Assembly: GCA_028292245.1 (NCBI GenBank)
Contig: JAQGMS010000288.1
Coordinates: forward strand, 1-46,091
Direction of reading: 5' to 3'
DNA from: Ramlibacter sp.
GTDB taxonomy: Bacteria > Pseudomonadota > Gammaproteobacteria > Burkholderiales > Burkholderiaceae_C
DNA: 46,091 bases
The notes beneath the pieces are model-generated. The model was not told the origin of the DNA and made no database searches. It worked only from the letters and a program-made list of their open reading frames with translations. Both the position numbers and the translations under genes were made by a program. This document shows positions 1-46,091 of this stretch, in pieces (positions within the stretch are counted from its first letter, which is position 1; every line of letters begins with the position of its first letter).

Positions 1-145
1 ATACCGGGACCGGGCCCTGCGCGGCCTGGGGCGGCCTATAGACGCCGAAGCGCATCGGCAGGCCGATGACGTCCGAAGCGTGCTCGTAGAAGCCCTGCAC
101 GCCGCCGAAGCAGGCGTGCTCCTCCAGGGTGGTCAGGCCTTCCAC
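1..145 (-). CDS. fghA: S-formylglutathione hydrolase, N-terminal part (cut by window edge)
   Basis: This enzyme hydrolyses S-formylglutathione to formate and glutathione, the step after class III alcohol dehydrogenase in glutathione-dependent formaldehyde oxidation, in the cytoplasm. Only the first 48 codons lie in the window. Reading leftward from a GTG at 145-143, the product contains HACFGGVQGFYEH and MRFGVYRPPQA, which match the usual FghA start (CFGG.Q..Y.H followed by a VYLPP-like strand). The GTG lies two bases past the TGA of the adhC remnant (149-147), the normal adhC-fghA order. No good Shine-Dalgarno sequence is visible, so the start is tentative. The intact adhC now sits 11 kb away, so the gene may have lost its usual promoter. 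Confidence 0.8.
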   Translation of the reverse strand, partial: MEGLTTLEEHACFGGVQGFYEHASDVIGLPMRFGVYRPPQAAQGPVPV

Positions 146-146
146 T

Positions 147-340
147 TCAGAACACCACCACGGAGCGGATCGATTCGCCCGACTTCATCAGCTCGAAGCC
201 CTTGTTGATGTCCTCCAGCTTCAGCTTGTGGGTGATGAGGTCGTCGATGTTCAGCTTGCCTTCCATGTACCAGTCGACGATCTTCGGCACGTCGGTGCGG
301 CCGCGGGCGCCGCCGAAGGCGGTGCCTTTCCACTGACGGC
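147..340 (-). pseudogene. 3' remnant of class III alcohol dehydrogenase (adhC/frmA)
   Basis: The last 64 or so codons of S-(hydroxymethyl)glutathione dehydrogenase are present, from [10 protein letters not shown] through VDWYMEG to a TGA at 149-147. The catalytic zinc ligands, structural zinc Cys cluster and most of the NAD fold are missing, so no active enzyme can be made. Similarity to the complete copy at 11704-12810 stops abruptly at 340, where the sequence becomes unrelated. By hand count the 194 bases differ from the other copy at about 28 positions with no gaps, so this is not a recent duplicate. It remains in the proper position directly before fghA, which suggests it is the displaced end of the original adhC. 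Confidence 0.85.
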
Positions 341-412
341 TATCCGCCAAGCGAATGCCTCTCATGCTTGGAAGTGATTGCGAGGAATCGACTCTCTCAT
401 CAGACTTTCCGC

Positions 413-1354
413 ATGGATCACGAACTACTGGAAGTCTGCGTCACGCGCGTGGAGCAACAGACGGAGGATGTGCGCAGTCTCGAACTGACGTCCGTAAGCG
501 GGTCGTTGCCCGCGTTTCGGGCGGGCGCCCACGTCGACGTGCACACGGGCGCGGGGCCTCGCCAATATTCCCTGTGCAACTCCCCATCGGATGTCGGGCG
601 GTACGTTATCGGCGTCAAGCGGGAGAGCGAGGGGCGCGGAGGATCGCGATGGATGCACGATCACATAGGCCAGGGTGATCGGCTGAAAATCAGTGTTCCC
701 CGCCAAAACTTTCAATTGGCCGGGGGAGCGCTGCATCACTGCCTGCTTGCTGGGGGCATTGGCATAACGCCGATCCTGTCCATGGCCGAGCAACTATGGC
801 ATGACGACGAAAGCTTCGAGCTGTGTTGCTTCGTCAGAAGCCCCGCGCACGTCCCGTTCCTGGACCGCCTGCGCAAGGCGCCTTGGATCGGTCAAGTACG
901 CTTTCACTTCGATGACTCACCCGGGCAGCGGGTCGATATGGCCCGGCTTCTGAAATCTCAGCCGGCCGGTACCCATCTCTACCTGTGCGGTCCGGCCGGG
1001 TTCATGGTCGCCGCACGAATTGCCGCCGCCGGGCTCAACCCCGAACAAATCCACCAGGAATATTTCGCGGCTCCGCCGATCGCGACCGCGTCGACGCCGT
1101 TCGTTGTGGAACTGGTTCGCAGCCAACGAACCGTCTATGTCAAGGCAGACCAGACCCTGCTGCAAGCACTGAGGGCGGATGGCGTGGAAGTCATCACTTC
1201 CTGCGAGGTGGGTGCTTGCGGAACCTGTGTGACGCGCTATTTGTCGGGGCAGCCCGAGCATGGGGACTCTTGCCTGAGCGTGCGGGAACGGGAAAGCATG
1301 GTGGCACTGTGTTGTGCCCGCTCGTCCGGCGAGCGTCTGGTCCTGGACCTATAG
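413..1354 (+). CDS. VanB-like ferredoxin-NAD(P) oxidoreductase of a two-component oxygenase
   Basis: A reductase of the phthalate-dioxygenase-reductase/VanB class, which passes electrons from NAD(P)H through FMN and a 2Fe-2S centre to a Rieske oxygenase. Domains in order are an FMN-binding barrel with RQYSL at residues 50-54, a nucleotide-binding domain with LLAGGIGITPI and YLCGPAGFM, and a C-terminal plant-type ferredoxin domain with Cys264, Cys269, Cys272 and Cys300, matching phthalate dioxygenase reductase spacing. The ATG at 413 gives 313 residues, the family norm; an upstream TTG at 368 would add 15 unlike residues. No strong ribosome site is seen. Its partner is almost certainly the oxygenase at 5142-6215, although the LysR gene and importer lie between. 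It converges with the LysR gene, five bases separating the stops. Confidence 0.9.
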   Translation: MDHELLEVCVTRVEQQTEDVRSLELTSVSGSLPAFRAGAHVDVHTGAGPRQYSLCNSPSDVGRYVIGVKRESEGRGGSRWMHDHIGQGDRLKISVPRQNFQLAGGALHHCLLAGGIGITPILSMAEQLWHDDESFELCCFVRSPAHVPFLDRLRKAPWIGQVRFHFDDSPGQRVDMARLLKSQPAGTHLYLCGPAGFMVAARIAAAGLNPEQIHQEYFAAPPIATASTPFVVELVRSQRTVYVKADQTLLQALRADGVEVITSCEVGACGTCVTRYLSGQPEHGDSCLSVRERESMVALCCARSSGERLVLDL

Positions 1355-1359
1355 GCGCT

Positions 1360-2286
1360 TTAAAGCCCCTGCACCACTTGGGTCCTGAACCAGATGTGAT
1401 CGAGGTGGTTGTGACTGCGCTCGTGCCAGTACAGGTAGACATCGTAAGGGGCAACGTCTACCGGCAACTGCAGCCGGGTGAGCTCGAAGCGCGCACAGAA
1501 CTGCTTGGCCAGTGTCTCGGGCACGAGCGCCACCATGCTGCTGGACTCGACCAAGTAGGGCACGGAAAGGTAGCTCGGCGTTACGACTCTCTCGTTTCGG
1601 GAGAGGCCGAGGTCTGCCAGCGACTGGTCAACGGCGGCGCCGAACGCGTGCACGGTGGGCTTGATCACCACATGATCCAGCGCCGCGAATGCTTCCGCCG
1701 AAAGGGACTGTGCGGCCGCAAAATGAGATTTCGCAGCGACACAAACGATCTCGTCACGAAAGATCAGCCGGTGGCGAAGATCCTCCAGGGTGGTTGGCAG
1801 CATGCCGATGCAGAAATCGACTTCCCCGCTTTCCAGGACCTTGAATAGGTCCTTTGGGTTAATTGGGTGTTGTACCGATACGGCGATGGCAGGAAAGTCT
1901 TGTGCTATCCGATTCGCGATGCCGTCCAGGAAGATGCATTCGAGATAGTCGGTGGCGACGATCCGGAAATTTCGCCGCACTTCGCTGGGTTCGAATGCGA
2001 TGGCTTGCCCCAGGAGCTGGTCCATCTCTTTCAAGATTCGCACCGCGAAATCGCGCAGCTGCAGGGCCTTGGCGGTGGGGATCAACCCACTCTTGCCCTT
2101 GACCAGGATCGGATCGCCCGTCAGCTGGCGCAATTGGCTCATGGCACGGCTCATGGCAGGCTGACTCATCGCCAAGGAGTCCGATGCGCGAGTCACGTGA
2201 GAGTGCTCGACCAGCGCCACCAGGCATCTGAGGAGAAAGAAATTCAGCGTGAGGTCATTCTGTTGGCGCATGGTCTTGATACGCAT
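1360..2286 (-). CDS. LysR-type regulator of the island (NodD/NahR-like)
   Basis: A 308-residue LysR-family activator or repressor. The winged helix-turn-helix spans about residues 15-75 (VTRASDSLAMSQPAMSRAMS), followed by the periplasmic-binding-protein-like effector domain. The C-terminal stretch WHERSHNHLDHIWFR resembles the conserved end of the NodD/NahR/NagR/DntR branch, which senses aromatic or related small molecules; that resemblance is from memory. It is divergent from the ABC-oxygenase-hydrolase operon starting at 2381, the usual arrangement for a regulator of that operon, and a T-N11-A dyad lies between them. A second ATG five codons downstream is an alternative start. The effector is probably the pathway substrate or an intermediate, by inference. 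Confidence 0.9.
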   Translation of the reverse strand: MRIKTMRQQNDLTLNFFLLRCLVALVEHSHVTRASDSLAMSQPAMSRAMSQLRQLTGDPILVKGKSGLIPTAKALQLRDFAVRILKEMDQLLGQAIAFEPSEVRRNFRIVATDYLECIFLDGIANRIAQDFPAIAVSVQHPINPKDLFKVLESGEVDFCIGMLPTTLEDLRHRLIFRDEIVCVAAKSHFAAAQSLSAEAFAALDHVVIKPTVHAFGAAVDQSLADLGLSRNERVVTPSYLSVPYLVESSSMVALVPETLAKQFCARFELTRLQLPVDVAPYDVYLYWHERSHNHLDHIWFRTQVVQGL

Positions 2287-2312
2287 CCCGCATGGACGGC
2301 GGAGATGCTGCT

Positions 2313-2333
2313 TGCGATACTAATTCAATCGCA
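2313..2333. promoter_or_regulatory. LysR-type operator dyad (TGCGA-N11-TCGCA)
   Basis: A perfect five-base inverted repeat, TGCGA and TCGCA, is separated by 11 bases in the 94-base gap between the divergent LysR gene and the importer operon. LysR proteins usually bind interrupted dyads of this size containing a T-N11-A core. It lies 27 bases from the LysR start and 47 bases from the TTG start of the ATPase gene. Binding by this particular regulator is inferred from position and symmetry only. Confidence 0.5.
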
Positions 2334-2380
2334 GCAAGGCAAATAGCCCTAACGACTGCACATAACAGGAGCGAGACATT

Positions 2381-3247
2381 TTGAACATAGCAAGCAGCGC
2401 CCGCGGGCCGGAAGGGGGTGTTGCCTATCTAAGCAAATTGCGCCCCACTGATGCGTCGCAGCCTTTGCCAATTATCCAGGTGCGCAATGCTGGGAAGCAA
2501 TACTCGAACGGTACCCTGGCACTGACCGGCGTCGACCTCGACCTGTACGGCGGGGATTTCGTCACGCTGATCGGCCCCTCAGGGTGCGGCAAGAGCACGC
2601 TGCTGCGCATCTTGGCCGGGTTAGGTTCCGTCACGCAAGGGCAGATCGAGTGGTGGCAGGAGTCGACGCCGGTGCTCGCACGACCGGACCAGAAACTGGC
2701 CTTCGTCTTCCAGGACCCCACGCTCATGCCGTGGGCGCGCGTCGCCGAAAACGTCGCGCTGCCGCTCGAACTTCGAGGTGCTCTGGACGCTCGCACCATC
2801 AAGGCCAAGGTGGCTGACGTCCTGGCCCTGGTGGGGCTGGCCGCGTTTCACGAGGCATACCCACGCGAGTTATCGGGCGGTATGCAGATGCGCGTGTCCA
2901 TTGCGCGGGCGTTGGTGACGGAGCCCAACCTCATGCTCATGGATGAACCGTTCGGCGCGCTGGACGAGATGACCCGAAACAAGCTCAACGACGATCTGCT
3001 GCGGATATGGCATGAACGCCACCTCACTGTGGTATTCGTGACCCATAGCCTGCAAGAGGCCGTTTATCTGTCATCCCGTGTCGTGGTGATGGCCGCGCGG
3101 CCGGGACGCGTTATCGATGAAGTGGCTATAGACGCGGCATTCCCCCGTGGACCCGCATTTCGCCTTTCAGCTGACTATCTCCAGCACATGGGACGCCTGA
3201 CCAACGCGCTGGACACCGCCAGCCGCAAAGAGGAGGGTGCCGCGTGA
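2381..3247 (+). CDS. ABC importer ATPase (NrtD/SsuB/TauB type)
   Basis: The cytoplasmic ATPase that powers the importer encoded with the next two genes, 288 residues. It has Walker A GPSGCGKST, Q-loop VFQDPTLMPW, signature LSGGMQMRVSIARAL, Walker B LMLMDEPFGALD and the switch histidine in VFVTHSLQEAV, all intact. The FQ-P-LMPW form is typical of the nitrate/sulfonate/taurine and NMT1-like branch. The start is a TTG at 2381, chosen because AGGAG at 2367-2371 lies nine bases upstream and no in-frame ATG occurs before the ATPase core. It is the first gene of an operon running to 8352 and overlaps the permease by four bases (GTGA). Confidence 0.93.
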   Translation: MNIASSARGPEGGVAYLSKLRPTDASQPLPIIQVRNAGKQYSNGTLALTGVDLDLYGGDFVTLIGPSGCGKSTLLRILAGLGSVTQGQIEWWQESTPVLARPDQKLAFVFQDPTLMPWARVAENVALPLELRGALDARTIKAKVADVLALVGLAAFHEAYPRELSGGMQMRVSIARALVTEPNLMLMDEPFGALDEMTRNKLNDDLLRIWHERHLTVVFVTHSLQEAVYLSSRVVVMAARPGRVIDEVAIDAAFPRGPAFRLSADYLQHMGRLTNALDTASRKEEGAA

Positions 3248-4065
3248 AAACCCCCGACCTTTCCCGCAATATCTCAAGGCAGATCAACTGGAGCGCCGGG
3301 AAGATGCCGATGGTTGCCATCGGCGTCTTCTTGATTGCGCTGTGGCAGCTGATGGTGACTGTGCTCGAACTCCCAGTCTATGTATTGCCTGGACCACTCG
3401 ATGTGCTCAAGGCGCTTCGGTCCGATTCACGCTTGCTGTTTACGGGCCTGCTGTTCACCCTCAAGGTCACCGTATGCGCGTTCGCCGTCGCGGTGACCGT
3501 GGGGGTGCTCATATCTTTCCTGCTCGCGCAGAACCGCACGGTCGAACAGAGCGTCATGCCGTACATGGTGATCCTTCAGGTGACGCCGATCGTCGCCATC
3601 GCGCCACTCATCATCATCTGGATTAGCAACACGTTTGTTGCCCTGGTAACGATTGCCAGCATCACGGCACTGTTTCCCATTGTCTCCAACATGACGCTCG
3701 GCCTGCGATCGGTCGCGCCCAACCTGCACAGCTTGTTCCGCATCTACCGGGCGACACGCTGGCAAACGCTGACGCGGCTCAAACTGAAATCGGCGCTTCC
3801 CTACTTCTTCGCCGGTGCGCGCATCAGCAGCGGCCTGGCCTTGATCGGCGCGGTGGTCGCGGAGTTCGTCGCCGGGACAGGCGGGACGCAATCCGGGCTG
3901 GCCTACATCATCCTGGAGTCCGGTGTCCAGCTAAAAGTGCCGCGCATGTTCGCGTCGCTGTTTCTCATCTCGCTCACAGGCATCGCGCTGTTCGCCGCCA
4001 TGGTCTTCATTTCAAACCAAGTGCTGGGCGCTTGGCACGAAAGCACCGTGAAAGCCGAGCATTGA
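3244..4065 (+). CDS. ABC importer permease (SsuC/TauC type)
   Basis: The inner-membrane channel subunit of the importer, 273 residues with about six hydrophobic segments (for example residues 20-45, 65-90 and 240-265). The cytoplasmic coupling loop for the ATPase is visible as RIYRATRWQTLTRLKLKSALPYFFAG followed by AGTGG, the EAA-type motif of binding-protein-dependent permeases. A single permease gene implies a homodimer, normal for the SsuABC and TauABC type. It starts with GTG at 3244, overlapping the ATPase stop by four bases, so the two are probably translationally coupled. The periplasmic receptor follows after 50 bases. Confidence 0.92.
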   Translation: MKTPDLSRNISRQINWSAGKMPMVAIGVFLIALWQLMVTVLELPVYVLPGPLDVLKALRSDSRLLFTGLLFTLKVTVCAFAVAVTVGVLISFLLAQNRTVEQSVMPYMVILQVTPIVAIAPLIIIWISNTFVALVTIASITALFPIVSNMTLGLRSVAPNLHSLFRIYRATRWQTLTRLKLKSALPYFFAGARISSGLALIGAVVAEFVAGTGGTQSGLAYIILESGVQLKVPRMFASLFLISLTGIALFAAMVFISNQVLGAWHESTVKAEH

Positions 4066-4115
4066 CGCGGTGCGTCCCTTTTCGCATCCATCTTCGCATC
4101 CCAAGGAGCATTTGA

Positions 4116-5120
4116 ATGAACATCCCGTCCTTCTCAGTCGCGCTTCGGCGTCTGCTCGCCCCGCTGGCGCTGCTGGCCGCAGCAACTGGGGTACTGGCAC
4201 AAGCACCAGCGCCAGCACCGCGCGAGGTGCGCGTGGCACTGAGTTTCTTTGCCTCGGCCGAGCATGGTGGATATTACGCAGCGCTGGCAGAGGGCATCTA
4301 CCAAAAGCACGGCCTGAACGTGACCGTTACCCAGGTGGGGCCACAGGGCAACAACATGCAGCTGATGGTGTCGGGCAAGATGGACTTTGTGAACGGCTGG
4401 AGCATGCGCGCGCTTAACGCCGTCCGCGAGGATATTCCGTTAGTGACCGTCGCCGCAATCTTCCAGCGCGACCCGCAGTGCTTGGTGCAGCACCAAGGTG
4501 CTTACGCGCGGCTGGAGAACATGAAGGGTGCTCCGATCCGTGTTGCGCAGTTGGCTCGGGGCAGCTTCTGGCCTTGGCTGAGGTCGCGTTACGGGTTCGA
4601 CGACAGCCAGTTGCGGCCATTCGACATCGGCTATGCCGCGCTGCTTCAGGATCCCAAGATGGCGCAGCAGGGGTTCATCACCAACGACGGATTCCAGTTC
4701 GCGCGGCAAAACCTCAAGATGGATTGCATGCTGCTCGCCGACTACGGCTGGTCCAGCTACAACTACACGATCGACACGACACAGCGCACTGCGCGCGAGG
4801 ATCCCAAGCTTGTGACCGACTTCGTCAAAGCCACGATCGAAGGCTGGCAAGCCTTCCTGCGCAATCCCGAGCCGGCTTCCCGCCTGATCAAGGCCAACAA
4901 CCCACAGATGACGGACGAGCAGATCGGCTACGCCATCGCCCAGATGAAACGCTATGGCCTGCTCGATTCCGGCGATGCTTCCGGTGGCCGCATCGGGAAC
5001 ATGAGCGACGCCCGTTGGTCGACTTTCTACCAGGACATGGTGGCTGCGAATGCGGTGCCCGCTGGCTTGGACCTGCGCAAGGCGTACGACATGCGCTTTG
5101 TCAGGCAGCTGTACAAATAA
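4116..5120 (+). CDS. Periplasmic substrate-binding protein, NMT1/THI5-like
   Basis: The receptor of the importer, 334 residues. A cleavable signal peptide is clear: basic residues (LRR), a hydrophobic run of Leu and Ala, and a likely cut after VLAQA near residue 30. The mature part starts VRVALSFFASAEHGGYYAAL and continues with AEGIYQKHGLNV, the fold pattern of NMT1/SsuA-like proteins that bind pyrimidines, sulfonates, nitrate or small aromatics. AAGGAG at 4103-4108 sits seven bases before the ATG. It lies between the permease and the oxygenase in one operon, so its ligand is probably the oxygenase substrate. Ligand identity cannot be read from the sequence. Confidence 0.9.
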   Translation: MNIPSFSVALRRLLAPLALLAAATGVLAQAPAPAPREVRVALSFFASAEHGGYYAALAEGIYQKHGLNVTVTQVGPQGNNMQLMVSGKMDFVNGWSMRALNAVREDIPLVTVAAIFQRDPQCLVQHQGAYARLENMKGAPIRVAQLARGSFWPWLRSRYGFDDSQLRPFDIGYAALLQDPKMAQQGFITNDGFQFARQNLKMDCMLLADYGWSSYNYTIDTTQRTAREDPKLVTDFVKATIEGWQAFLRNPEPASRLIKANNPQMTDEQIGYAIAQMKRYGLLDSGDASGGRIGNMSDARWSTFYQDMVAANAVPAGLDLRKAYDMRFVRQLYK

Positions 5121-5141
5121 ATCAAGGACCTCGAGATCACT

Positions 5142-6215
5142 ATGCTTGTCAGTCAACAGAAATTGTTTCGCCGCTTCTGGTATCCGGTTATGCCCACGCG
5201 TTTGCTGGATGAAAACCGGCCGCTGCCCTTCCGCCTGCTTGGCGAAGACATCGTATTGTGGAAAGGCGCGGGCGGCTACTCGGCGATGGAAGATCGTTGT
5301 TGCCACCGCACAGCCAAGCTCTCGATGGGTTGGGTTGAAGGTGACCGTATCGTGTGCGGCTATCACGGGTGGGCATACGACTGCAGCGGTCAGTGCGTCT
5401 CAATGCCTCAAAACCCGGACGCCCGGTCGATCCCCTACAAGGTGAAGAACTACCAGACGCAAGTTCGATATGGCTATGTCTGGCTCTGCCTTGACGCGGA
5501 CCCGCTCAACACGATTCCTGATCTGGAAGAGGACGGAGCGCCTGGCTTCCGGCTGATTCATGAGTTCTACGAGCCGTGTCGCACCTCCGGCCTGCGCCTG
5601 ATGGAAAACTTCTTCGACTTCTCGCACACCGGATTCGTGCACAAGGGTACGTTCGGACACATGGCCGATCCGCGGCCGCGCGAAACCACGCTGGAGGAGA
5701 CGGACTACGGGATGGTCTTGCGAGGCGATGTGCCTGTACTCAACACGGACGCGCACATCAAGCGCGTCGTGAAGGGAAGCGAACTCGAATCGGTGCGCCA
5801 CATGGTCAGCAAGTGGTACATGCCGTTCATGCGCAAGTCGCAAATCAACTACCCGAATGGCTTGGTGCATTCGCTGGTGACGTCGGCCACGCCGATCGAC
5901 GATGAAAATTCGATGATCTGCCAGTGGATCTACCGGAACGATACGGAGCAAGACGTCAGTGCGGCCGACTGCATCGAGATGGACCGCCGCATCACTGATG
6001 AAGACATACTCATCATGGAGGGGGTAGACCCCGATGTCGCGCTCGAGCCTGCGCGCGGCGAGGAGGCCCACATGTACACGGACCGTCCCGGGCTGGCAAT
6101 GCGCAAGCGCCTGTTGGCGTTGTTGCAGGGCCATGGCGAGAAAGAGGTGCGCAGCGCGCGCAATCTGGCGCGCATCGGTGTGCGAGTCGAAGCAATCGCA
6201 GTGCAACGGACATGA
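5142..6215 (+). CDS. Rieske non-haem iron oxygenase (VanA-like)
   Basis: The terminal oxygenase of a two-component system, 357 residues. The Rieske 2Fe-2S ligands are Cys53 and His55 (CCHR) and Cys72 and His75 (CGYHGWAYD). The mononuclear iron site is seen in ENFFDFSHTGFVH, with His162, His167 and the bridging Asp159. This length and pattern fit the VanA/dicamba-demethylase branch, which removes O- or N-methyl groups or hydroxylates rings. Electrons should come from the reductase at 413-1354. It overlaps the next gene by four bases (ATGA), tying oxygenation to hydrolysis. AAGGA lies about 13 bases before the ATG, a weak spacing. The substrate is unknown; N-demethylation or ring hydroxylation of an N-heterocycle would suit the neighbours. 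Confidence 0.92.
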   Translation: MLVSQQKLFRRFWYPVMPTRLLDENRPLPFRLLGEDIVLWKGAGGYSAMEDRCCHRTAKLSMGWVEGDRIVCGYHGWAYDCSGQCVSMPQNPDARSIPYKVKNYQTQVRYGYVWLCLDADPLNTIPDLEEDGAPGFRLIHEFYEPCRTSGLRLMENFFDFSHTGFVHKGTFGHMADPRPRETTLEETDYGMVLRGDVPVLNTDAHIKRVVKGSELESVRHMVSKWYMPFMRKSQINYPNGLVHSLVTSATPIDDENSMICQWIYRNDTEQDVSAADCIEMDRRITDEDILIMEGVDPDVALEPARGEEAHMYTDRPGLAMRKRLLALLQGHGEKEVRSARNLARIGVRVEAIAVQRT

Positions 6216-7051
6216 GCATCACGCCTGCTCCTGCCGTGTCGCTAGCGGTGACGCGCTTTTGGTCCGACTGGACGAGCGAAGCGTTTGCGCGCCTCGATCG
6301 GACGAAGCTGATCGCTGTCCTGCCTGTGGGGGCCATTGAGCAGCACGGCCCGCACCTGCCGATGTCCGTCGACACGGCCACCGTGGACGGAATGGTGGCA
6401 GCGACGATGAAGCGGCTCCCGGCCGAACTGCCGGTGCTGTTCCTGCCCACCCAGGCGGTTGGGAAAAGCAACGAGCATTCACGGTACCCCGGAACTCTGA
6501 CACTGTCTGCCGAAACATTGATACGCACGTGGCGGGAGCTCGGTGCGTGCGTTGCCGCAGCCGGCGTGCGCAAGCTGGTGCTTTTCAACAGCCACGGCGG
6601 CCAGGAGTCCGTGATGGACATCGTCGCGCGCGATTTGCGCGAACAGCACGGCATGCTGGTGATCTGCGTCAACTGGTACGGGCTAGGGCTGCCCGAAGGC
6701 TTGATCGGTGACGAGGAAAACCGGTTCGGCATTCATGCGGGTGAGTTGGAGACGTCCATTCTGCTGGCGCTTCGACCTGATCTTGTGCAAATGACCCAGG
6801 CGCGCGATTTCGAGAGCGCCGACAAGGCACTGCGAGCGAGCTCGAACCATTTGTCGTTCGTCGAAGGCAAAGGCCTTGTAGCGTGGCAGACCCAGGACCT
6901 CAATCCTTTGGGGGCCTGCGGCAACGCTGCCGCCGGCACCGCTGCGAAGGGACGCAGCGCCATCGACTTCGTGGCCGACAGGTTTGTCCAAGTGTTGCAG
7001 GAGATCGACGCTTTGCCGGTGGCTTTGCTCCAGCGGCAGCCCGCGTGGTAG
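6212..7051 (+). CDS. Creatininase-family amidohydrolase
   Basis: A 279-residue member of the creatininase superfamily, metal-dependent enzymes that open cyclic amides or remove formyl groups. Diagnostic segments are LPVGAIEQHGPHLPMSVDT with Glu43, His45 and Asp54, then HSRYPGTLTLS, FNSHGGQES and HAGELETS, which carry the remaining metal ligands. The metal site looks complete. Family relatives include creatininase, the ArfB formamide hydrolase and the mycofactocin peptidase MftE, so the exact bond cut is open. Translation is coupled to the oxygenase by an ATGA overlap and to the following amidohydrolase by a seven-base overlap. In context it probably hydrolyses a C-N bond exposed by the oxygenase. 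Confidence 0.88.
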   Translation: MSITPAPAVSLAVTRFWSDWTSEAFARLDRTKLIAVLPVGAIEQHGPHLPMSVDTATVDGMVAATMKRLPAELPVLFLPTQAVGKSNEHSRYPGTLTLSAETLIRTWRELGACVAAAGVRKLVLFNSHGGQESVMDIVARDLREQHGMLVICVNWYGLGLPEGLIGDEENRFGIHAGELETSILLALRPDLVQMTQARDFESADKALRASSNHLSFVEGKGLVAWQTQDLNPLGACGNAAAGTAAKGRSAIDFVADRFVQVLQEIDALPVALLQRQPAW

Positions 7052-8352
7052 GGAAGGCCGCGCAAGCGAAGGCGCGTTCGTTCTGGATCGCTCGCGCCCG
7101 CATCCCTGAAGCGCTGCTCGAAACCCCGCTGCGGCGCGCCATTCCGGCCACAGAGCAAGGCTACCGCCGGGCCCATCTGTTGATCGCGGACGGTAGGATC
7201 GCCGCCATTTCCGGCGATCCTCCCTCCGATGGCCTGCCGATCGTTGATATGGCTGACGGTATCGTCACTAGTTGCTGGGTCGACGCGCACACCCATCTGG
7301 ACAAGAGTCATACAGGGCCGCGTATCGGGCTCTATTCCCATTCGCTGGCGGTTTCGGTCGCGGCTTCTGGGCAGGATCGAGCGCGTTGGACCGAGGAAGA
7401 CCTCCGCCGACGCATGTCGTTTTCGCTTCGCACTGCTTGGGCGCACGGCACGCGCGCCATGCGTAGCCACATTGACTGGGTGGCAGCCGATGCTCCTTGC
7501 GCCTGGCACGTCGCCAAAGAACTGCGGGCCGAGTGGGCCGGTCGCCTCGAGCTGCAGTTGGCCTCGATCTGTCCACTGCCGTTGTTCGGCCAACCCGCGG
7601 CAGGTGACGCAATCGCGCGGATACTGGCGCAGGGCGGGGGAGTGCTTGGCGCGTCGGTGCATCCGGTACCCCATCAGCGGGCCTTGCTTGAAGCCGTATT
7701 CGAGTTAGCGGTACGCCACGGGCTCGACCTCGATTTCCATGTCGACGAGCATTTGCAGCCAGACGTCGGTGGGATGCGCGCCATCGTCGAACTGACCGAG
7801 CGGCACCGGTGGCAGGGTCGCGTGGCGTGCGGGCACTGCTGCGCATTGTCGGTGGCTCCGCCGCGCATCAGCGACTCGGTGTTGCAGCAGTTTGCGGCAG
7901 CTGGCATCGCCTTGATCTGCCTGCCGTACGCCAACCTGCAGTTGCAAGACGGAATGGCCGGCCGCACGCCTCGCCTGCGTGGCATCGCTCCAATCCTCGA
8001 GGCCGCGAGCGCTGGTGTCAATGTTTGCCTGGCTTCGGACAATGTCCGCGACGCTTTCGTACCATTCGCCGATTTCGACCCGCTGCAACTTCTAGCAAAT
8101 ACTTCACTGGCCGCCCACCTGAACGATCCAATGGCTCGCTGGATTGGCAGCGTAACCGTTGGCCCCGCCACGGCCATGCAGCTACGCTGGGACGGACGGC
8201 TGCGTTGCGAGGCTCCCGCCGACCTGGTTCTGCTAGAAGGCCGCAATAGCTTCGAAGTCTGCAGCCGGCCTCGCCGGCGGGTGCTGCGAGGCGGGCAGTT
8301 CATCGATGCCAGCCCGCCTGATTTCCGCGAACTCGACGCGCGGGGCACTTGA
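7045..8352 (+). CDS. Cytosine-deaminase-like metal-dependent amidohydrolase
   Basis: A TIM-barrel amidohydrolase of the cytosine deaminase/AtzC branch, 435 residues. It carries the HxH metal motif in VDAHTHLDKS (His82, His84), LDFHVDEH, the third metal histidine region ACGHCCALS, and the late aspartate in CLASDNVRDAF. Enzymes of this branch hydrolyse amino groups or amide bonds of N-heterocycles such as cytosine, isocytosine or N-alkylammelides. I place the start at GTG 7045, which overlaps the creatininase gene by seven bases. The reading frame is open further left, but that sequence is only the shadow of the previous gene. It is the last gene before a strong hairpin at 8352-8377. Confidence 0.87.
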   Translation: MVGKAAQAKARSFWIARARIPEALLETPLRRAIPATEQGYRRAHLLIADGRIAAISGDPPSDGLPIVDMADGIVTSCWVDAHTHLDKSHTGPRIGLYSHSLAVSVAASGQDRARWTEEDLRRRMSFSLRTAWAHGTRAMRSHIDWVAADAPCAWHVAKELRAEWAGRLELQLASICPLPLFGQPAAGDAIARILAQGGGVLGASVHPVPHQRALLEAVFELAVRHGLDLDFHVDEHLQPDVGGMRAIVELTERHRWQGRVACGHCCALSVAPPRISDSVLQQFAAAGIALICLPYANLQLQDGMAGRTPRLRGIAPILEAASAGVNVCLASDNVRDAFVPFADFDPLQLLANTSLAAHLNDPMARWIGSVTVGPATAMQLRWDGRLRCEAPADLVLLEGRNSFEVCSRPRRRVLRGGQFIDASPPDFRELDARGT

Positions 8353-8377
8353 CGAGGGCGCCCTGCGGCGCCCTCGT
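8352..8377. terminator. Bidirectional hairpin between convergent genes
   Basis: A perfect stem of ten G/C-rich pairs (CGAGGGCGCC with its complement) plus one A-T pair encloses the loop CTGC. It begins at the last base of the amidohydrolase stop codon and ends one base before the stop of the convergent acyl-CoA ligase. There is no T-run, so it may act with Rho or as a transcript-end stabiliser for both operons. Confidence 0.65.
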
Positions 8378-8378
8378 G

Positions 8379-9902
8379 TCAGAGCAACGCCATCGTCTGC
8401 TCGGTAAGTTCGCCCTTCGCAATCTTTCCGGTGGGCGTCATCGGAAACTCCTCGAGCTCCCCAAGCACCATTGCTTCCAGAGAATAGGGAATTTCGGCCT
8501 GCACGACACTCTTGAGCCGCTCGAGATCGACCGGCGCTCCTGCATGGCGCGTGATGAACGCAAAGGGCCGCATGCCGCGCTCACCATCCGGCAATCCGAT
8601 GAGTGCCGCTTGGCGCACACCAGGCTGCCGGCAGAGCGCCTCTTCCACATCGCGTGGGAACCAGCTGAATCCGTCGACCATCAGCAGTTCGGACCGCCTG
8701 CCGCGCATGGTCACGAAACCTTCGTCGTCCATCATGCCGAGGTCGCCGGTGCGCAACAGCCCTCCCTGCAGGGTTTCCCGCGTCTTCTCCGGTTTGTTCC
8801 AGTAGCCCCACATGTAGCCTCCGCGCAGCACGATCTCGCCGACCTCGCCAGGGCGCAGGCGCTTGCCATCCGTGCCGACCATCCACACCTCCTTGTCCGG
8901 CAGGGGCGGTCCGACTCTCATCAACTTTCGGTCGTCCGCCTCAAGCTCGGGGTGGCCCAGGGCCATGAAGCCGCCGAGCTCGCTTTGCCCGAAGCTTTCC
9001 ACCAGAGGCAACGCCAGTTGATCGCGCCATGCGCGTTTGAGCACGGTTGGCACAGGGCCGCCACCGGAGAGTCCGAAGCGAAGCCGGCCAGGCGCACGAC
9101 CACGCACGGCGCTTTGAGCACGCAACTCCTCCAGCAGCGTGGGGTTGCCGACGAGCACCGTGGCGCGCGCGGCTTCCAGCGCATCCCAGCCGGCCTCTGG
9201 GGTCCAGAACCGCATGATGTTGACCGACGCACCGTTTGCAAGCGCGGGAAGGAGGTTGCCCACCAGCTGGTAGGAACTGGATAGCGCAGTCGGCCCGAAC
9301 GTAATGTCGTTGCCAGTGATCCGCAACCTCTCCGCGATACAACGCGTCGCGCGCACCGTGGGTTCGTGGCACAGGCAGGCCCCCTTGGGTTTGCCTGTTG
9401 TTCCCGATGTGTAGGAGAGGTGCGCCAGGGCGTTTTCGTCTCCGGGATCCCGGGGAGACGCGAATTCGGCAGCCATCAACTGGGGAAGCGAGTGTGCGCC
9501 CGGTTGCTCGCCGTCCATGCACACCAGGTGCTCGATGCCCGGCGCCTGAGCGACGGCCGCGTTGACCGCATCGCGCATGTCGTGTGTGTAGATCAGGACG
9601 CGTGGCGTGTGATCCGCCAGGTAATAGGCAAGGTCCGCCTGGAATTTCACGTTGACGAGCGCGGCGATGGCGCCAATCCGCCACGTCGCGAACATGGCGA
9701 GCAGGTAGTCCATGCCGTTGTGGGCGAATACGGTCACGCGGTCGCCCTTGACCACACCGAGGTGGTTTAGAGCGCCGGCCATGCGGTCAACCGCGACAGC
9801 GGCCTGGGCATAGGAAAGACTTGTGTTGCGGTCGACCCAGGTAAACGCGGGTTTCTCGGGGTGGCGCATGGCGCCGTCGGTCAGCAGGTTGTGCATCAGC
9901 AC
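8379..9902 (-). CDS. AMP-forming acyl-CoA synthetase/ligase
   Basis: An ANL-superfamily ligase of 507 residues, which activates a carboxylic acid to its CoA thioester by way of an acyl-AMP. The phosphate-binding loop is LSYTSGTTGKPKGA; core motifs include ESFGQSELGGF, YWNKPEKT, LLRTGDLGMMDDEGF and the C-terminal PTGKIAKGEL with the adenylation lysine. GTG 9902 is preferred because AAGGAG lies seven bases upstream; an ATG six bases further in is possible. It overlaps the preceding unknown gene by seven bases, forming a two-gene operon. In the island it probably converts an acid from the hydrolase steps into a CoA ester for beta-oxidation-like breakdown. The acid substrate is not readable. Confidence 0.92.
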   Translation of the reverse strand: MLMHNLLTDGAMRHPEKPAFTWVDRNTSLSYAQAAVAVDRMAGALNHLGVVKGDRVTVFAHNGMDYLLAMFATWRIGAIAALVNVKFQADLAYYLADHTPRVLIYTHDMRDAVNAAVAQAPGIEHLVCMDGEQPGAHSLPQLMAAEFASPRDPGDENALAHLSYTSGTTGKPKGACLCHEPTVRATRCIAERLRITGNDITFGPTALSSSYQLVGNLLPALANGASVNIMRFWTPEAGWDALEAARATVLVGNPTLLEELRAQSAVRGRAPGRLRFGLSGGGPVPTVLKRAWRDQLALPLVESFGQSELGGFMALGHPELEADDRKLMRVGPPLPDKEVWMVGTDGKRLRPGEVGEIVLRGGYMWGYWNKPEKTRETLQGGLLRTGDLGMMDDEGFVTMRGRRSELLMVDGFSWFPRDVEEALCRQPGVRQAALIGLPDGERGMRPFAFITRHAGAPVDLERLKSVVQAEIPYSLEAMVLGELEEFPMTPTGKIAKGELTEQTMALL

Positions 9903-10480
9903 GGACTATCTCCTTCTTGGTTGGGAAACAACGGTAGGGCGCGCGGCTGCGCCGGAACTGCGTGACAGCAAAGCGTGGCATCCAGCGACAACATGTCCTG
10001 CCGGTATTCGAATGCGGCCTCGATGATGTCGAGCCAGTTGAGTACGGTGGCATGAGCCTGGAAAGTCATACTGCCTTTGTAGATCAGCCAGTGCCCATCA
10101 CGCAATCCGCGCCCCCAGCTTCGACTGCTCACGCATCCGTCGGGCAGGAAGAAGACGCCGCGGCCGTGCCACACATACGTACCGCCGCCGTTCGCCTGCG
10201 CGACGAAGCTACAAGCGCCACTGGCGGCGCCCAGGGAGCCTTCGCTGCACGTGCCGCTGAAGCTGATCTCCATGCGCGGCGCGTTGGCTACAGGTCGCAA
10301 TACGCGTCGGGATTCCACGCGGCCGCGCAGGACCAGCAGCGGTTCGTGGGGATGGGGCGGGTGCATAGACAAGCTTGGGAACTGACCAGTCGCGAGTATC
10401 CGGAAGCGGCGACTCCTGATCAATTCGTTTAGCGGATGAAGTCGATCCAGATCACGCATGGACTTTGTGCGTGACAGCAT
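9896..10480 (-). CDS. Unrecognised protein co-transcribed with the acyl-CoA ligase
   Basis: I do not recognise this 194-residue protein. The central part (residues about 50-160) is rich in Gly, aromatic and alternating hydrophobic residues, with stretches such as GGGTYVWHGRGVFF and GHWLIYKGSMTFQAH, suggesting a small beta-barrel. It has four Cys in residues 70-115 and a CC pair near residue 175. No signal peptide or membrane segment is convincing. The start is uncertain: ATGs at 10480, 10459 and 10366 are all in frame and none has a good ribosome site. It overlaps the ligase by seven bases, so it is likely part of the same pathway. A lipocalin-like or DUF3237-like barrel was considered but not supported by a clear motif. 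Confidence 0.7.
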   Translation of the reverse strand: MLSRTKSMRDLDRLHPLNELIRSRRFRILATGQFPSLSMHPPHPHEPLLVLRGRVESRRVLRPVANAPRMEISFSGTCSEGSLGAASGACSFVAQANGGGTYVWHGRGVFFLPDGCVSSRSWGRGLRDGHWLIYKGSMTFQAHATVLNWLDIIEAAFEYRQDMLSLDATLCCHAVPAQPRALPLFPNQEGDSPC

Positions 10481-10551
10481 TTCATACTGAATTTGCCTTG
10501 ACGGCTCTGGTCGCCGTGAGGTTCCTCAATCAACCTTGGAGATTTCGTTCA

Positions 10552-11661
10552 ATGAAAAACAGCATGCTGTTCATGGTCTCGCTCTGCGCCGCGGCAAGCG
10601 CCGGCGCGCAATCGTCGGTGACCCTGTTCGGAACCGTGGACATCAACTATCAACTTGCTCGCCAAGGCGGGGTGAGCGTGACGCGCATGGTGGGCAGCGG
10701 TGCCAATTCCTACAGTGCACTCGGCTTTCGCGGAACAGAAGACCTCGGGGGTGGCTTGGCTGCGGGCTTCTGGATCGAGGGCGCGCTGAACGCCGACAAC
10801 GGGAGTGGCGCCTTCGGCACGAGCGCGAACAACCAAGTGGTCGCTCCCGGTTCGGCCAACGACGGCCTGGTGTTCAACAGACGATCTACGGTCAGCCTGT
10901 GGAGCCAGCAGTGGGGCGAATTGCGCCTCGGACGTGACGTGACGCCGACGTACTGGAACCTGACGCTGTTCGATCCCTTCGGCACGACCGGCAGCGGCGC
11001 AGCCAGCAACATCTCCCTGAGCGGCCTGACCCCCGTTTCACGTGTGCAGACGGCCATCCGCGCCTCGAACGCCATCATGTACCTCACGCCAGGATGCACG
11101 GCGGCATATGGGGGACCCTTTGGATGCACTGGCTTTTATGGCGAACTGATGCACGCGAGGGGGGAGAACCCGAGCGGCACGCCCAATTCCCAGGACGGCA
11201 ACTACAGTGGTCTTCGCGCCGGCTACGCTGCCGGCCCGTTCAATATTTCCTTTGCTACGGGCACCACCCGGCTGCAAGTGGGCGATGTCACGGCGCGCAA
11301 CGTCGGCGCTTCGTGGCTCAGTGGCCCAGTAGTCGTCATGGCCCAGTACTTCAGCGACAAGTCCGACGGAGCGACGGTGCCGAGCCTGGGCCGCGGGTGG
11401 TTGATCGGCGCGCGGGGAACCTGGGGCGCATCAAGCGTCCCCATCAGCTACAGCACCGTTCGCAGCGACGCACCCGGCACGCCCACAGCGAGCAAGCTGG
11501 CTGTCGGTTACGTGTATTCGCTGTCGAAACGTACGGCGATATATACGACCTTTTCGACGGTACACAACAAGAATGGCGCGGCGGCAGGTGGCGGTGGCGT
11601 CCCGAGTGCGGTCAACGCGACCTGGACAGGCCTGGACATCGGTTTGCGCCATCATTTCTGA
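10552..11661 (+). CDS. General Gram-negative porin (OmpC/Omp32-like)
   Basis: An outer-membrane trimeric beta-barrel porin of 369 residues. It starts with a signal peptide (MKNSMLFMVSLCAAASAGAQ, cut after the last Ala-Gln region), followed by SVTLFGTVDINYQ, the classic first strand of Burkholderiales porins. It includes GFRGTEDLGGGLAAGFWIEG and ends in HHF, the terminal aromatic residue recognised by the Bam assembly machinery. The ATG at 10552 is preceded by GGAG at 10538-10541 and gives the normal start; the frame is open further upstream but without a signal peptide. It is divergent from the unknown gene and ligase, and probably admits the pathway substrate across the outer membrane. Confidence 0.93.
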   Translation: MKNSMLFMVSLCAAASAGAQSSVTLFGTVDINYQLARQGGVSVTRMVGSGANSYSALGFRGTEDLGGGLAAGFWIEGALNADNGSGAFGTSANNQVVAPGSANDGLVFNRRSTVSLWSQQWGELRLGRDVTPTYWNLTLFDPFGTTGSGAASNISLSGLTPVSRVQTAIRASNAIMYLTPGCTAAYGGPFGCTGFYGELMHARGENPSGTPNSQDGNYSGLRAGYAAGPFNISFATGTTRLQVGDVTARNVGASWLSGPVVVMAQYFSDKSDGATVPSLGRGWLIGARGTWGASSVPISYSTVRSDAPGTPTASKLAVGYVYSLSKRTAIYTTFSTVHNKNGAAAGGGGVPSAVNATWTGLDIGLRHHF

Positions 11662-11679
11662 CATTGACAAGGCGGACTA

Positions 11680-11698
11680 GAGCGGCTTGGGTCCGCTC
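11680..11698. terminator. Weak hairpin between porin and adhC
   Basis: A six-base stem, GAGCGG and CCGCTC, with a seven-base loop lies in the 42-base gap between the convergent porin and adhC genes. There is no T-run on either side. It could end both transcripts; the short stem keeps confidence modest. Confidence 0.4.
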
Positions 11699-11703
11699 CC
11701 CCC

Positions 11704-12806
<1,103 letters not shown>

Positions 12807-12810
<4 letters not shown>

Positions 12811-13718
12811 GAGGTCCTCGCTGTTGATATGTTTGCCATGGATTGCCATACGGCGTCGAACACTTCCACGAACGCCCGCTCCGCCACCGACATAGGCCGG
12901 TAGCGGTTGCGGATGATCCGCACCGGCAATTTCTCGCTCGACTGGAACGGCCGCACTTCCAGCCCCGCCAGCAGCCCGCCCGCGATCGCCACCTGGTCCA
13001 CCACCGCGACGCCGACTCCCGCCTGCGCGAACCAGCAGGCCGTCGTGGAACTGGTGCACTCGAAGTCGCGATGCATCTTGTCGCCGGCGGCGCCGAATGC
13101 GCGGCGCAGCGTCTGGCCGAACGGCACGGTTTCCGGCGCCGAGATCACCCGTTCGCCGATCAGGTCGGCCGGCTTGATCAGTTTTTTTGCCGCCAGCCGG
13201 TGGTCGCTGCGCATCACGCAGGCCAGCCCGCATTGGTAGCTCTTGACGGTGGCCAGGTTGGGGTTGTCGTGCGGCGCCAGCGCGATGCCCAGGTGCGTGG
13301 ATCGGTCCAACAGCGTCTGGTTGATGATGTCGGGCGCGACCACCTGCACGCGGCATTGCAGCCGGGGAAATTGCTCGTACAGGCGGGCGATGGTTCTGGA
13401 AACCAGGTAGGGCGCGAGGCTCGCGGAACACACCAGCCGCAGCGTCGCCTGCGCCGGCTGCGCGAGTTCGCGCGAGGTGTCGCGCACTTTCTCGACGCCG
13501 GCCCACAGCAGGTCGATCTCGGCATACAGCTGCTGGGCTTCGGGCGTGGGGATCAGGCGGCCCTTCACGCGCTCGAACAGCACCAGGCCGCTGGCCTTGG
13601 CGGCTTGGGCCAGCACCTTGCTGATGGCCGGCGGCGAAACGTGCAGCAGCTCCGCGGCGCTGTTGACGCCGCCGGAAAACATCACGGCGCGAAACACTTC
13701 CATCTGCCGCAGGTTCAT
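12807..13718 (-). CDS. LysR-type regulator overlapping adhC
   Basis: A 303-residue LysR-family regulator. The helix-turn-helix lies in residues 1-60 ([23 protein letters not shown]), followed by the effector-binding domain with [14 protein letters not shown] and the GVGVAVVD loop. Its stop codon overlaps the adhC start (ATGA), so the two should be translated from one message. It is divergent from the Bug receptor operon starting at 13891 and probably controls it, given a TTAAC palindrome just upstream of its start. This arrangement puts a formaldehyde dehydrogenase and a catabolic operon under the same promoter region. The ligand is unknown. Confidence 0.9.
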
Positions 13719-13730
13719 GGGCCTCTCGGG

Positions 13731-13749
13731 TGTTAACCGCAGTTTAACA
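13731..13749. promoter_or_regulatory. TGTTAA-N7-TTAACA palindrome, probable LysR operator
   Basis: A perfect six-base inverted repeat with a seven-base spacer begins 13 bases upstream of the LysR start and contains a T-N11-A core (13734-13746). A further GTTAAC palindrome occurs at 13810-13815, 80 bases before the Bug gene. The two sites could be the autoregulatory and activation sites. Function is inferred from position and symmetry. Confidence 0.5.
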
Positions 13750-13890
13750 GTGAGGTCTTTCTTTTCAATTGCGGGGTGCCTGCCGCAAGCGAATAATCGT
13801 TCTATCCCCTGTTAACTCATCCGCAGAGCAGCACAGGGAAGACCCCCCACCTGACCTAGAGGCCGACCGGCCCGCCCAGGAGACAAATCC

Positions 13891-14871
13891 ATGATCACCA
13901 GAAGGCGTTTTGCCGTCACCCTGGGTGCAGCTTCCGCTGTGCTCGCCGCCCCGGCGCTCCTGCGCGCCCAAACCAGCGGCAAGCCGCTCACGATCTTCCT
14001 CACGGTGCCGCCCGGCACTTCGTCCGACACGCTGGCGCGGATGCTCGGCGAGCGCCTGCGCGCCAAGCTCAATCGCACGGTGGTGGTGGAGTCGAAGTCC
14101 GGCGCCGGCGGCCTGGTGGCCATCCAGGCACTGCGCAACTACGACGCCGACGGCTCCTACCTGATGATGGCGCCCAATTCGGCGGTGTCGCTGCTGCCGC
14201 TGTTCGCCACCAAGCCGACCTTCGACTACGAGAAGGAACTGCAGACCGTCGTGGAGTGCGCCTCGGCGCCGATGGCGTTCACCGTCAACCCGGCCACCGG
14301 CGTCAACACGCTGGCCGAATACTTCGACTCGGTGCGCAAGGACCCCAAGCTCGGCTCCATCGGCGTGCCAAGCCCGGTCAGCATGGGCGCGCTGGTCATC
14401 CACCAGTTGGGCAAGCAATTGAACCTGCCGCTGCAAGCGATCCCGTATCGCGGCGGCTCACCGCTGCTGGCGGACCTGCTGGGCAACCAGATTCCCGCCA
14501 GCGGCTCGATCCTGCCCGATTACCTGGAGATGCACCGCGCCGGCAAGCTGAAGGTGCTGGCCCACGCGAGCGAGAAGCGCTCGGTGCTGGCGCCCGACAT
14601 TCCCACCATCACCGAAGCGGGCTACCCCGGCTATGTGGCGGTGACGTCTTTCGGCCTGTACGCCAAGGCGGGGCTGCCGGCCAATGTCGCCAACGACTAC
14701 GCGGCCATCGTCAACGAAGCGCTGGCCAGCGCGCCGGTGATCGAGGCGTTGCACAAGATGGGCCTGGTGCCCGTGGGCGGCACGCCGGCCGAGTTCCATC
14801 GCAAGGTGCTGGCTGACCGCGCGCGCTGGGCGCCGGTGATCAAGGAGTCCGGCATCAAGATGGACGCGTGA
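13891..14871 (+). CDS. Bug/TctC-family periplasmic receptor 1
   Basis: An extracytoplasmic solute receptor of the tripartite-tricarboxylate (Bug) family, 326 residues. The N-terminus MITRRRFAVTLGAASAVLAAP carries arginines before a hydrophobic run, possibly a twin-arginine or ordinary Sec signal. The mature part shows GTSSDTLARMLGERL, VVVESKSGAGG, the IPYRGGSPLLADLLGNQI segment and PVGGTPAEF, all usual in Bug receptors, which bind carboxylates through backbone amides. AGGAG at 13879-13883 lies seven bases before the ATG. It opens the operon running to 21700. No TctA/TctB membrane genes are nearby, so it may dock with a transporter encoded elsewhere or serve in sensing. Confidence 0.93.
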   Translation: MITRRRFAVTLGAASAVLAAPALLRAQTSGKPLTIFLTVPPGTSSDTLARMLGERLRAKLNRTVVVESKSGAGGLVAIQALRNYDADGSYLMMAPNSAVSLLPLFATKPTFDYEKELQTVVECASAPMAFTVNPATGVNTLAEYFDSVRKDPKLGSIGVPSPVSMGALVIHQLGKQLNLPLQAIPYRGGSPLLADLLGNQIPASGSILPDYLEMHRAGKLKVLAHASEKRSVLAPDIPTITEAGYPGYVAVTSFGLYAKAGLPANVANDYAAIVNEALASAPVIEALHKMGLVPVGGTPAEFHRKVLADRARWAPVIKESGIKMDA

Positions 14872-14929
14872 AGTGGAAGATATCCAGCAACGCGTCACGG
14901 CCATCGGCCTCACGGCCAAGGGCAACGGC

Positions 14930-15973
14930 ATGCAGTACCGGCATGTCGGCCGCTCCGGCCTGATCGCCTCGGCCATCGGCGTCGGCTGCTTCCCGTTCGG
15001 CGGCTACGTCAAGCAGGACGGCGTGCAGGCGGTGGTGAACCAGGCGCTCGACCTGGGCATCAACTACTTCGACACCGCCAACAGCTACGGCATCGGCAAG
15101 TCCGAGGAGGCGCTGGGCCTGGCCTTGCAAGGCAAGCGGCAGCAGGCCCTCATCGCCACCAAGTTCGGCAACCGCACCGGCGACGGCGCCAACGAGACCG
15201 GCGCGTCGCGCATCGCCATCATCAACGCCTGCGAGGCGAGCCTGAAGCGCCTGAAGACCGACTACATCGACCTGTACCAGTTGCACTGGCCGGATCACGA
15301 GACGCCGATCGAGGAAACCTTGCGCGCGCTGGACGATTTGGTGCGCGCCGGCAAGGTGCGCTACATCGGCGCGTCCAACCTGTTCGCCTGGGAGCTGTGC
15401 GAGGCGCACTTCACGGCCGAGAAACACGGCCTGTCGAAATTCATTTCGGCGCAGGACCACTACAACCTGCTGTACCGCGACATCGAGAAGCGCTTCGAGC
15501 CGTTCTGCGTGAAGTACGGCGTCGGCATGACGCACTACTTCCCGCTGGCCGGCGGCATGCTGGCCGGCGCCTACAAGCGCGGCCAATTGACGCCCGGCAC
15601 CCGCCAGGCCAACAACCCGAACACGGCGGCGTGGCAGTCCCCGCGCAATTGGGACGTGCAGGAAAAATTGCTCGCCTTCGCGCAGGAGCGCGACTGGACG
15701 CTGGCGCAGATGTCGCTGGCCTGGCTGCTCTCGCGTCCCGCCACCTTCACCGTGATCGCCGGCGCCGACAAGCCGCAGCATTTGCTGGACAACGTCAAGG
15801 CGCTGGAGATCCGCTTCACGCAAGAAGACCTGGCGGGGATCGACCGCATCACGCTGGTCGACGAGGACCGCACCGTGGCGCCGGTCTACCGCGGCCTGCG
15901 GCCGGAGAAGGTGCACGAATTCGAAGCCATGCAACTGGCGCGCGCCGGCGCGCCCAGCCGCGCGGCGCACTGA
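14930..15973 (+). CDS. Aldo/keto reductase
   Basis: A cytoplasmic NADPH-dependent oxidoreductase of the aldo/keto reductase superfamily (Tas/AKR11-like), 347 residues. The TIM-barrel start MQYRHVGRSGLIASAIGVG is followed by the catalytic tetrad regions: Asp and Tyr in YFDTANSYGIGKSEEALG, Lys in IATKFGNR and His in YQLHWPDHETPIEE. The nucleotide-binding end FTVIAGADKPQHLLDNV is present. I choose ATG 14930 because family members begin exactly here; a GTG at 14873, directly after the Bug stop, would add 19 residues with no recognisable match. It probably reduces a carbonyl or oxidises an alcohol on the operon's substrate, which is unknown. Confidence 0.88.
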   Translation: MQYRHVGRSGLIASAIGVGCFPFGGYVKQDGVQAVVNQALDLGINYFDTANSYGIGKSEEALGLALQGKRQQALIATKFGNRTGDGANETGASRIAIINACEASLKRLKTDYIDLYQLHWPDHETPIEETLRALDDLVRAGKVRYIGASNLFAWELCEAHFTAEKHGLSKFISAQDHYNLLYRDIEKRFEPFCVKYGVGMTHYFPLAGGMLAGAYKRGQLTPGTRQANNPNTAAWQSPRNWDVQEKLLAFAQERDWTLAQMSLAWLLSRPATFTVIAGADKPQHLLDNVKALEIRFTQEDLAGIDRITLVDEDRTVAPVYRGLRPEKVHEFEAMQLARAGAPSRAAH

Positions 15974-15998
15974 TTGAAATTTGACCAGGAGAATCCGA

Positions 15999-17657
15999 AT
16001 GCTAACGACAGTCAAGAACCAGCAGCTCACCGTCATGAACCCCGTGGGCTATCCGCCCAAGGTCAGCCGCAAGCAGCCCGCGCCGCGCTTGTCCAGCCTG
16101 GACGGCAAGACCATCTACCTGATCGACAGCCGCTTCGACGATTCGGTCGAACTGCTCAAGCAGGTGCAAGCCTGGTTCGCCGCGCGCATGCCGGGCGTGA
16201 AGACCGAGCTGCGTTCGATGGCCAGCTACTACGGCAAGGACGATCCGGAACTCTGGAACGAGATCAAGACGAAAGGCCATGCCGCGATCATCGGCGTGGG
16301 CCATTGCAGCACCTGTGCGCCGGCCGTGTCCACCCATGCGATCACGCTGGAGTCGCAATACAGCGTGCCGACCGTGGCGATCCACACCGACAAGTTCGTC
16401 AAGGTGGTGCAATCGGTCACCCGCATGGGCGGCCTGCCGCAGGCGCCGCTGGTGTTCGTGCCGCAGCCGGTGATGGGCAAGACCGAAGCCGAGCTGCGCG
16501 CCTATGTCGAAGGCGACGACCCCTACACCGGAAAACCGGTGATGAAGGAAATCGTCGATGCACTGACGCAGGGCCTGGCCGGCAATGCGCCCGGCGAGGA
16601 GCCCTATGCGCGCAGCACGCCGCGGCTGGAAGAGCCCGCCACCGAGGACGAATTGCGCGACCTGTTCGAGCGCAACGGCTGGACCGACCACATGCCCATT
16701 GTGCTGCCGACCGAGGAGCGTGTCGCCGCCATGCTGGCCGGCACCAGCCGCAAGCCCGACGAAGTGGTGGGCCGCATGCAACCGACGCCGAACCGGGGCC
16801 TGTGGGAATACACGGTGGAAAAGGTGGCGATCAACGCCGTGATGGCCGGCGCCAAGCCCGAATACTTCCCGATCATCCTGGCGCTGGCGGCGACGGAAAT
16901 TTCCGCGCGCCAGAGCACGTCGAGCTCGGCCTCGGTGATGACCGTCGTCAACGGCCCGATCCGCAATGAGGTCGGCATGAACTGCGGCATCGGCGCGATG
17001 GGCCCCTACAACCATGCCAACGCCACCATCGGCCGCGCCTACGGCCTGCTGTCGCAGAACCTGCAAGGCGGCTCGGTTCCCCATGAGACCTACATGGGCT
17101 CGATCGGCAACAGCTACACCTACAACGGCATCACCTTCGCGGAAAACGAGGAGCGCAGCCCCTGGGAGCCGCTGCACGTGCAGAAGGGCTTCGACAAGGA
17201 CGCCAGCACCGTCACCGTGTTCCACGGCTGCCGCTCCACCACCTTCGGGCTGGGCCTGCGCAAGGACCACTGGCGCGAGCACGTCAAGGACATGCTGCTG
17301 GGCACCGATGCGATCACCGCGCCGGTGCTGCTGCTGGACCCGATCACGGCGCGCCAGTTCATCGACCGCGGCGGCTTCGTCAAGAAGGCCGACCTGATCC
17401 GCTGGATCCACGAGACGGCCGAGATGCCGGCCGGCCGTTACTGGGACTTGCAACTGGTGCAGAACTACATCCACACCAAGGCGACGTTCGGCGAATCGCC
17501 CAAGAAGAAATACCTGGGCGTGCCCGACGACACGCTGGTGCGCATGTTCGAGGAAGCCGACATCAACGTGGTGGTGGTCGGCGGCGAGGCCAACGGCTAT
17601 TGGCAGATGATGGGCGCGCACCACAAGGCGACGGTCTCGGTGGACGAATGGCGCTGA
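15999..17657 (+). CDS. UGSC-family redox protein with Cys in place of selenocysteine
   Basis: A 552-residue protein I assign to the UGSC family, named for a selenocysteine-Gly-Ser-Cys motif in some members. The N-terminal domain (about residues 40-180) holds GVGHCSTCAPAVSTHAI with Cys103 and Cys106, the position of the U-x-x-C site. A larger C-terminal domain (about 205-552) contains conserved-looking EVGMNCGIGAMGPYNHANA, LQGGSVPHETYMG and VFHGCRSTTFGLG. No signal peptide or membrane segment is seen. ATG 15999 has AGGAG six bases upstream. A thioredoxin-reductase-like gene follows after three bases and is its likely electron donor. The reaction is not known to me; a reductive or thiol-based step on the operon's organic acid is an inference. 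Confidence 0.78.
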   Translation: MLTTVKNQQLTVMNPVGYPPKVSRKQPAPRLSSLDGKTIYLIDSRFDDSVELLKQVQAWFAARMPGVKTELRSMASYYGKDDPELWNEIKTKGHAAIIGVGHCSTCAPAVSTHAITLESQYSVPTVAIHTDKFVKVVQSVTRMGGLPQAPLVFVPQPVMGKTEAELRAYVEGDDPYTGKPVMKEIVDALTQGLAGNAPGEEPYARSTPRLEEPATEDELRDLFERNGWTDHMPIVLPTEERVAAMLAGTSRKPDEVVGRMQPTPNRGLWEYTVEKVAINAVMAGAKPEYFPIILALAATEISARQSTSSSASVMTVVNGPIRNEVGMNCGIGAMGPYNHANATIGRAYGLLSQNLQGGSVPHETYMGSIGNSYTYNGITFAENEERSPWEPLHVQKGFDKDASTVTVFHGCRSTTFGLGLRKDHWREHVKDMLLGTDAITAPVLLLDPITARQFIDRGGFVKKADLIRWIHETAEMPAGRYWDLQLVQNYIHTKATFGESPKKKYLGVPDDTLVRMFEEADINVVVVGGEANGYWQMMGAHHKATVSVDEWR

Positions 17658-17660
17658 ACC

Positions 17661-18587
17661 ATGCGTGAAGCCGACCTCGCGATCATCGGCGCCGGAGTGG
17701 CGGGCCTCACGGCCGCCGCTGCCGCCGCCAGGCAGGGCCTGCGGGTGCTGGTGATCGAGCGCATGGGGGCCGGTGGCCAGGTGATCAACGTCGAACAGAT
17801 CGACAACATGCCCGGTTTCGCGAAAGGCATTTCCGGCTTCGAGCTGGGACCGGAGTTGCAGGAGCAGGCAGAAACGGCGGGCGCGGAATTCATGCTGGAC
17901 ACCGTGCTGGGGCTCGCAGCGGGCCAGGACGGCCGGCACGTGCTGCGCTGCGAAGGCGAAGACGTGACCGCCCGTGCGGTGCTGGTCGCCTCCGGCTCGG
18001 CCCGCAAGAAACTCGGCGTGCCGGGCGAGGACCTGCTGGAAGGGCGCGGCGTGTCGCATTGCGCGTCGTGCGACGGCCCGTTGTTTCGCAAGCAAGCGGT
18101 GTGCGTCGCCGGCGGCGGCGATTCGGCGTTCGGCGAGGCAGCGGTGCTGGCCGGGCATGCCAGCCACGTCACCATCGTGTTCCCCGAGGACGAGCCGCGC
18201 GCGCAGCCTTACCTGCTGGACGCGGTGCACGGCCTGCCCAACGTCGCGTGGGTGGCGAAGTCGCGTGTCGCCGAAATCATCGGCGATTCGACGGGCGTCA
18301 CCGCCGTGCGGGTGGAAGCATCGGACGGCTCGGCGCGCGAGCTGCCGGTGCAGGGCGTGTTCGTCTACGCGGGGCTGCAACCCGATACGGGATTTCTCGG
18401 CGGCGCCGTGCAGCTGGACACGTCCGGGCGCATCGAGACCGACGAAGCCCTGCGCACTTCGGTGCCCGGCATCTTCGCGGCGGGTGACATACGCGGCGGC
18501 GCCAGCTACCTGCTGGTCACCGCGGCGAGCGATGGCGAGGCGGCCGCGCTGTCGGCCTGCCGCTACTTGAACGAACAACCGGCCTAG
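17661..18587 (+). CDS. Thioredoxin-reductase-like FAD-dependent oxidoreductase
   Basis: A 308-residue flavoprotein of the low-molecular-weight thioredoxin reductase family. It has the FAD motif IIGAGVAGLTAAAAAA, GGQVINVEQIDNMPGF, a redox-active pair in HCASCDGP (Cys134 and Cys137), the NAD(P) motif VAGGGDSAFGEA and the late FAD motif GIFAAGDIRGG. The NADPH-phosphate arginine motif (HRR-x3-R) is not obvious, so NADH use is possible. It begins three bases after the UGSC-family gene, so a dedicated reductase role is likely. Pairing of this reductase type with a CxxC partner is well known for AhpF and TrxB systems; this particular partner is not a thioredoxin. Confidence 0.88.
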   Translation: MREADLAIIGAGVAGLTAAAAAARQGLRVLVIERMGAGGQVINVEQIDNMPGFAKGISGFELGPELQEQAETAGAEFMLDTVLGLAAGQDGRHVLRCEGEDVTARAVLVASGSARKKLGVPGEDLLEGRGVSHCASCDGPLFRKQAVCVAGGGDSAFGEAAVLAGHASHVTIVFPEDEPRAQPYLLDAVHGLPNVAWVAKSRVAEIIGDSTGVTAVRVEASDGSARELPVQGVFVYAGLQPDTGFLGGAVQLDTSGRIETDEALRTSVPGIFAAGDIRGGASYLLVTAASDGEAAALSACRYLNEQPA

Positions 18588-18609
18588 ACCAAGACCCAAG
18601 GAGACAACG

Positions 18610-19584
18610 ATGATGATGAAGAGACGCCAACTCTGCGCTGCCGCGCTGCTGGTGCTGGCGCCGATGGTGGCCGGCGCGCAGGCACCCGATGCCTGGCCCG
18701 CCCGGCCGGTGCGCCTGATCGTTCCCTTCTCGGCCGGCGGCGCCACCGACATCATCGCGCGCTTGCTGGCGCAGCAACTGACCACGGTGTGGGGCCAGCC
18801 GGTCATCGTCGACAACAAGCCGGGCGCCGGTACGGTGATCGGCACCGACGCCATCGCCAAGGCTGCGCCGGATGGCTACACGATGGGCCTGGTGGTGTCG
18901 GCGCACACCATCAATCCGAGCCTGCGCGACAAGCTGCCTTACGACACGCTGAAGGACTTCGCGGCGGTGACCCAGATCGGCATGCAGCACATGGTGATCG
19001 CGGCCAACCCATCGTTCCCCGCCAACAACATCGCCGAACTGATCGCGTTGGCCAAGAAGAGCCCCGGCACGATTACCTATGCGTCGTCGGGCGCGGGAAC
19101 GTCGTTGCACCTCGGGTTCGAATTGCTCAAGGCCCGCACTGGTGCCGAGATCACCCATGTGCCCTACAAGGGCGGCGCACCGGCGCAGCAGGACGTGATG
19201 GGCGGCCAGGTACCGGTGCTGGTGGACATCTATCACAGCACCGCGCCCTTCATCAAGAGCGGCAAGCTGAAGGCGCTGGCCCTGTTCAGCCCGCAACGCA
19301 CGCCGCTGATCCCGGGCGTTCCCGTCATCGCCGAAACCATCCCCGGCGTTTCCGCCGTGAGCGTCATCGGCATCGCCGCGCCGGCCGCCGTGCCGCCGGC
19401 CCTGGTTGCGCGGATCAGCGCGGACATGGCCAAGGTGATCAAGTCGCCCGACTTCGCGGCCAAGCTCGAGGCCATGGGTGTCGAGCCCGTCGGTTCCACG
19501 CCGGCGCAGTTCGACGCCCTGATCCGCAGCGACATCGCGCGCTGGGCACCGATCGTCAAGTCGTCCGGCGCCACCGCCGAGTGA
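18610..19584 (+). CDS. Bug/TctC-family periplasmic receptor 2
   Basis: A 324-residue solute receptor with a clear Sec signal peptide (MMMKRRQLCAAALLVLAPM, cut after GAQA). The mature part has the hallmark PVRLIVPFSAGGATDIIARLLA, PVIVDNKPGAGTVIGTDAIAK, AAPDGYT, HVPYKGGAPAQQDVMGGQV and PVGSTPAQF segments. AAGGAG six bases before the first of three tandem ATGs fixes the start. It is only distantly similar to the receptor at 13891, so the operon encodes receptors of different specificity. It lies between the flavoprotein and the TauD-like gene in the same direction. No membrane transport partner is encoded nearby. Confidence 0.94.
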   Translation: MMMKRRQLCAAALLVLAPMVAGAQAPDAWPARPVRLIVPFSAGGATDIIARLLAQQLTTVWGQPVIVDNKPGAGTVIGTDAIAKAAPDGYTMGLVVSAHTINPSLRDKLPYDTLKDFAAVTQIGMQHMVIAANPSFPANNIAELIALAKKSPGTITYASSGAGTSLHLGFELLKARTGAEITHVPYKGGAPAQQDVMGGQVPVLVDIYHSTAPFIKSGKLKALALFSPQRTPLIPGVPVIAETIPGVSAVSVIGIAAPAAVPPALVARISADMAKVIKSPDFAAKLEAMGVEPVGSTPAQFDALIRSDIARWAPIVKSSGATAE

Positions 19585-19600
19585 AACAGGAATCCATGCC

Positions 19601-20704
19601 ATGAACACTTACGAACACAACTCCCAGTCATTCGCGTGGAAGGCTTCGTCCTTCAAGAGTTCGGCCGACTACACGCTGCAGCTTTCGCCCGGCGAGAGCG
19701 CCGAGCTGTTGGCGGCCGTGCGGGCGCTGAAGAATATCGACGCGCCGCAGCAGTACGACAGGCAATCCTTTGCCCTGCCGACGCTGGCACCGCGCCTGGC
19801 CGCTGCTTACGATGAAGTACGCGCGGGCCGCGGCTTCGTCGTCCTGCGTGGCCTGCCCGCGGAGGGCGCGACGGTGCAGGAATACATCGCGGCGGTGTGG
19901 GCCGTGGGCACCCATTTCGGCGGGGCGCTATCGCAGAACACCAGTGGCGACCTGATCGGCCATGTGCTCGACGCGAGCGCCGAGGACCCGACGCCGCGCA
20001 TGTACCGCAGCAACCTGGAGCTGCGGCCGCACAACGACATCACGGCGATGATCTCGCTGGCCTGCTGGCACAAGTCGAAGGCCGGCGGTGCATCGGTGAT
20101 CGTCAGCGCGGTGACCGTGCACGACGAACTGCGGCGCACCGAGCCCGAAGTGCTGGAGCCGCTGTATCGCGGCTTCTACTACCACCAGGTCGGCGAGGAA
20201 GCGCCGGGCGAACCGCCCGTCACGCGCCATCGAGTCCCGATGTTCGCCGTTCGCAACGGGCAGCTCAGCTCGCGCTACCTGCGCTCCAACCTGGTGGCCG
20301 GGCACAAGGTCCAGGGCACGCCGCTGACCGCGGAAGAAATCGCCGCCATGAACCGGTTCGACCAGGTGGCGACGGCGCCGGAAAACCGGCTGGCCTTCTT
20401 CCTGGAGCGCGGCGACATGATCGTGATCAACAACTACACGGTGATGCACGCGCGCACGTCGTTCCAGAATTTTCCCGAACCCGAGCGCAAGCGCCACCTG
20501 GTTCGCCTGTGGCTGGACCAGCAGGGCTTTCGCGACGCGCCGCCCGAATACAACTTCCACGAGACCAACGGCGTGCCGCGGCGCGAGGGCAAGAGCGCGA
20601 CGCTGAATTTCAAGAGCCTGTATGCCGACGACCCGGTGGCGACCGGCGGCATCCCGGACCTGAAGGTGACCGACGAACTGGCGGCGCGCGCCGGCCAGGT
20701 GTGA
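19601..20704 (+). CDS. TauD/TfdA-family Fe(II)/2-oxoglutarate-type dioxygenase
   Basis: A 367-residue protein of the TauD/TfdA (clavaminate synthase-like) family. The iron ligands appear as His144 and Asp146 (LRPHNDITAM) and His283 (NNYTVMHARTSF), with Arg302 (RHLVRLWL) placed to bind 2-oxoglutarate. Such enzymes hydroxylate C-H bonds, often releasing sulfite, an amine or a carbonyl from the substrate. The ATG at 19601 follows CAGGA by about nine bases; a second ATG six bases upstream is out of frame. It overlaps the third Bug gene by four bases (GTGA). Together with the aldo/keto reductase it suggests oxidative attack on the imported acid. Confidence 0.88.
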   Translation: MNTYEHNSQSFAWKASSFKSSADYTLQLSPGESAELLAAVRALKNIDAPQQYDRQSFALPTLAPRLAAAYDEVRAGRGFVVLRGLPAEGATVQEYIAAVWAVGTHFGGALSQNTSGDLIGHVLDASAEDPTPRMYRSNLELRPHNDITAMISLACWHKSKAGGASVIVSAVTVHDELRRTEPEVLEPLYRGFYYHQVGEEAPGEPPVTRHRVPMFAVRNGQLSSRYLRSNLVAGHKVQGTPLTAEEIAAMNRFDQVATAPENRLAFFLERGDMIVINNYTVMHARTSFQNFPEPERKRHLVRLWLDQQGFRDAPPEYNFHETNGVPRREGKSATLNFKSLYADDPVATGGIPDLKVTDELAARAGQV

Positions 20705-21700
20705 AAGCGCTCGCCCCGATGCGTACCCGCCAGGCACTGAAGACGCTGCTGGCGATGGCGCTCCTGCCCTGCGTCATCGCCGCGGCGGCGGCAGCCGATT
20801 TCCCCATCCCCAACAAGCCGATCCGCCTCGTGGTCGGCTTCCCCGCCGGCGGCGGCACCGACATCCAGGCGCCAGGTCGGCATCCAGTTGACGGGGCTGC
20901 TCGGCGTGCCGGTCGTCATCGACAACAGGCCGGGCGCGGGCACCATGCTCGCGGCGATGGAAGTCGCCAAGTCCGCACCCGACGGCCACACGCTGCTGTA
21001 CACGCCGGCATCCACCATGGCGCAATTGCCGCACACGCTCTCGGCCGTGAAGTACGACCCGTTCAAGGATTTCACGCCGGTAGCCATCGGCGCGCTCGGC
21101 CCGCTGGTGCTGGTGGTGCACAAGTCGGTGCCCGGCAACAGCGTGCGCGACGTGATCGCCTATGCCAAGGCCAACCCCGGCAAATTGAACTACGTGTCGC
21201 AAGGCGTGGGCACGTCGGCCCACATCTACGGCGAGATCTTCGCCAAGCAGGCCGGCATCGACATCGTCCACGTGCCCTACAAGGGCGCCAATGACGTGGC
21301 CAAGGACTTCATCTCCGGCCGCGTGCAATTGCAGTTCGCCTCCTCGTCGGCCGCGGTGGCGCTGGCCAAGAGCGGCGAAGTGCGGATGATGGCGGTGGTC
21401 GCGCCCAAGCGCAGCAGCCTGTTCCCGGAACTGCCGACGATGGCCGAGCAGGGCGTCGGCAACATGGACATCGACAGCTGGATCGGTTTCTTCGGTCCGG
21501 CCGGAATGGCGCCGCAGACCGTGGCCAAGCTCAACGACGCGCTGTCGCAGGCGCTGAAGACCGCGAAGGTGCGCGACGATTTCCGCAGCGGCGGCGTTGA
21601 GGCGCAGACCTCCACGCCCGAGCAGTTCGGCGCGATCGTGCGCGACTCCTACAACCAATGGGGCCGAGTGCTCGCGCAGATCGGATTCAAGAAGGAGTAG
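20701..21700 (+). pseudogene. Bug/TctC-family receptor 3, disrupted by a frameshift
   Basis: The first part (GTG 20701 or, more likely, ATG 20719) encodes a signal peptide and IRLVVGFPAGGGTDIQA, then the frame breaks at about 20868-20873. From there the plus-one frame continues with QVGIQLTGLLGVPVVIDN, PDGHTLLYTP, HVPYKGANDVAKDFISG and a normal end at 21700. Restoring one GC in the run ggcgcca would give GCG CGC CAG and rejoin the reading frame, so a two-base deletion in a GCGC run is the simplest cause. An internal ATG at 20888 would give a protein without export signal. It could be a real pseudogene, a phase-variable site or an assembly error. Its end overlaps the convergent efflux gene by 14 bases. 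Confidence 0.85.
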
Positions 21701-23090
21701 CGGCTTCCCAGCCGCCGCCCAGCGCGCGGATCAGGGCCACGGTCGCCTGGTACTGGCTGGAACGCACCTGCAGCGCCTGCCGGCGGTTGCGCAGTTCGCT
21801 GCGGCGGGCATCCAGCAGTTCGAGCTGGCTGTCCAGCCCGTTGCGGTAGCGCGATTCCGACAACACCGTCGCGCGCGTCGCCGAGCTGACGGCCCGGGCC
21901 TGCGCCTGCGACTGCTCCTGCAGCAGCCGCAGCGACGACAACTGGTCTTCCACTTCCCTGAACGCGACCAGCACCTGGCCGCGGTAGCCGGCCAGCGCGA
22001 CGTCGAGCTGTGCTTGCGCGCCTTGCACGCCGGCCTCGCGCCGGCCGCCGTCGAAGATCGGCAGCGAGAGCAGCGCGCCGACGCCCCAGGCGCGGGCCGA
22101 CCACTTGAACAAATCGCCCAGCTCGGGTGACGCGAAACCACCGGCCGCGGTAAGCGAGAGACTCGGGAACCATGCGGCGCGGGCCACGCCCGCGCGCGCC
22201 TGCGCGGCCAGGATGCCGCTTTGCGCGGCTGAGACGTCGGGCCGGCGCGCCAGCACCGTGGCCGGAATGCCGGCGGGAATCAGCGGCAGCGCCGTCGACC
22301 AATCGCCCGCGTCTAACGAGAAGTTCGACGCCGCGTCGCCCACCAGCACCGCCAGCGCGTGCTCGAGCTCGGCGCGGCGGCGGTCCAGCGCCAGCGCTTC
22401 CGATTCGGTGGCCGCCAGTTCGGTTTCCACCCGCACCACGTCGAGCTCGGCGATGTCGCCGGCCTGGTGGCGCCGTTTCGTCAGGCGCAAGGTGTTCTGG
22501 TAGGCGCCCACCGTCTCGCGCACGATGGCCCGTTCGCTGTCGATCGCCCGCAATTGGAGGTAGGTTTGCGCGGTCTCGGCCTGCACCAGCAGGCGCGTGC
22601 TTTGCAACAGCGCTTCGCGCGCCTGCGCGTCGAGCGAGGCGGCGTCGCTGGCGCGTGCCAGCCGGCCGAACAGGTCGATCTCGTACGAGAGATTGGCGCC
22701 CGCCGTCGTCAGCGTGGTGGGCGTGGCGCCGCCCACAGTATTGGCGCCGGCTTGCCGCGCGGCGCTCGCGCCGATGCCGATCTGCGGCGCGCGGTCGGCA
22801 TCGGTGCTGCGCGCCAGAGCACGGGCCTGTGCCAGCCGGGCGGCGGCTTCCTGGATGCTGGTGTTGTTGGCGCCGGCGCGCTCGACCAGTTCGTCCAGCA
22901 CCGGGTCGGCAAACACCTTCCACCAGGTGCCGCGGCCGCGCGCTTCGGCGGGCGCTGCAATGGTCCAGCGCGGGCCGGCTTCCTTGAATTGGGCCGGCGG
23001 CTGGACAGGCGCGGGCAGCTCGGCGGGCGCCGTCGCGCAGCCGGCCAGCACCAGCGCGGCGAGCAAAGGAACAACGTGCAATTTCTTCAT
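21687..23090 (-). CDS. RND efflux outer-membrane lipoprotein (OprN/OpcM type)
   Basis: The outer-membrane channel of the tripartite pump, 467 residues. The signal peptide ends in a lipobox, LVLAGCATAP, so the mature protein is lipid-anchored. The body has two TolC-like repeats, each with long alpha-helices rich in Ala, Gln and Arg (for example AARLAQARALARS and LTKRRHQAGDIAELDVV), plus the SYEIDLFGR motif typical of NodT-family channels. ATG 23090 is chosen because GGAGA sits just upstream and the lipoprotein signal begins there; an ATG at 23102 overlapping the pump stop would add four residues. It is the last gene of the efflux operon and overlaps the convergent Bug pseudogene. Confidence 0.94.
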   Translation of the reverse strand: MKKLHVVPLLAALVLAGCATAPAELPAPVQPPAQFKEAGPRWTIAAPAEARGRGTWWKVFADPVLDELVERAGANNTSIQEAAARLAQARALARSTDADRAPQIGIGASAARQAGANTVGGATPTTLTTAGANLSYEIDLFGRLARASDAASLDAQAREALLQSTRLLVQAETAQTYLQLRAIDSERAIVRETVGAYQNTLRLTKRRHQAGDIAELDVVRVETELAATESEALALDRRRAELEHALAVLVGDAASNFSLDAGDWSTALPLIPAGIPATVLARRPDVSAAQSGILAAQARAGVARAAWFPSLSLTAAGGFASPELGDLFKWSARAWGVGALLSLPIFDGGRREAGVQGAQAQLDVALAGYRGQVLVAFREVEDQLSSLRLLQEQSQAQARAVSSATRATVLSESRYRNGLDSQLELLDARRSELRNRRQALQVRSSQYQATVALIRALGGGWEAATPS

Positions 23091-23101
23091 GGGAATCTCC
23101 A

Positions 23102-26100
23102 TCAATTCTTCAGCGGCGCGGCCGGCACGGGCCGCGCCGATGCGCCGCCGCCGCCAGAGCTTTCGGGGTGCGGCACTTCGCCGTGCAATTTCAGCGGCCG
23201 GTTGCCGGTGAGGGCACGCAGCGCCACATAGAACACCGGCGTGAGGAACAGCCCGAACGCCGTGACGCCGATCATCCCGGCGAACACCGCGATGCCCATC
23301 GCCTGCCGCATCTCGGCGCCAGCGCCGGTGGACAGCACCAGCGGCAGCACGCCCATGACGAAAGCCAGCGAGGTCATCAGGATCGGGCGCAGCCGCAGCC
23401 GCGCCGCCTCCATCGCCGCCTGGACCGGCGTGCGTCCGGCAAACTCCAGCTCGCGTGCGAACTCGACGATCAGGATCGCGTTCTTGGCCGACAGCCCCAC
23501 CAGCACCATCAGCCCGATCTGGGTGAAGACGTTGTTGTCGCCGCGTGACAGCCAGACGCCGGTCATCGCCGCCAGCAGGCCCATCGGCACGATGAGGATG
23601 ATCGACAGCGGCAAGGTCAGGCTCTCGTACAGCGCGGCCAGCACCAGGAACACCAGCAGGATCGCGAGCGGGAACACCAGCGCCGCCGAATTGCCGGCCA
23701 GGATTTCCTGGTAGGTGAGCTCGGTCCATTCGAAGCTGATGCCAGCGGGCAGCGTCTCCGCGGCGATCCGCTTCACCGCGTCCTGCGCCTGGCCCGACGA
23801 ATAGCCGGGTGCCGGCCCGCCGTTGATGTCGGCCGACAGGTAGCCGTTGTAGCGCATGGCGCGCTCGGGTCCGAAGCTCGGCTTCACGTTCATCAGCGCC
23901 GACAGCGGCACCATCTCGCCGGTGGCCGAACGCACCTTCAGCAGGCCAATGTCTTCGGCGCGGGCGCGATACGGCGCGTCGGCCTGCACCCGGACCGAGT
24001 AGGTGCGGCCGAACTTGTTGAAGTCGTTGGCGTAGAGGCTGCCCAGGTAGATCTGCATGGTGTCGAACACGTCGGTCACCGCGACGCCGAGCTGGCGCGC
24101 CTTGGTGCGGTCGATGTCGGCGTACAGCTGCGGCACGTTCAGCTGGAAGCTGGAGAGCAGGCCGGCCAGCTCCGGCGCCTGGTACGCCTTGGCCATGAAG
24201 GCCTTGAGCGCGCCGTCCAGCGCCTCGTAGCCGAGCGAACCGCGGTCTTCCAGTTGCAACTTGAAGCCGCCGGTCGTGCCCAGGCCTTGCACCGGTGGTG
24301 GCGGGAACATCATGACGAAGGCATCCTGCAATTGCCCGAACTGCGCGTTCAATTGCCCGGCGATCGCGCCGGCGCTCTGGTCGGCGCCGCGCCGCTCGTC
24401 AAAGGGCTTGAGCGTCGCGAAGACGATGCCCGCGTTGGAGCTGTTGGTGAAGCCGTTGATCGACAAGCCCGGGAACGCCACCGCGTGCTCGACGCCGGGC
24501 TGCTTGAGCGTGATCTCGCTCATGCGGCGGATCACGTCCTCGGTGCGGTCCAGCGTGGCGCCATCGGGCAACTGGGCAAAGCCGATCAGGTACTGCTTGT
24601 CCTGCGCCGGCACGAAGCCGTGCGGCACCAGTTTGAACAGGCCGAAGGTGGCGGCGGCCAGCGCCAGGTAGATGCCCAGCATCAGGGTCTTGCGCGAGAC
24701 CACGGTCTTCACGCCCCGCGTGTAGCCGCTGCCTGCGCGGCCGAAGGCGCGGTTGAAGGCGGCGAAGAAGCGGCCGAACACCCGGTCCATGCCGCGCGTC
24801 AGCGCATCCTTGGGCGCATCGTGGCTCTTGAGCAGCAGCGCGGCCAGGGCCGGCGACAGCGTCAGGGAATTGATCGCCGAGATCACCGTGGAGATCGCGA
24901 TGGTCACCGCGAATTGCCGGTAGAACTGGCCGGTCAGGCCGCTGATGAAGGCCAGCGGCACGAACACGGCCACCAGCACCAGGGCGATCGCGATGATCGG
25001 CCCCGAGACTTCGCGCATGGCCTGGTAGGTGGCCTCGCGCGGCGTCCGGCCGGCCTCGATGTTGCGTTCCACGTTCTCCACCACCACGATGGCATCGTCC
25101 ACGACGATGCCGATCGCCAGCACCAGCCCGAACAGGCTGAGCGCGTTGATCGAAAAGCCGAGCACGTGCAGCACCGCGAACGTTCCCACGACTGAGATCG
25201 GCACCGCCAGCAACGGGATAATGGAGGCGCGCCAGGTCTGCAGGAACAGGATCACCACCAGCACCACCAGCAGGATGGCTTCGAGCAGGGTGTGGATGAC
25301 CGACTCGATGGAAGAGCGCACGAACTGCGTGGGGTCGTAGACGATGTCGTACTCCACGCCTTCGGGCAGCGACTGCTTGAGTTCGGCCATGGTGGCGCGG
25401 ACGTTGTCGGAGATCTGGATGGCGTTGGAGCCGGGGGCCGCGAAGATGCCCAGCGCCACCGCGTCCTTGTTGTCCAGCAGGGAGCGCAGGGCATAGCCCG
25501 ATGCGCCCAATTCGATGCGCGCGACGTCGCGCAGCCGCGTCACGGCGCCGTCGGCTCCGGACTTGACGATGATGTCGCCGAACTCCTCTTCGGTCTGCAG
25601 GCGCCCTTGCGCATTGACCGACAGCTGCAGGTCCACGCCCTTGATGCCGGGCGATGCGCCGACGACCCCGGCCGCGGCCTGCACGTTCTGCTCGCGGATC
25701 GAGCGCACCACGTCGCTGGCGGAGAGGCCGCGCTGCGCCACCTTCTGCGGATCGAGCCAGACCCGCATCGAGTAGTCGCCGGCGCCGAACAGCTGGACGT
25801 CGCCGACGCCCTGCACGCGCGTCAGCCGGTCCTTGACGTTCAGCAGCGCGTAGTTGCGCAGGTACGTCATGTCGTAGCGGTTGTTGGGCGACAGCAGGTG
25901 GACCACGATGGTGATGTCGGTCGAGCTCTTCACGGTGGACAGGCCCAGGCGCCGCACTTCTTCCGGCAGCCGCGGCTCGGCCTGGGCGACGCGGTTTTGC
26001 ACCAGTTGCTGGGCCTTGTCGGGGTCGGTGCCGAGCTTGAAGGTGACGTTGAGCGTCATCAGGCCGTCGGTGGTGGCCTGGCTGCTCATGTACAGCAGGC

Positions 26101-26326
26101 CTTCGACGCCGTTGATCGCTTCCTCCAGCGGCGTCGCCACCGTCTCGGCGATCACCTTGGGGTTGGCGCCGGGGTAGGTGGCGCGCACCACGATCGAGGG
26201 CGGCACGACCTCGGGATATTCCGAGACCGGCAGGCCGCGCAGCGCGATCAGGCCCGAGATGAAGATCAGCAGCGACAGCACGCCGGCGAAGATCGGCCGG
26301 TCGATGAAGAATTTCGACAAGTTCAT
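23102..26326 (-). CDS. RND multidrug efflux transporter (MexF/CeoB/BpeF-like)
   Basis: The inner-membrane proton-driven pump of the HAE1 family, 1074 residues with the expected 12 membrane segments and two large periplasmic domains. The start MNLSKFFIDRPIFAGVLS is standard, and the proton-relay aspartates are in GIVVDDAIVVVEN near residue 405. The lengths and motifs fit the MexF branch more than AcrB or MexB. Its ATG overlaps the adaptor gene stop by four bases and it is followed closely by the channel gene. By analogy with the Burkholderia ceo and bpeEF loci, substrates could include chloramphenicol, trimethoprim and quinolones; this is inference from gene order and not read from the binding pocket. 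Confidence 0.96.
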   Translation of the reverse strand: MNLSKFFIDRPIFAGVLSLLIFISGLIALRGLPVSEYPEVVPPSIVVRATYPGANPKVIAETVATPLEEAINGVEGLLYMSSQATTDGLMTLNVTFKLGTDPDKAQQLVQNRVAQAEPRLPEEVRRLGLSTVKSSTDITIVVHLLSPNNRYDMTYLRNYALLNVKDRLTRVQGVGDVQLFGAGDYSMRVWLDPQKVAQRGLSASDVVRSIREQNVQAAAGVVGASPGIKGVDLQLSVNAQGRLQTEEEFGDIIVKSGADGAVTRLRDVARIELGASGYALRSLLDNKDAVALGIFAAPGSNAIQISDNVRATMAELKQSLPEGVEYDIVYDPTQFVRSSIESVIHTLLEAILLVVLVVILFLQTWRASIIPLLAVPISVVGTFAVLHVLGFSINALSLFGLVLAIGIVVDDAIVVVENVERNIEAGRTPREATYQAMREVSGPIIAIALVLVAVFVPLAFISGLTGQFYRQFAVTIAISTVISAINSLTLSPALAALLLKSHDAPKDALTRGMDRVFGRFFAAFNRAFGRAGSGYTRGVKTVVSRKTLMLGIYLALAAATFGLFKLVPHGFVPAQDKQYLIGFAQLPDGATLDRTEDVIRRMSEITLKQPGVEHAVAFPGLSINGFTNSSNAGIVFATLKPFDERRGADQSAGAIAGQLNAQFGQLQDAFVMMFPPPPVQGLGTTGGFKLQLEDRGSLGYEALDGALKAFMAKAYQAPELAGLLSSFQLNVPQLYADIDRTKARQLGVAVTDVFDTMQIYLGSLYANDFNKFGRTYSVRVQADAPYRARAEDIGLLKVRSATGEMVPLSALMNVKPSFGPERAMRYNGYLSADINGGPAPGYSSGQAQDAVKRIAAETLPAGISFEWTELTYQEILAGNSAALVFPLAILLVFLVLAALYESLTLPLSIILIVPMGLLAAMTGVWLSRGDNNVFTQIGLMVLVGLSAKNAILIVEFARELEFAGRTPVQAAMEAARLRLRPILMTSLAFVMGVLPLVLSTGAGAEMRQAMGIAVFAGMIGVTAFGLFLTPVFYVALRALTGNRPLKLHGEVPHPESSGGGGASARPVPAAPLKN

Positions 26327-27537
26327 GAAGCCGCCTTCGCGTCGGCCTTGGCTTCCATGATCACGGCCTGCGGCTGCACCAGCGAGCCGGGCCGCACGCG
26401 CTGCAGGCCGTTGACGACAATGCGCTCACCGGCCTTCAGCCCGCCCTTGACGACGCGCAGACCGTTGACCGATGCGCCCAGCGTGACTTCGCGGTACTCG
26501 GCCTTGTTGTCGGCGCCCACCACCAGCACGAACTTCTTGTTCTGGTCGGTGCCCACCGCGCGTTCGTTCACCAGCAGCGCGCGCACCGTCTGCGCCTGGC
26601 CCATGCGGATGCGGGCGAACTGGCCCGGCATCAGGGCGCCGTCCTTGTTCTCGAACGCCGCGCGCACCCGCACCGTGCCGCTCCTGGCGTCGACCTGGTT
26701 GTCGATCAATTGCAGGTGGCCCTGGTACGGCGTGTCGCTGGAGGCCGCCGTCCCCATCTGCACCGGGATGCGTTCGATCAGCGCGCGGGCGCTCGAGCCG
26801 CCCGGCATGTTGGCCAGGGCCCGGGTGACGATCTGTTCGTCGGTGTCGAAGCTGGCGTAGATCGGGCTGACCGAGACCAGCGTCGTCAACACCGGCGCGC
26901 CGGGGCCGGCCGCCACCAGGTTGCCGGTGGTGATCTCCAGCTTGCCGATGCGGCCGGCCACGGGTGCGCGCACCTGCGTGTAGCCGAGGTTCAGCCGCGC
27001 GGTTTCGCGCTGCGCCTGCGCGGCGCGCAGGTTGGCGTCGGCTTCGCGCATCGCGTTCAAGCGGTCTTCGTACTCGCGCTGCGAGATCGCCCGGTCTTCC
27101 CACAGGCGCTGGGCCCGCGCATGGTCGCTCTGGGCGTGCGTGACGCGCGCCTGCGCGGCGGCGACCTGCGCTTCGGCGCGCTCGGTTTCAGCGGCGTAGG
27201 GGGCCGGGTCGATGGTGATGAGCAGGTCGCCCTTGTGCACCAGCGCGCCTTCGCGGAAATGGATCGACTGCACGGCACCGGCCACGCGCGAACGCACGTC
27301 CACGCGTTCCACCGCTTCCAGGCGGCCCGAGAACTCATCCCAAGCGGTGACTTCGCTTTCGCTCACGGCCGCGACCGATACCGGCGTGGCGGGCGGCGCA
27401 CTTGCGTTCGCAGTGGCCCGCGCCGTGGGTCCGCCGATGCCGAAGAGGGCCGAGGCGATTGCCGTGAGCGCGGTGAGGATACCCACCGAGGCCCACAGCC
27501 GCCGGTCGCGTGTCGTCTTGATGTTATTGGTGGTCAT
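26323..27537 (-). CDS. RND efflux periplasmic adaptor (MexE/CeoA/BpeE-like)
   Basis: The membrane-fusion protein that links pump and channel, 404 residues. An N-terminal membrane anchor or signal (residues 13-40, LWASVGILTALTAIASALF) is followed by the lipoyl half-motif VRSRVAGAVQSIHFREGALV, a helical hairpin (residues about 105-160), the second lipoyl half QVRAPVAGRIGK, and beta-barrel and membrane-proximal domains. No lipobox Cys is present. ATG 27537 is preceded by AAGGAAG at good distance; an open frame upstream lacks coding character. It overlaps the pump gene by four bases and lies 79 bases downstream of the lipase-like gene, matching the ceoR-llpE-ceoA-ceoB-opcM order. Confidence 0.95.
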   Translation of the reverse strand: MTTNNIKTTRDRRLWASVGILTALTAIASALFGIGGPTARATANASAPPATPVSVAAVSESEVTAWDEFSGRLEAVERVDVRSRVAGAVQSIHFREGALVHKGDLLITIDPAPYAAETERAEAQVAAAQARVTHAQSDHARAQRLWEDRAISQREYEDRLNAMREADANLRAAQAQRETARLNLGYTQVRAPVAGRIGKLEITTGNLVAAGPGAPVLTTLVSVSPIYASFDTDEQIVTRALANMPGGSSARALIERIPVQMGTAASSDTPYQGHLQLIDNQVDARSGTVRVRAAFENKDGALMPGQFARIRMGQAQTVRALLVNERAVGTDQNKKFVLVVGADNKAEYREVTLGASVNGLRVVKGGLKAGERIVVNGLQRVRPGSLVQPQAVIMEAKADAKAAS

Positions 27538-27570
27538 GGTTTCTTCCTTTTTTGGGGTGAGTCGGTCCTG

Positions 27571-27589
27571 CCCGGCGCGGTACGCCGGG
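27571..27589. other. Intercistronic hairpin between lipase-like gene and adaptor
   Basis: A perfect seven-base stem, CCCGGCG and CGCCGGG, with a five-base loop sits in the 79-base gap inside the efflux operon. An alternative outer pairing CTGCCC/GGGCAG (27568-27573 with 27593-27598) would compete with it. No T-run follows on the minus strand. It could lower read-through or stabilise the downstream message. Confidence 0.4.
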
Positions 27590-27616
27590 TTCGGGCAGTA
27601 GGGGAGGGCCGCGGGC

Positions 27617-28462
27617 CTAGGAGGGTGGCGGGGTGGCCGGGTAGAAGAATTCGCGCAAGTGGCGCTGGACGCCGGCCGCGCAGGGGCACTCATCCGGCGC
27701 CGCGTCCGCCAGCGAATCGGGCCAGCCGGTTCGATTGCCCAGCACGGCACTGGTGACAGCGATGCCCGCATCGCGCAGGCGCTGCGCGTAGGCCAGCGCT
27801 TCGTCGCGCATCGGGTCGTCCTGGCCGGTCAGCACCAGGGCGGGCGGCAGGTCCACCAGGCGGGTGGCCTTGCCCGGCACGGCATAGGGATGCTCGGCGT
27901 CCATCGGCCCGCGCAGGTACTGCTGCCAGCCGTCGGCCCACTTGCAGCCGGTGTTGCATTCCATCGTCTCGCGCAGCGATGCCGTGCCGACGCACGGGTC
28001 GAGCATTGGCGCCACCAGGATCTGCCCGGCCAGCGGTGGATGGGCGCGGTCGCGCGCCACCAGCGCCACGGCCGCCGCGAGGTTGCCGCCGGCCTCATCG
28101 CCAGCTAAGTAAACGCGCGCATCCTTGCCGGCAAGTTTGTTGCGCTGCTTGTAGATCCACTCCAGCGCCGCGTAGCCGGCTTCCACCGCTTCGGGGAAAC
28201 GATGCGCCGGCGCCAGCGGATAAGCGAGCGAAACCACGACGGCGTCCACCTGCGCGAGCAGCCGCGCCATGCAGGCGCCGCTGTCCAGGTCGCCGCTGAC
28301 GAACGCGCCGCCATGGAAGTGCAGCACCAGGGGCGCCACCACGCCGGCGCGCCGCTGGCCGTAGATGCGCGCTTGCAAGGGCGCGCGCCCGGCCACGGCG
28401 ATCGTGGTATCGGTCTCCACGATCGGCGGTGCAATGGTCAGGGATGCCGGGTGAGTTGACAT
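27617..28462 (-). CDS. LlpE-like alpha/beta-hydrolase homologue lacking the catalytic serine
   Basis: A 281-residue protein with the fold of the hormone-sensitive-lipase family: oxyanion motif HFHGGAFVSGD, VSLAYPLAPAHRFPEAVEA and the acid segment TGQDDPMRDEALAYAQRL. The nucleophile elbow, normally GDSAGG, reads LAGDEAGGNLA, with Glu123 (GAG at 28096-28094) in place of Ser. The usual C-terminal His is also not seen. It is therefore unlikely to be an active esterase. It heads the efflux operon, the place held by llpE (lipase-like protein) in Burkholderia ceo and bpeEF loci. ATG 28462 is chosen since the family start lies there; an open frame runs 33 codons further upstream across the regulatory region. 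Confidence 0.85.
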   Translation of the reverse strand: MSTHPASLTIAPPIVETDTTIAVAGRAPLQARIYGQRRAGVVAPLVLHFHGGAFVSGDLDSGACMARLLAQVDAVVVSLAYPLAPAHRFPEAVEAGYAALEWIYKQRNKLAGKDARVYLAGDEAGGNLAAAVALVARDRAHPPLAGQILVAPMLDPCVGTASLRETMECNTGCKWADGWQQYLRGPMDAEHPYAVPGKATRLVDLPPALVLTGQDDPMRDEALAYAQRLRDAGIAVTSAVLGNRTGWPDSLADAAPDECPCAAGVQRHLREFFYPATPPPS

Positions 28463-28479
28463 GCCTCGAATATAGGCAT
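28461..28479 (-). promoter_or_regulatory. Hairpin covering ribosome site and start codon of the LlpE-like gene
   Basis: The inverted repeat ATGCCT-N7-AGGCAT lies across the proposed start of the efflux operon's first gene. In the minus-strand message the second arm contains both the AGG of the ribosome site and the first two bases of the AUG. This could hold translation low, or the repeat could be a protein-binding palindrome. Which role applies is not decided by sequence. Confidence 0.45.
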
Positions 28480-28518
28480 GCAAGCCATGCGGATAAAGAG
28501 GGCTCCTGCCAGTTCTCT

Positions 28519-28535
28519 GTTTCCAAACCGGGAAC
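28519..28535. promoter_or_regulatory. GTTTCC-N5-GGGAAC dyad, probable LysR operator
   Basis: An imperfect inverted repeat (five of six pairs) with a T-N11-A core (28521-28533) lies centrally in the 121-base gap between the efflux operon and its divergent LysR regulator. Position and symmetry fit a shared operator. Confidence 0.5.
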
Positions 28536-28583
28536 AATGCAAAGGAGTTAATGCTGAACACATAAGAGAAGCCCGGAGGGTCA

Positions 28584-29489
28584 ATGGATCAGATTCAGTC
28601 GATGCGCGTCTTCGCCCGGGTGGTGGAGGCGGGCACCTTCACCAAGGCGGCGGCGTCGCTGGAACTGCCCAAGGGCACCGTGACCAAGCTGGTGCAGCAC
28701 CTGGAAGGGCGCCTCAAGGTCAAGCTGCTCAACCGCACGACGCGGCGCGTGACGGTGACGCCGGACGGCGCCGCCTATTACGAGCGCGCGTCCCGGCTGC
28801 TCAACGACCTCGACGACATCGAGGCCAGCATGACCAACGCGCAGGCCAGCCCGAGCGGGCGCTTGCGGGTCGATGTCGGAACCTCGGTCGCCAGCCTGAT
28901 CGTGATCCCGGCGCTGCCCGGCTTCTATGAGCGCTACCCCGACATCCAGCTCGACCTGGGCGTGAGCGACCTGCCGGTGAACCTCGTCAGCGAGAACGTC
29001 GATTGCGTGATCCGCGGCGGCGAAATCGTGGACCAGTCGCTGGTGGCGCGCCGCATCGCCAACCTGTCGCTGGTGACGGTGGCATCACCGGCCTACCTGA
29101 AGCGCCATGGCACGCCCCGGCATCCCGACGACCTGGAAGCCGATCACACCACCGTGGGTTTCTTCTCGGCGCGCACCGGCCGCTTCTACCCGGAGGTGTT
29201 CGTCAAGGACGGCGAAACCATCGAGGTGGTCGGGCGCCACAAGATGTCGGTCAACGACAGCAATGCGCACACTGCCGCCTTGCTGGCGGGCCTGGGCGTT
29301 TCGCAGGCCGCTGCCTTCTCGGTCAGGCGTTATCTCGCCAGCGGCGAATTGGTCGAGGTCCTTGCCGAGTGGTCACGGCCCGCCATCCCGATCCACGTGG
29401 TCTATCCACCCAACAGGCACTTGAGCGCGAAGGTGCGGGCGTTCGTGGATTGGGCGGCGGAGCTGTTCGCGAAGCACCCGGGCCTGTGA
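28584..29489 (+). CDS. LysR-type regulator of the efflux operon (CeoR/BpeT-like position)
   Basis: A 301-residue LysR-family regulator of the CrgA-like subgroup. Residues 1-60 form the helix-turn-helix (FARVVEAGTFTKAAASLELPKGTVTKLV) and the effector domain begins at LRVDVGTSVASLIVIPALP. GGAGG at 28575-28579 lies four bases before the ATG. It is divergent from the llpE-like/RND operon, the arrangement in which CeoR, BpeT and MexT activate their pumps. Regulation of that operon is inferred from gene order and the dyad between them. Aromatic acids such as salicylate induce the ceo system; whether this regulator responds similarly cannot be told. Confidence 0.9.
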   Translation: MDQIQSMRVFARVVEAGTFTKAAASLELPKGTVTKLVQHLEGRLKVKLLNRTTRRVTVTPDGAAYYERASRLLNDLDDIEASMTNAQASPSGRLRVDVGTSVASLIVIPALPGFYERYPDIQLDLGVSDLPVNLVSENVDCVIRGGEIVDQSLVARRIANLSLVTVASPAYLKRHGTPRHPDDLEADHTTVGFFSARTGRFYPEVFVKDGETIEVVGRHKMSVNDSNAHTAALLAGLGVSQAAAFSVRRYLASGELVEVLAEWSRPAIPIHVVYPPNRHLSAKVRAFVDWAAELFAKHPGL

Positions 29490-29505
29490 GTGCGCGGCCG
29501 GCCGG

Positions 29506-30627
29506 TCAATCGATCGGCCAGGGCACCGATTTGGGCATCGTCATTTCAGGTTCAGGCGCACGCTGCTTGCCGCGTCCGGGCGCATCGATGCCGCGCCACC
29601 ACGGTGTCACTTCGTGCGCATGCGCCGGCTCCACGGCTTCGCCTAGCCGCGGCAGCACCAATTGAACGGCGCGCTGGGAAGCAAGGGCCACCAGCGTTTC
29701 GACCGGCTCGTCCCAGGCATGCATCGCCAGGCTGAAGGTGCCCCAATGCACCGGCAGAAAGGCGCCGCCGCCCAACAGCGCGTGCGCCTCCATCGCGTTC
29801 ACCGGGCCGAGGTGGATGTCGCCCCACGACGGGTGATAGGCGCCGATCTCCAGCATCACCAGGTCGAACGGCCCCAGCCGTTCGCGGATGGCGGCGTACT
29901 CGGTGGTCAGGCCCGTGTCGCCGCTGAAAAACACCGAATGCCGCGGCGACTTGATGACCAGCGACGACCACAGCGTCGCGTCGCGGTCCTTCAGGCCGCG
30001 GCCGGAGAAGTGCTGCGACGGCGCCGCCGTGACGGTGAGCTCGCCCTTCGGCAATTTGTAGGTTTCCCACCAGTCGAGCTCGGTGATGCGTTCCGGCGCG
30101 ATGCCGAAGGCTTCCAGGTGCGCGCCGACACCGAGCGAGGTGACGAAGGGAACGTCGAGCCGCGCCAGCTCGCGGATGGTCGGGTAGTCCAGGTGGTCGT
30201 AATGGTCGTGCGACACCAACACCAGGTCGATCGGCGGCATCGCCCGCAGGGCGATCGGCACCGGCTGGAAGCGCTTCGGGCCCGCCAGCCGCGTCGGCGA
30301 CGCGCGCGGTCCCCACACCGGATCGGTCAGCACGCGCAAGCCGTCGATCTCGATCAGCACCGTGGAGTGGCCGAGCCAGGTGGCGCGCAAACCCGAGCCG
30401 GGTTTGCGGGTCCATGCCTCGGCCGGGTTGACCGATGGCAGCGGGCCCTGCGGGATGCGCCGGTTGCCGCCGCAAAGAAAGTCGCTCAGGGTCGGGCGCG
30501 GCACCTCGGTGTTGCGCAGCCCCGGCAGCACCGGGTGCAGGTTGCGGAAACCCTCGCCGGCCCAAAGCGGCGAGGCCTTCATGCGCTCGAGCCGCAGGCC
30601 GGCGGCCTTCTTGCCGAATGATTTCAT
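29506..30627 (-). CDS. MBL-fold metal-dependent hydrolase (NAPE-PLD/RomA-like)
   Basis: A 373-residue metallo-beta-lactamase-fold protein. The metal motif is SHDHYDHLD with His140, His142, Asp144 and His145, followed by APSQHFSGRG, FFSGDTGLT and LPVHWGTFSLAMH, which hold the later metal ligands. This pattern belongs to the group that includes eukaryotic N-acyl-phosphatidylethanolamine phospholipase D and bacterial RomA/UlaG-like proteins. There is no signal peptide in this bacterial version; the N-terminus is basic and proline-rich. GGAG lies six bases before the ATG. It converges with the LysR gene and is divergent from the small DUF6494 gene, so it is probably a single-gene unit. The substrate is unknown. 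Confidence 0.88.
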   Translation of the reverse strand: MKSFGKKAAGLRLERMKASPLWAGEGFRNLHPVLPGLRNTEVPRPTLSDFLCGGNRRIPQGPLPSVNPAEAWTRKPGSGLRATWLGHSTVLIEIDGLRVLTDPVWGPRASPTRLAGPKRFQPVPIALRAMPPIDLVLVSHDHYDHLDYPTIRELARLDVPFVTSLGVGAHLEAFGIAPERITELDWWETYKLPKGELTVTAAPSQHFSGRGLKDRDATLWSSLVIKSPRHSVFFSGDTGLTTEYAAIRERLGPFDLVMLEIGAYHPSWGDIHLGPVNAMEAHALLGGGAFLPVHWGTFSLAMHAWDEPVETLVALASQRAVQLVLPRLGEAVEPAHAHEVTPWWRGIDAPGRGKQRAPEPEMTMPKSVPWPID

Positions 30628-30690
30628 CCGTGACTCCGGTGGAACGCTGGGACCATACTCCTAAAATCGATCATCTTTTGGAGAGCCGCC

Positions 30691-30897
30691 ATGAACGAAG
30701 AAGTGTTCAACCTCAGCATCCGCAAGTTCCTGAAACTGGTCGGCGTCAGTTCGCAGCGCGACATCGAGCAGGCGGTGGCCAAGGCCATCAGCGACGGCGC
30801 TATTTCCGGCACCGAGAAATTTCCGGCAAAAGTCACGCTGGAAATCGCGGGCCTGAGGCTGAAGGTCCAGTTCGACGGCGAAATCGCGCTGCAATAG
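30691..30897 (+). CDS. Small DUF6494-family protein
   Basis: A 68-residue protein recognisable by MNEEVFNLSIRKFLKLVGVSSQ, DIEQAVAKAISDGAI and a C-terminal beta hairpin LEIAGLRLKVQFDGEI. Proteins of this family are short, widespread in proteobacteria and lack a known function. There is no signal peptide, membrane segment or Cys. The N-terminal two-thirds should be helical. GGAG at 30680-30683 precedes the ATG by seven bases. It stands divergent from the MBL hydrolase and 59 bases ahead of the histidine kinase, so it could be co-transcribed with the kinase. Confidence 0.85.
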   Translation: MNEEVFNLSIRKFLKLVGVSSQRDIEQAVAKAISDGAISGTEKFPAKVTLEIAGLRLKVQFDGEIALQ

Positions 30898-30956
30898 CCC
30901 GGTAGGCGCCAGAAGGGCTTGCGCTGCCACGCGGGGGTGGGTTCCAATGCGGGGTT

Positions 30957-32894
30957 ATGACCCGCAAGCCGCCCCTGCAACTGCCGCAAGCCAGCGAGCT
31001 CAATGCGTGGGTGCAGCATTTCGCCGGCGCCTTCGAGAACGCGGTCATCGGCATGACGCTGCTGGGCATCGACCGCAGCCGGCTGACCGTCAACCGGGCG
31101 TTCTGCGACTTCCTGGGTTACACCGAGGACGAGCTGTTGGCCACGTCGGGCCGCGTGCTGGTCCATCCGGACGACCTGCCCGAGGGCGACCGGCAGTTCG
31201 CGCTGCTGATGGCGGGCGGCAAGGACAGCTTCCGCCTGGAAAAGCGCTACCTGCACAAGCAGGGCTATGTGCTGTGGGGCGACTTCAGCTGCACGCTGGT
31301 GCGCGACCGCGAGGCACGGCCGCTGTTCTTCTTGACGCAGGTGCAGGACATCACCGAGCGCAAGCGCGCCGATCAGGCGCTGCGTGAAAGCGAGGAGCGC
31401 TTTCGCAGCCTGTCGGCGCTGTCGTCCGACTGGTACTGGGAGCAGGACAGCCGGTTCCGGTTCACCCGCTTCCTGAGCAACGACACGACGCCGCCCTGGC
31501 GCGCCAACCACAGCGAGCTGCTGGGTTCCTGCCGCTGGGAACTGGCCGGAGCGCAGCCGCTCACGGGCAGCTGGGAACAGCACCGGGCCGCGCTGGCGGC
31601 GCACCAGCCGTTCCGCGATTTCGAATACGTGGAACAAGGCAACCCCGCCGGCCCGCGCTTCGTGTCGGTGAGCGGGGAGCCAGTGTTCGACGGCGCCGGC
31701 CACTTCACGGGCTACCGCGGGACGGCGCGCGACATCAGCGCCGGCAAGCAGGCCGAGCAGCGGCTGCGCGACGCGCAGGCCATGCTGCACCTGGCGGCCC
31801 AGGTCGGGCGGCTGGGCGCCTGGGCCTACGACGTGGGCGCGGCGACGCTGCAATGGTCGGAGGAGGTCTGCGCGATCTGCGAGGTGATGCCGGGCTTCGC
31901 GCCGACCCTGAAGACCGCGATGCGGTTCGTCGCCCCCGGCTACCGCAGGAAGGCGCGTTCCACGCTCGACAACTGCCTGCAGGGCGGCAGCCCGTTCGAC
32001 ATCGAAGTCGAGATCCTCACGGCGCGGCGGCGCCGCCTGTGGGTGCGCCTGATCTGCGAGGCCGAATGGGACGCGCAGGGCCGGGTGCGGCGCCTGCAAG
32101 GCGCCTTGCAGGACATCTCGCAGGCCAAGGCCGCCGAGCACGAAATCCTGCGGCTCAACGCGCGGCTCGAAGAGCGCGTCGGCCAGCGCACCGCGCAACT
32201 GGAAGCGGCCAACCGCGAGCTCGAGGCCTTCTCCTATTCGATCGCGCATGACCTGCGCGCGCCGCTGGGTTCCATCGACGGATTCAGCAATACGCTGGAG
32301 GCCAGCGCCGGCCACGTGCTGGACGAACGCTCGCGCCACTACCTGCGGCGCATCCGCGCCGGCGTCAAGCAGATGAGCGCGCTCACCGACGGCCTGCTCT
32401 CGCTGGCCAGCCTGTCGCGCGCCGACCTGCGGATCGAGCAGTTCGACATCGCGGCGCTGGCCCGCGCGGCGCTGCAGGCCTTGCGCGAACGCGAGCCGCA
32501 ACGGGTGGTGGAGACACTGGTCGCCGACACGCTGCCGGCGGTGGGCGACTCGCGGCTGCTGGCGCAGGCGCTAGGCAACCTCGTGGGCAATGCCTGGAAG
32601 TTCACGTCGCGCCTGCCCAAGGCCAGGATCGAGGTCGGCGGCAAGCCGGGCCCCGGCGGGCAATGGGTGTACTTCGTGCGCGACGACGGCGCCGGCTTCG
32701 ACATGACTTACGCGACGAGGATGTTCCAGGCTTTCCAGCGCATGCACGCCAGCACCGATTTCGAAGGCACCGGGATCGGGTTGGCCCTCGCGCACCGGAT
32801 CATCACGCGGCACGGCGGGCGCATCTGGGCTGAATCGGCACCCGATCGCGGGGCCACGTTCTACTTCACGCTGGGCCCGCGCGACGCCGCGTGA
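30957..32894 (+). CDS. Cytoplasmic multi-PAS sensor histidine kinase (orphan)
   Basis: A 645-residue histidine kinase without membrane segments. PAS domains lie at about residues 20-135 (NAVIGMTLLGIDR, FLGYTEDELL), 145-265 (FRSLSALSSDWYWEQD) and 280-400 (LHLAAQVGRLGAWAYD), each ending in a PAC-like ITERK, ISAGK or ISQAK segment. A coiled coil (LEERVGQRTAQLEAANREL) leads to the dimerisation domain, with phosphorylated His431 in SIAHDLRAPLGSIDG. The ATPase domain shows GNLVGNAWKF, DDGAGFDM and GTGIGLALAH. The arrangement resembles bacteriophytochrome-class output kinases without the chromophore domain. No response regulator is adjacent. The ATG at 30957 has only a weak GGGG upstream. The signal sensed is unknown. 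Confidence 0.92.
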   Translation: MTRKPPLQLPQASELNAWVQHFAGAFENAVIGMTLLGIDRSRLTVNRAFCDFLGYTEDELLATSGRVLVHPDDLPEGDRQFALLMAGGKDSFRLEKRYLHKQGYVLWGDFSCTLVRDREARPLFFLTQVQDITERKRADQALRESEERFRSLSALSSDWYWEQDSRFRFTRFLSNDTTPPWRANHSELLGSCRWELAGAQPLTGSWEQHRAALAAHQPFRDFEYVEQGNPAGPRFVSVSGEPVFDGAGHFTGYRGTARDISAGKQAEQRLRDAQAMLHLAAQVGRLGAWAYDVGAATLQWSEEVCAICEVMPGFAPTLKTAMRFVAPGYRRKARSTLDNCLQGGSPFDIEVEILTARRRRLWVRLICEAEWDAQGRVRRLQGALQDISQAKAAEHEILRLNARLEERVGQRTAQLEAANRELEAFSYSIAHDLRAPLGSIDGFSNTLEASAGHVLDERSRHYLRRIRAGVKQMSALTDGLLSLASLSRADLRIEQFDIAALARAALQALREREPQRVVETLVADTLPAVGDSRLLAQALGNLVGNAWKFTSRLPKARIEVGGKPGPGGQWVYFVRDDGAGFDMTYATRMFQAFQRMHASTDFEGTGIGLALAHRIITRHGGRIWAESAPDRGATFYFTLGPRDAA

Positions 32895-32994
32895 AATCGC
32901 GCACACAACTACACATATCTTTACACCGCGCTCCGTCAACAGACATGCGCTTCGCACTGTTGAGTGCAAACTGGTGTCAAAGGAGTGGCGGGCG

Positions 32995-34956
32995 ATGGAG
33001 CAGATCGAAATCGTTTCGGACGGAGCATCCTGGCCGCAATTCGCGCTGACGGCGGGCGCGGCGCTGGCGTTGAGTGCCTGCGGCGGCGGTGGCGGCACCC
33101 AGCCTGGGTTGCCGCCCCAGATGCAGTCGCCGCAAAGCGCGGTCGATAACTTCACCCTCATCGGACGGGCACCCCTGCGAGCGCTCGCGGCGCAGGCGCT
33201 GGACCCGACTGCGCTGATGGATTGGGCCGAGGCCGCGTACCCGCAATATTTCCCCAGCCACCAGCCCAACCTGTTTTTCGCGCCTTACACCTATCGCTAT
33301 TACCCGGAAACGCAGAACTACGTCGGCGTGGCGGACGGCTACGTCTATGTATTGGGGACGGTAAGCAACTACACCTTGCTGCGGGTGGGCAGCATGGGCG
33401 ATTTCAGTTGCCGTGTCGACTCCGGTTGCACCGTGGCCGCCGCCAGCGCGACCGAGGCCGCGCGCTTCCTGGCGCAAGCCACGCTGGGCGCCAACAAGGC
33501 GCAGGTGGCCGCCGTGCAGGCCAGCACCTATTCCACCTGGATCGACGCGCAGTTCGCCGCGCCGGTGAGCCAGGCCCACTACGACTGGCTGGTTGCCAAG
33601 GGCTACACCGACGAGGCCTATCGCAACAACTCGGTGGGCCTGGACAACACGATCTGGCGCAAATTGATTTCGGGCACCGACCCGCTGCGCCAGCGCATGG
33701 TGCTGGCGCTGTCCGAAATCTGCGTGGTCTCGGTGCTGGGCGTCGCGACGCCGTGGCGCCAGTTCGCCATCGGCAACTACCTCGACATCCTGGAAGCCAA
33801 TGCCTTCGGCAACTACCGCACCTTGCTCGGCCAGGTCACGCTCTCCACGGCCATGGGCTATTACCTCACCTACCGCGGCAACGCCAAGGCCAATTCTCTG
33901 GGCAGCCAGCCCGACGAGAACTACGCGCGCGAGCTGATGCAATTGTTCACCATCGGCTTGCTGCAACTGCAGCCGGACGGCACGCCCACTGCCACCGAGA
34001 CCTATGGCGCCAGCGACGTGAGCCAATTGGCGCGCGTGTTCACCGGCTGGGACCTCGACACCAGCGGCCTGTCGCAGCCGCTGCCGCCGGACGTGCACCG
34101 GCGCCCGATGGCGCAGGTGGGCAGCCGCTACGAAACCGGCAGCAAGACTTTTTTGGGCACCACCATCCCCGTGGGAACCGACGCCGTCACCTGCCTCAAC
34201 ACGGCGCTGGACACCCTGTTCGCGCATCCGAACCTGCCCCCCTTCGTCAGCAGGCAATTGATCCAGCGCCTGGTCACCAGCAATCCGAGCGCGCCTTACG
34301 TGGGCCGCGTGGCCGCCGTGTTCGCCAACAACGGCAGCGGCGTGCGCGGTGACCTGCGCGCGGTGCTGCGCGCCATCCTCCTGGACATCGAGGCGCGCGA
34401 CTCGGTCAACCTCTCGAGCGCTTCGTTCGGAAAAGTTCGCGAACCGGTGGTGCGCTTCCTGAACTGGGCCCGCGGCTTCGGCGCGGTGTCGGCAGCCGAC
34501 GGCTGGAGCGTCGGCGATCTTTCGAACCCGGCCACCAAGCTCGGGCAAAGCCCGATGCGGTCCGGCTCGGTGTTCAATTTCTTCCGGCCCGGCTATGTGC
34601 CGCCGAATACGCCGATCGCCAGCGCCGCGCTGGCCGCACCCGAGCTGCAGATCACCACCGAATCCTCCATCGCGGGCTATGTCAACTTCATGCAGAAGGC
34701 GGTGAGCGGCTCGGGCATCGGCGACACCCGCGCCGACTACACGTCGAGCCTGGTGCCGCTGGCCACGGACTCGGCCGCGCTGCTGGCGGAGATCAACCTG
34801 GTGATCGCCGCCGACCAGGTCTCGAGCGGCACGCTGGCCACGCTGAAGACCGCGCTCGACTCGATCAACGTCGTCACCGATGCGGGCAAGCTCAACCGGG
34901 TCCATGCCGCCCTCACGCTGGTGATGGCCGCGCCCGAATACATCGTGCAGAAATGA
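32995..34956 (+). CDS. DUF1800 family protein, probable lipoprotein
   Basis: A 653-residue protein of the DUF1800 family, usually exported and paired with a DUF1501 protein. Family segments are ARFLAQATLGANKAQV, LRQRMVLALSEICVVS, YARELMQLFTIGLLQLQ, ARVFTGWDLD, KTFLGTTIPVG and PFVSRQLIQRLVTSNP. The N-terminus carries a hydrophobic run ending in a lipobox, LSACGGGGG, with Cys29. The stretch before it (MEQIEIVSDGASW) is acidic and lacks the usual Lys or Arg, which is odd for a signal peptide. ATG 32995 lies nine bases after AAAGGAG; a GTG at 32974 would add a Lys and an Arg but sits on top of that ribosome site. Function in the family is not established. Confidence 0.9.
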   Translation: MEQIEIVSDGASWPQFALTAGAALALSACGGGGGTQPGLPPQMQSPQSAVDNFTLIGRAPLRALAAQALDPTALMDWAEAAYPQYFPSHQPNLFFAPYTYRYYPETQNYVGVADGYVYVLGTVSNYTLLRVGSMGDFSCRVDSGCTVAAASATEAARFLAQATLGANKAQVAAVQASTYSTWIDAQFAAPVSQAHYDWLVAKGYTDEAYRNNSVGLDNTIWRKLISGTDPLRQRMVLALSEICVVSVLGVATPWRQFAIGNYLDILEANAFGNYRTLLGQVTLSTAMGYYLTYRGNAKANSLGSQPDENYARELMQLFTIGLLQLQPDGTPTATETYGASDVSQLARVFTGWDLDTSGLSQPLPPDVHRRPMAQVGSRYETGSKTFLGTTIPVGTDAVTCLNTALDTLFAHPNLPPFVSRQLIQRLVTSNPSAPYVGRVAAVFANNGSGVRGDLRAVLRAILLDIEARDSVNLSSASFGKVREPVVRFLNWARGFGAVSAADGWSVGDLSNPATKLGQSPMRSGSVFNFFRPGYVPPNTPIASAALAAPELQITTESSIAGYVNFMQKAVSGSGIGDTRADYTSSLVPLATDSAALLAEINLVIAADQVSSGTLATLKTALDSINVVTDAGKLNRVHAALTLVMAAPEYIVQK

Positions 34957-34966
34957 GGGAAGCCGC

Positions 34967-36364
34967 ATGAACCACTTTCGCGACATTCCCCCGGACAACG
35001 CCTCGCGCCGGGCATTCCTGCGGCGCGGCGCGGCGCTCTCGTTCGCGGCCGGCGCCACGCCTTGGGCCCTCAGCCTGGCCGCGATGGGCGAGGCCGCCGC
35101 CGCGACGGCCACCGACTACAAGGCGCTGGTCTGCGTGTTCCTCTACGGCGGCAACGACTACGCCAACACGCTGGTCGCGTACGACCAGGCGAGCTGGGAC
35201 ACCTACAACAGCTATCGCAGCAACATCGCGCTGCCGCGTTCGGCGCTCGCTGCCACCGTGCTCAACCCGGCGGTGCCGCCGGCCGGCGGCAAGCAATATG
35301 CCCTGGCACCCGGGCTGGCGCCGCTGCTGCCGATCTTCGGGGCCGGCAAGATGTCGGTGGTCCTGAACGTCGGCACGCTGGTGCAGCCGACCAGCAAGAC
35401 CCAGTACACCAACAAGTCGGTGCTGCTGCCGCCCAAATTGTTTTCGCACAACGACCAGCAGTCGTACTGGCAGGCCGCGTCGCCCGAAGGCGCCGCGTCG
35501 GGCTGGGGCGGGCGCATCGGCGACCTGTTCGCCTCGGGCAACGGCAACGCCACGTTCAGTTGCGTCAGCGTGGCGGGCAACGCCGTGTTCCTCTCGGGCA
35601 AGAGCGCGGTGCAGTACCAGGTGACCACCACCGGTTCGGTCCCGGTCGCCGGCATCAAGAGCCCGCTGTTCGGTTCCTCCGCGTGCTCCACGGCATTGCA
35701 GAACCTGATGGTCGCGCCGCATGCCCATCTCTTCGAAAGCGAATATGCGAGGGTCTCGCAGCGCTCGATCGACGCCAACGACCAGCTCACGGCGGCGCTT
35801 TCCGGCGTGAGCGTGAACACGGTGTTCCCGGCCGGCAACTCGCTGGGCGACCAGCTCAAGATGGTGGCCAGCATGATCGCGGCGCGCAACGCCCTGGGCG
35901 CGAAGCGCCAGGTGTTCTTCGTGTCGCTCGGCGGCTTCGACACGCACGACAGCCTGGCGTCGGCGCATCCCGCGCTGATGGCCACCGTCGGCGACGCGCT
36001 GGCGGCGTTCTACCAGTCCACCGTGGACCTGGGCGTGGCCAACCAGGTCACCACCTTCACGGCGTCGGATTTCGGCCGCACCTTGCTCAGCAACACCAGC
36101 GGCTCCGACCATGGCTGGGGCAGCATGCATTTCGTGTTGGGCGGCAGCGTGCTGGGCGGCTCCTACGTCGGCACGCCGCCGGTGCTGGGCAACGGCGGGG
36201 TCGACGATGTCGGCCAGGGACGGCTGCTGCCGGCGCTGTCGGTGGACCAGTTCGGCGCGACGCTTGGGAGCTGGTTCGGTGTTTCCGCCAGCGACCAGGC
36301 CAGCGTGATGCCGAACCTGGCGAACTTCGGCACCGCCAACCTCGGCTTCATGGCGGCGGGCTGA
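34967..36364 (+). CDS. DUF1501 family protein with Tat signal
   Basis: A 465-residue exported protein of the DUF1501 family, related to the alkaline phosphatase/sulfatase fold. The twin-arginine signal is SRRAFLRRGAALSF followed by a hydrophobic run to about residue 45. Core segments include LVCVFLYGGNDYANTLV, VVLNVGTLVQP, LFSHNDQQSYWQA, VFFVSLGGFDTHDSL and TFTASDFGRTL, then SDHGWGSMHFVLGG, where metal-binding Asp and His residues of the fold would lie. It begins ten bases after the DUF1800 gene and is surely co-transcribed. Tat export implies folding, possibly with a metal, before secretion. The joint function with DUF1800 is unknown. Confidence 0.92.
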   Translation: MNHFRDIPPDNASRRAFLRRGAALSFAAGATPWALSLAAMGEAAAATATDYKALVCVFLYGGNDYANTLVAYDQASWDTYNSYRSNIALPRSALAATVLNPAVPPAGGKQYALAPGLAPLLPIFGAGKMSVVLNVGTLVQPTSKTQYTNKSVLLPPKLFSHNDQQSYWQAASPEGAASGWGGRIGDLFASGNGNATFSCVSVAGNAVFLSGKSAVQYQVTTTGSVPVAGIKSPLFGSSACSTALQNLMVAPHAHLFESEYARVSQRSIDANDQLTAALSGVSVNTVFPAGNSLGDQLKMVASMIAARNALGAKRQVFFVSLGGFDTHDSLASAHPALMATVGDALAAFYQSTVDLGVANQVTTFTASDFGRTLLSNTSGSDHGWGSMHFVLGGSVLGGSYVGTPPVLGNGGVDDVGQGRLLPALSVDQFGATLGSWFGVSASDQASVMPNLANFGTANLGFMAAG

Positions 36365-36367
36365 GCG

Positions 36368-37351
36368 CTACCAGCGCAAGGACGGCGTCACCACCGGCGC
36401 GTCCCACAGCGCCTTCATCTCTTCGCTGAGCAGCGTCACCGTCAGCGATGCGCCCGCCATCTCCAGCGAGGTGGTGTAGTTGCCCACCAGCGAGCGCACC
36501 GGCACCAGGCCGGCGCTGCCCAGGTGTTCGTTCGCCAGCTGGTACAGCAGGTACAGCTCCATCAGCGGCGTGCCGCCCAGGCCGTTGACGTGCAGCAGGA
36601 CTTCCTGCCCCTTCCTGGGCGCCAGGTCTTTCAGGATCGCGGCCATCAATTCGGCAACGATGGCGCCGGCCGGCTCGAACGCCGCGCGCCGGCGGCCGGG
36701 CTCGCCGTGGATGCCGACACCGATTTCCATTTCCTGGGGGCCGATCTCGAAAGTGGCGACACCCGCTTCGGGCACCGTGCAGCTGGTGAAGGCCACGCCC
36801 ATCGACGCGGTGCGCCCGTTCACCTGGTCGCCCAGCCGCTTGCAGGCGGCCAGGTCATCGCCGCGCTCGGCGGCGGCGCCCACGATTTTTTCGACCACCA
36901 GCGTCCCGGCGACGCCGCGGCGGCCGGCGGTGTGGGCGCCGGCGTCGAACGACACGTCGTCGTTGACCAGCACGGACGCGAATTCGAGGTCCATCATGTC
37001 CATGGCCATCTGGAAGTTCATCACGTCGCCGGCGTAGTTCTTCACGATGAACAGCACGCCGGCGTCGCTGCCCACGGCCTTGGCCGCGGCCAGCATCTGG
37101 TTGGGCGTGGGCGAGGTGAACACCTGGCCCGGACAGGCCGCATCGAGCATGCCGACGCCGACGAATCCGGTGTGCAGCGGCTCGTGGCCGGAGCCGCCGC
37201 CGGAGATCAGCGCCACCTTGGATCGGTTGGGGTTCTTGCGGGTGACGAACAGCGGGTCCAGGTGGACGTTGACCAGCCGCGCATGGGCCGCCGCGAATCC
37301 CAGCATGCTTTCATACACGAGGTCACTGGGGAGGTTGCTGAATTTCTTCAT
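36368..37351 (-). CDS. dhaK: Dihydroxyacetone kinase subunit DhaK, first paralogue
   Basis: The substrate-binding subunit of dihydroxyacetone kinase, 327 residues. It shows SGGGSGHEPLHTGFVG, PGQVFTSPTPNQ, IVKNYAGDVMNFQMA and GVGIHGEPGRRR; the His in the last motif (about residue 215) forms the covalent hemiaminal with the ketone in characterised DhaK proteins. It needs a DhaL subunit for ATP hydrolysis, and the only one here is at 44407. It lies 67 bases downstream of the LacI gene on the same strand. The second DhaK at 45050 has the same length and is similar throughout, so the two may serve different substrates or conditions. The ribosome site is weak. Confidence 0.93.
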   Translation of the reverse strand: MKKFSNLPSDLVYESMLGFAAAHARLVNVHLDPLFVTRKNPNRSKVALISGGGSGHEPLHTGFVGVGMLDAACPGQVFTSPTPNQMLAAAKAVGSDAGVLFIVKNYAGDVMNFQMAMDMMDLEFASVLVNDDVSFDAGAHTAGRRGVAGTLVVEKIVGAAAERGDDLAACKRLGDQVNGRTASMGVAFTSCTVPEAGVATFEIGPQEMEIGVGIHGEPGRRRAAFEPAGAIVAELMAAILKDLAPRKGQEVLLHVNGLGGTPLMELYLLYQLANEHLGSAGLVPVRSLVGNYTTSLEMAGASLTVTLLSEEMKALWDAPVVTPSLRW

Positions 37352-37418
37352 CGCCGCGGGTTGGGTTGTGGCTGATTATGGTCACCGGGCAGGCCTCTGT
37401 CACCCGGGGTTTTGCCTG

Positions 37419-38447
37419 TCAGGCCAGGTTCTCCGCCGTGATGATCTCGATGCGCGGGTTGCTCACGGCCAGCGCGCCTCGCACCTCCTCGCACAGCAGC
37501 CGCAGCACCTTGGCGGCGGTCATGATGGCGTAGTACACATCCTGCTGCAGCACGTAGGAAACGACATTGGCCACCAGCAGCGAGCGGTGCATCTCCAGCA
37601 GGTCGTGCACCACGAACCCCAGCGAGCTGTCGTAGCCGAATTCCTGCAGGGCGCGGCTGACCCCGTGCGAGCCCGGGCCGATGTTGTACAGGGCGTGCAG
37701 CATGCCGTCGGTCTGGGCGGGGTCGAGGTAACGTTTGGCGAAGCTGTAGGCCTGGTCCTCCGACTCGGGCAGGTCGTGCAACTGCAGCAGCCGGGCCTTG
37801 GGAAAGCGCTCCTCCATCACCTGGGTGAAGCCGATGCGCCGGTCGATCTCGGACGCGAAACGGGTGGCGGGCGACAGCATGGCGCAGCGGCCGGCGCCGG
37901 TGCGCGGCAGGCAGCGGCCCAGCAGCACCCCCGCGGTGCGCCCGGCCGCGCGGTTGTCCGCGCCGACAAAGGTCTCGCGCAGCGACCCCGGCACGTCGGA
38001 GAAAAGCGTGACCACGTGCACGCCGCTTCGCACCAGTTCGTTGATCGCCAGCTTGGCCTGCGGGACGTCGGGCGCCAGCAGCGCGATGCCGTCGAGGTCG
38101 GTCAACCGCCCCAGCTCCTGCGCGAAGTCGGAGCCGTCGGTGCTGGGTATGCGATGGGTGATCTCGGTGATGTGCTGGTGCCGGAAGTCGCCGGCGGCCT
38201 GCGCGATGACGCGGTCCACCATGTCGAAAAAGCCGCGTCGCGCCGCCGGCAGCACGAACGCGAAGCGATAGTTGGGCGTGGAGCGCGGGCGCCCGCGGCT
38301 CGGGCTGGCCGCGCCGAGGTTCTGCATGACCGCGCGCACGCGCTCGACCGTCGCCGGGTTGACGCCGGGGCGGTTGTTCAGCACGCGGTCCACCGTGGCC
38401 GTGCTGACGCCGGCGGCTTCCGCGATCTGGGTGATGGTCAGGGCCAT
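37419..38447 (-). CDS. LacI-family regulator of the DhaK/ABC regulon
   Basis: A 342-residue LacI/GalR-family regulator. The N-terminal helix-turn-helix and hinge read TITQIAEAAGVSTATVDRVLNNRPGVN, followed by a sugar-binding-protein-like effector domain (from about residue 62, FAFVLPAARRGFFDMV) with FVGADNRAAGRTAGVLL. It is the first gene of a minus-strand pair with dhaK and is divergent from the ABC operon at 38765. An array of TGATGT/ACATCA half-sites lies in the gap. It should repress or tune both directions in response to the imported compound or a phosphorylated product. The ligand is not predictable. Confidence 0.92.
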   Translation of the reverse strand: MALTITQIAEAAGVSTATVDRVLNNRPGVNPATVERVRAVMQNLGAASPSRGRPRSTPNYRFAFVLPAARRGFFDMVDRVIAQAAGDFRHQHITEITHRIPSTDGSDFAQELGRLTDLDGIALLAPDVPQAKLAINELVRSGVHVVTLFSDVPGSLRETFVGADNRAAGRTAGVLLGRCLPRTGAGRCAMLSPATRFASEIDRRIGFTQVMEERFPKARLLQLHDLPESEDQAYSFAKRYLDPAQTDGMLHALYNIGPGSHGVSRALQEFGYDSSLGFVVHDLLEMHRSLLVANVVSYVLQQDVYYAIMTAAKVLRLLCEEVRGALAVSNPRIEIITAENLA

Positions 38448-38557
38448 GGTCTGTCTGATTGTCGGTGCGGGCCAAATAAATCAATCTTCCTGCCCACTTG
38501 TGCCTTGAATCTACCGCAATTCCAATCGGCTACGCCGGAATGCCTCTGTATTAGGGT

Positions 38558-38610
38558 TTGTCTTGATTGATGTATTAAATGATGTAATTAACATCAATCA
38601 CATCAGACAA
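38558..38610. promoter_or_regulatory. Nested palindrome array, probable operator of the DhaK/ABC regulon
   Basis: The 317-base gap 38448-38764 separates the divergent LacI and binding-protein genes. Within it an A/T-rich stretch holds TGATGT at 38568 and 38580 and ACATCA at 38591 and 38600. The outer repeat is TGATTGATGT-N17-ACATCAATCA, a perfect ten-base match; the inner one is TGATGT-N5-ACATCA; TTGTCT and AGACAA flank the whole. LacI proteins bind symmetrical sites, so two operators could compete or cooperate here. I saw nothing else definite in the rest of the gap apart from the GGAG ribosome site at 38754. Confidence 0.55.
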
Positions 38611-38764
38611 GTTCAGTCGACCTGGCGCGTGTTGTTCTAGCTGCGGGCCGCGGGCAGTGGGCTGATCGGCGTGATGCCGAACCAAGACGGGGGCAGCCGC
38701 AAGCCGCCTCCATTCATGCAACCCCTGCGTGGCAGCGCCACGCGAGCGATATGGAGACGAACAC

Positions 38765-40096
38765 ATGAGCAAGTTCAAATCAAACCTTTGGCGGCTCGCG
38801 GCCGGCGTGGCATTGGGCGTCGCGGCCATGGGCGCGCAAGCGCAGGACAAGCAGTTGACGCTGTGCTGGGCCGCCTGGGACCCGGCGAACGCGCTGGTGG
38901 AACTGTCGAAGGACTTCACCGCCAAGACCGGCATCCAGATGAAGTACGAGTTCGTGCCGTGGCCGAACTTCGCGCAACGCATGCTCAACGAGCTCAACTC
39001 CAAGGGCAAGCTGTGCGACCTGCTGATCGGCGACAGCCAGTGGATCGGCTCGGCGGCCACCGAAGGCCACTACGTCAAGCTGAACGACTTCTTCGACAAG
39101 AACGCGATCAAGATGGCCGACTTCATGCCGGCCACCGTCGAAGGCTATTCGACCTGGCCCAAGGGCACGAAGAACTACTGGGCGCTGCCGGCAATGGGCG
39201 ACGCAGTCGCCTTCACGTATCGCAAGGACTGGTTCGCCCGTCCGGCGCTGCAAACCGAATTCAAGGCGAAGTACGGCCGCGACCTCGCACCGCCGAAGAC
39301 CTGGGACGAGTTCAAGCAGGTCGGCCAGTTCTTCCAGAACCGGCTGATCGACGGCAAGAAGGTCTACGGCGCGGCGCTGTACACCGAGCGCGGTTCCGAA
39401 GGCATCACCATGGGCGTGACCAACACCATGTACGCCTACGGCATGAACTACGACAACCCGGCCAAGCCGTACGACATGAAGGGCTACATCAACGGCCCCG
39501 GCGCCGTGAAGGGCCTGAAGCTCTACAAGGAGCTGTATGACACCGTGACGCCGCCCGGCCACAGCAACGCCTACATGACCGAAGACCTGGACGCCTACAA
39601 GTCGGGCCAGGTGGCGATGCAGATGAACTTCATCGCGTTCTTCCCCGGCATCTCCAAGGATCCGGCCGTGGGCGGCGAGAAGACCGGCTTCTTCCCGATC
39701 CCCAAGGGCGACAAGCAGTTCGCGCAGCTCGGCGGCCAGGGCATCTCGGTGGTGCAGTACTCCGACAAGAAGGAGATGGCGCTGCAGTACATGAAGTGGT
39801 TCGCGCAACCTTCGGTGCAGAAGAAGTGGTGGGACGGCGGCGGCTTCACCTGCCTGAAGTCGATCCTCGAGTCGCCCGGCTTCGAGACCAGCACGCCCTA
39901 CGCCAAGGTGTTCCTCGACTCCATGAAGATGGTCAAGGACTTCTGGGCCGAGCCCGCCTACGCCCAGTTGCTGCTGGCCATGCAGAACCGCGTGCATGAC
40001 TACGTGGTCGCCGGCAAGGGCACCCCGAACACGGCGCTCGACGCGCTGCTGAAGGACTGGACCGAAGTCTTCAAGGAAGACGGGAAGATCAAGTAA
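38765..40096 (+). CDS. ABC importer substrate-binding protein, family 1 (GlpV-like)
   Basis: A 443-residue periplasmic binding protein of the carbohydrate (family 1) type. The signal peptide MSKFKSNLWRLAAGVALGVA is cut after AQAQ. The mature protein has LTLCWAAWDPANALVELSKDF, FVPWPNFAQRMLNEL and DLLIGDSQWIGSAA, and is Trp-rich, as is common in polyol and sugar receptors. GGAG at 38754 lies seven bases before the ATG. It is the first and presumably most expressed gene of an eight-gene operon. The set resembles the rhizobial GlpSTPQUV glycerol importer in composition, but the ligand could equally be another polyol or a short ketose. Confidence 0.92.
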   Translation: MSKFKSNLWRLAAGVALGVAAMGAQAQDKQLTLCWAAWDPANALVELSKDFTAKTGIQMKYEFVPWPNFAQRMLNELNSKGKLCDLLIGDSQWIGSAATEGHYVKLNDFFDKNAIKMADFMPATVEGYSTWPKGTKNYWALPAMGDAVAFTYRKDWFARPALQTEFKAKYGRDLAPPKTWDEFKQVGQFFQNRLIDGKKVYGAALYTERGSEGITMGVTNTMYAYGMNYDNPAKPYDMKGYINGPGAVKGLKLYKELYDTVTPPGHSNAYMTEDLDAYKSGQVAMQMNFIAFFPGISKDPAVGGEKTGFFPIPKGDKQFAQLGGQGISVVQYSDKKEMALQYMKWFAQPSVQKKWWDGGGFTCLKSILESPGFETSTPYAKVFLDSMKMVKDFWAEPAYAQLLLAMQNRVHDYVVAGKGTPNTALDALLKDWTEVFKEDGKIK

Positions 40097-40119
40097 CCCA
40101 CGCAGTACCGGGAACTCAA

Positions 40120-41130
40120 GTGAAACCCAGAGTCTTCACGCAGTGGGCGCAGCCGGCAACGGCTGTTCCCGCCGCGAATCTTCCGAAGCCGGTGAGTGCC
40201 ATTCATCGGGCTTCGGCTCCCGTGTCGGGCCATCGCCCCCTGCTGGCCCGCCAGGGCCTGTCGGACCGGGCGCTGGCCTGGCTCTTCGTCGGCCCCACCA
40301 TCTTGCTGCTGCTGGCCTTCAACATCTTTCCGTTGCTGTGGACGATCTACCTGTCGTTCACCAACTTCCGGGCCAACCGGCCCAATGCGCCGATCGAGTG
40401 GCTGGGCATCTCCAACTACCGGCGCGTCCTCAACGACGAGGCGATCTGGGAGAACATGCGCACCACCGCGCACTTCCTGTGCTCGTCGATCGCCTTGCAA
40501 CTGCTCCTGGGCTTCGGGCTGGCCCTGCTGCTGAACCGCAAGTTCAAGTCGCACAGTTTCTGGAGCACCGCGATCCTGCTGCCCATGATGCTGGCGCCCG
40601 CCGTGGTCGGCACCTTCTGGAAGTACTTCTTCGAACCGCAGTACGGCATCTTCAACGCCATCGCGCGCTTTCTCGGGAGCAGCGGCAACTTCACCATGCT
40701 GGGCGACACGCAGCTCTCACCCTGGGCGATCGTGCTGGTGGACACCTGGATGTGGACGCCCTACGTGATGCTGCTGCTGCTGGCCGGCCTGCGCTCGATC
40801 CCGTCGTACCTGTACGAAGCCGCCGAGATCGACCGCGCCTCGGAGTGGACCAAGTTCTGGCGCATCACGCTGCCGATGGTGATGCCTTTCATCATCCTGG
40901 CGCTGCTGTTCCGCTCGATCGAGAACTTCAAGATGTTCGACCTGGTGGACAACCTCACCAACGGCGGGCCGGGCTCGGTGACCGAGCTGGCCTCGATCCA
41001 CCTGAAGCGCGAGGCCTTCGAGAAATGGCGTACCGGCTACAGCTCGGCGTTCGCGATCATCCTGTTCGTGGCCATCTACGGCATGTCGCTGGTGACTGTG
41101 CGCTTCCTTGACAAGGTGAAACAGCGATGA
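40120..41130 (+). CDS. ABC importer permease 1 (MalF/GlpP-like)
   Basis: An inner-membrane permease of 336 residues. A cytoplasmic N-terminal tail of about 45 residues precedes the first membrane segment (LAWLFVGPTILLLLAFNIF). Further segments include FWSTAILLPMMLAPAVVGTFW and the ATPase-coupling EAA loop YEAAEIDRASEWTKFWRITLP. The GTG at 40120 has only a weak ribosome site, but it lies 23 bases after the receptor stop and the next in-frame ATG is well inside the membrane core. It overlaps the second permease by four bases, so the two should form a heterodimer. Confidence 0.92.
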   Translation: MKPRVFTQWAQPATAVPAANLPKPVSAIHRASAPVSGHRPLLARQGLSDRALAWLFVGPTILLLLAFNIFPLLWTIYLSFTNFRANRPNAPIEWLGISNYRRVLNDEAIWENMRTTAHFLCSSIALQLLLGFGLALLLNRKFKSHSFWSTAILLPMMLAPAVVGTFWKYFFEPQYGIFNAIARFLGSSGNFTMLGDTQLSPWAIVLVDTWMWTPYVMLLLLAGLRSIPSYLYEAAEIDRASEWTKFWRITLPMVMPFIILALLFRSIENFKMFDLVDNLTNGGPGSVTELASIHLKREAFEKWRTGYSSAFAIILFVAIYGMSLVTVRFLDKVKQR

Positions 41131-42074
41131 GAACCGTACCCCACAGCCCGCTGGAACCGACCTCGCTCGCGAAGTGGTTCGCCGGCATCGTCGTGATCTC
41201 CTACGCGGTGATCTCGCTGGTCCCGCTGGCATGGATATTCATGACCAGCTTCCGCACGCCGGAAGATGCGATCGCCTACCCGCCCAAGGTGATCGCCCAG
41301 CCGTCGCTGATCGGCTACGTCAACCTGTTCACCACGCGCTCGCGGGTCGGCGCCGAAGAGCTGAAGGCGCTGCCGCCGGCCACGAGCTGGTACGAAAGCC
41401 TGGTGCGCGAGCAGCAGATGATCCTCGCCGGTCCCTCGCGCTTCTCCGACCGGTACATGAACTCGCTGCTGATCGGTTTCGGCTCGACGCTGCTGTCGGT
41501 GGTGCTGGGCACGCTGGCCGCCTATGCCTTCTCGCGCTTCCGGGTGCCGGGCAAGGACGACTGGCTGTTCTTCATCCTGTCGACGCGGATGATGCCGCCC
41601 ATCGCCGTGGCCATCCCGATCTACCTGATGTTCCGCAACCTCGGGCTGAACGACACGCACCTGGGCCTGATCCTGCTGTACACGGTGGTGAACCTGTCGC
41701 TGGCGGTGTGGCTGCTCAAGGGCTTCATGGACGAGATCCCACGCGAGTACGAAGAGGCGGCGATGGTCGATGGCTACACCCGCTGGCAGGCCTTCCTGAA
41801 GGTGGTGCTGCCGCAGGCGGCCACCGGCATCGCCACCACGTCGATCTTCTGCCTGATCTTCGCCTGGAACGAGTACGCCTTCGCGCTGTTGCTCACCAGC
41901 GGCACCGCGCAGACCTCGCCGCCCTTCATCCCCACCATCATCGGCGAGGGCGGCCTCGACTGGCCCGCGATGGCGGCCGGCACCACGCTGTTCCTGCTGC
42001 CGGTGCTGGTGTTCACCGTGCTGCTGCGCAAGCACCTGCTGCGCGGCGTGACCTTCGGAGCGATCCGCAAATGA
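41127..42074 (+). CDS. ABC importer permease 2 (MalG/GlpQ-like)
   Basis: The second permease, 315 residues, with about six membrane segments and a longer first periplasmic loop (residues about 45-105). The coupling loop is EYEEAAMVDGYTRWQAFLKVVLP, the standard EAA motif. The segment CLIFAWNEYAFALLLTSG is typical of MalG-type permeases. ATGA overlaps link it to both the preceding permease and the following small membrane protein, so all three are translated as a unit. It should pair with the GTG-started permease upstream and receive ATP-driven force from the two different ATPases downstream. Confidence 0.93.
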   Translation: MRTVPHSPLEPTSLAKWFAGIVVISYAVISLVPLAWIFMTSFRTPEDAIAYPPKVIAQPSLIGYVNLFTTRSRVGAEELKALPPATSWYESLVREQQMILAGPSRFSDRYMNSLLIGFGSTLLSVVLGTLAAYAFSRFRVPGKDDWLFFILSTRMMPPIAVAIPIYLMFRNLGLNDTHLGLILLYTVVNLSLAVWLLKGFMDEIPREYEEAAMVDGYTRWQAFLKVVLPQAATGIATTSIFCLIFAWNEYAFALLLTSGTAQTSPPFIPTIIGEGGLDWPAMAAGTTLFLLPVLVFTVLLRKHLLRGVTFGAIRK

Positions 42075-42265
42075 CCACCCGCAAACCAATCTCGCGCTGG
42101 CTGCGCCGCGCTCCCTGGGAGGTCGCCACCTCATCCCTGATCGGGCTGGGCTTGGTGATGCTGATGCAGCCCTGGGCCATCGAGGTCTACAGCTACGGTT
42201 TTACCGTGCTGCTCGCCGGCGTGATCGGCTATTCGATCGCGGGCAAGCTGCCCCAAGGAAATTGA
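42071..42265 (+). CDS. Small two-helix membrane protein of the importer (GlpU/DUF2160-like)
   Basis: A 64-residue protein starting at the ATG that overlaps the permease stop (ATGA) and ending one base before the ATPase start. It has a basic N-terminus (TTRKPISRWLRR) and two hydrophobic stretches, about residues 19-37 and 41-57, joined by a short turn containing QPWAIEVYSYG. It is in the position of GlpU in the rhizobial GlpSTPQUV system, a small protein of DUF2160. I see position and topology; the family link is an inference. It may be an accessory subunit of the permease complex. Confidence 0.8.
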   Translation: MTTRKPISRWLRRAPWEVATSSLIGLGLVMLMQPWAIEVYSYGFTVLLAGVIGYSIAGKLPQGN

Positions 42266-42266
42266 G

Positions 42267-43376
42267 ATGTCCGAGATCAGAATCCAGAACCTGCAAAAGC
42301 GCTTTGCCGACTTCACGGCGGTGCGCGGCTCCTCGCTGGTGCTCGAAAGCGGCAAGTTCGTCGTGCTGCTCGGCCCCTCGGGCTGCGGCAAGACCACCAC
42401 GCTGCGGATGATCGCCGGCCTGGAGTACCCCACCGGCGGCACCATCACGCTGGACGGCCAGGACGTCACCTACCTGCGGCCGCGCGAGCGCGACATCGCG
42501 ATGGTGTTCCAGCTGTTCGCGCTGTACCCGCACATGGGCGTGCGCGGCAACCTGGAGTTTCCGCTGCGCAACGAGGGCGTGCCACGCGCCGAGATCCACC
42601 GCCGCGTGGAAGAGGTCGCCGCGATCCTGCGCATCGAGCACCTGCTCGATTCCCGCGTCACCGGCCTGGCCGGCGGCGACCGCCAGCGTGTTGCGCTGGG
42701 CCGCGCCATCGTCCGGCAGCCCAAGGCCTTCCTGATGGACGAGCCGCTGGGCACGCTGGACGCCGAGTTCCGCGAGCTGATGTGCGTGGAACTGCGCAAA
42801 TTGCACGACCGGCTCAAGACCACCACCGTGTTCGTCACGCACGACCAGAACGAGGCGATGGCGCTGGCCGACCATATCGTGGTGATGAACCAGGGCGAGA
42901 TCCTGCAGGCCGACGACCCGCACGGCATCTACAGCTTCCCGTCCTGCCTGTTCGTCGCCAAATTCATCGGCCGCCCGCCGATGAACCTGCTGAATGTCGA
43001 GGCGCCGGTCGCCCGCGGTGACAACCAGGTGCGGATGGCGCGCCGCAATATCGCGGTGCCCGCCACCGAAGCCGCTGCCGCTGCGGTCGTCCTGGGCGTT
43101 CGGCCCGAGCACGTGCGGCTGCTCGGTGCCGACCAGGGCGCCTTGGGCGGACGCGTGCAGCACGTCGAGTACTTCGGCTCGCACTGGGTGGCCGAAGTGC
43201 AGACCGAAGCCGGCCCGGTGAAAGTGCTGGCCGACAAGTCCGCCCGCCCGGTGCTGGAAGAGCGGGTCGGCCTGGATTTCGACACCCGGCACGTCGTGCT
43301 GTTCGACGCGGCGACCGAGCTGCTGCTGCCCAGCGTCACCACCATCGCCCACCAACCGAGCATGCGCCATGGCTAG
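42267..43376 (+). CDS. ABC importer ATPase 1 (GlpS-like, degenerate signature)
   Basis: A 369-residue MalK/UgpC-type ATPase. Walker A is GPSGCGKTT, Walker B AFLMDEPLGTLD and the switch His lies in VFVTHDQNEAMA. The signature, normally LSGGQ, reads LAGGDRQRVALGRA, and the residues before it are VTG. The D-loop TLDAEF is also unusual compared with SNLDAKL. A C-terminal regulatory OB domain (from about residue 235) is present. It overlaps the second ATPase by eight bases. The two differ enough to make a heterodimer with one standard and one weaker ATP site likely, as in GlpS/GlpT; this is inference. Confidence 0.92.
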   Translation: MSEIRIQNLQKRFADFTAVRGSSLVLESGKFVVLLGPSGCGKTTTLRMIAGLEYPTGGTITLDGQDVTYLRPRERDIAMVFQLFALYPHMGVRGNLEFPLRNEGVPRAEIHRRVEEVAAILRIEHLLDSRVTGLAGGDRQRVALGRAIVRQPKAFLMDEPLGTLDAEFRELMCVELRKLHDRLKTTTVFVTHDQNEAMALADHIVVMNQGEILQADDPHGIYSFPSCLFVAKFIGRPPMNLLNVEAPVARGDNQVRMARRNIAVPATEAAAAAVVLGVRPEHVRLLGADQGALGGRVQHVEYFGSHWVAEVQTEAGPVKVLADKSARPVLEERVGLDFDTRHVVLFDAATELLLPSVTTIAHQPSMRHG

Positions 43377-44379
43377 CATTTCACTTCAAGGCATCACCAA
43401 GAACTTCGGCGAGACCACCGCGCTGTCCGACGTGCAATTGGAAATCGGCGACGGCGAATTCTTTGTCCTGCTGGGCCCGAGCGGCGCCGGCAAGACCACC
43501 ACGCTGCGTGTCATCGCCGGGCTGGAGAACCCCGACGCCGGCCTGGTGCGCATGAACGGCCAGGACGTCACGGCGGCGGCACCGGCCCAGCGCGACTGCG
43601 CCTTCGTGTTCCAGCAGTATTCGCTCTACCCGCACCTGACGGTGTTCGACAACCTGGCGTTTCCCCTGCGCGCGCCGATGCGCCGCATGCCCGAAGCCGA
43701 GGTCCGCCAGCGCGTCGAGCGCGTCGCCGCCACCTTGCACATCGAGAGCAAGTTGCGCAGCAAGGCCACGGCGCTGTCGGGCGGCGAGATGCAGCGCGTG
43801 GCCATCGGCCGCGCCCTGGTGCGCGAACCGCGTGTCTACCTGATGGACGAGCCGCTGTCGTCCCTGGACGCGAAGCTGCGCGAGGAATTGCGGGTGGAAC
43901 TCAAGCGCATCCAGCGCCAGAGCGGCGCCACCGTCGTCTACGTGACGCACGACCAGGTGGAGGCCACGACGCTGGCCGACCGCATCGCCATCCTGGAGGG
44001 CGGCCGCATCCAGCAAGTCGGCACGCCCGAGGAAATCTACGAGGCGCCGGTGTCGGTGCAGGTCGCGCAGCGGCTGGGCTCGCCGCCGATCAACGTGCTG
44101 CCGGCCGACTGGTTCTTCGGCCAGCATCCGGCGGCGGCGGCCAGCGTGGGTATCCGGCCCGAGGACGTCGAGCTGGCCGGCGCGGGCGAAGGCTTCGAAT
44201 GCACGGTCGTCGAGTCGTCGCTGCTCAAGCACCACGTCATCGCCGAATACGCGGGCGTCGAAGTGCGCGCGCGCCTGCTGCTGGACGTCGCGCCCCATCC
44301 GCAAAGCCGCATCCGGCTGCACTTTCCGCCCGGGCAGCGGCTGCTGTTCGACCAGGCCGGCCAGCGCTTGCCGGCGTGA
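43369..44379 (+). CDS. ABC importer ATPase 2 (GlpT-like)
   Basis: A 336-residue MalK-type ATPase with standard motifs: Walker A GPSGAGKTT, Q-loop VFQQYSLYPH, signature LSGGEMQRVAIGRAL, Walker B YLMDEPLSSLDAKL and switch His in VTHDQVEAT. The C-terminal regulatory domain begins near residue 235 and contains VGIRPEDVEL. The ATG at 43369 lies inside the end of ATPase 1, so translation is coupled. Compared with its partner it retains the usual LSGG and DAKLRE sequences. It probably supplies the catalytic composite site of the heterodimer. Confidence 0.93.
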   Translation: MASISLQGITKNFGETTALSDVQLEIGDGEFFVLLGPSGAGKTTTLRVIAGLENPDAGLVRMNGQDVTAAAPAQRDCAFVFQQYSLYPHLTVFDNLAFPLRAPMRRMPEAEVRQRVERVAATLHIESKLRSKATALSGGEMQRVAIGRALVREPRVYLMDEPLSSLDAKLREELRVELKRIQRQSGATVVYVTHDQVEATTLADRIAILEGGRIQQVGTPEEIYEAPVSVQVAQRLGSPPINVLPADWFFGQHPAAAASVGIRPEDVELAGAGEGFECTVVESSLLKHHVIAEYAGVEVRARLLLDVAPHPQSRIRLHFPPGQRLLFDQAGQRLPA

Positions 44380-44406
44380 GAACCCATTCACTACGAGACC
44401 CACCTC

Positions 44407-45033
44407 ATGAACACTCAAGACATCATCGCCGCCGTGGAGGCCGTGCAAGCCGCGATCCTGGCCAACGAGCAGCACATCGAATCGCTGGACCGCGCCATCG
44501 GCGACGGCGACCACTTCATCAACGTGCGGCGCGGCTGCGAGGCCATCGCCGCGCTGAAACCCGAACTGCTGGCGCTGTCGCCGGCCACCGCGTTCAACCG
44601 CATCGGCATGAAATTGCTCAGCACCATCGGTGGCGCATCCGGCCCGCTGATCGGCAGTTTCTTCATCTCGATGGGCCGTGAACTGGAAGGCATCGCCGAG
44701 CCGGACGGCAAGCACTTCGCACGCGCCCTGGCCGCCGGCGTGGACGCCATCAAGAGCCGCGGCAAGGCCGACCTGGGCGACAAGACCATGCTGGACGTGC
44801 TGATCCCGGTGTCGCGGCTGCTGCTGCGGCTGGCCGACGAGGGCGGCAACCGCGACGCGCTGTGCGCGCGGCTGAAGGAGGAGGCCGAGCTGAACATGCT
44901 CGCCACCCGCGACATGATCGCGACCAAGGGCCGGGCGCACTTCCTGGGCGAGCGGGCCCTCGGGCATATCGACCCGGGCGCGAAGACCAGCCAGGTGGCG
45001 GTGTTCGCCGTCTGCGACATGTTGACTGCTTGA
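44407..45033 (+). CDS. dhaL: Dihydroxyacetone kinase subunit DhaL
   Basis: The ATP/ADP-binding subunit of dihydroxyacetone kinase, 208 residues. The metal-binding motif is AIGDGDHFINVRRG, followed by GGASGPLIGSFF and the GDKTMLDVL segment that closes the nucleotide site. No DhaM phosphotransferase gene is present, so the enzyme is probably the ATP-dependent kind. It lies 27 bases after the ATPase genes and 16 bases before the second dhaK. It must serve both DhaK proteins unless another DhaL exists elsewhere. Confidence 0.93.
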   Translation: MNTQDIIAAVEAVQAAILANEQHIESLDRAIGDGDHFINVRRGCEAIAALKPELLALSPATAFNRIGMKLLSTIGGASGPLIGSFFISMGRELEGIAEPDGKHFARALAAGVDAIKSRGKADLGDKTMLDVLIPVSRLLLRLADEGGNRDALCARLKEEAELNMLATRDMIATKGRAHFLGERALGHIDPGAKTSQVAVFAVCDMLTA

Positions 45034-45049
45034 AGCATCCGGAGTATTC

Positions 45050-46033
45050 ATGAAAAAATTCGTCAACGACGTCGAGCAGCTCCTCACCGAGTCGCTGCAA
45101 GGCATGGCCGCCGCGCACAGCGACCTGATCGCGTTGCACCTGGACCCGACCTACGTGACGCGCAAGGATTTGCCGCAGCGCAAGGTCGCACTGATCTCCG
45201 GCGGCGGTTCCGGCCACGAGCCGCTGCACTGCGGCTTCATCGGCAAGGGCATGCTCGACGCGGCCTGCCCCGGCCAGGTGTTCACCTCGCCGACGCCCGA
45301 CCAGATGCTCGCCGCCGCGTCGGCCGTGGACCGCGGCATGGGCGTGCTGTTCATCGTCAAGAACTACGCCGGCGATGTGATGAATTTCCAGATGGCCGCC
45401 GAGATGATGCAGCAGCCCTGCGCCACGGTGCTGGTCAACGACGACGTCGCGGTGGAACGCTCGACCCACGGCACCGGACGTCGCGGCGTGGCCGGCACGA
45501 TGATCGTCGAAAAACTCGTGGGCGCCGCCGCCGAAGCCGGGGCCAGCCTGGACCAGTGCAAGGTGCTGGGCGACCGCGTCAACAGCCGCACCGCGTCGAT
45601 GGGCGTGGCGTTCACCAGCTGCACGGTACCCGCGGCGGGGCGCGCCACCTTCGACATCGCCGACAACGAGATGGAATTCGGCGTCGGCATCCACGGCGAA
45701 CCGGGACGCCGGCGCGGGCCGGTGCGGCCGGCCCGCGAGCTGGTGGACGAACTGATGGCGGCCATCCTGGGCGACCTGAAGCCCAAGGCCGGCTCGCAGG
45801 TGCTGCTGCACGTCAACGGCTTCGGCGGCACGCCGCTGATCGAGCTCTACCTGCTGTACCACAACGCGAGCCAGTTGCTCGAAAAGCAGGGCTTGAAAGT
45901 GGCGCGCTCGCTGGTGGGCAACTACACGACTGCTTTGGAGATGGCCGGGGCCTCACTCACGGTCACGATGATGGATGAAGAGATGAAGTCACTGTGGGAT
46001 GCGCCCGTGCACACGGCCGCACTCCGCTGGTAA
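45050..46033 (+). CDS. dhaK: Dihydroxyacetone kinase subunit DhaK, second paralogue
   Basis: A 327-residue DhaK, the same length as the one at 36368, sharing SGGGSGHEPLH, PGQVFTSPTP, KNYAGDVMNFQMA, GIHGEPGRRR and the ending SLWDAPV...LRW. The covalent-binding His is in GIHGEPG near residue 215. Differences cluster in residues 5-42 and 130-140, and just after the GRRR. GGAG five bases before the ATG marks a good ribosome site. It closes the importer operon, directly behind DhaL, so it is probably the main partner; the other copy is expressed with the regulator. Substrates other than dihydroxyacetone, such as four-carbon ketoses, are known for this superfamily and possible here. Confidence 0.94.
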   Translation: MKKFVNDVEQLLTESLQGMAAAHSDLIALHLDPTYVTRKDLPQRKVALISGGGSGHEPLHCGFIGKGMLDAACPGQVFTSPTPDQMLAAASAVDRGMGVLFIVKNYAGDVMNFQMAAEMMQQPCATVLVNDDVAVERSTHGTGRRGVAGTMIVEKLVGAAAEAGASLDQCKVLGDRVNSRTASMGVAFTSCTVPAAGRATFDIADNEMEFGVGIHGEPGRRRGPVRPARELVDELMAAILGDLKPKAGSQVLLHVNGFGGTPLIELYLLYHNASQLLEKQGLKVARSLVGNYTTALEMAGASLTVTMMDEEMKSLWDAPVHTAALRW

Positions 46034-46070
46034 GGGAGTTTTGCTACCTGGGATTCCGAGGAGACAAATC

Positions 46071-46091
46071 ATGATGACGAACCGAAGAAGG
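46071..46091 (+). CDS. Start of a further gene (cut by window edge)
   Basis: A strong ribosome site, GAGGAG at 46059-46064, precedes an ATG and only seven codons (Met-Met-Thr-Asn-Arg-Arg-Arg) before the window ends. The leader bases gagacaaatc and the basic start resemble those of the Bug receptor at 13891, so an exported protein is possible. Function cannot be assigned. Confidence 0.5.

Follow-up and report, generated by a model that had tools for sequence, protein, structure and literature searches.

A UGSC-family fusion protein and an adjacent thioredoxin-reductase-like flavoprotein in Ramlibacter sp.: a putative redox system distantly related to GrdB/PrdB

Organisation of the locus

The window is the whole stretch of Ramlibacter sp. 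DNA that was analysed, 46,091 nucleotides in length. On its forward strand lies the gene of a 552-residue fusion protein (15999..17657, +; ATG start). Its N-terminal part is a UGSC domain (16032..16511, +; residues 12-171, PF24696) with a predicted Rossmann/flavodoxin-like fold, whereas its C-terminal part, the partner domain (16614..17654, +; approximately residues 206-552), is encoded by a separate neighbouring gene in other genomes. The UGSC domain carries the motif Cys103-Ser-Thr-Cys106 (16305..16316, +), in which position 103 is selenocysteine (UGA) in 23 homologues. Three bases separate the fusion stop codon from the ATG of the next gene (17661..18587, +), which encodes a 308-residue thioredoxin-reductase-like FAD/NAD(P)H protein, hereafter TR, with the redox motif Cys134-Ala-Ser-Cys137 (18060..18071, +; HCASCDGPLF). 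The protein length, both cysteine pairs and the spacing given in an earlier note on this DNA all agreed with the ORF coordinates. An in-frame TTG occurs 18 bases 5′ of the fusion ATG; close relatives begin their alignment at the same MLTT.

The Burkholderiales core has the order LysR-Bug1-AKR-UGSC-TR-Bug3. In the window, it consists of a divergent LysR-type regulator (12807..13718, −), named from reading and clustering, the TctC-type solute receptor Bug1 of the core operon (13891..14871, +; PF03401), an aldo/keto reductase, AKR (14873..15973, +; PF00248), the fusion and TR, and the receptor Bug3 (20888..21700, +), a displaced core member whose orthologues follow TR in relatives. Bug3 appears to start further upstream, in a different reading frame. 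Between TR and Bug3 are two genes outside the core (18610..20704, +), namely Bug2 (18610-19584) and a TauD-like dioxygenase gene (19601-20704). Among the 46 UGSC loci yielded by one genome-contig scan, matches at E 1e-15 were found for LysR in 8 (close orthologues), for AKR in 10 (eight of the Burkholderiales type, L010 and L031) and for TauD in none. Because of this result, and because both genes stand between TR and a receptor that elsewhere follows it, Bug2 and the TauD-like gene look like an insertion, judging from gene order. Uptake genes near UGSC elsewhere were of the TctA/TctC, ABC, TRAP and MFS types. The earlier note had read the Bug receptors, AKR and the dioxygenase as one functional context; the uptake genes and the co-conserved AKR stand, and a place for the dioxygenase in the system is not supported.

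The UGSC domain and its cysteine pair

An HMM search matched residues 12-171 of the fusion to PF24696 with 95.4 bits, against a gathering cut-off of 25, which bears out the UGSC assignment. With the NCBIfam equivalog NF041046 the score was 55.2 bits, short of the required 125. The protein shares with the UGSC family the PF24696 match, the C/U-x-x-C motif and the exchange of selenocysteine and cysteine; it differs in that the window copy is a Cys form, a fused variant, and lies under the equivalog cut-off. A thioredoxin-like fold for UGSC has been suggested in print.

In A1, an alignment of 44 full-length homologues with selenocysteine written as Cys in eight UGA-bearing rows, Cys103, Ser104 and Cys106 were each present in 44/44 rows. 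The C/U-x-x-C motif was kept in all 61 collected UGSC domains (selenocysteine again written as Cys). Two fused homologues found later, from Sporomusa and Vibrio, read Met-Gly-Thr-Ser in its place, meaning that a UGSC scaffold need not contain the redox pair; both adjoin aconitase X genes, and there was no TR in either stretch.

Selenocysteine forms

Nine UGSC copies in the 46 loci had a single in-frame stop exactly at the Cys103 position. With the copies from other genomes included and known duplicates excluded, codon 103 was TGA in 23 copies, each followed by x-x-Cys, and TGC or TGT in 38, in keeping with the earlier placement of the CSTC motif at the selenocysteine position. The 45 bases 3′ of codon 103 had a mean of −15.7 kcal/mol in the TGA copies (n = 23) versus −9.7 kcal/mol in the Cys copies (n = 38); this greater hairpin stability (Mann-Whitney p 2e-7) is only indicative, as the rows are related. 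Many hairpins of the TGA copies have a GGTC apical loop.

SelB genes were located near the Sec copies of L037, L039, L043 and L093, with tRNA-Sec genes in the last two. In a test covering 32 genomes, SelB scored over the cut-off in 9 of the 11 genomes with Sec copies versus 7 of the 21 in which only Cys copies were seen. It was absent from the window's own genome (85.6% complete) and had no match in G536 and G534, both MAGs, despite their UGA copies. The 2.2-Mb G536 contains 13 UGSC copies, every one with one TGA. Read at the codon level, these data demonstrate the exchange of selenocysteine and cysteine at position 103 of UGSC.

The partner domain

Where the UGSC gene is short, the C-terminal part of the fusion is a separate gene beside it. 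When 398 Pseudomonadota genomes were searched, PF24696 had matches in five and the C-terminal profile A2 in the same five: the two parts are fused in the window's genome and are separate adjacent genes in the other four. This gene arrangement marks the C-terminal part as a subunit of its own, a partner that is fused in the window. Single departures were L099, whose 7.9-kb contig has a short UGSC gene and no partner, and one Haladaptatus stretch with the partner only. A fusion of UGSC to a domain called "Unknown_1" was reported in the 2008 GOS study, in the portion of its text available (PMC2398784).

The partner could not be assigned to any Pfam or NCBIfam family, and the domain gave no match to a known fold. 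In the partner alignment of 63 rows, which contain 3 duplicates, the near-invariant positions included D230, P237, G319, P320, N341, G345, R346, E382, E384, H393 and G397, with no Cys among them. Cys329 was present in 38/44 and Cys411 in 30/44 rows of A1, so that, compared with Cys103 and Cys106, the extra cysteines are not conserved, and the description of further conserved-looking cysteines in the C-terminal domain had to be abandoned. The loop 356-359 reads QGGS in 44/44 rows of A1, in a region where the model is poor (pLDDT < 50 for residues 355-369).

The polar near-invariant residues D230, N341, R346, E382, E384 and H393 would suit a non-reductive enzyme, with Cys103 as covalent nucleophile or the partner as lyase or hydrolase, and with TR only rescuing an oxidised Cys103-Cys106 pair in aerobic cells. 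The two Met-Gly-Thr-Ser homologues beside aconitase X genes point in the same direction. Nevertheless, we regard such a function as improbable: CxxC or UxxC was kept in each of the 61 domains collected before those two proteins were found, and mere rescue would hardly repay the cost of a dedicated reductase. Selenocysteine with a nearby Cys is, moreover, typical of turnover redox chemistry, which also counts against a non-reductive role.

TR, the candidate electron donor

TR matched the whole TIGR01292 model with 284.9 bits, below the equivalog cut-off of 343.45, and PF07992, the pyridine-nucleotide-disulfide oxidoreductase family, with 142.2 bits, and has the redox CxxC (CASC) at 134-137. The housekeeping TrxB of the genome, located elsewhere, scored 382.6 bits, over the TIGR01292 cut-off. 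TR thus resembles TrxB in its coverage of the model and in the CxxC at 134/137, but it reads CASCDGPLF instead of CATCDGFFY, and the TrxB of its own genome falls in another clade. The scores and the tree identify the window TR as a paralogue distinct from the TrxB that the same genome encodes. In E. coli TrxB, Phe142 contacts thioredoxin, according to the accessible part of the report (PMC2896474); because CASCDGPLF replaces CATCDGFFY, TR would have Leu at this position (numbering matched by eye).

The sequence SHCASCD(G/A)P was found in 22 of 29 TR rows from the vicinity of UGSC, and its CD(G/A)P end in 27 of 29, the window included. Several deep branches of the TR tree are weak, and these 27 rows, whose signature is unlike that of TrxB, form a signature group and not one demonstrated clade. 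The housekeeping TrxB grouped with the TR of L095 and the second TR of L046 (clade 100/99), which makes these two ordinary TrxB types.

Of the 46 loci, 28 had a TR-like gene (tblastn ≥ 100 bits) within ~7 kb of UGSC, and its placement relative to UGSC varied (upstream, downstream or divergent). For a rough comparison, the 5.8 Mb of the window's own genome contain six TIGR01292 matches of at least 100 bits, a density that would place one in < 2% of 16-kb stretches. The DNA around UGSC contained no TR in 18/46 loci; 12 of these had < 2.6 kb on at least one side, whereas six (L001, L005, L021, L028, L033 and L040) had no TR despite > 5 kb on both sides. TR was found in just one of ten G536 stretches. 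The pairing is therefore non-random but not strict. A search of 46 + 20 UGSC loci revealed no thioredoxin gene. An Arthrobacter plasmid, however, has the order trxB-trxA-partner-UGSC, which ties the UGSC/partner pair directly to thiol reduction.

Matches were present in 24 of 72,556 plasmid records, with carriers that include haloarchaea and Actinomycetota. In the stretches examined from 16 of these 24 records, 13 had a C/UxxC UGSC domain together with the partner (2 with UGA), and 6 had TR-like genes. In Acidovorax sp. T1, a UGA copy is located on an IncP plasmid, and the stretch around it also contains IS1071 and IS91 elements.

TR also has a distant match to MerA (65.6 bits, cut-off 454), as would fit a thiol protein handling metals or metalloids (Hg, As, Se), in which case TR would be a reductase of the MerA type. 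Some neighbours of UGSC copies could be read likewise, namely a cation-efflux gene (G536 L090), an MgtE transporter gene (G536 L088) and a zinc-ABC-type binding protein in Acidovorax T1, and the available text of a 2026 review mentions that some uncharacterised selenoproteins have been suggested as metal binders (PMC13188914). These neighbours are single cases, however. Family searches of chosen neighbours turned up neither mercury nor arsenic genes, and genes for organic-solute receptors, AKR, CoA-transferases and dehydrogenases are more frequent near UGSC, making metal handling very improbable in our view.

Relation to GrdB/PrdB and FarB/FarE

The UGSC profile was compared with GRDB, a set of nine short environmental PF07355 relatives (7/9 over the cut-off), and not biochemically studied GrdB. 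The hhalign alignment reached 94% and E 1.4e-7 (single comparison) over 76 columns, placing Cys103 on Sec and Cys106 on Cys. With both Cys masked, the E-value was 1.7e-5. The best of 19 control families, the TR family, reached 1.7e-3 through its own CxxC, and the best of 40 column shuffles 0.063. A hmmscan of the fusion up to E = 1 gave PF24696 alone, without PF07355. As far as profile comparison goes, the UGSC domain is distantly related to the half of GrdB/PrdB, from glycine and proline reductase, that carries the selenocysteine.

With GrdB/PrdB (glycine, betaine, sarcosine and D-proline reductases; PF07355), UGSC shares the profile homology with its aligned Sec/Cys, a two-part enzyme with UxxC and the link to a thiol-reducing system. 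It differs in often having Cys rather than Sec, and in a partner that lacks a conserved Cys from which a pyruvoyl group could form and that cannot be recognised as GrdE/PrdA; neither a GrdE/PrdA-like pyruvoyl subunit nor GrdA was identified. Another difference is that the 66 loci searched were without a thioredoxin gene, though Arthrobacter has one. Unlike those of GrdB/PrdB, the hosts of UGSC include Burkholderiales and haloarchaea, groups that we take to be aerobic.

As outlined in the accessible part of one paper, GrdB/PrdB chemistry involves an attack on C-N, followed by selenoether cleavage by a thiolate (PMC10298544). The GrdB-like FarB/FarE has been proposed for fluoroacetate reduction, and eight grdB genes in one genome are described in the same text, as far as it was available (PMC10838667). 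The FarB/FarE fluoroacetate reductase of Cloacibacillus resembles the UGSC system in being two-component and GrdB-like, with its own transporter and many grdB paralogues per genome. It differs in belonging to an anaerobe, in being GrdB proper, and in an operon that, as described there, includes a radical SAM protein but lacks TrxR (PMC10838667).

Proposed reaction

We propose that the fusion is a two-subunit reductase in one chain, which would catalyse a net two-electron reduction. Cys103 (Sec in many relatives), at a helix start in the UGSC domain, would be the catalytic thiol and Cys106 the resolving thiol, whereas the partner domain would bind and activate the substrate, presumably an organic acid imported by Bug-type uptake in the window and by ABC, TRAP or MFS transporters elsewhere. 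Cys103 would attack the substrate and displace or open its C-X bond, as in GrdB/PrdB; Cys106 would then release the reduced product, leaving a Cys103-Cys106 disulfide. TR (NAD(P)H/FAD) would reduce this disulfide, directly in the window and via thioredoxin in the Arthrobacter version, and a carbonyl intermediate would in turn be the substrate of AKR. The redox scheme as such, with attack by Cys103 or Sec, resolution by Cys106 and re-reduction by TR, is probably correct. By analogy with GrdB/PrdB chemistry and the FarB/FarE proposal, reductive C-X cleavage would be its likeliest version, and to the full TR-driven form we would give slightly less than an even chance. The earlier interpretation, a reductive or thiol-dependent turnover of an imported organic acid, is thus supported in part, through UGSC, the TrxR pairing and the uptake genes, and not in its use of the C-terminal cysteines and TauD.

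A UxxC or CxxC protein with a TrxR-like partner is also the typical look of a thiol/selenol oxidoreductase acting on S-S, S-O or O-O bonds (disulfides, sulfoxides, thiosulfonates, peroxides) without C-X cleavage, in which the partner domain would provide specificity and TR recycling. Sulfur-related neighbours are consistent with this: a phosphosulfolactate-synthase-like gene near the Arthrobacter copy (127.5 bits, below the cut-off of 280) and in Natrinema, MetE-like genes in L029, L030, L039 and L082, and DsrE, TusA and cysteine desulfurase near the Paracoccus copy. Still, we find it rather unlikely, given the predicted Rossmann-like UGSC domain and the profile relative, which is GRDB in a comparison spanning GRDB and 19 neighbour families. 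The paralogues, up to 13 in one small genome, and the diverse transporters also point to substrate catabolism more than to detoxification.

Earlier work had already described the UGSC family, Sec forms of it and a fusion. The 2026 review, in its available part, ranks UGSC among families with largely uncharacterised functions (PMC13188914), which agrees with the earlier statement that no reaction is established. Our literature search, as far as the texts were accessible, returned nothing on an obligate partner of UGSC, a linkage to TR, a relation to GrdB/PrdB or an assayed reaction. The genomic comparisons demonstrate, at the level of sequence, the architecture of UGSC, its co-occurring partner and its linkage to TR, and make UGSC a testable system, in which a partner subunit, a candidate electron donor and a predicted catalytic pair are combined with a model derived from GrdB/PrdB.

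In a broader and more tentative reading, which we consider possible but somewhat doubtful, C-X cleavage by UGSC would be that of a widespread, oxygen-tolerant, two-component (often fused) counterpart of glycine and proline reductase, with interchangeable Cys and Sec and its own flavoprotein; its substrates would be numerous organic acids taken up by aerobic bacteria and haloarchaea. If true, aerobes would own reductive C-X cleaving enzymes of a type described so far mainly from anaerobes, with a possible use in the degradation of halogenated or otherwise substituted acids. We also note that this reading takes in the carriage on plasmids, one of them with IS1071, and the expansion to 13 paralogues in one small genome.

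Variation of the UGSC motif among homologues

G536, a 2.2-Mb gammaproteobacterial MAG that contains locus L033, encodes thirteen UGSC paralogues. Every paralogue has a single in-frame TGA; they are distributed over contigs C8, C12, C24, C38, C41, C49, C65, C74, C89 and C94, with the motif variants USTC, USSC, UGSC, UHGC, UNGC, UGVC, USIC and USLC. In G554, the genome of L034, we observed five short genes resembling GRDB/PrdB, the selenoprotein B subunits of glycine and proline reductases, with a UGA at the motif in all five; they are a selenoprotein group so far without explanation.

In the plasmid homologues of Sporomusa (L161, 5329-7053) and Vibrio (L162, 5362-7047), the CxxC is replaced by Met-Gly-Thr-Ser. 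Genes for aconitase X and DUF126 adjoin both homologues, and the surrounding stretches lack the thioredoxin-reductase-like gene; these two homologues perhaps represent a non-redox branch.

We also observed frame breaks in the Cys-type UGSC fusion genes of L042 (7001-8639) and L155 (6962-8630). L042 carries a second, UGA-bearing UGSC copy on the opposite strand to the broken fusion.

Neighbouring genes

A conserved set adjoins UGSC in loci L011, L012 and L041, formed by histidine phosphatase, DapB-like, OMP-decarboxylase-family and c19 (unknown) genes. MetE-like genes, assigned by Pfam for L029 and by clustering for L030, L039 and L082, lie close to UGSC copies in these loci, a hint of methyl or sulfur chemistry.

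At 20705-20900 of the window, the signal-peptide half of the solute receptor Bug3 seemingly lies in a different frame from the remainder (ORF 20888-21700), which looks like either a break in the reading frame or an error of the assembly. The minus strand at 21687-27771 holds an ORF for a putative RND-efflux-like large membrane protein (1074 aa), an adaptor-like ORF and an outer-membrane-factor-like ORF, all named from reading the ORFs alone.
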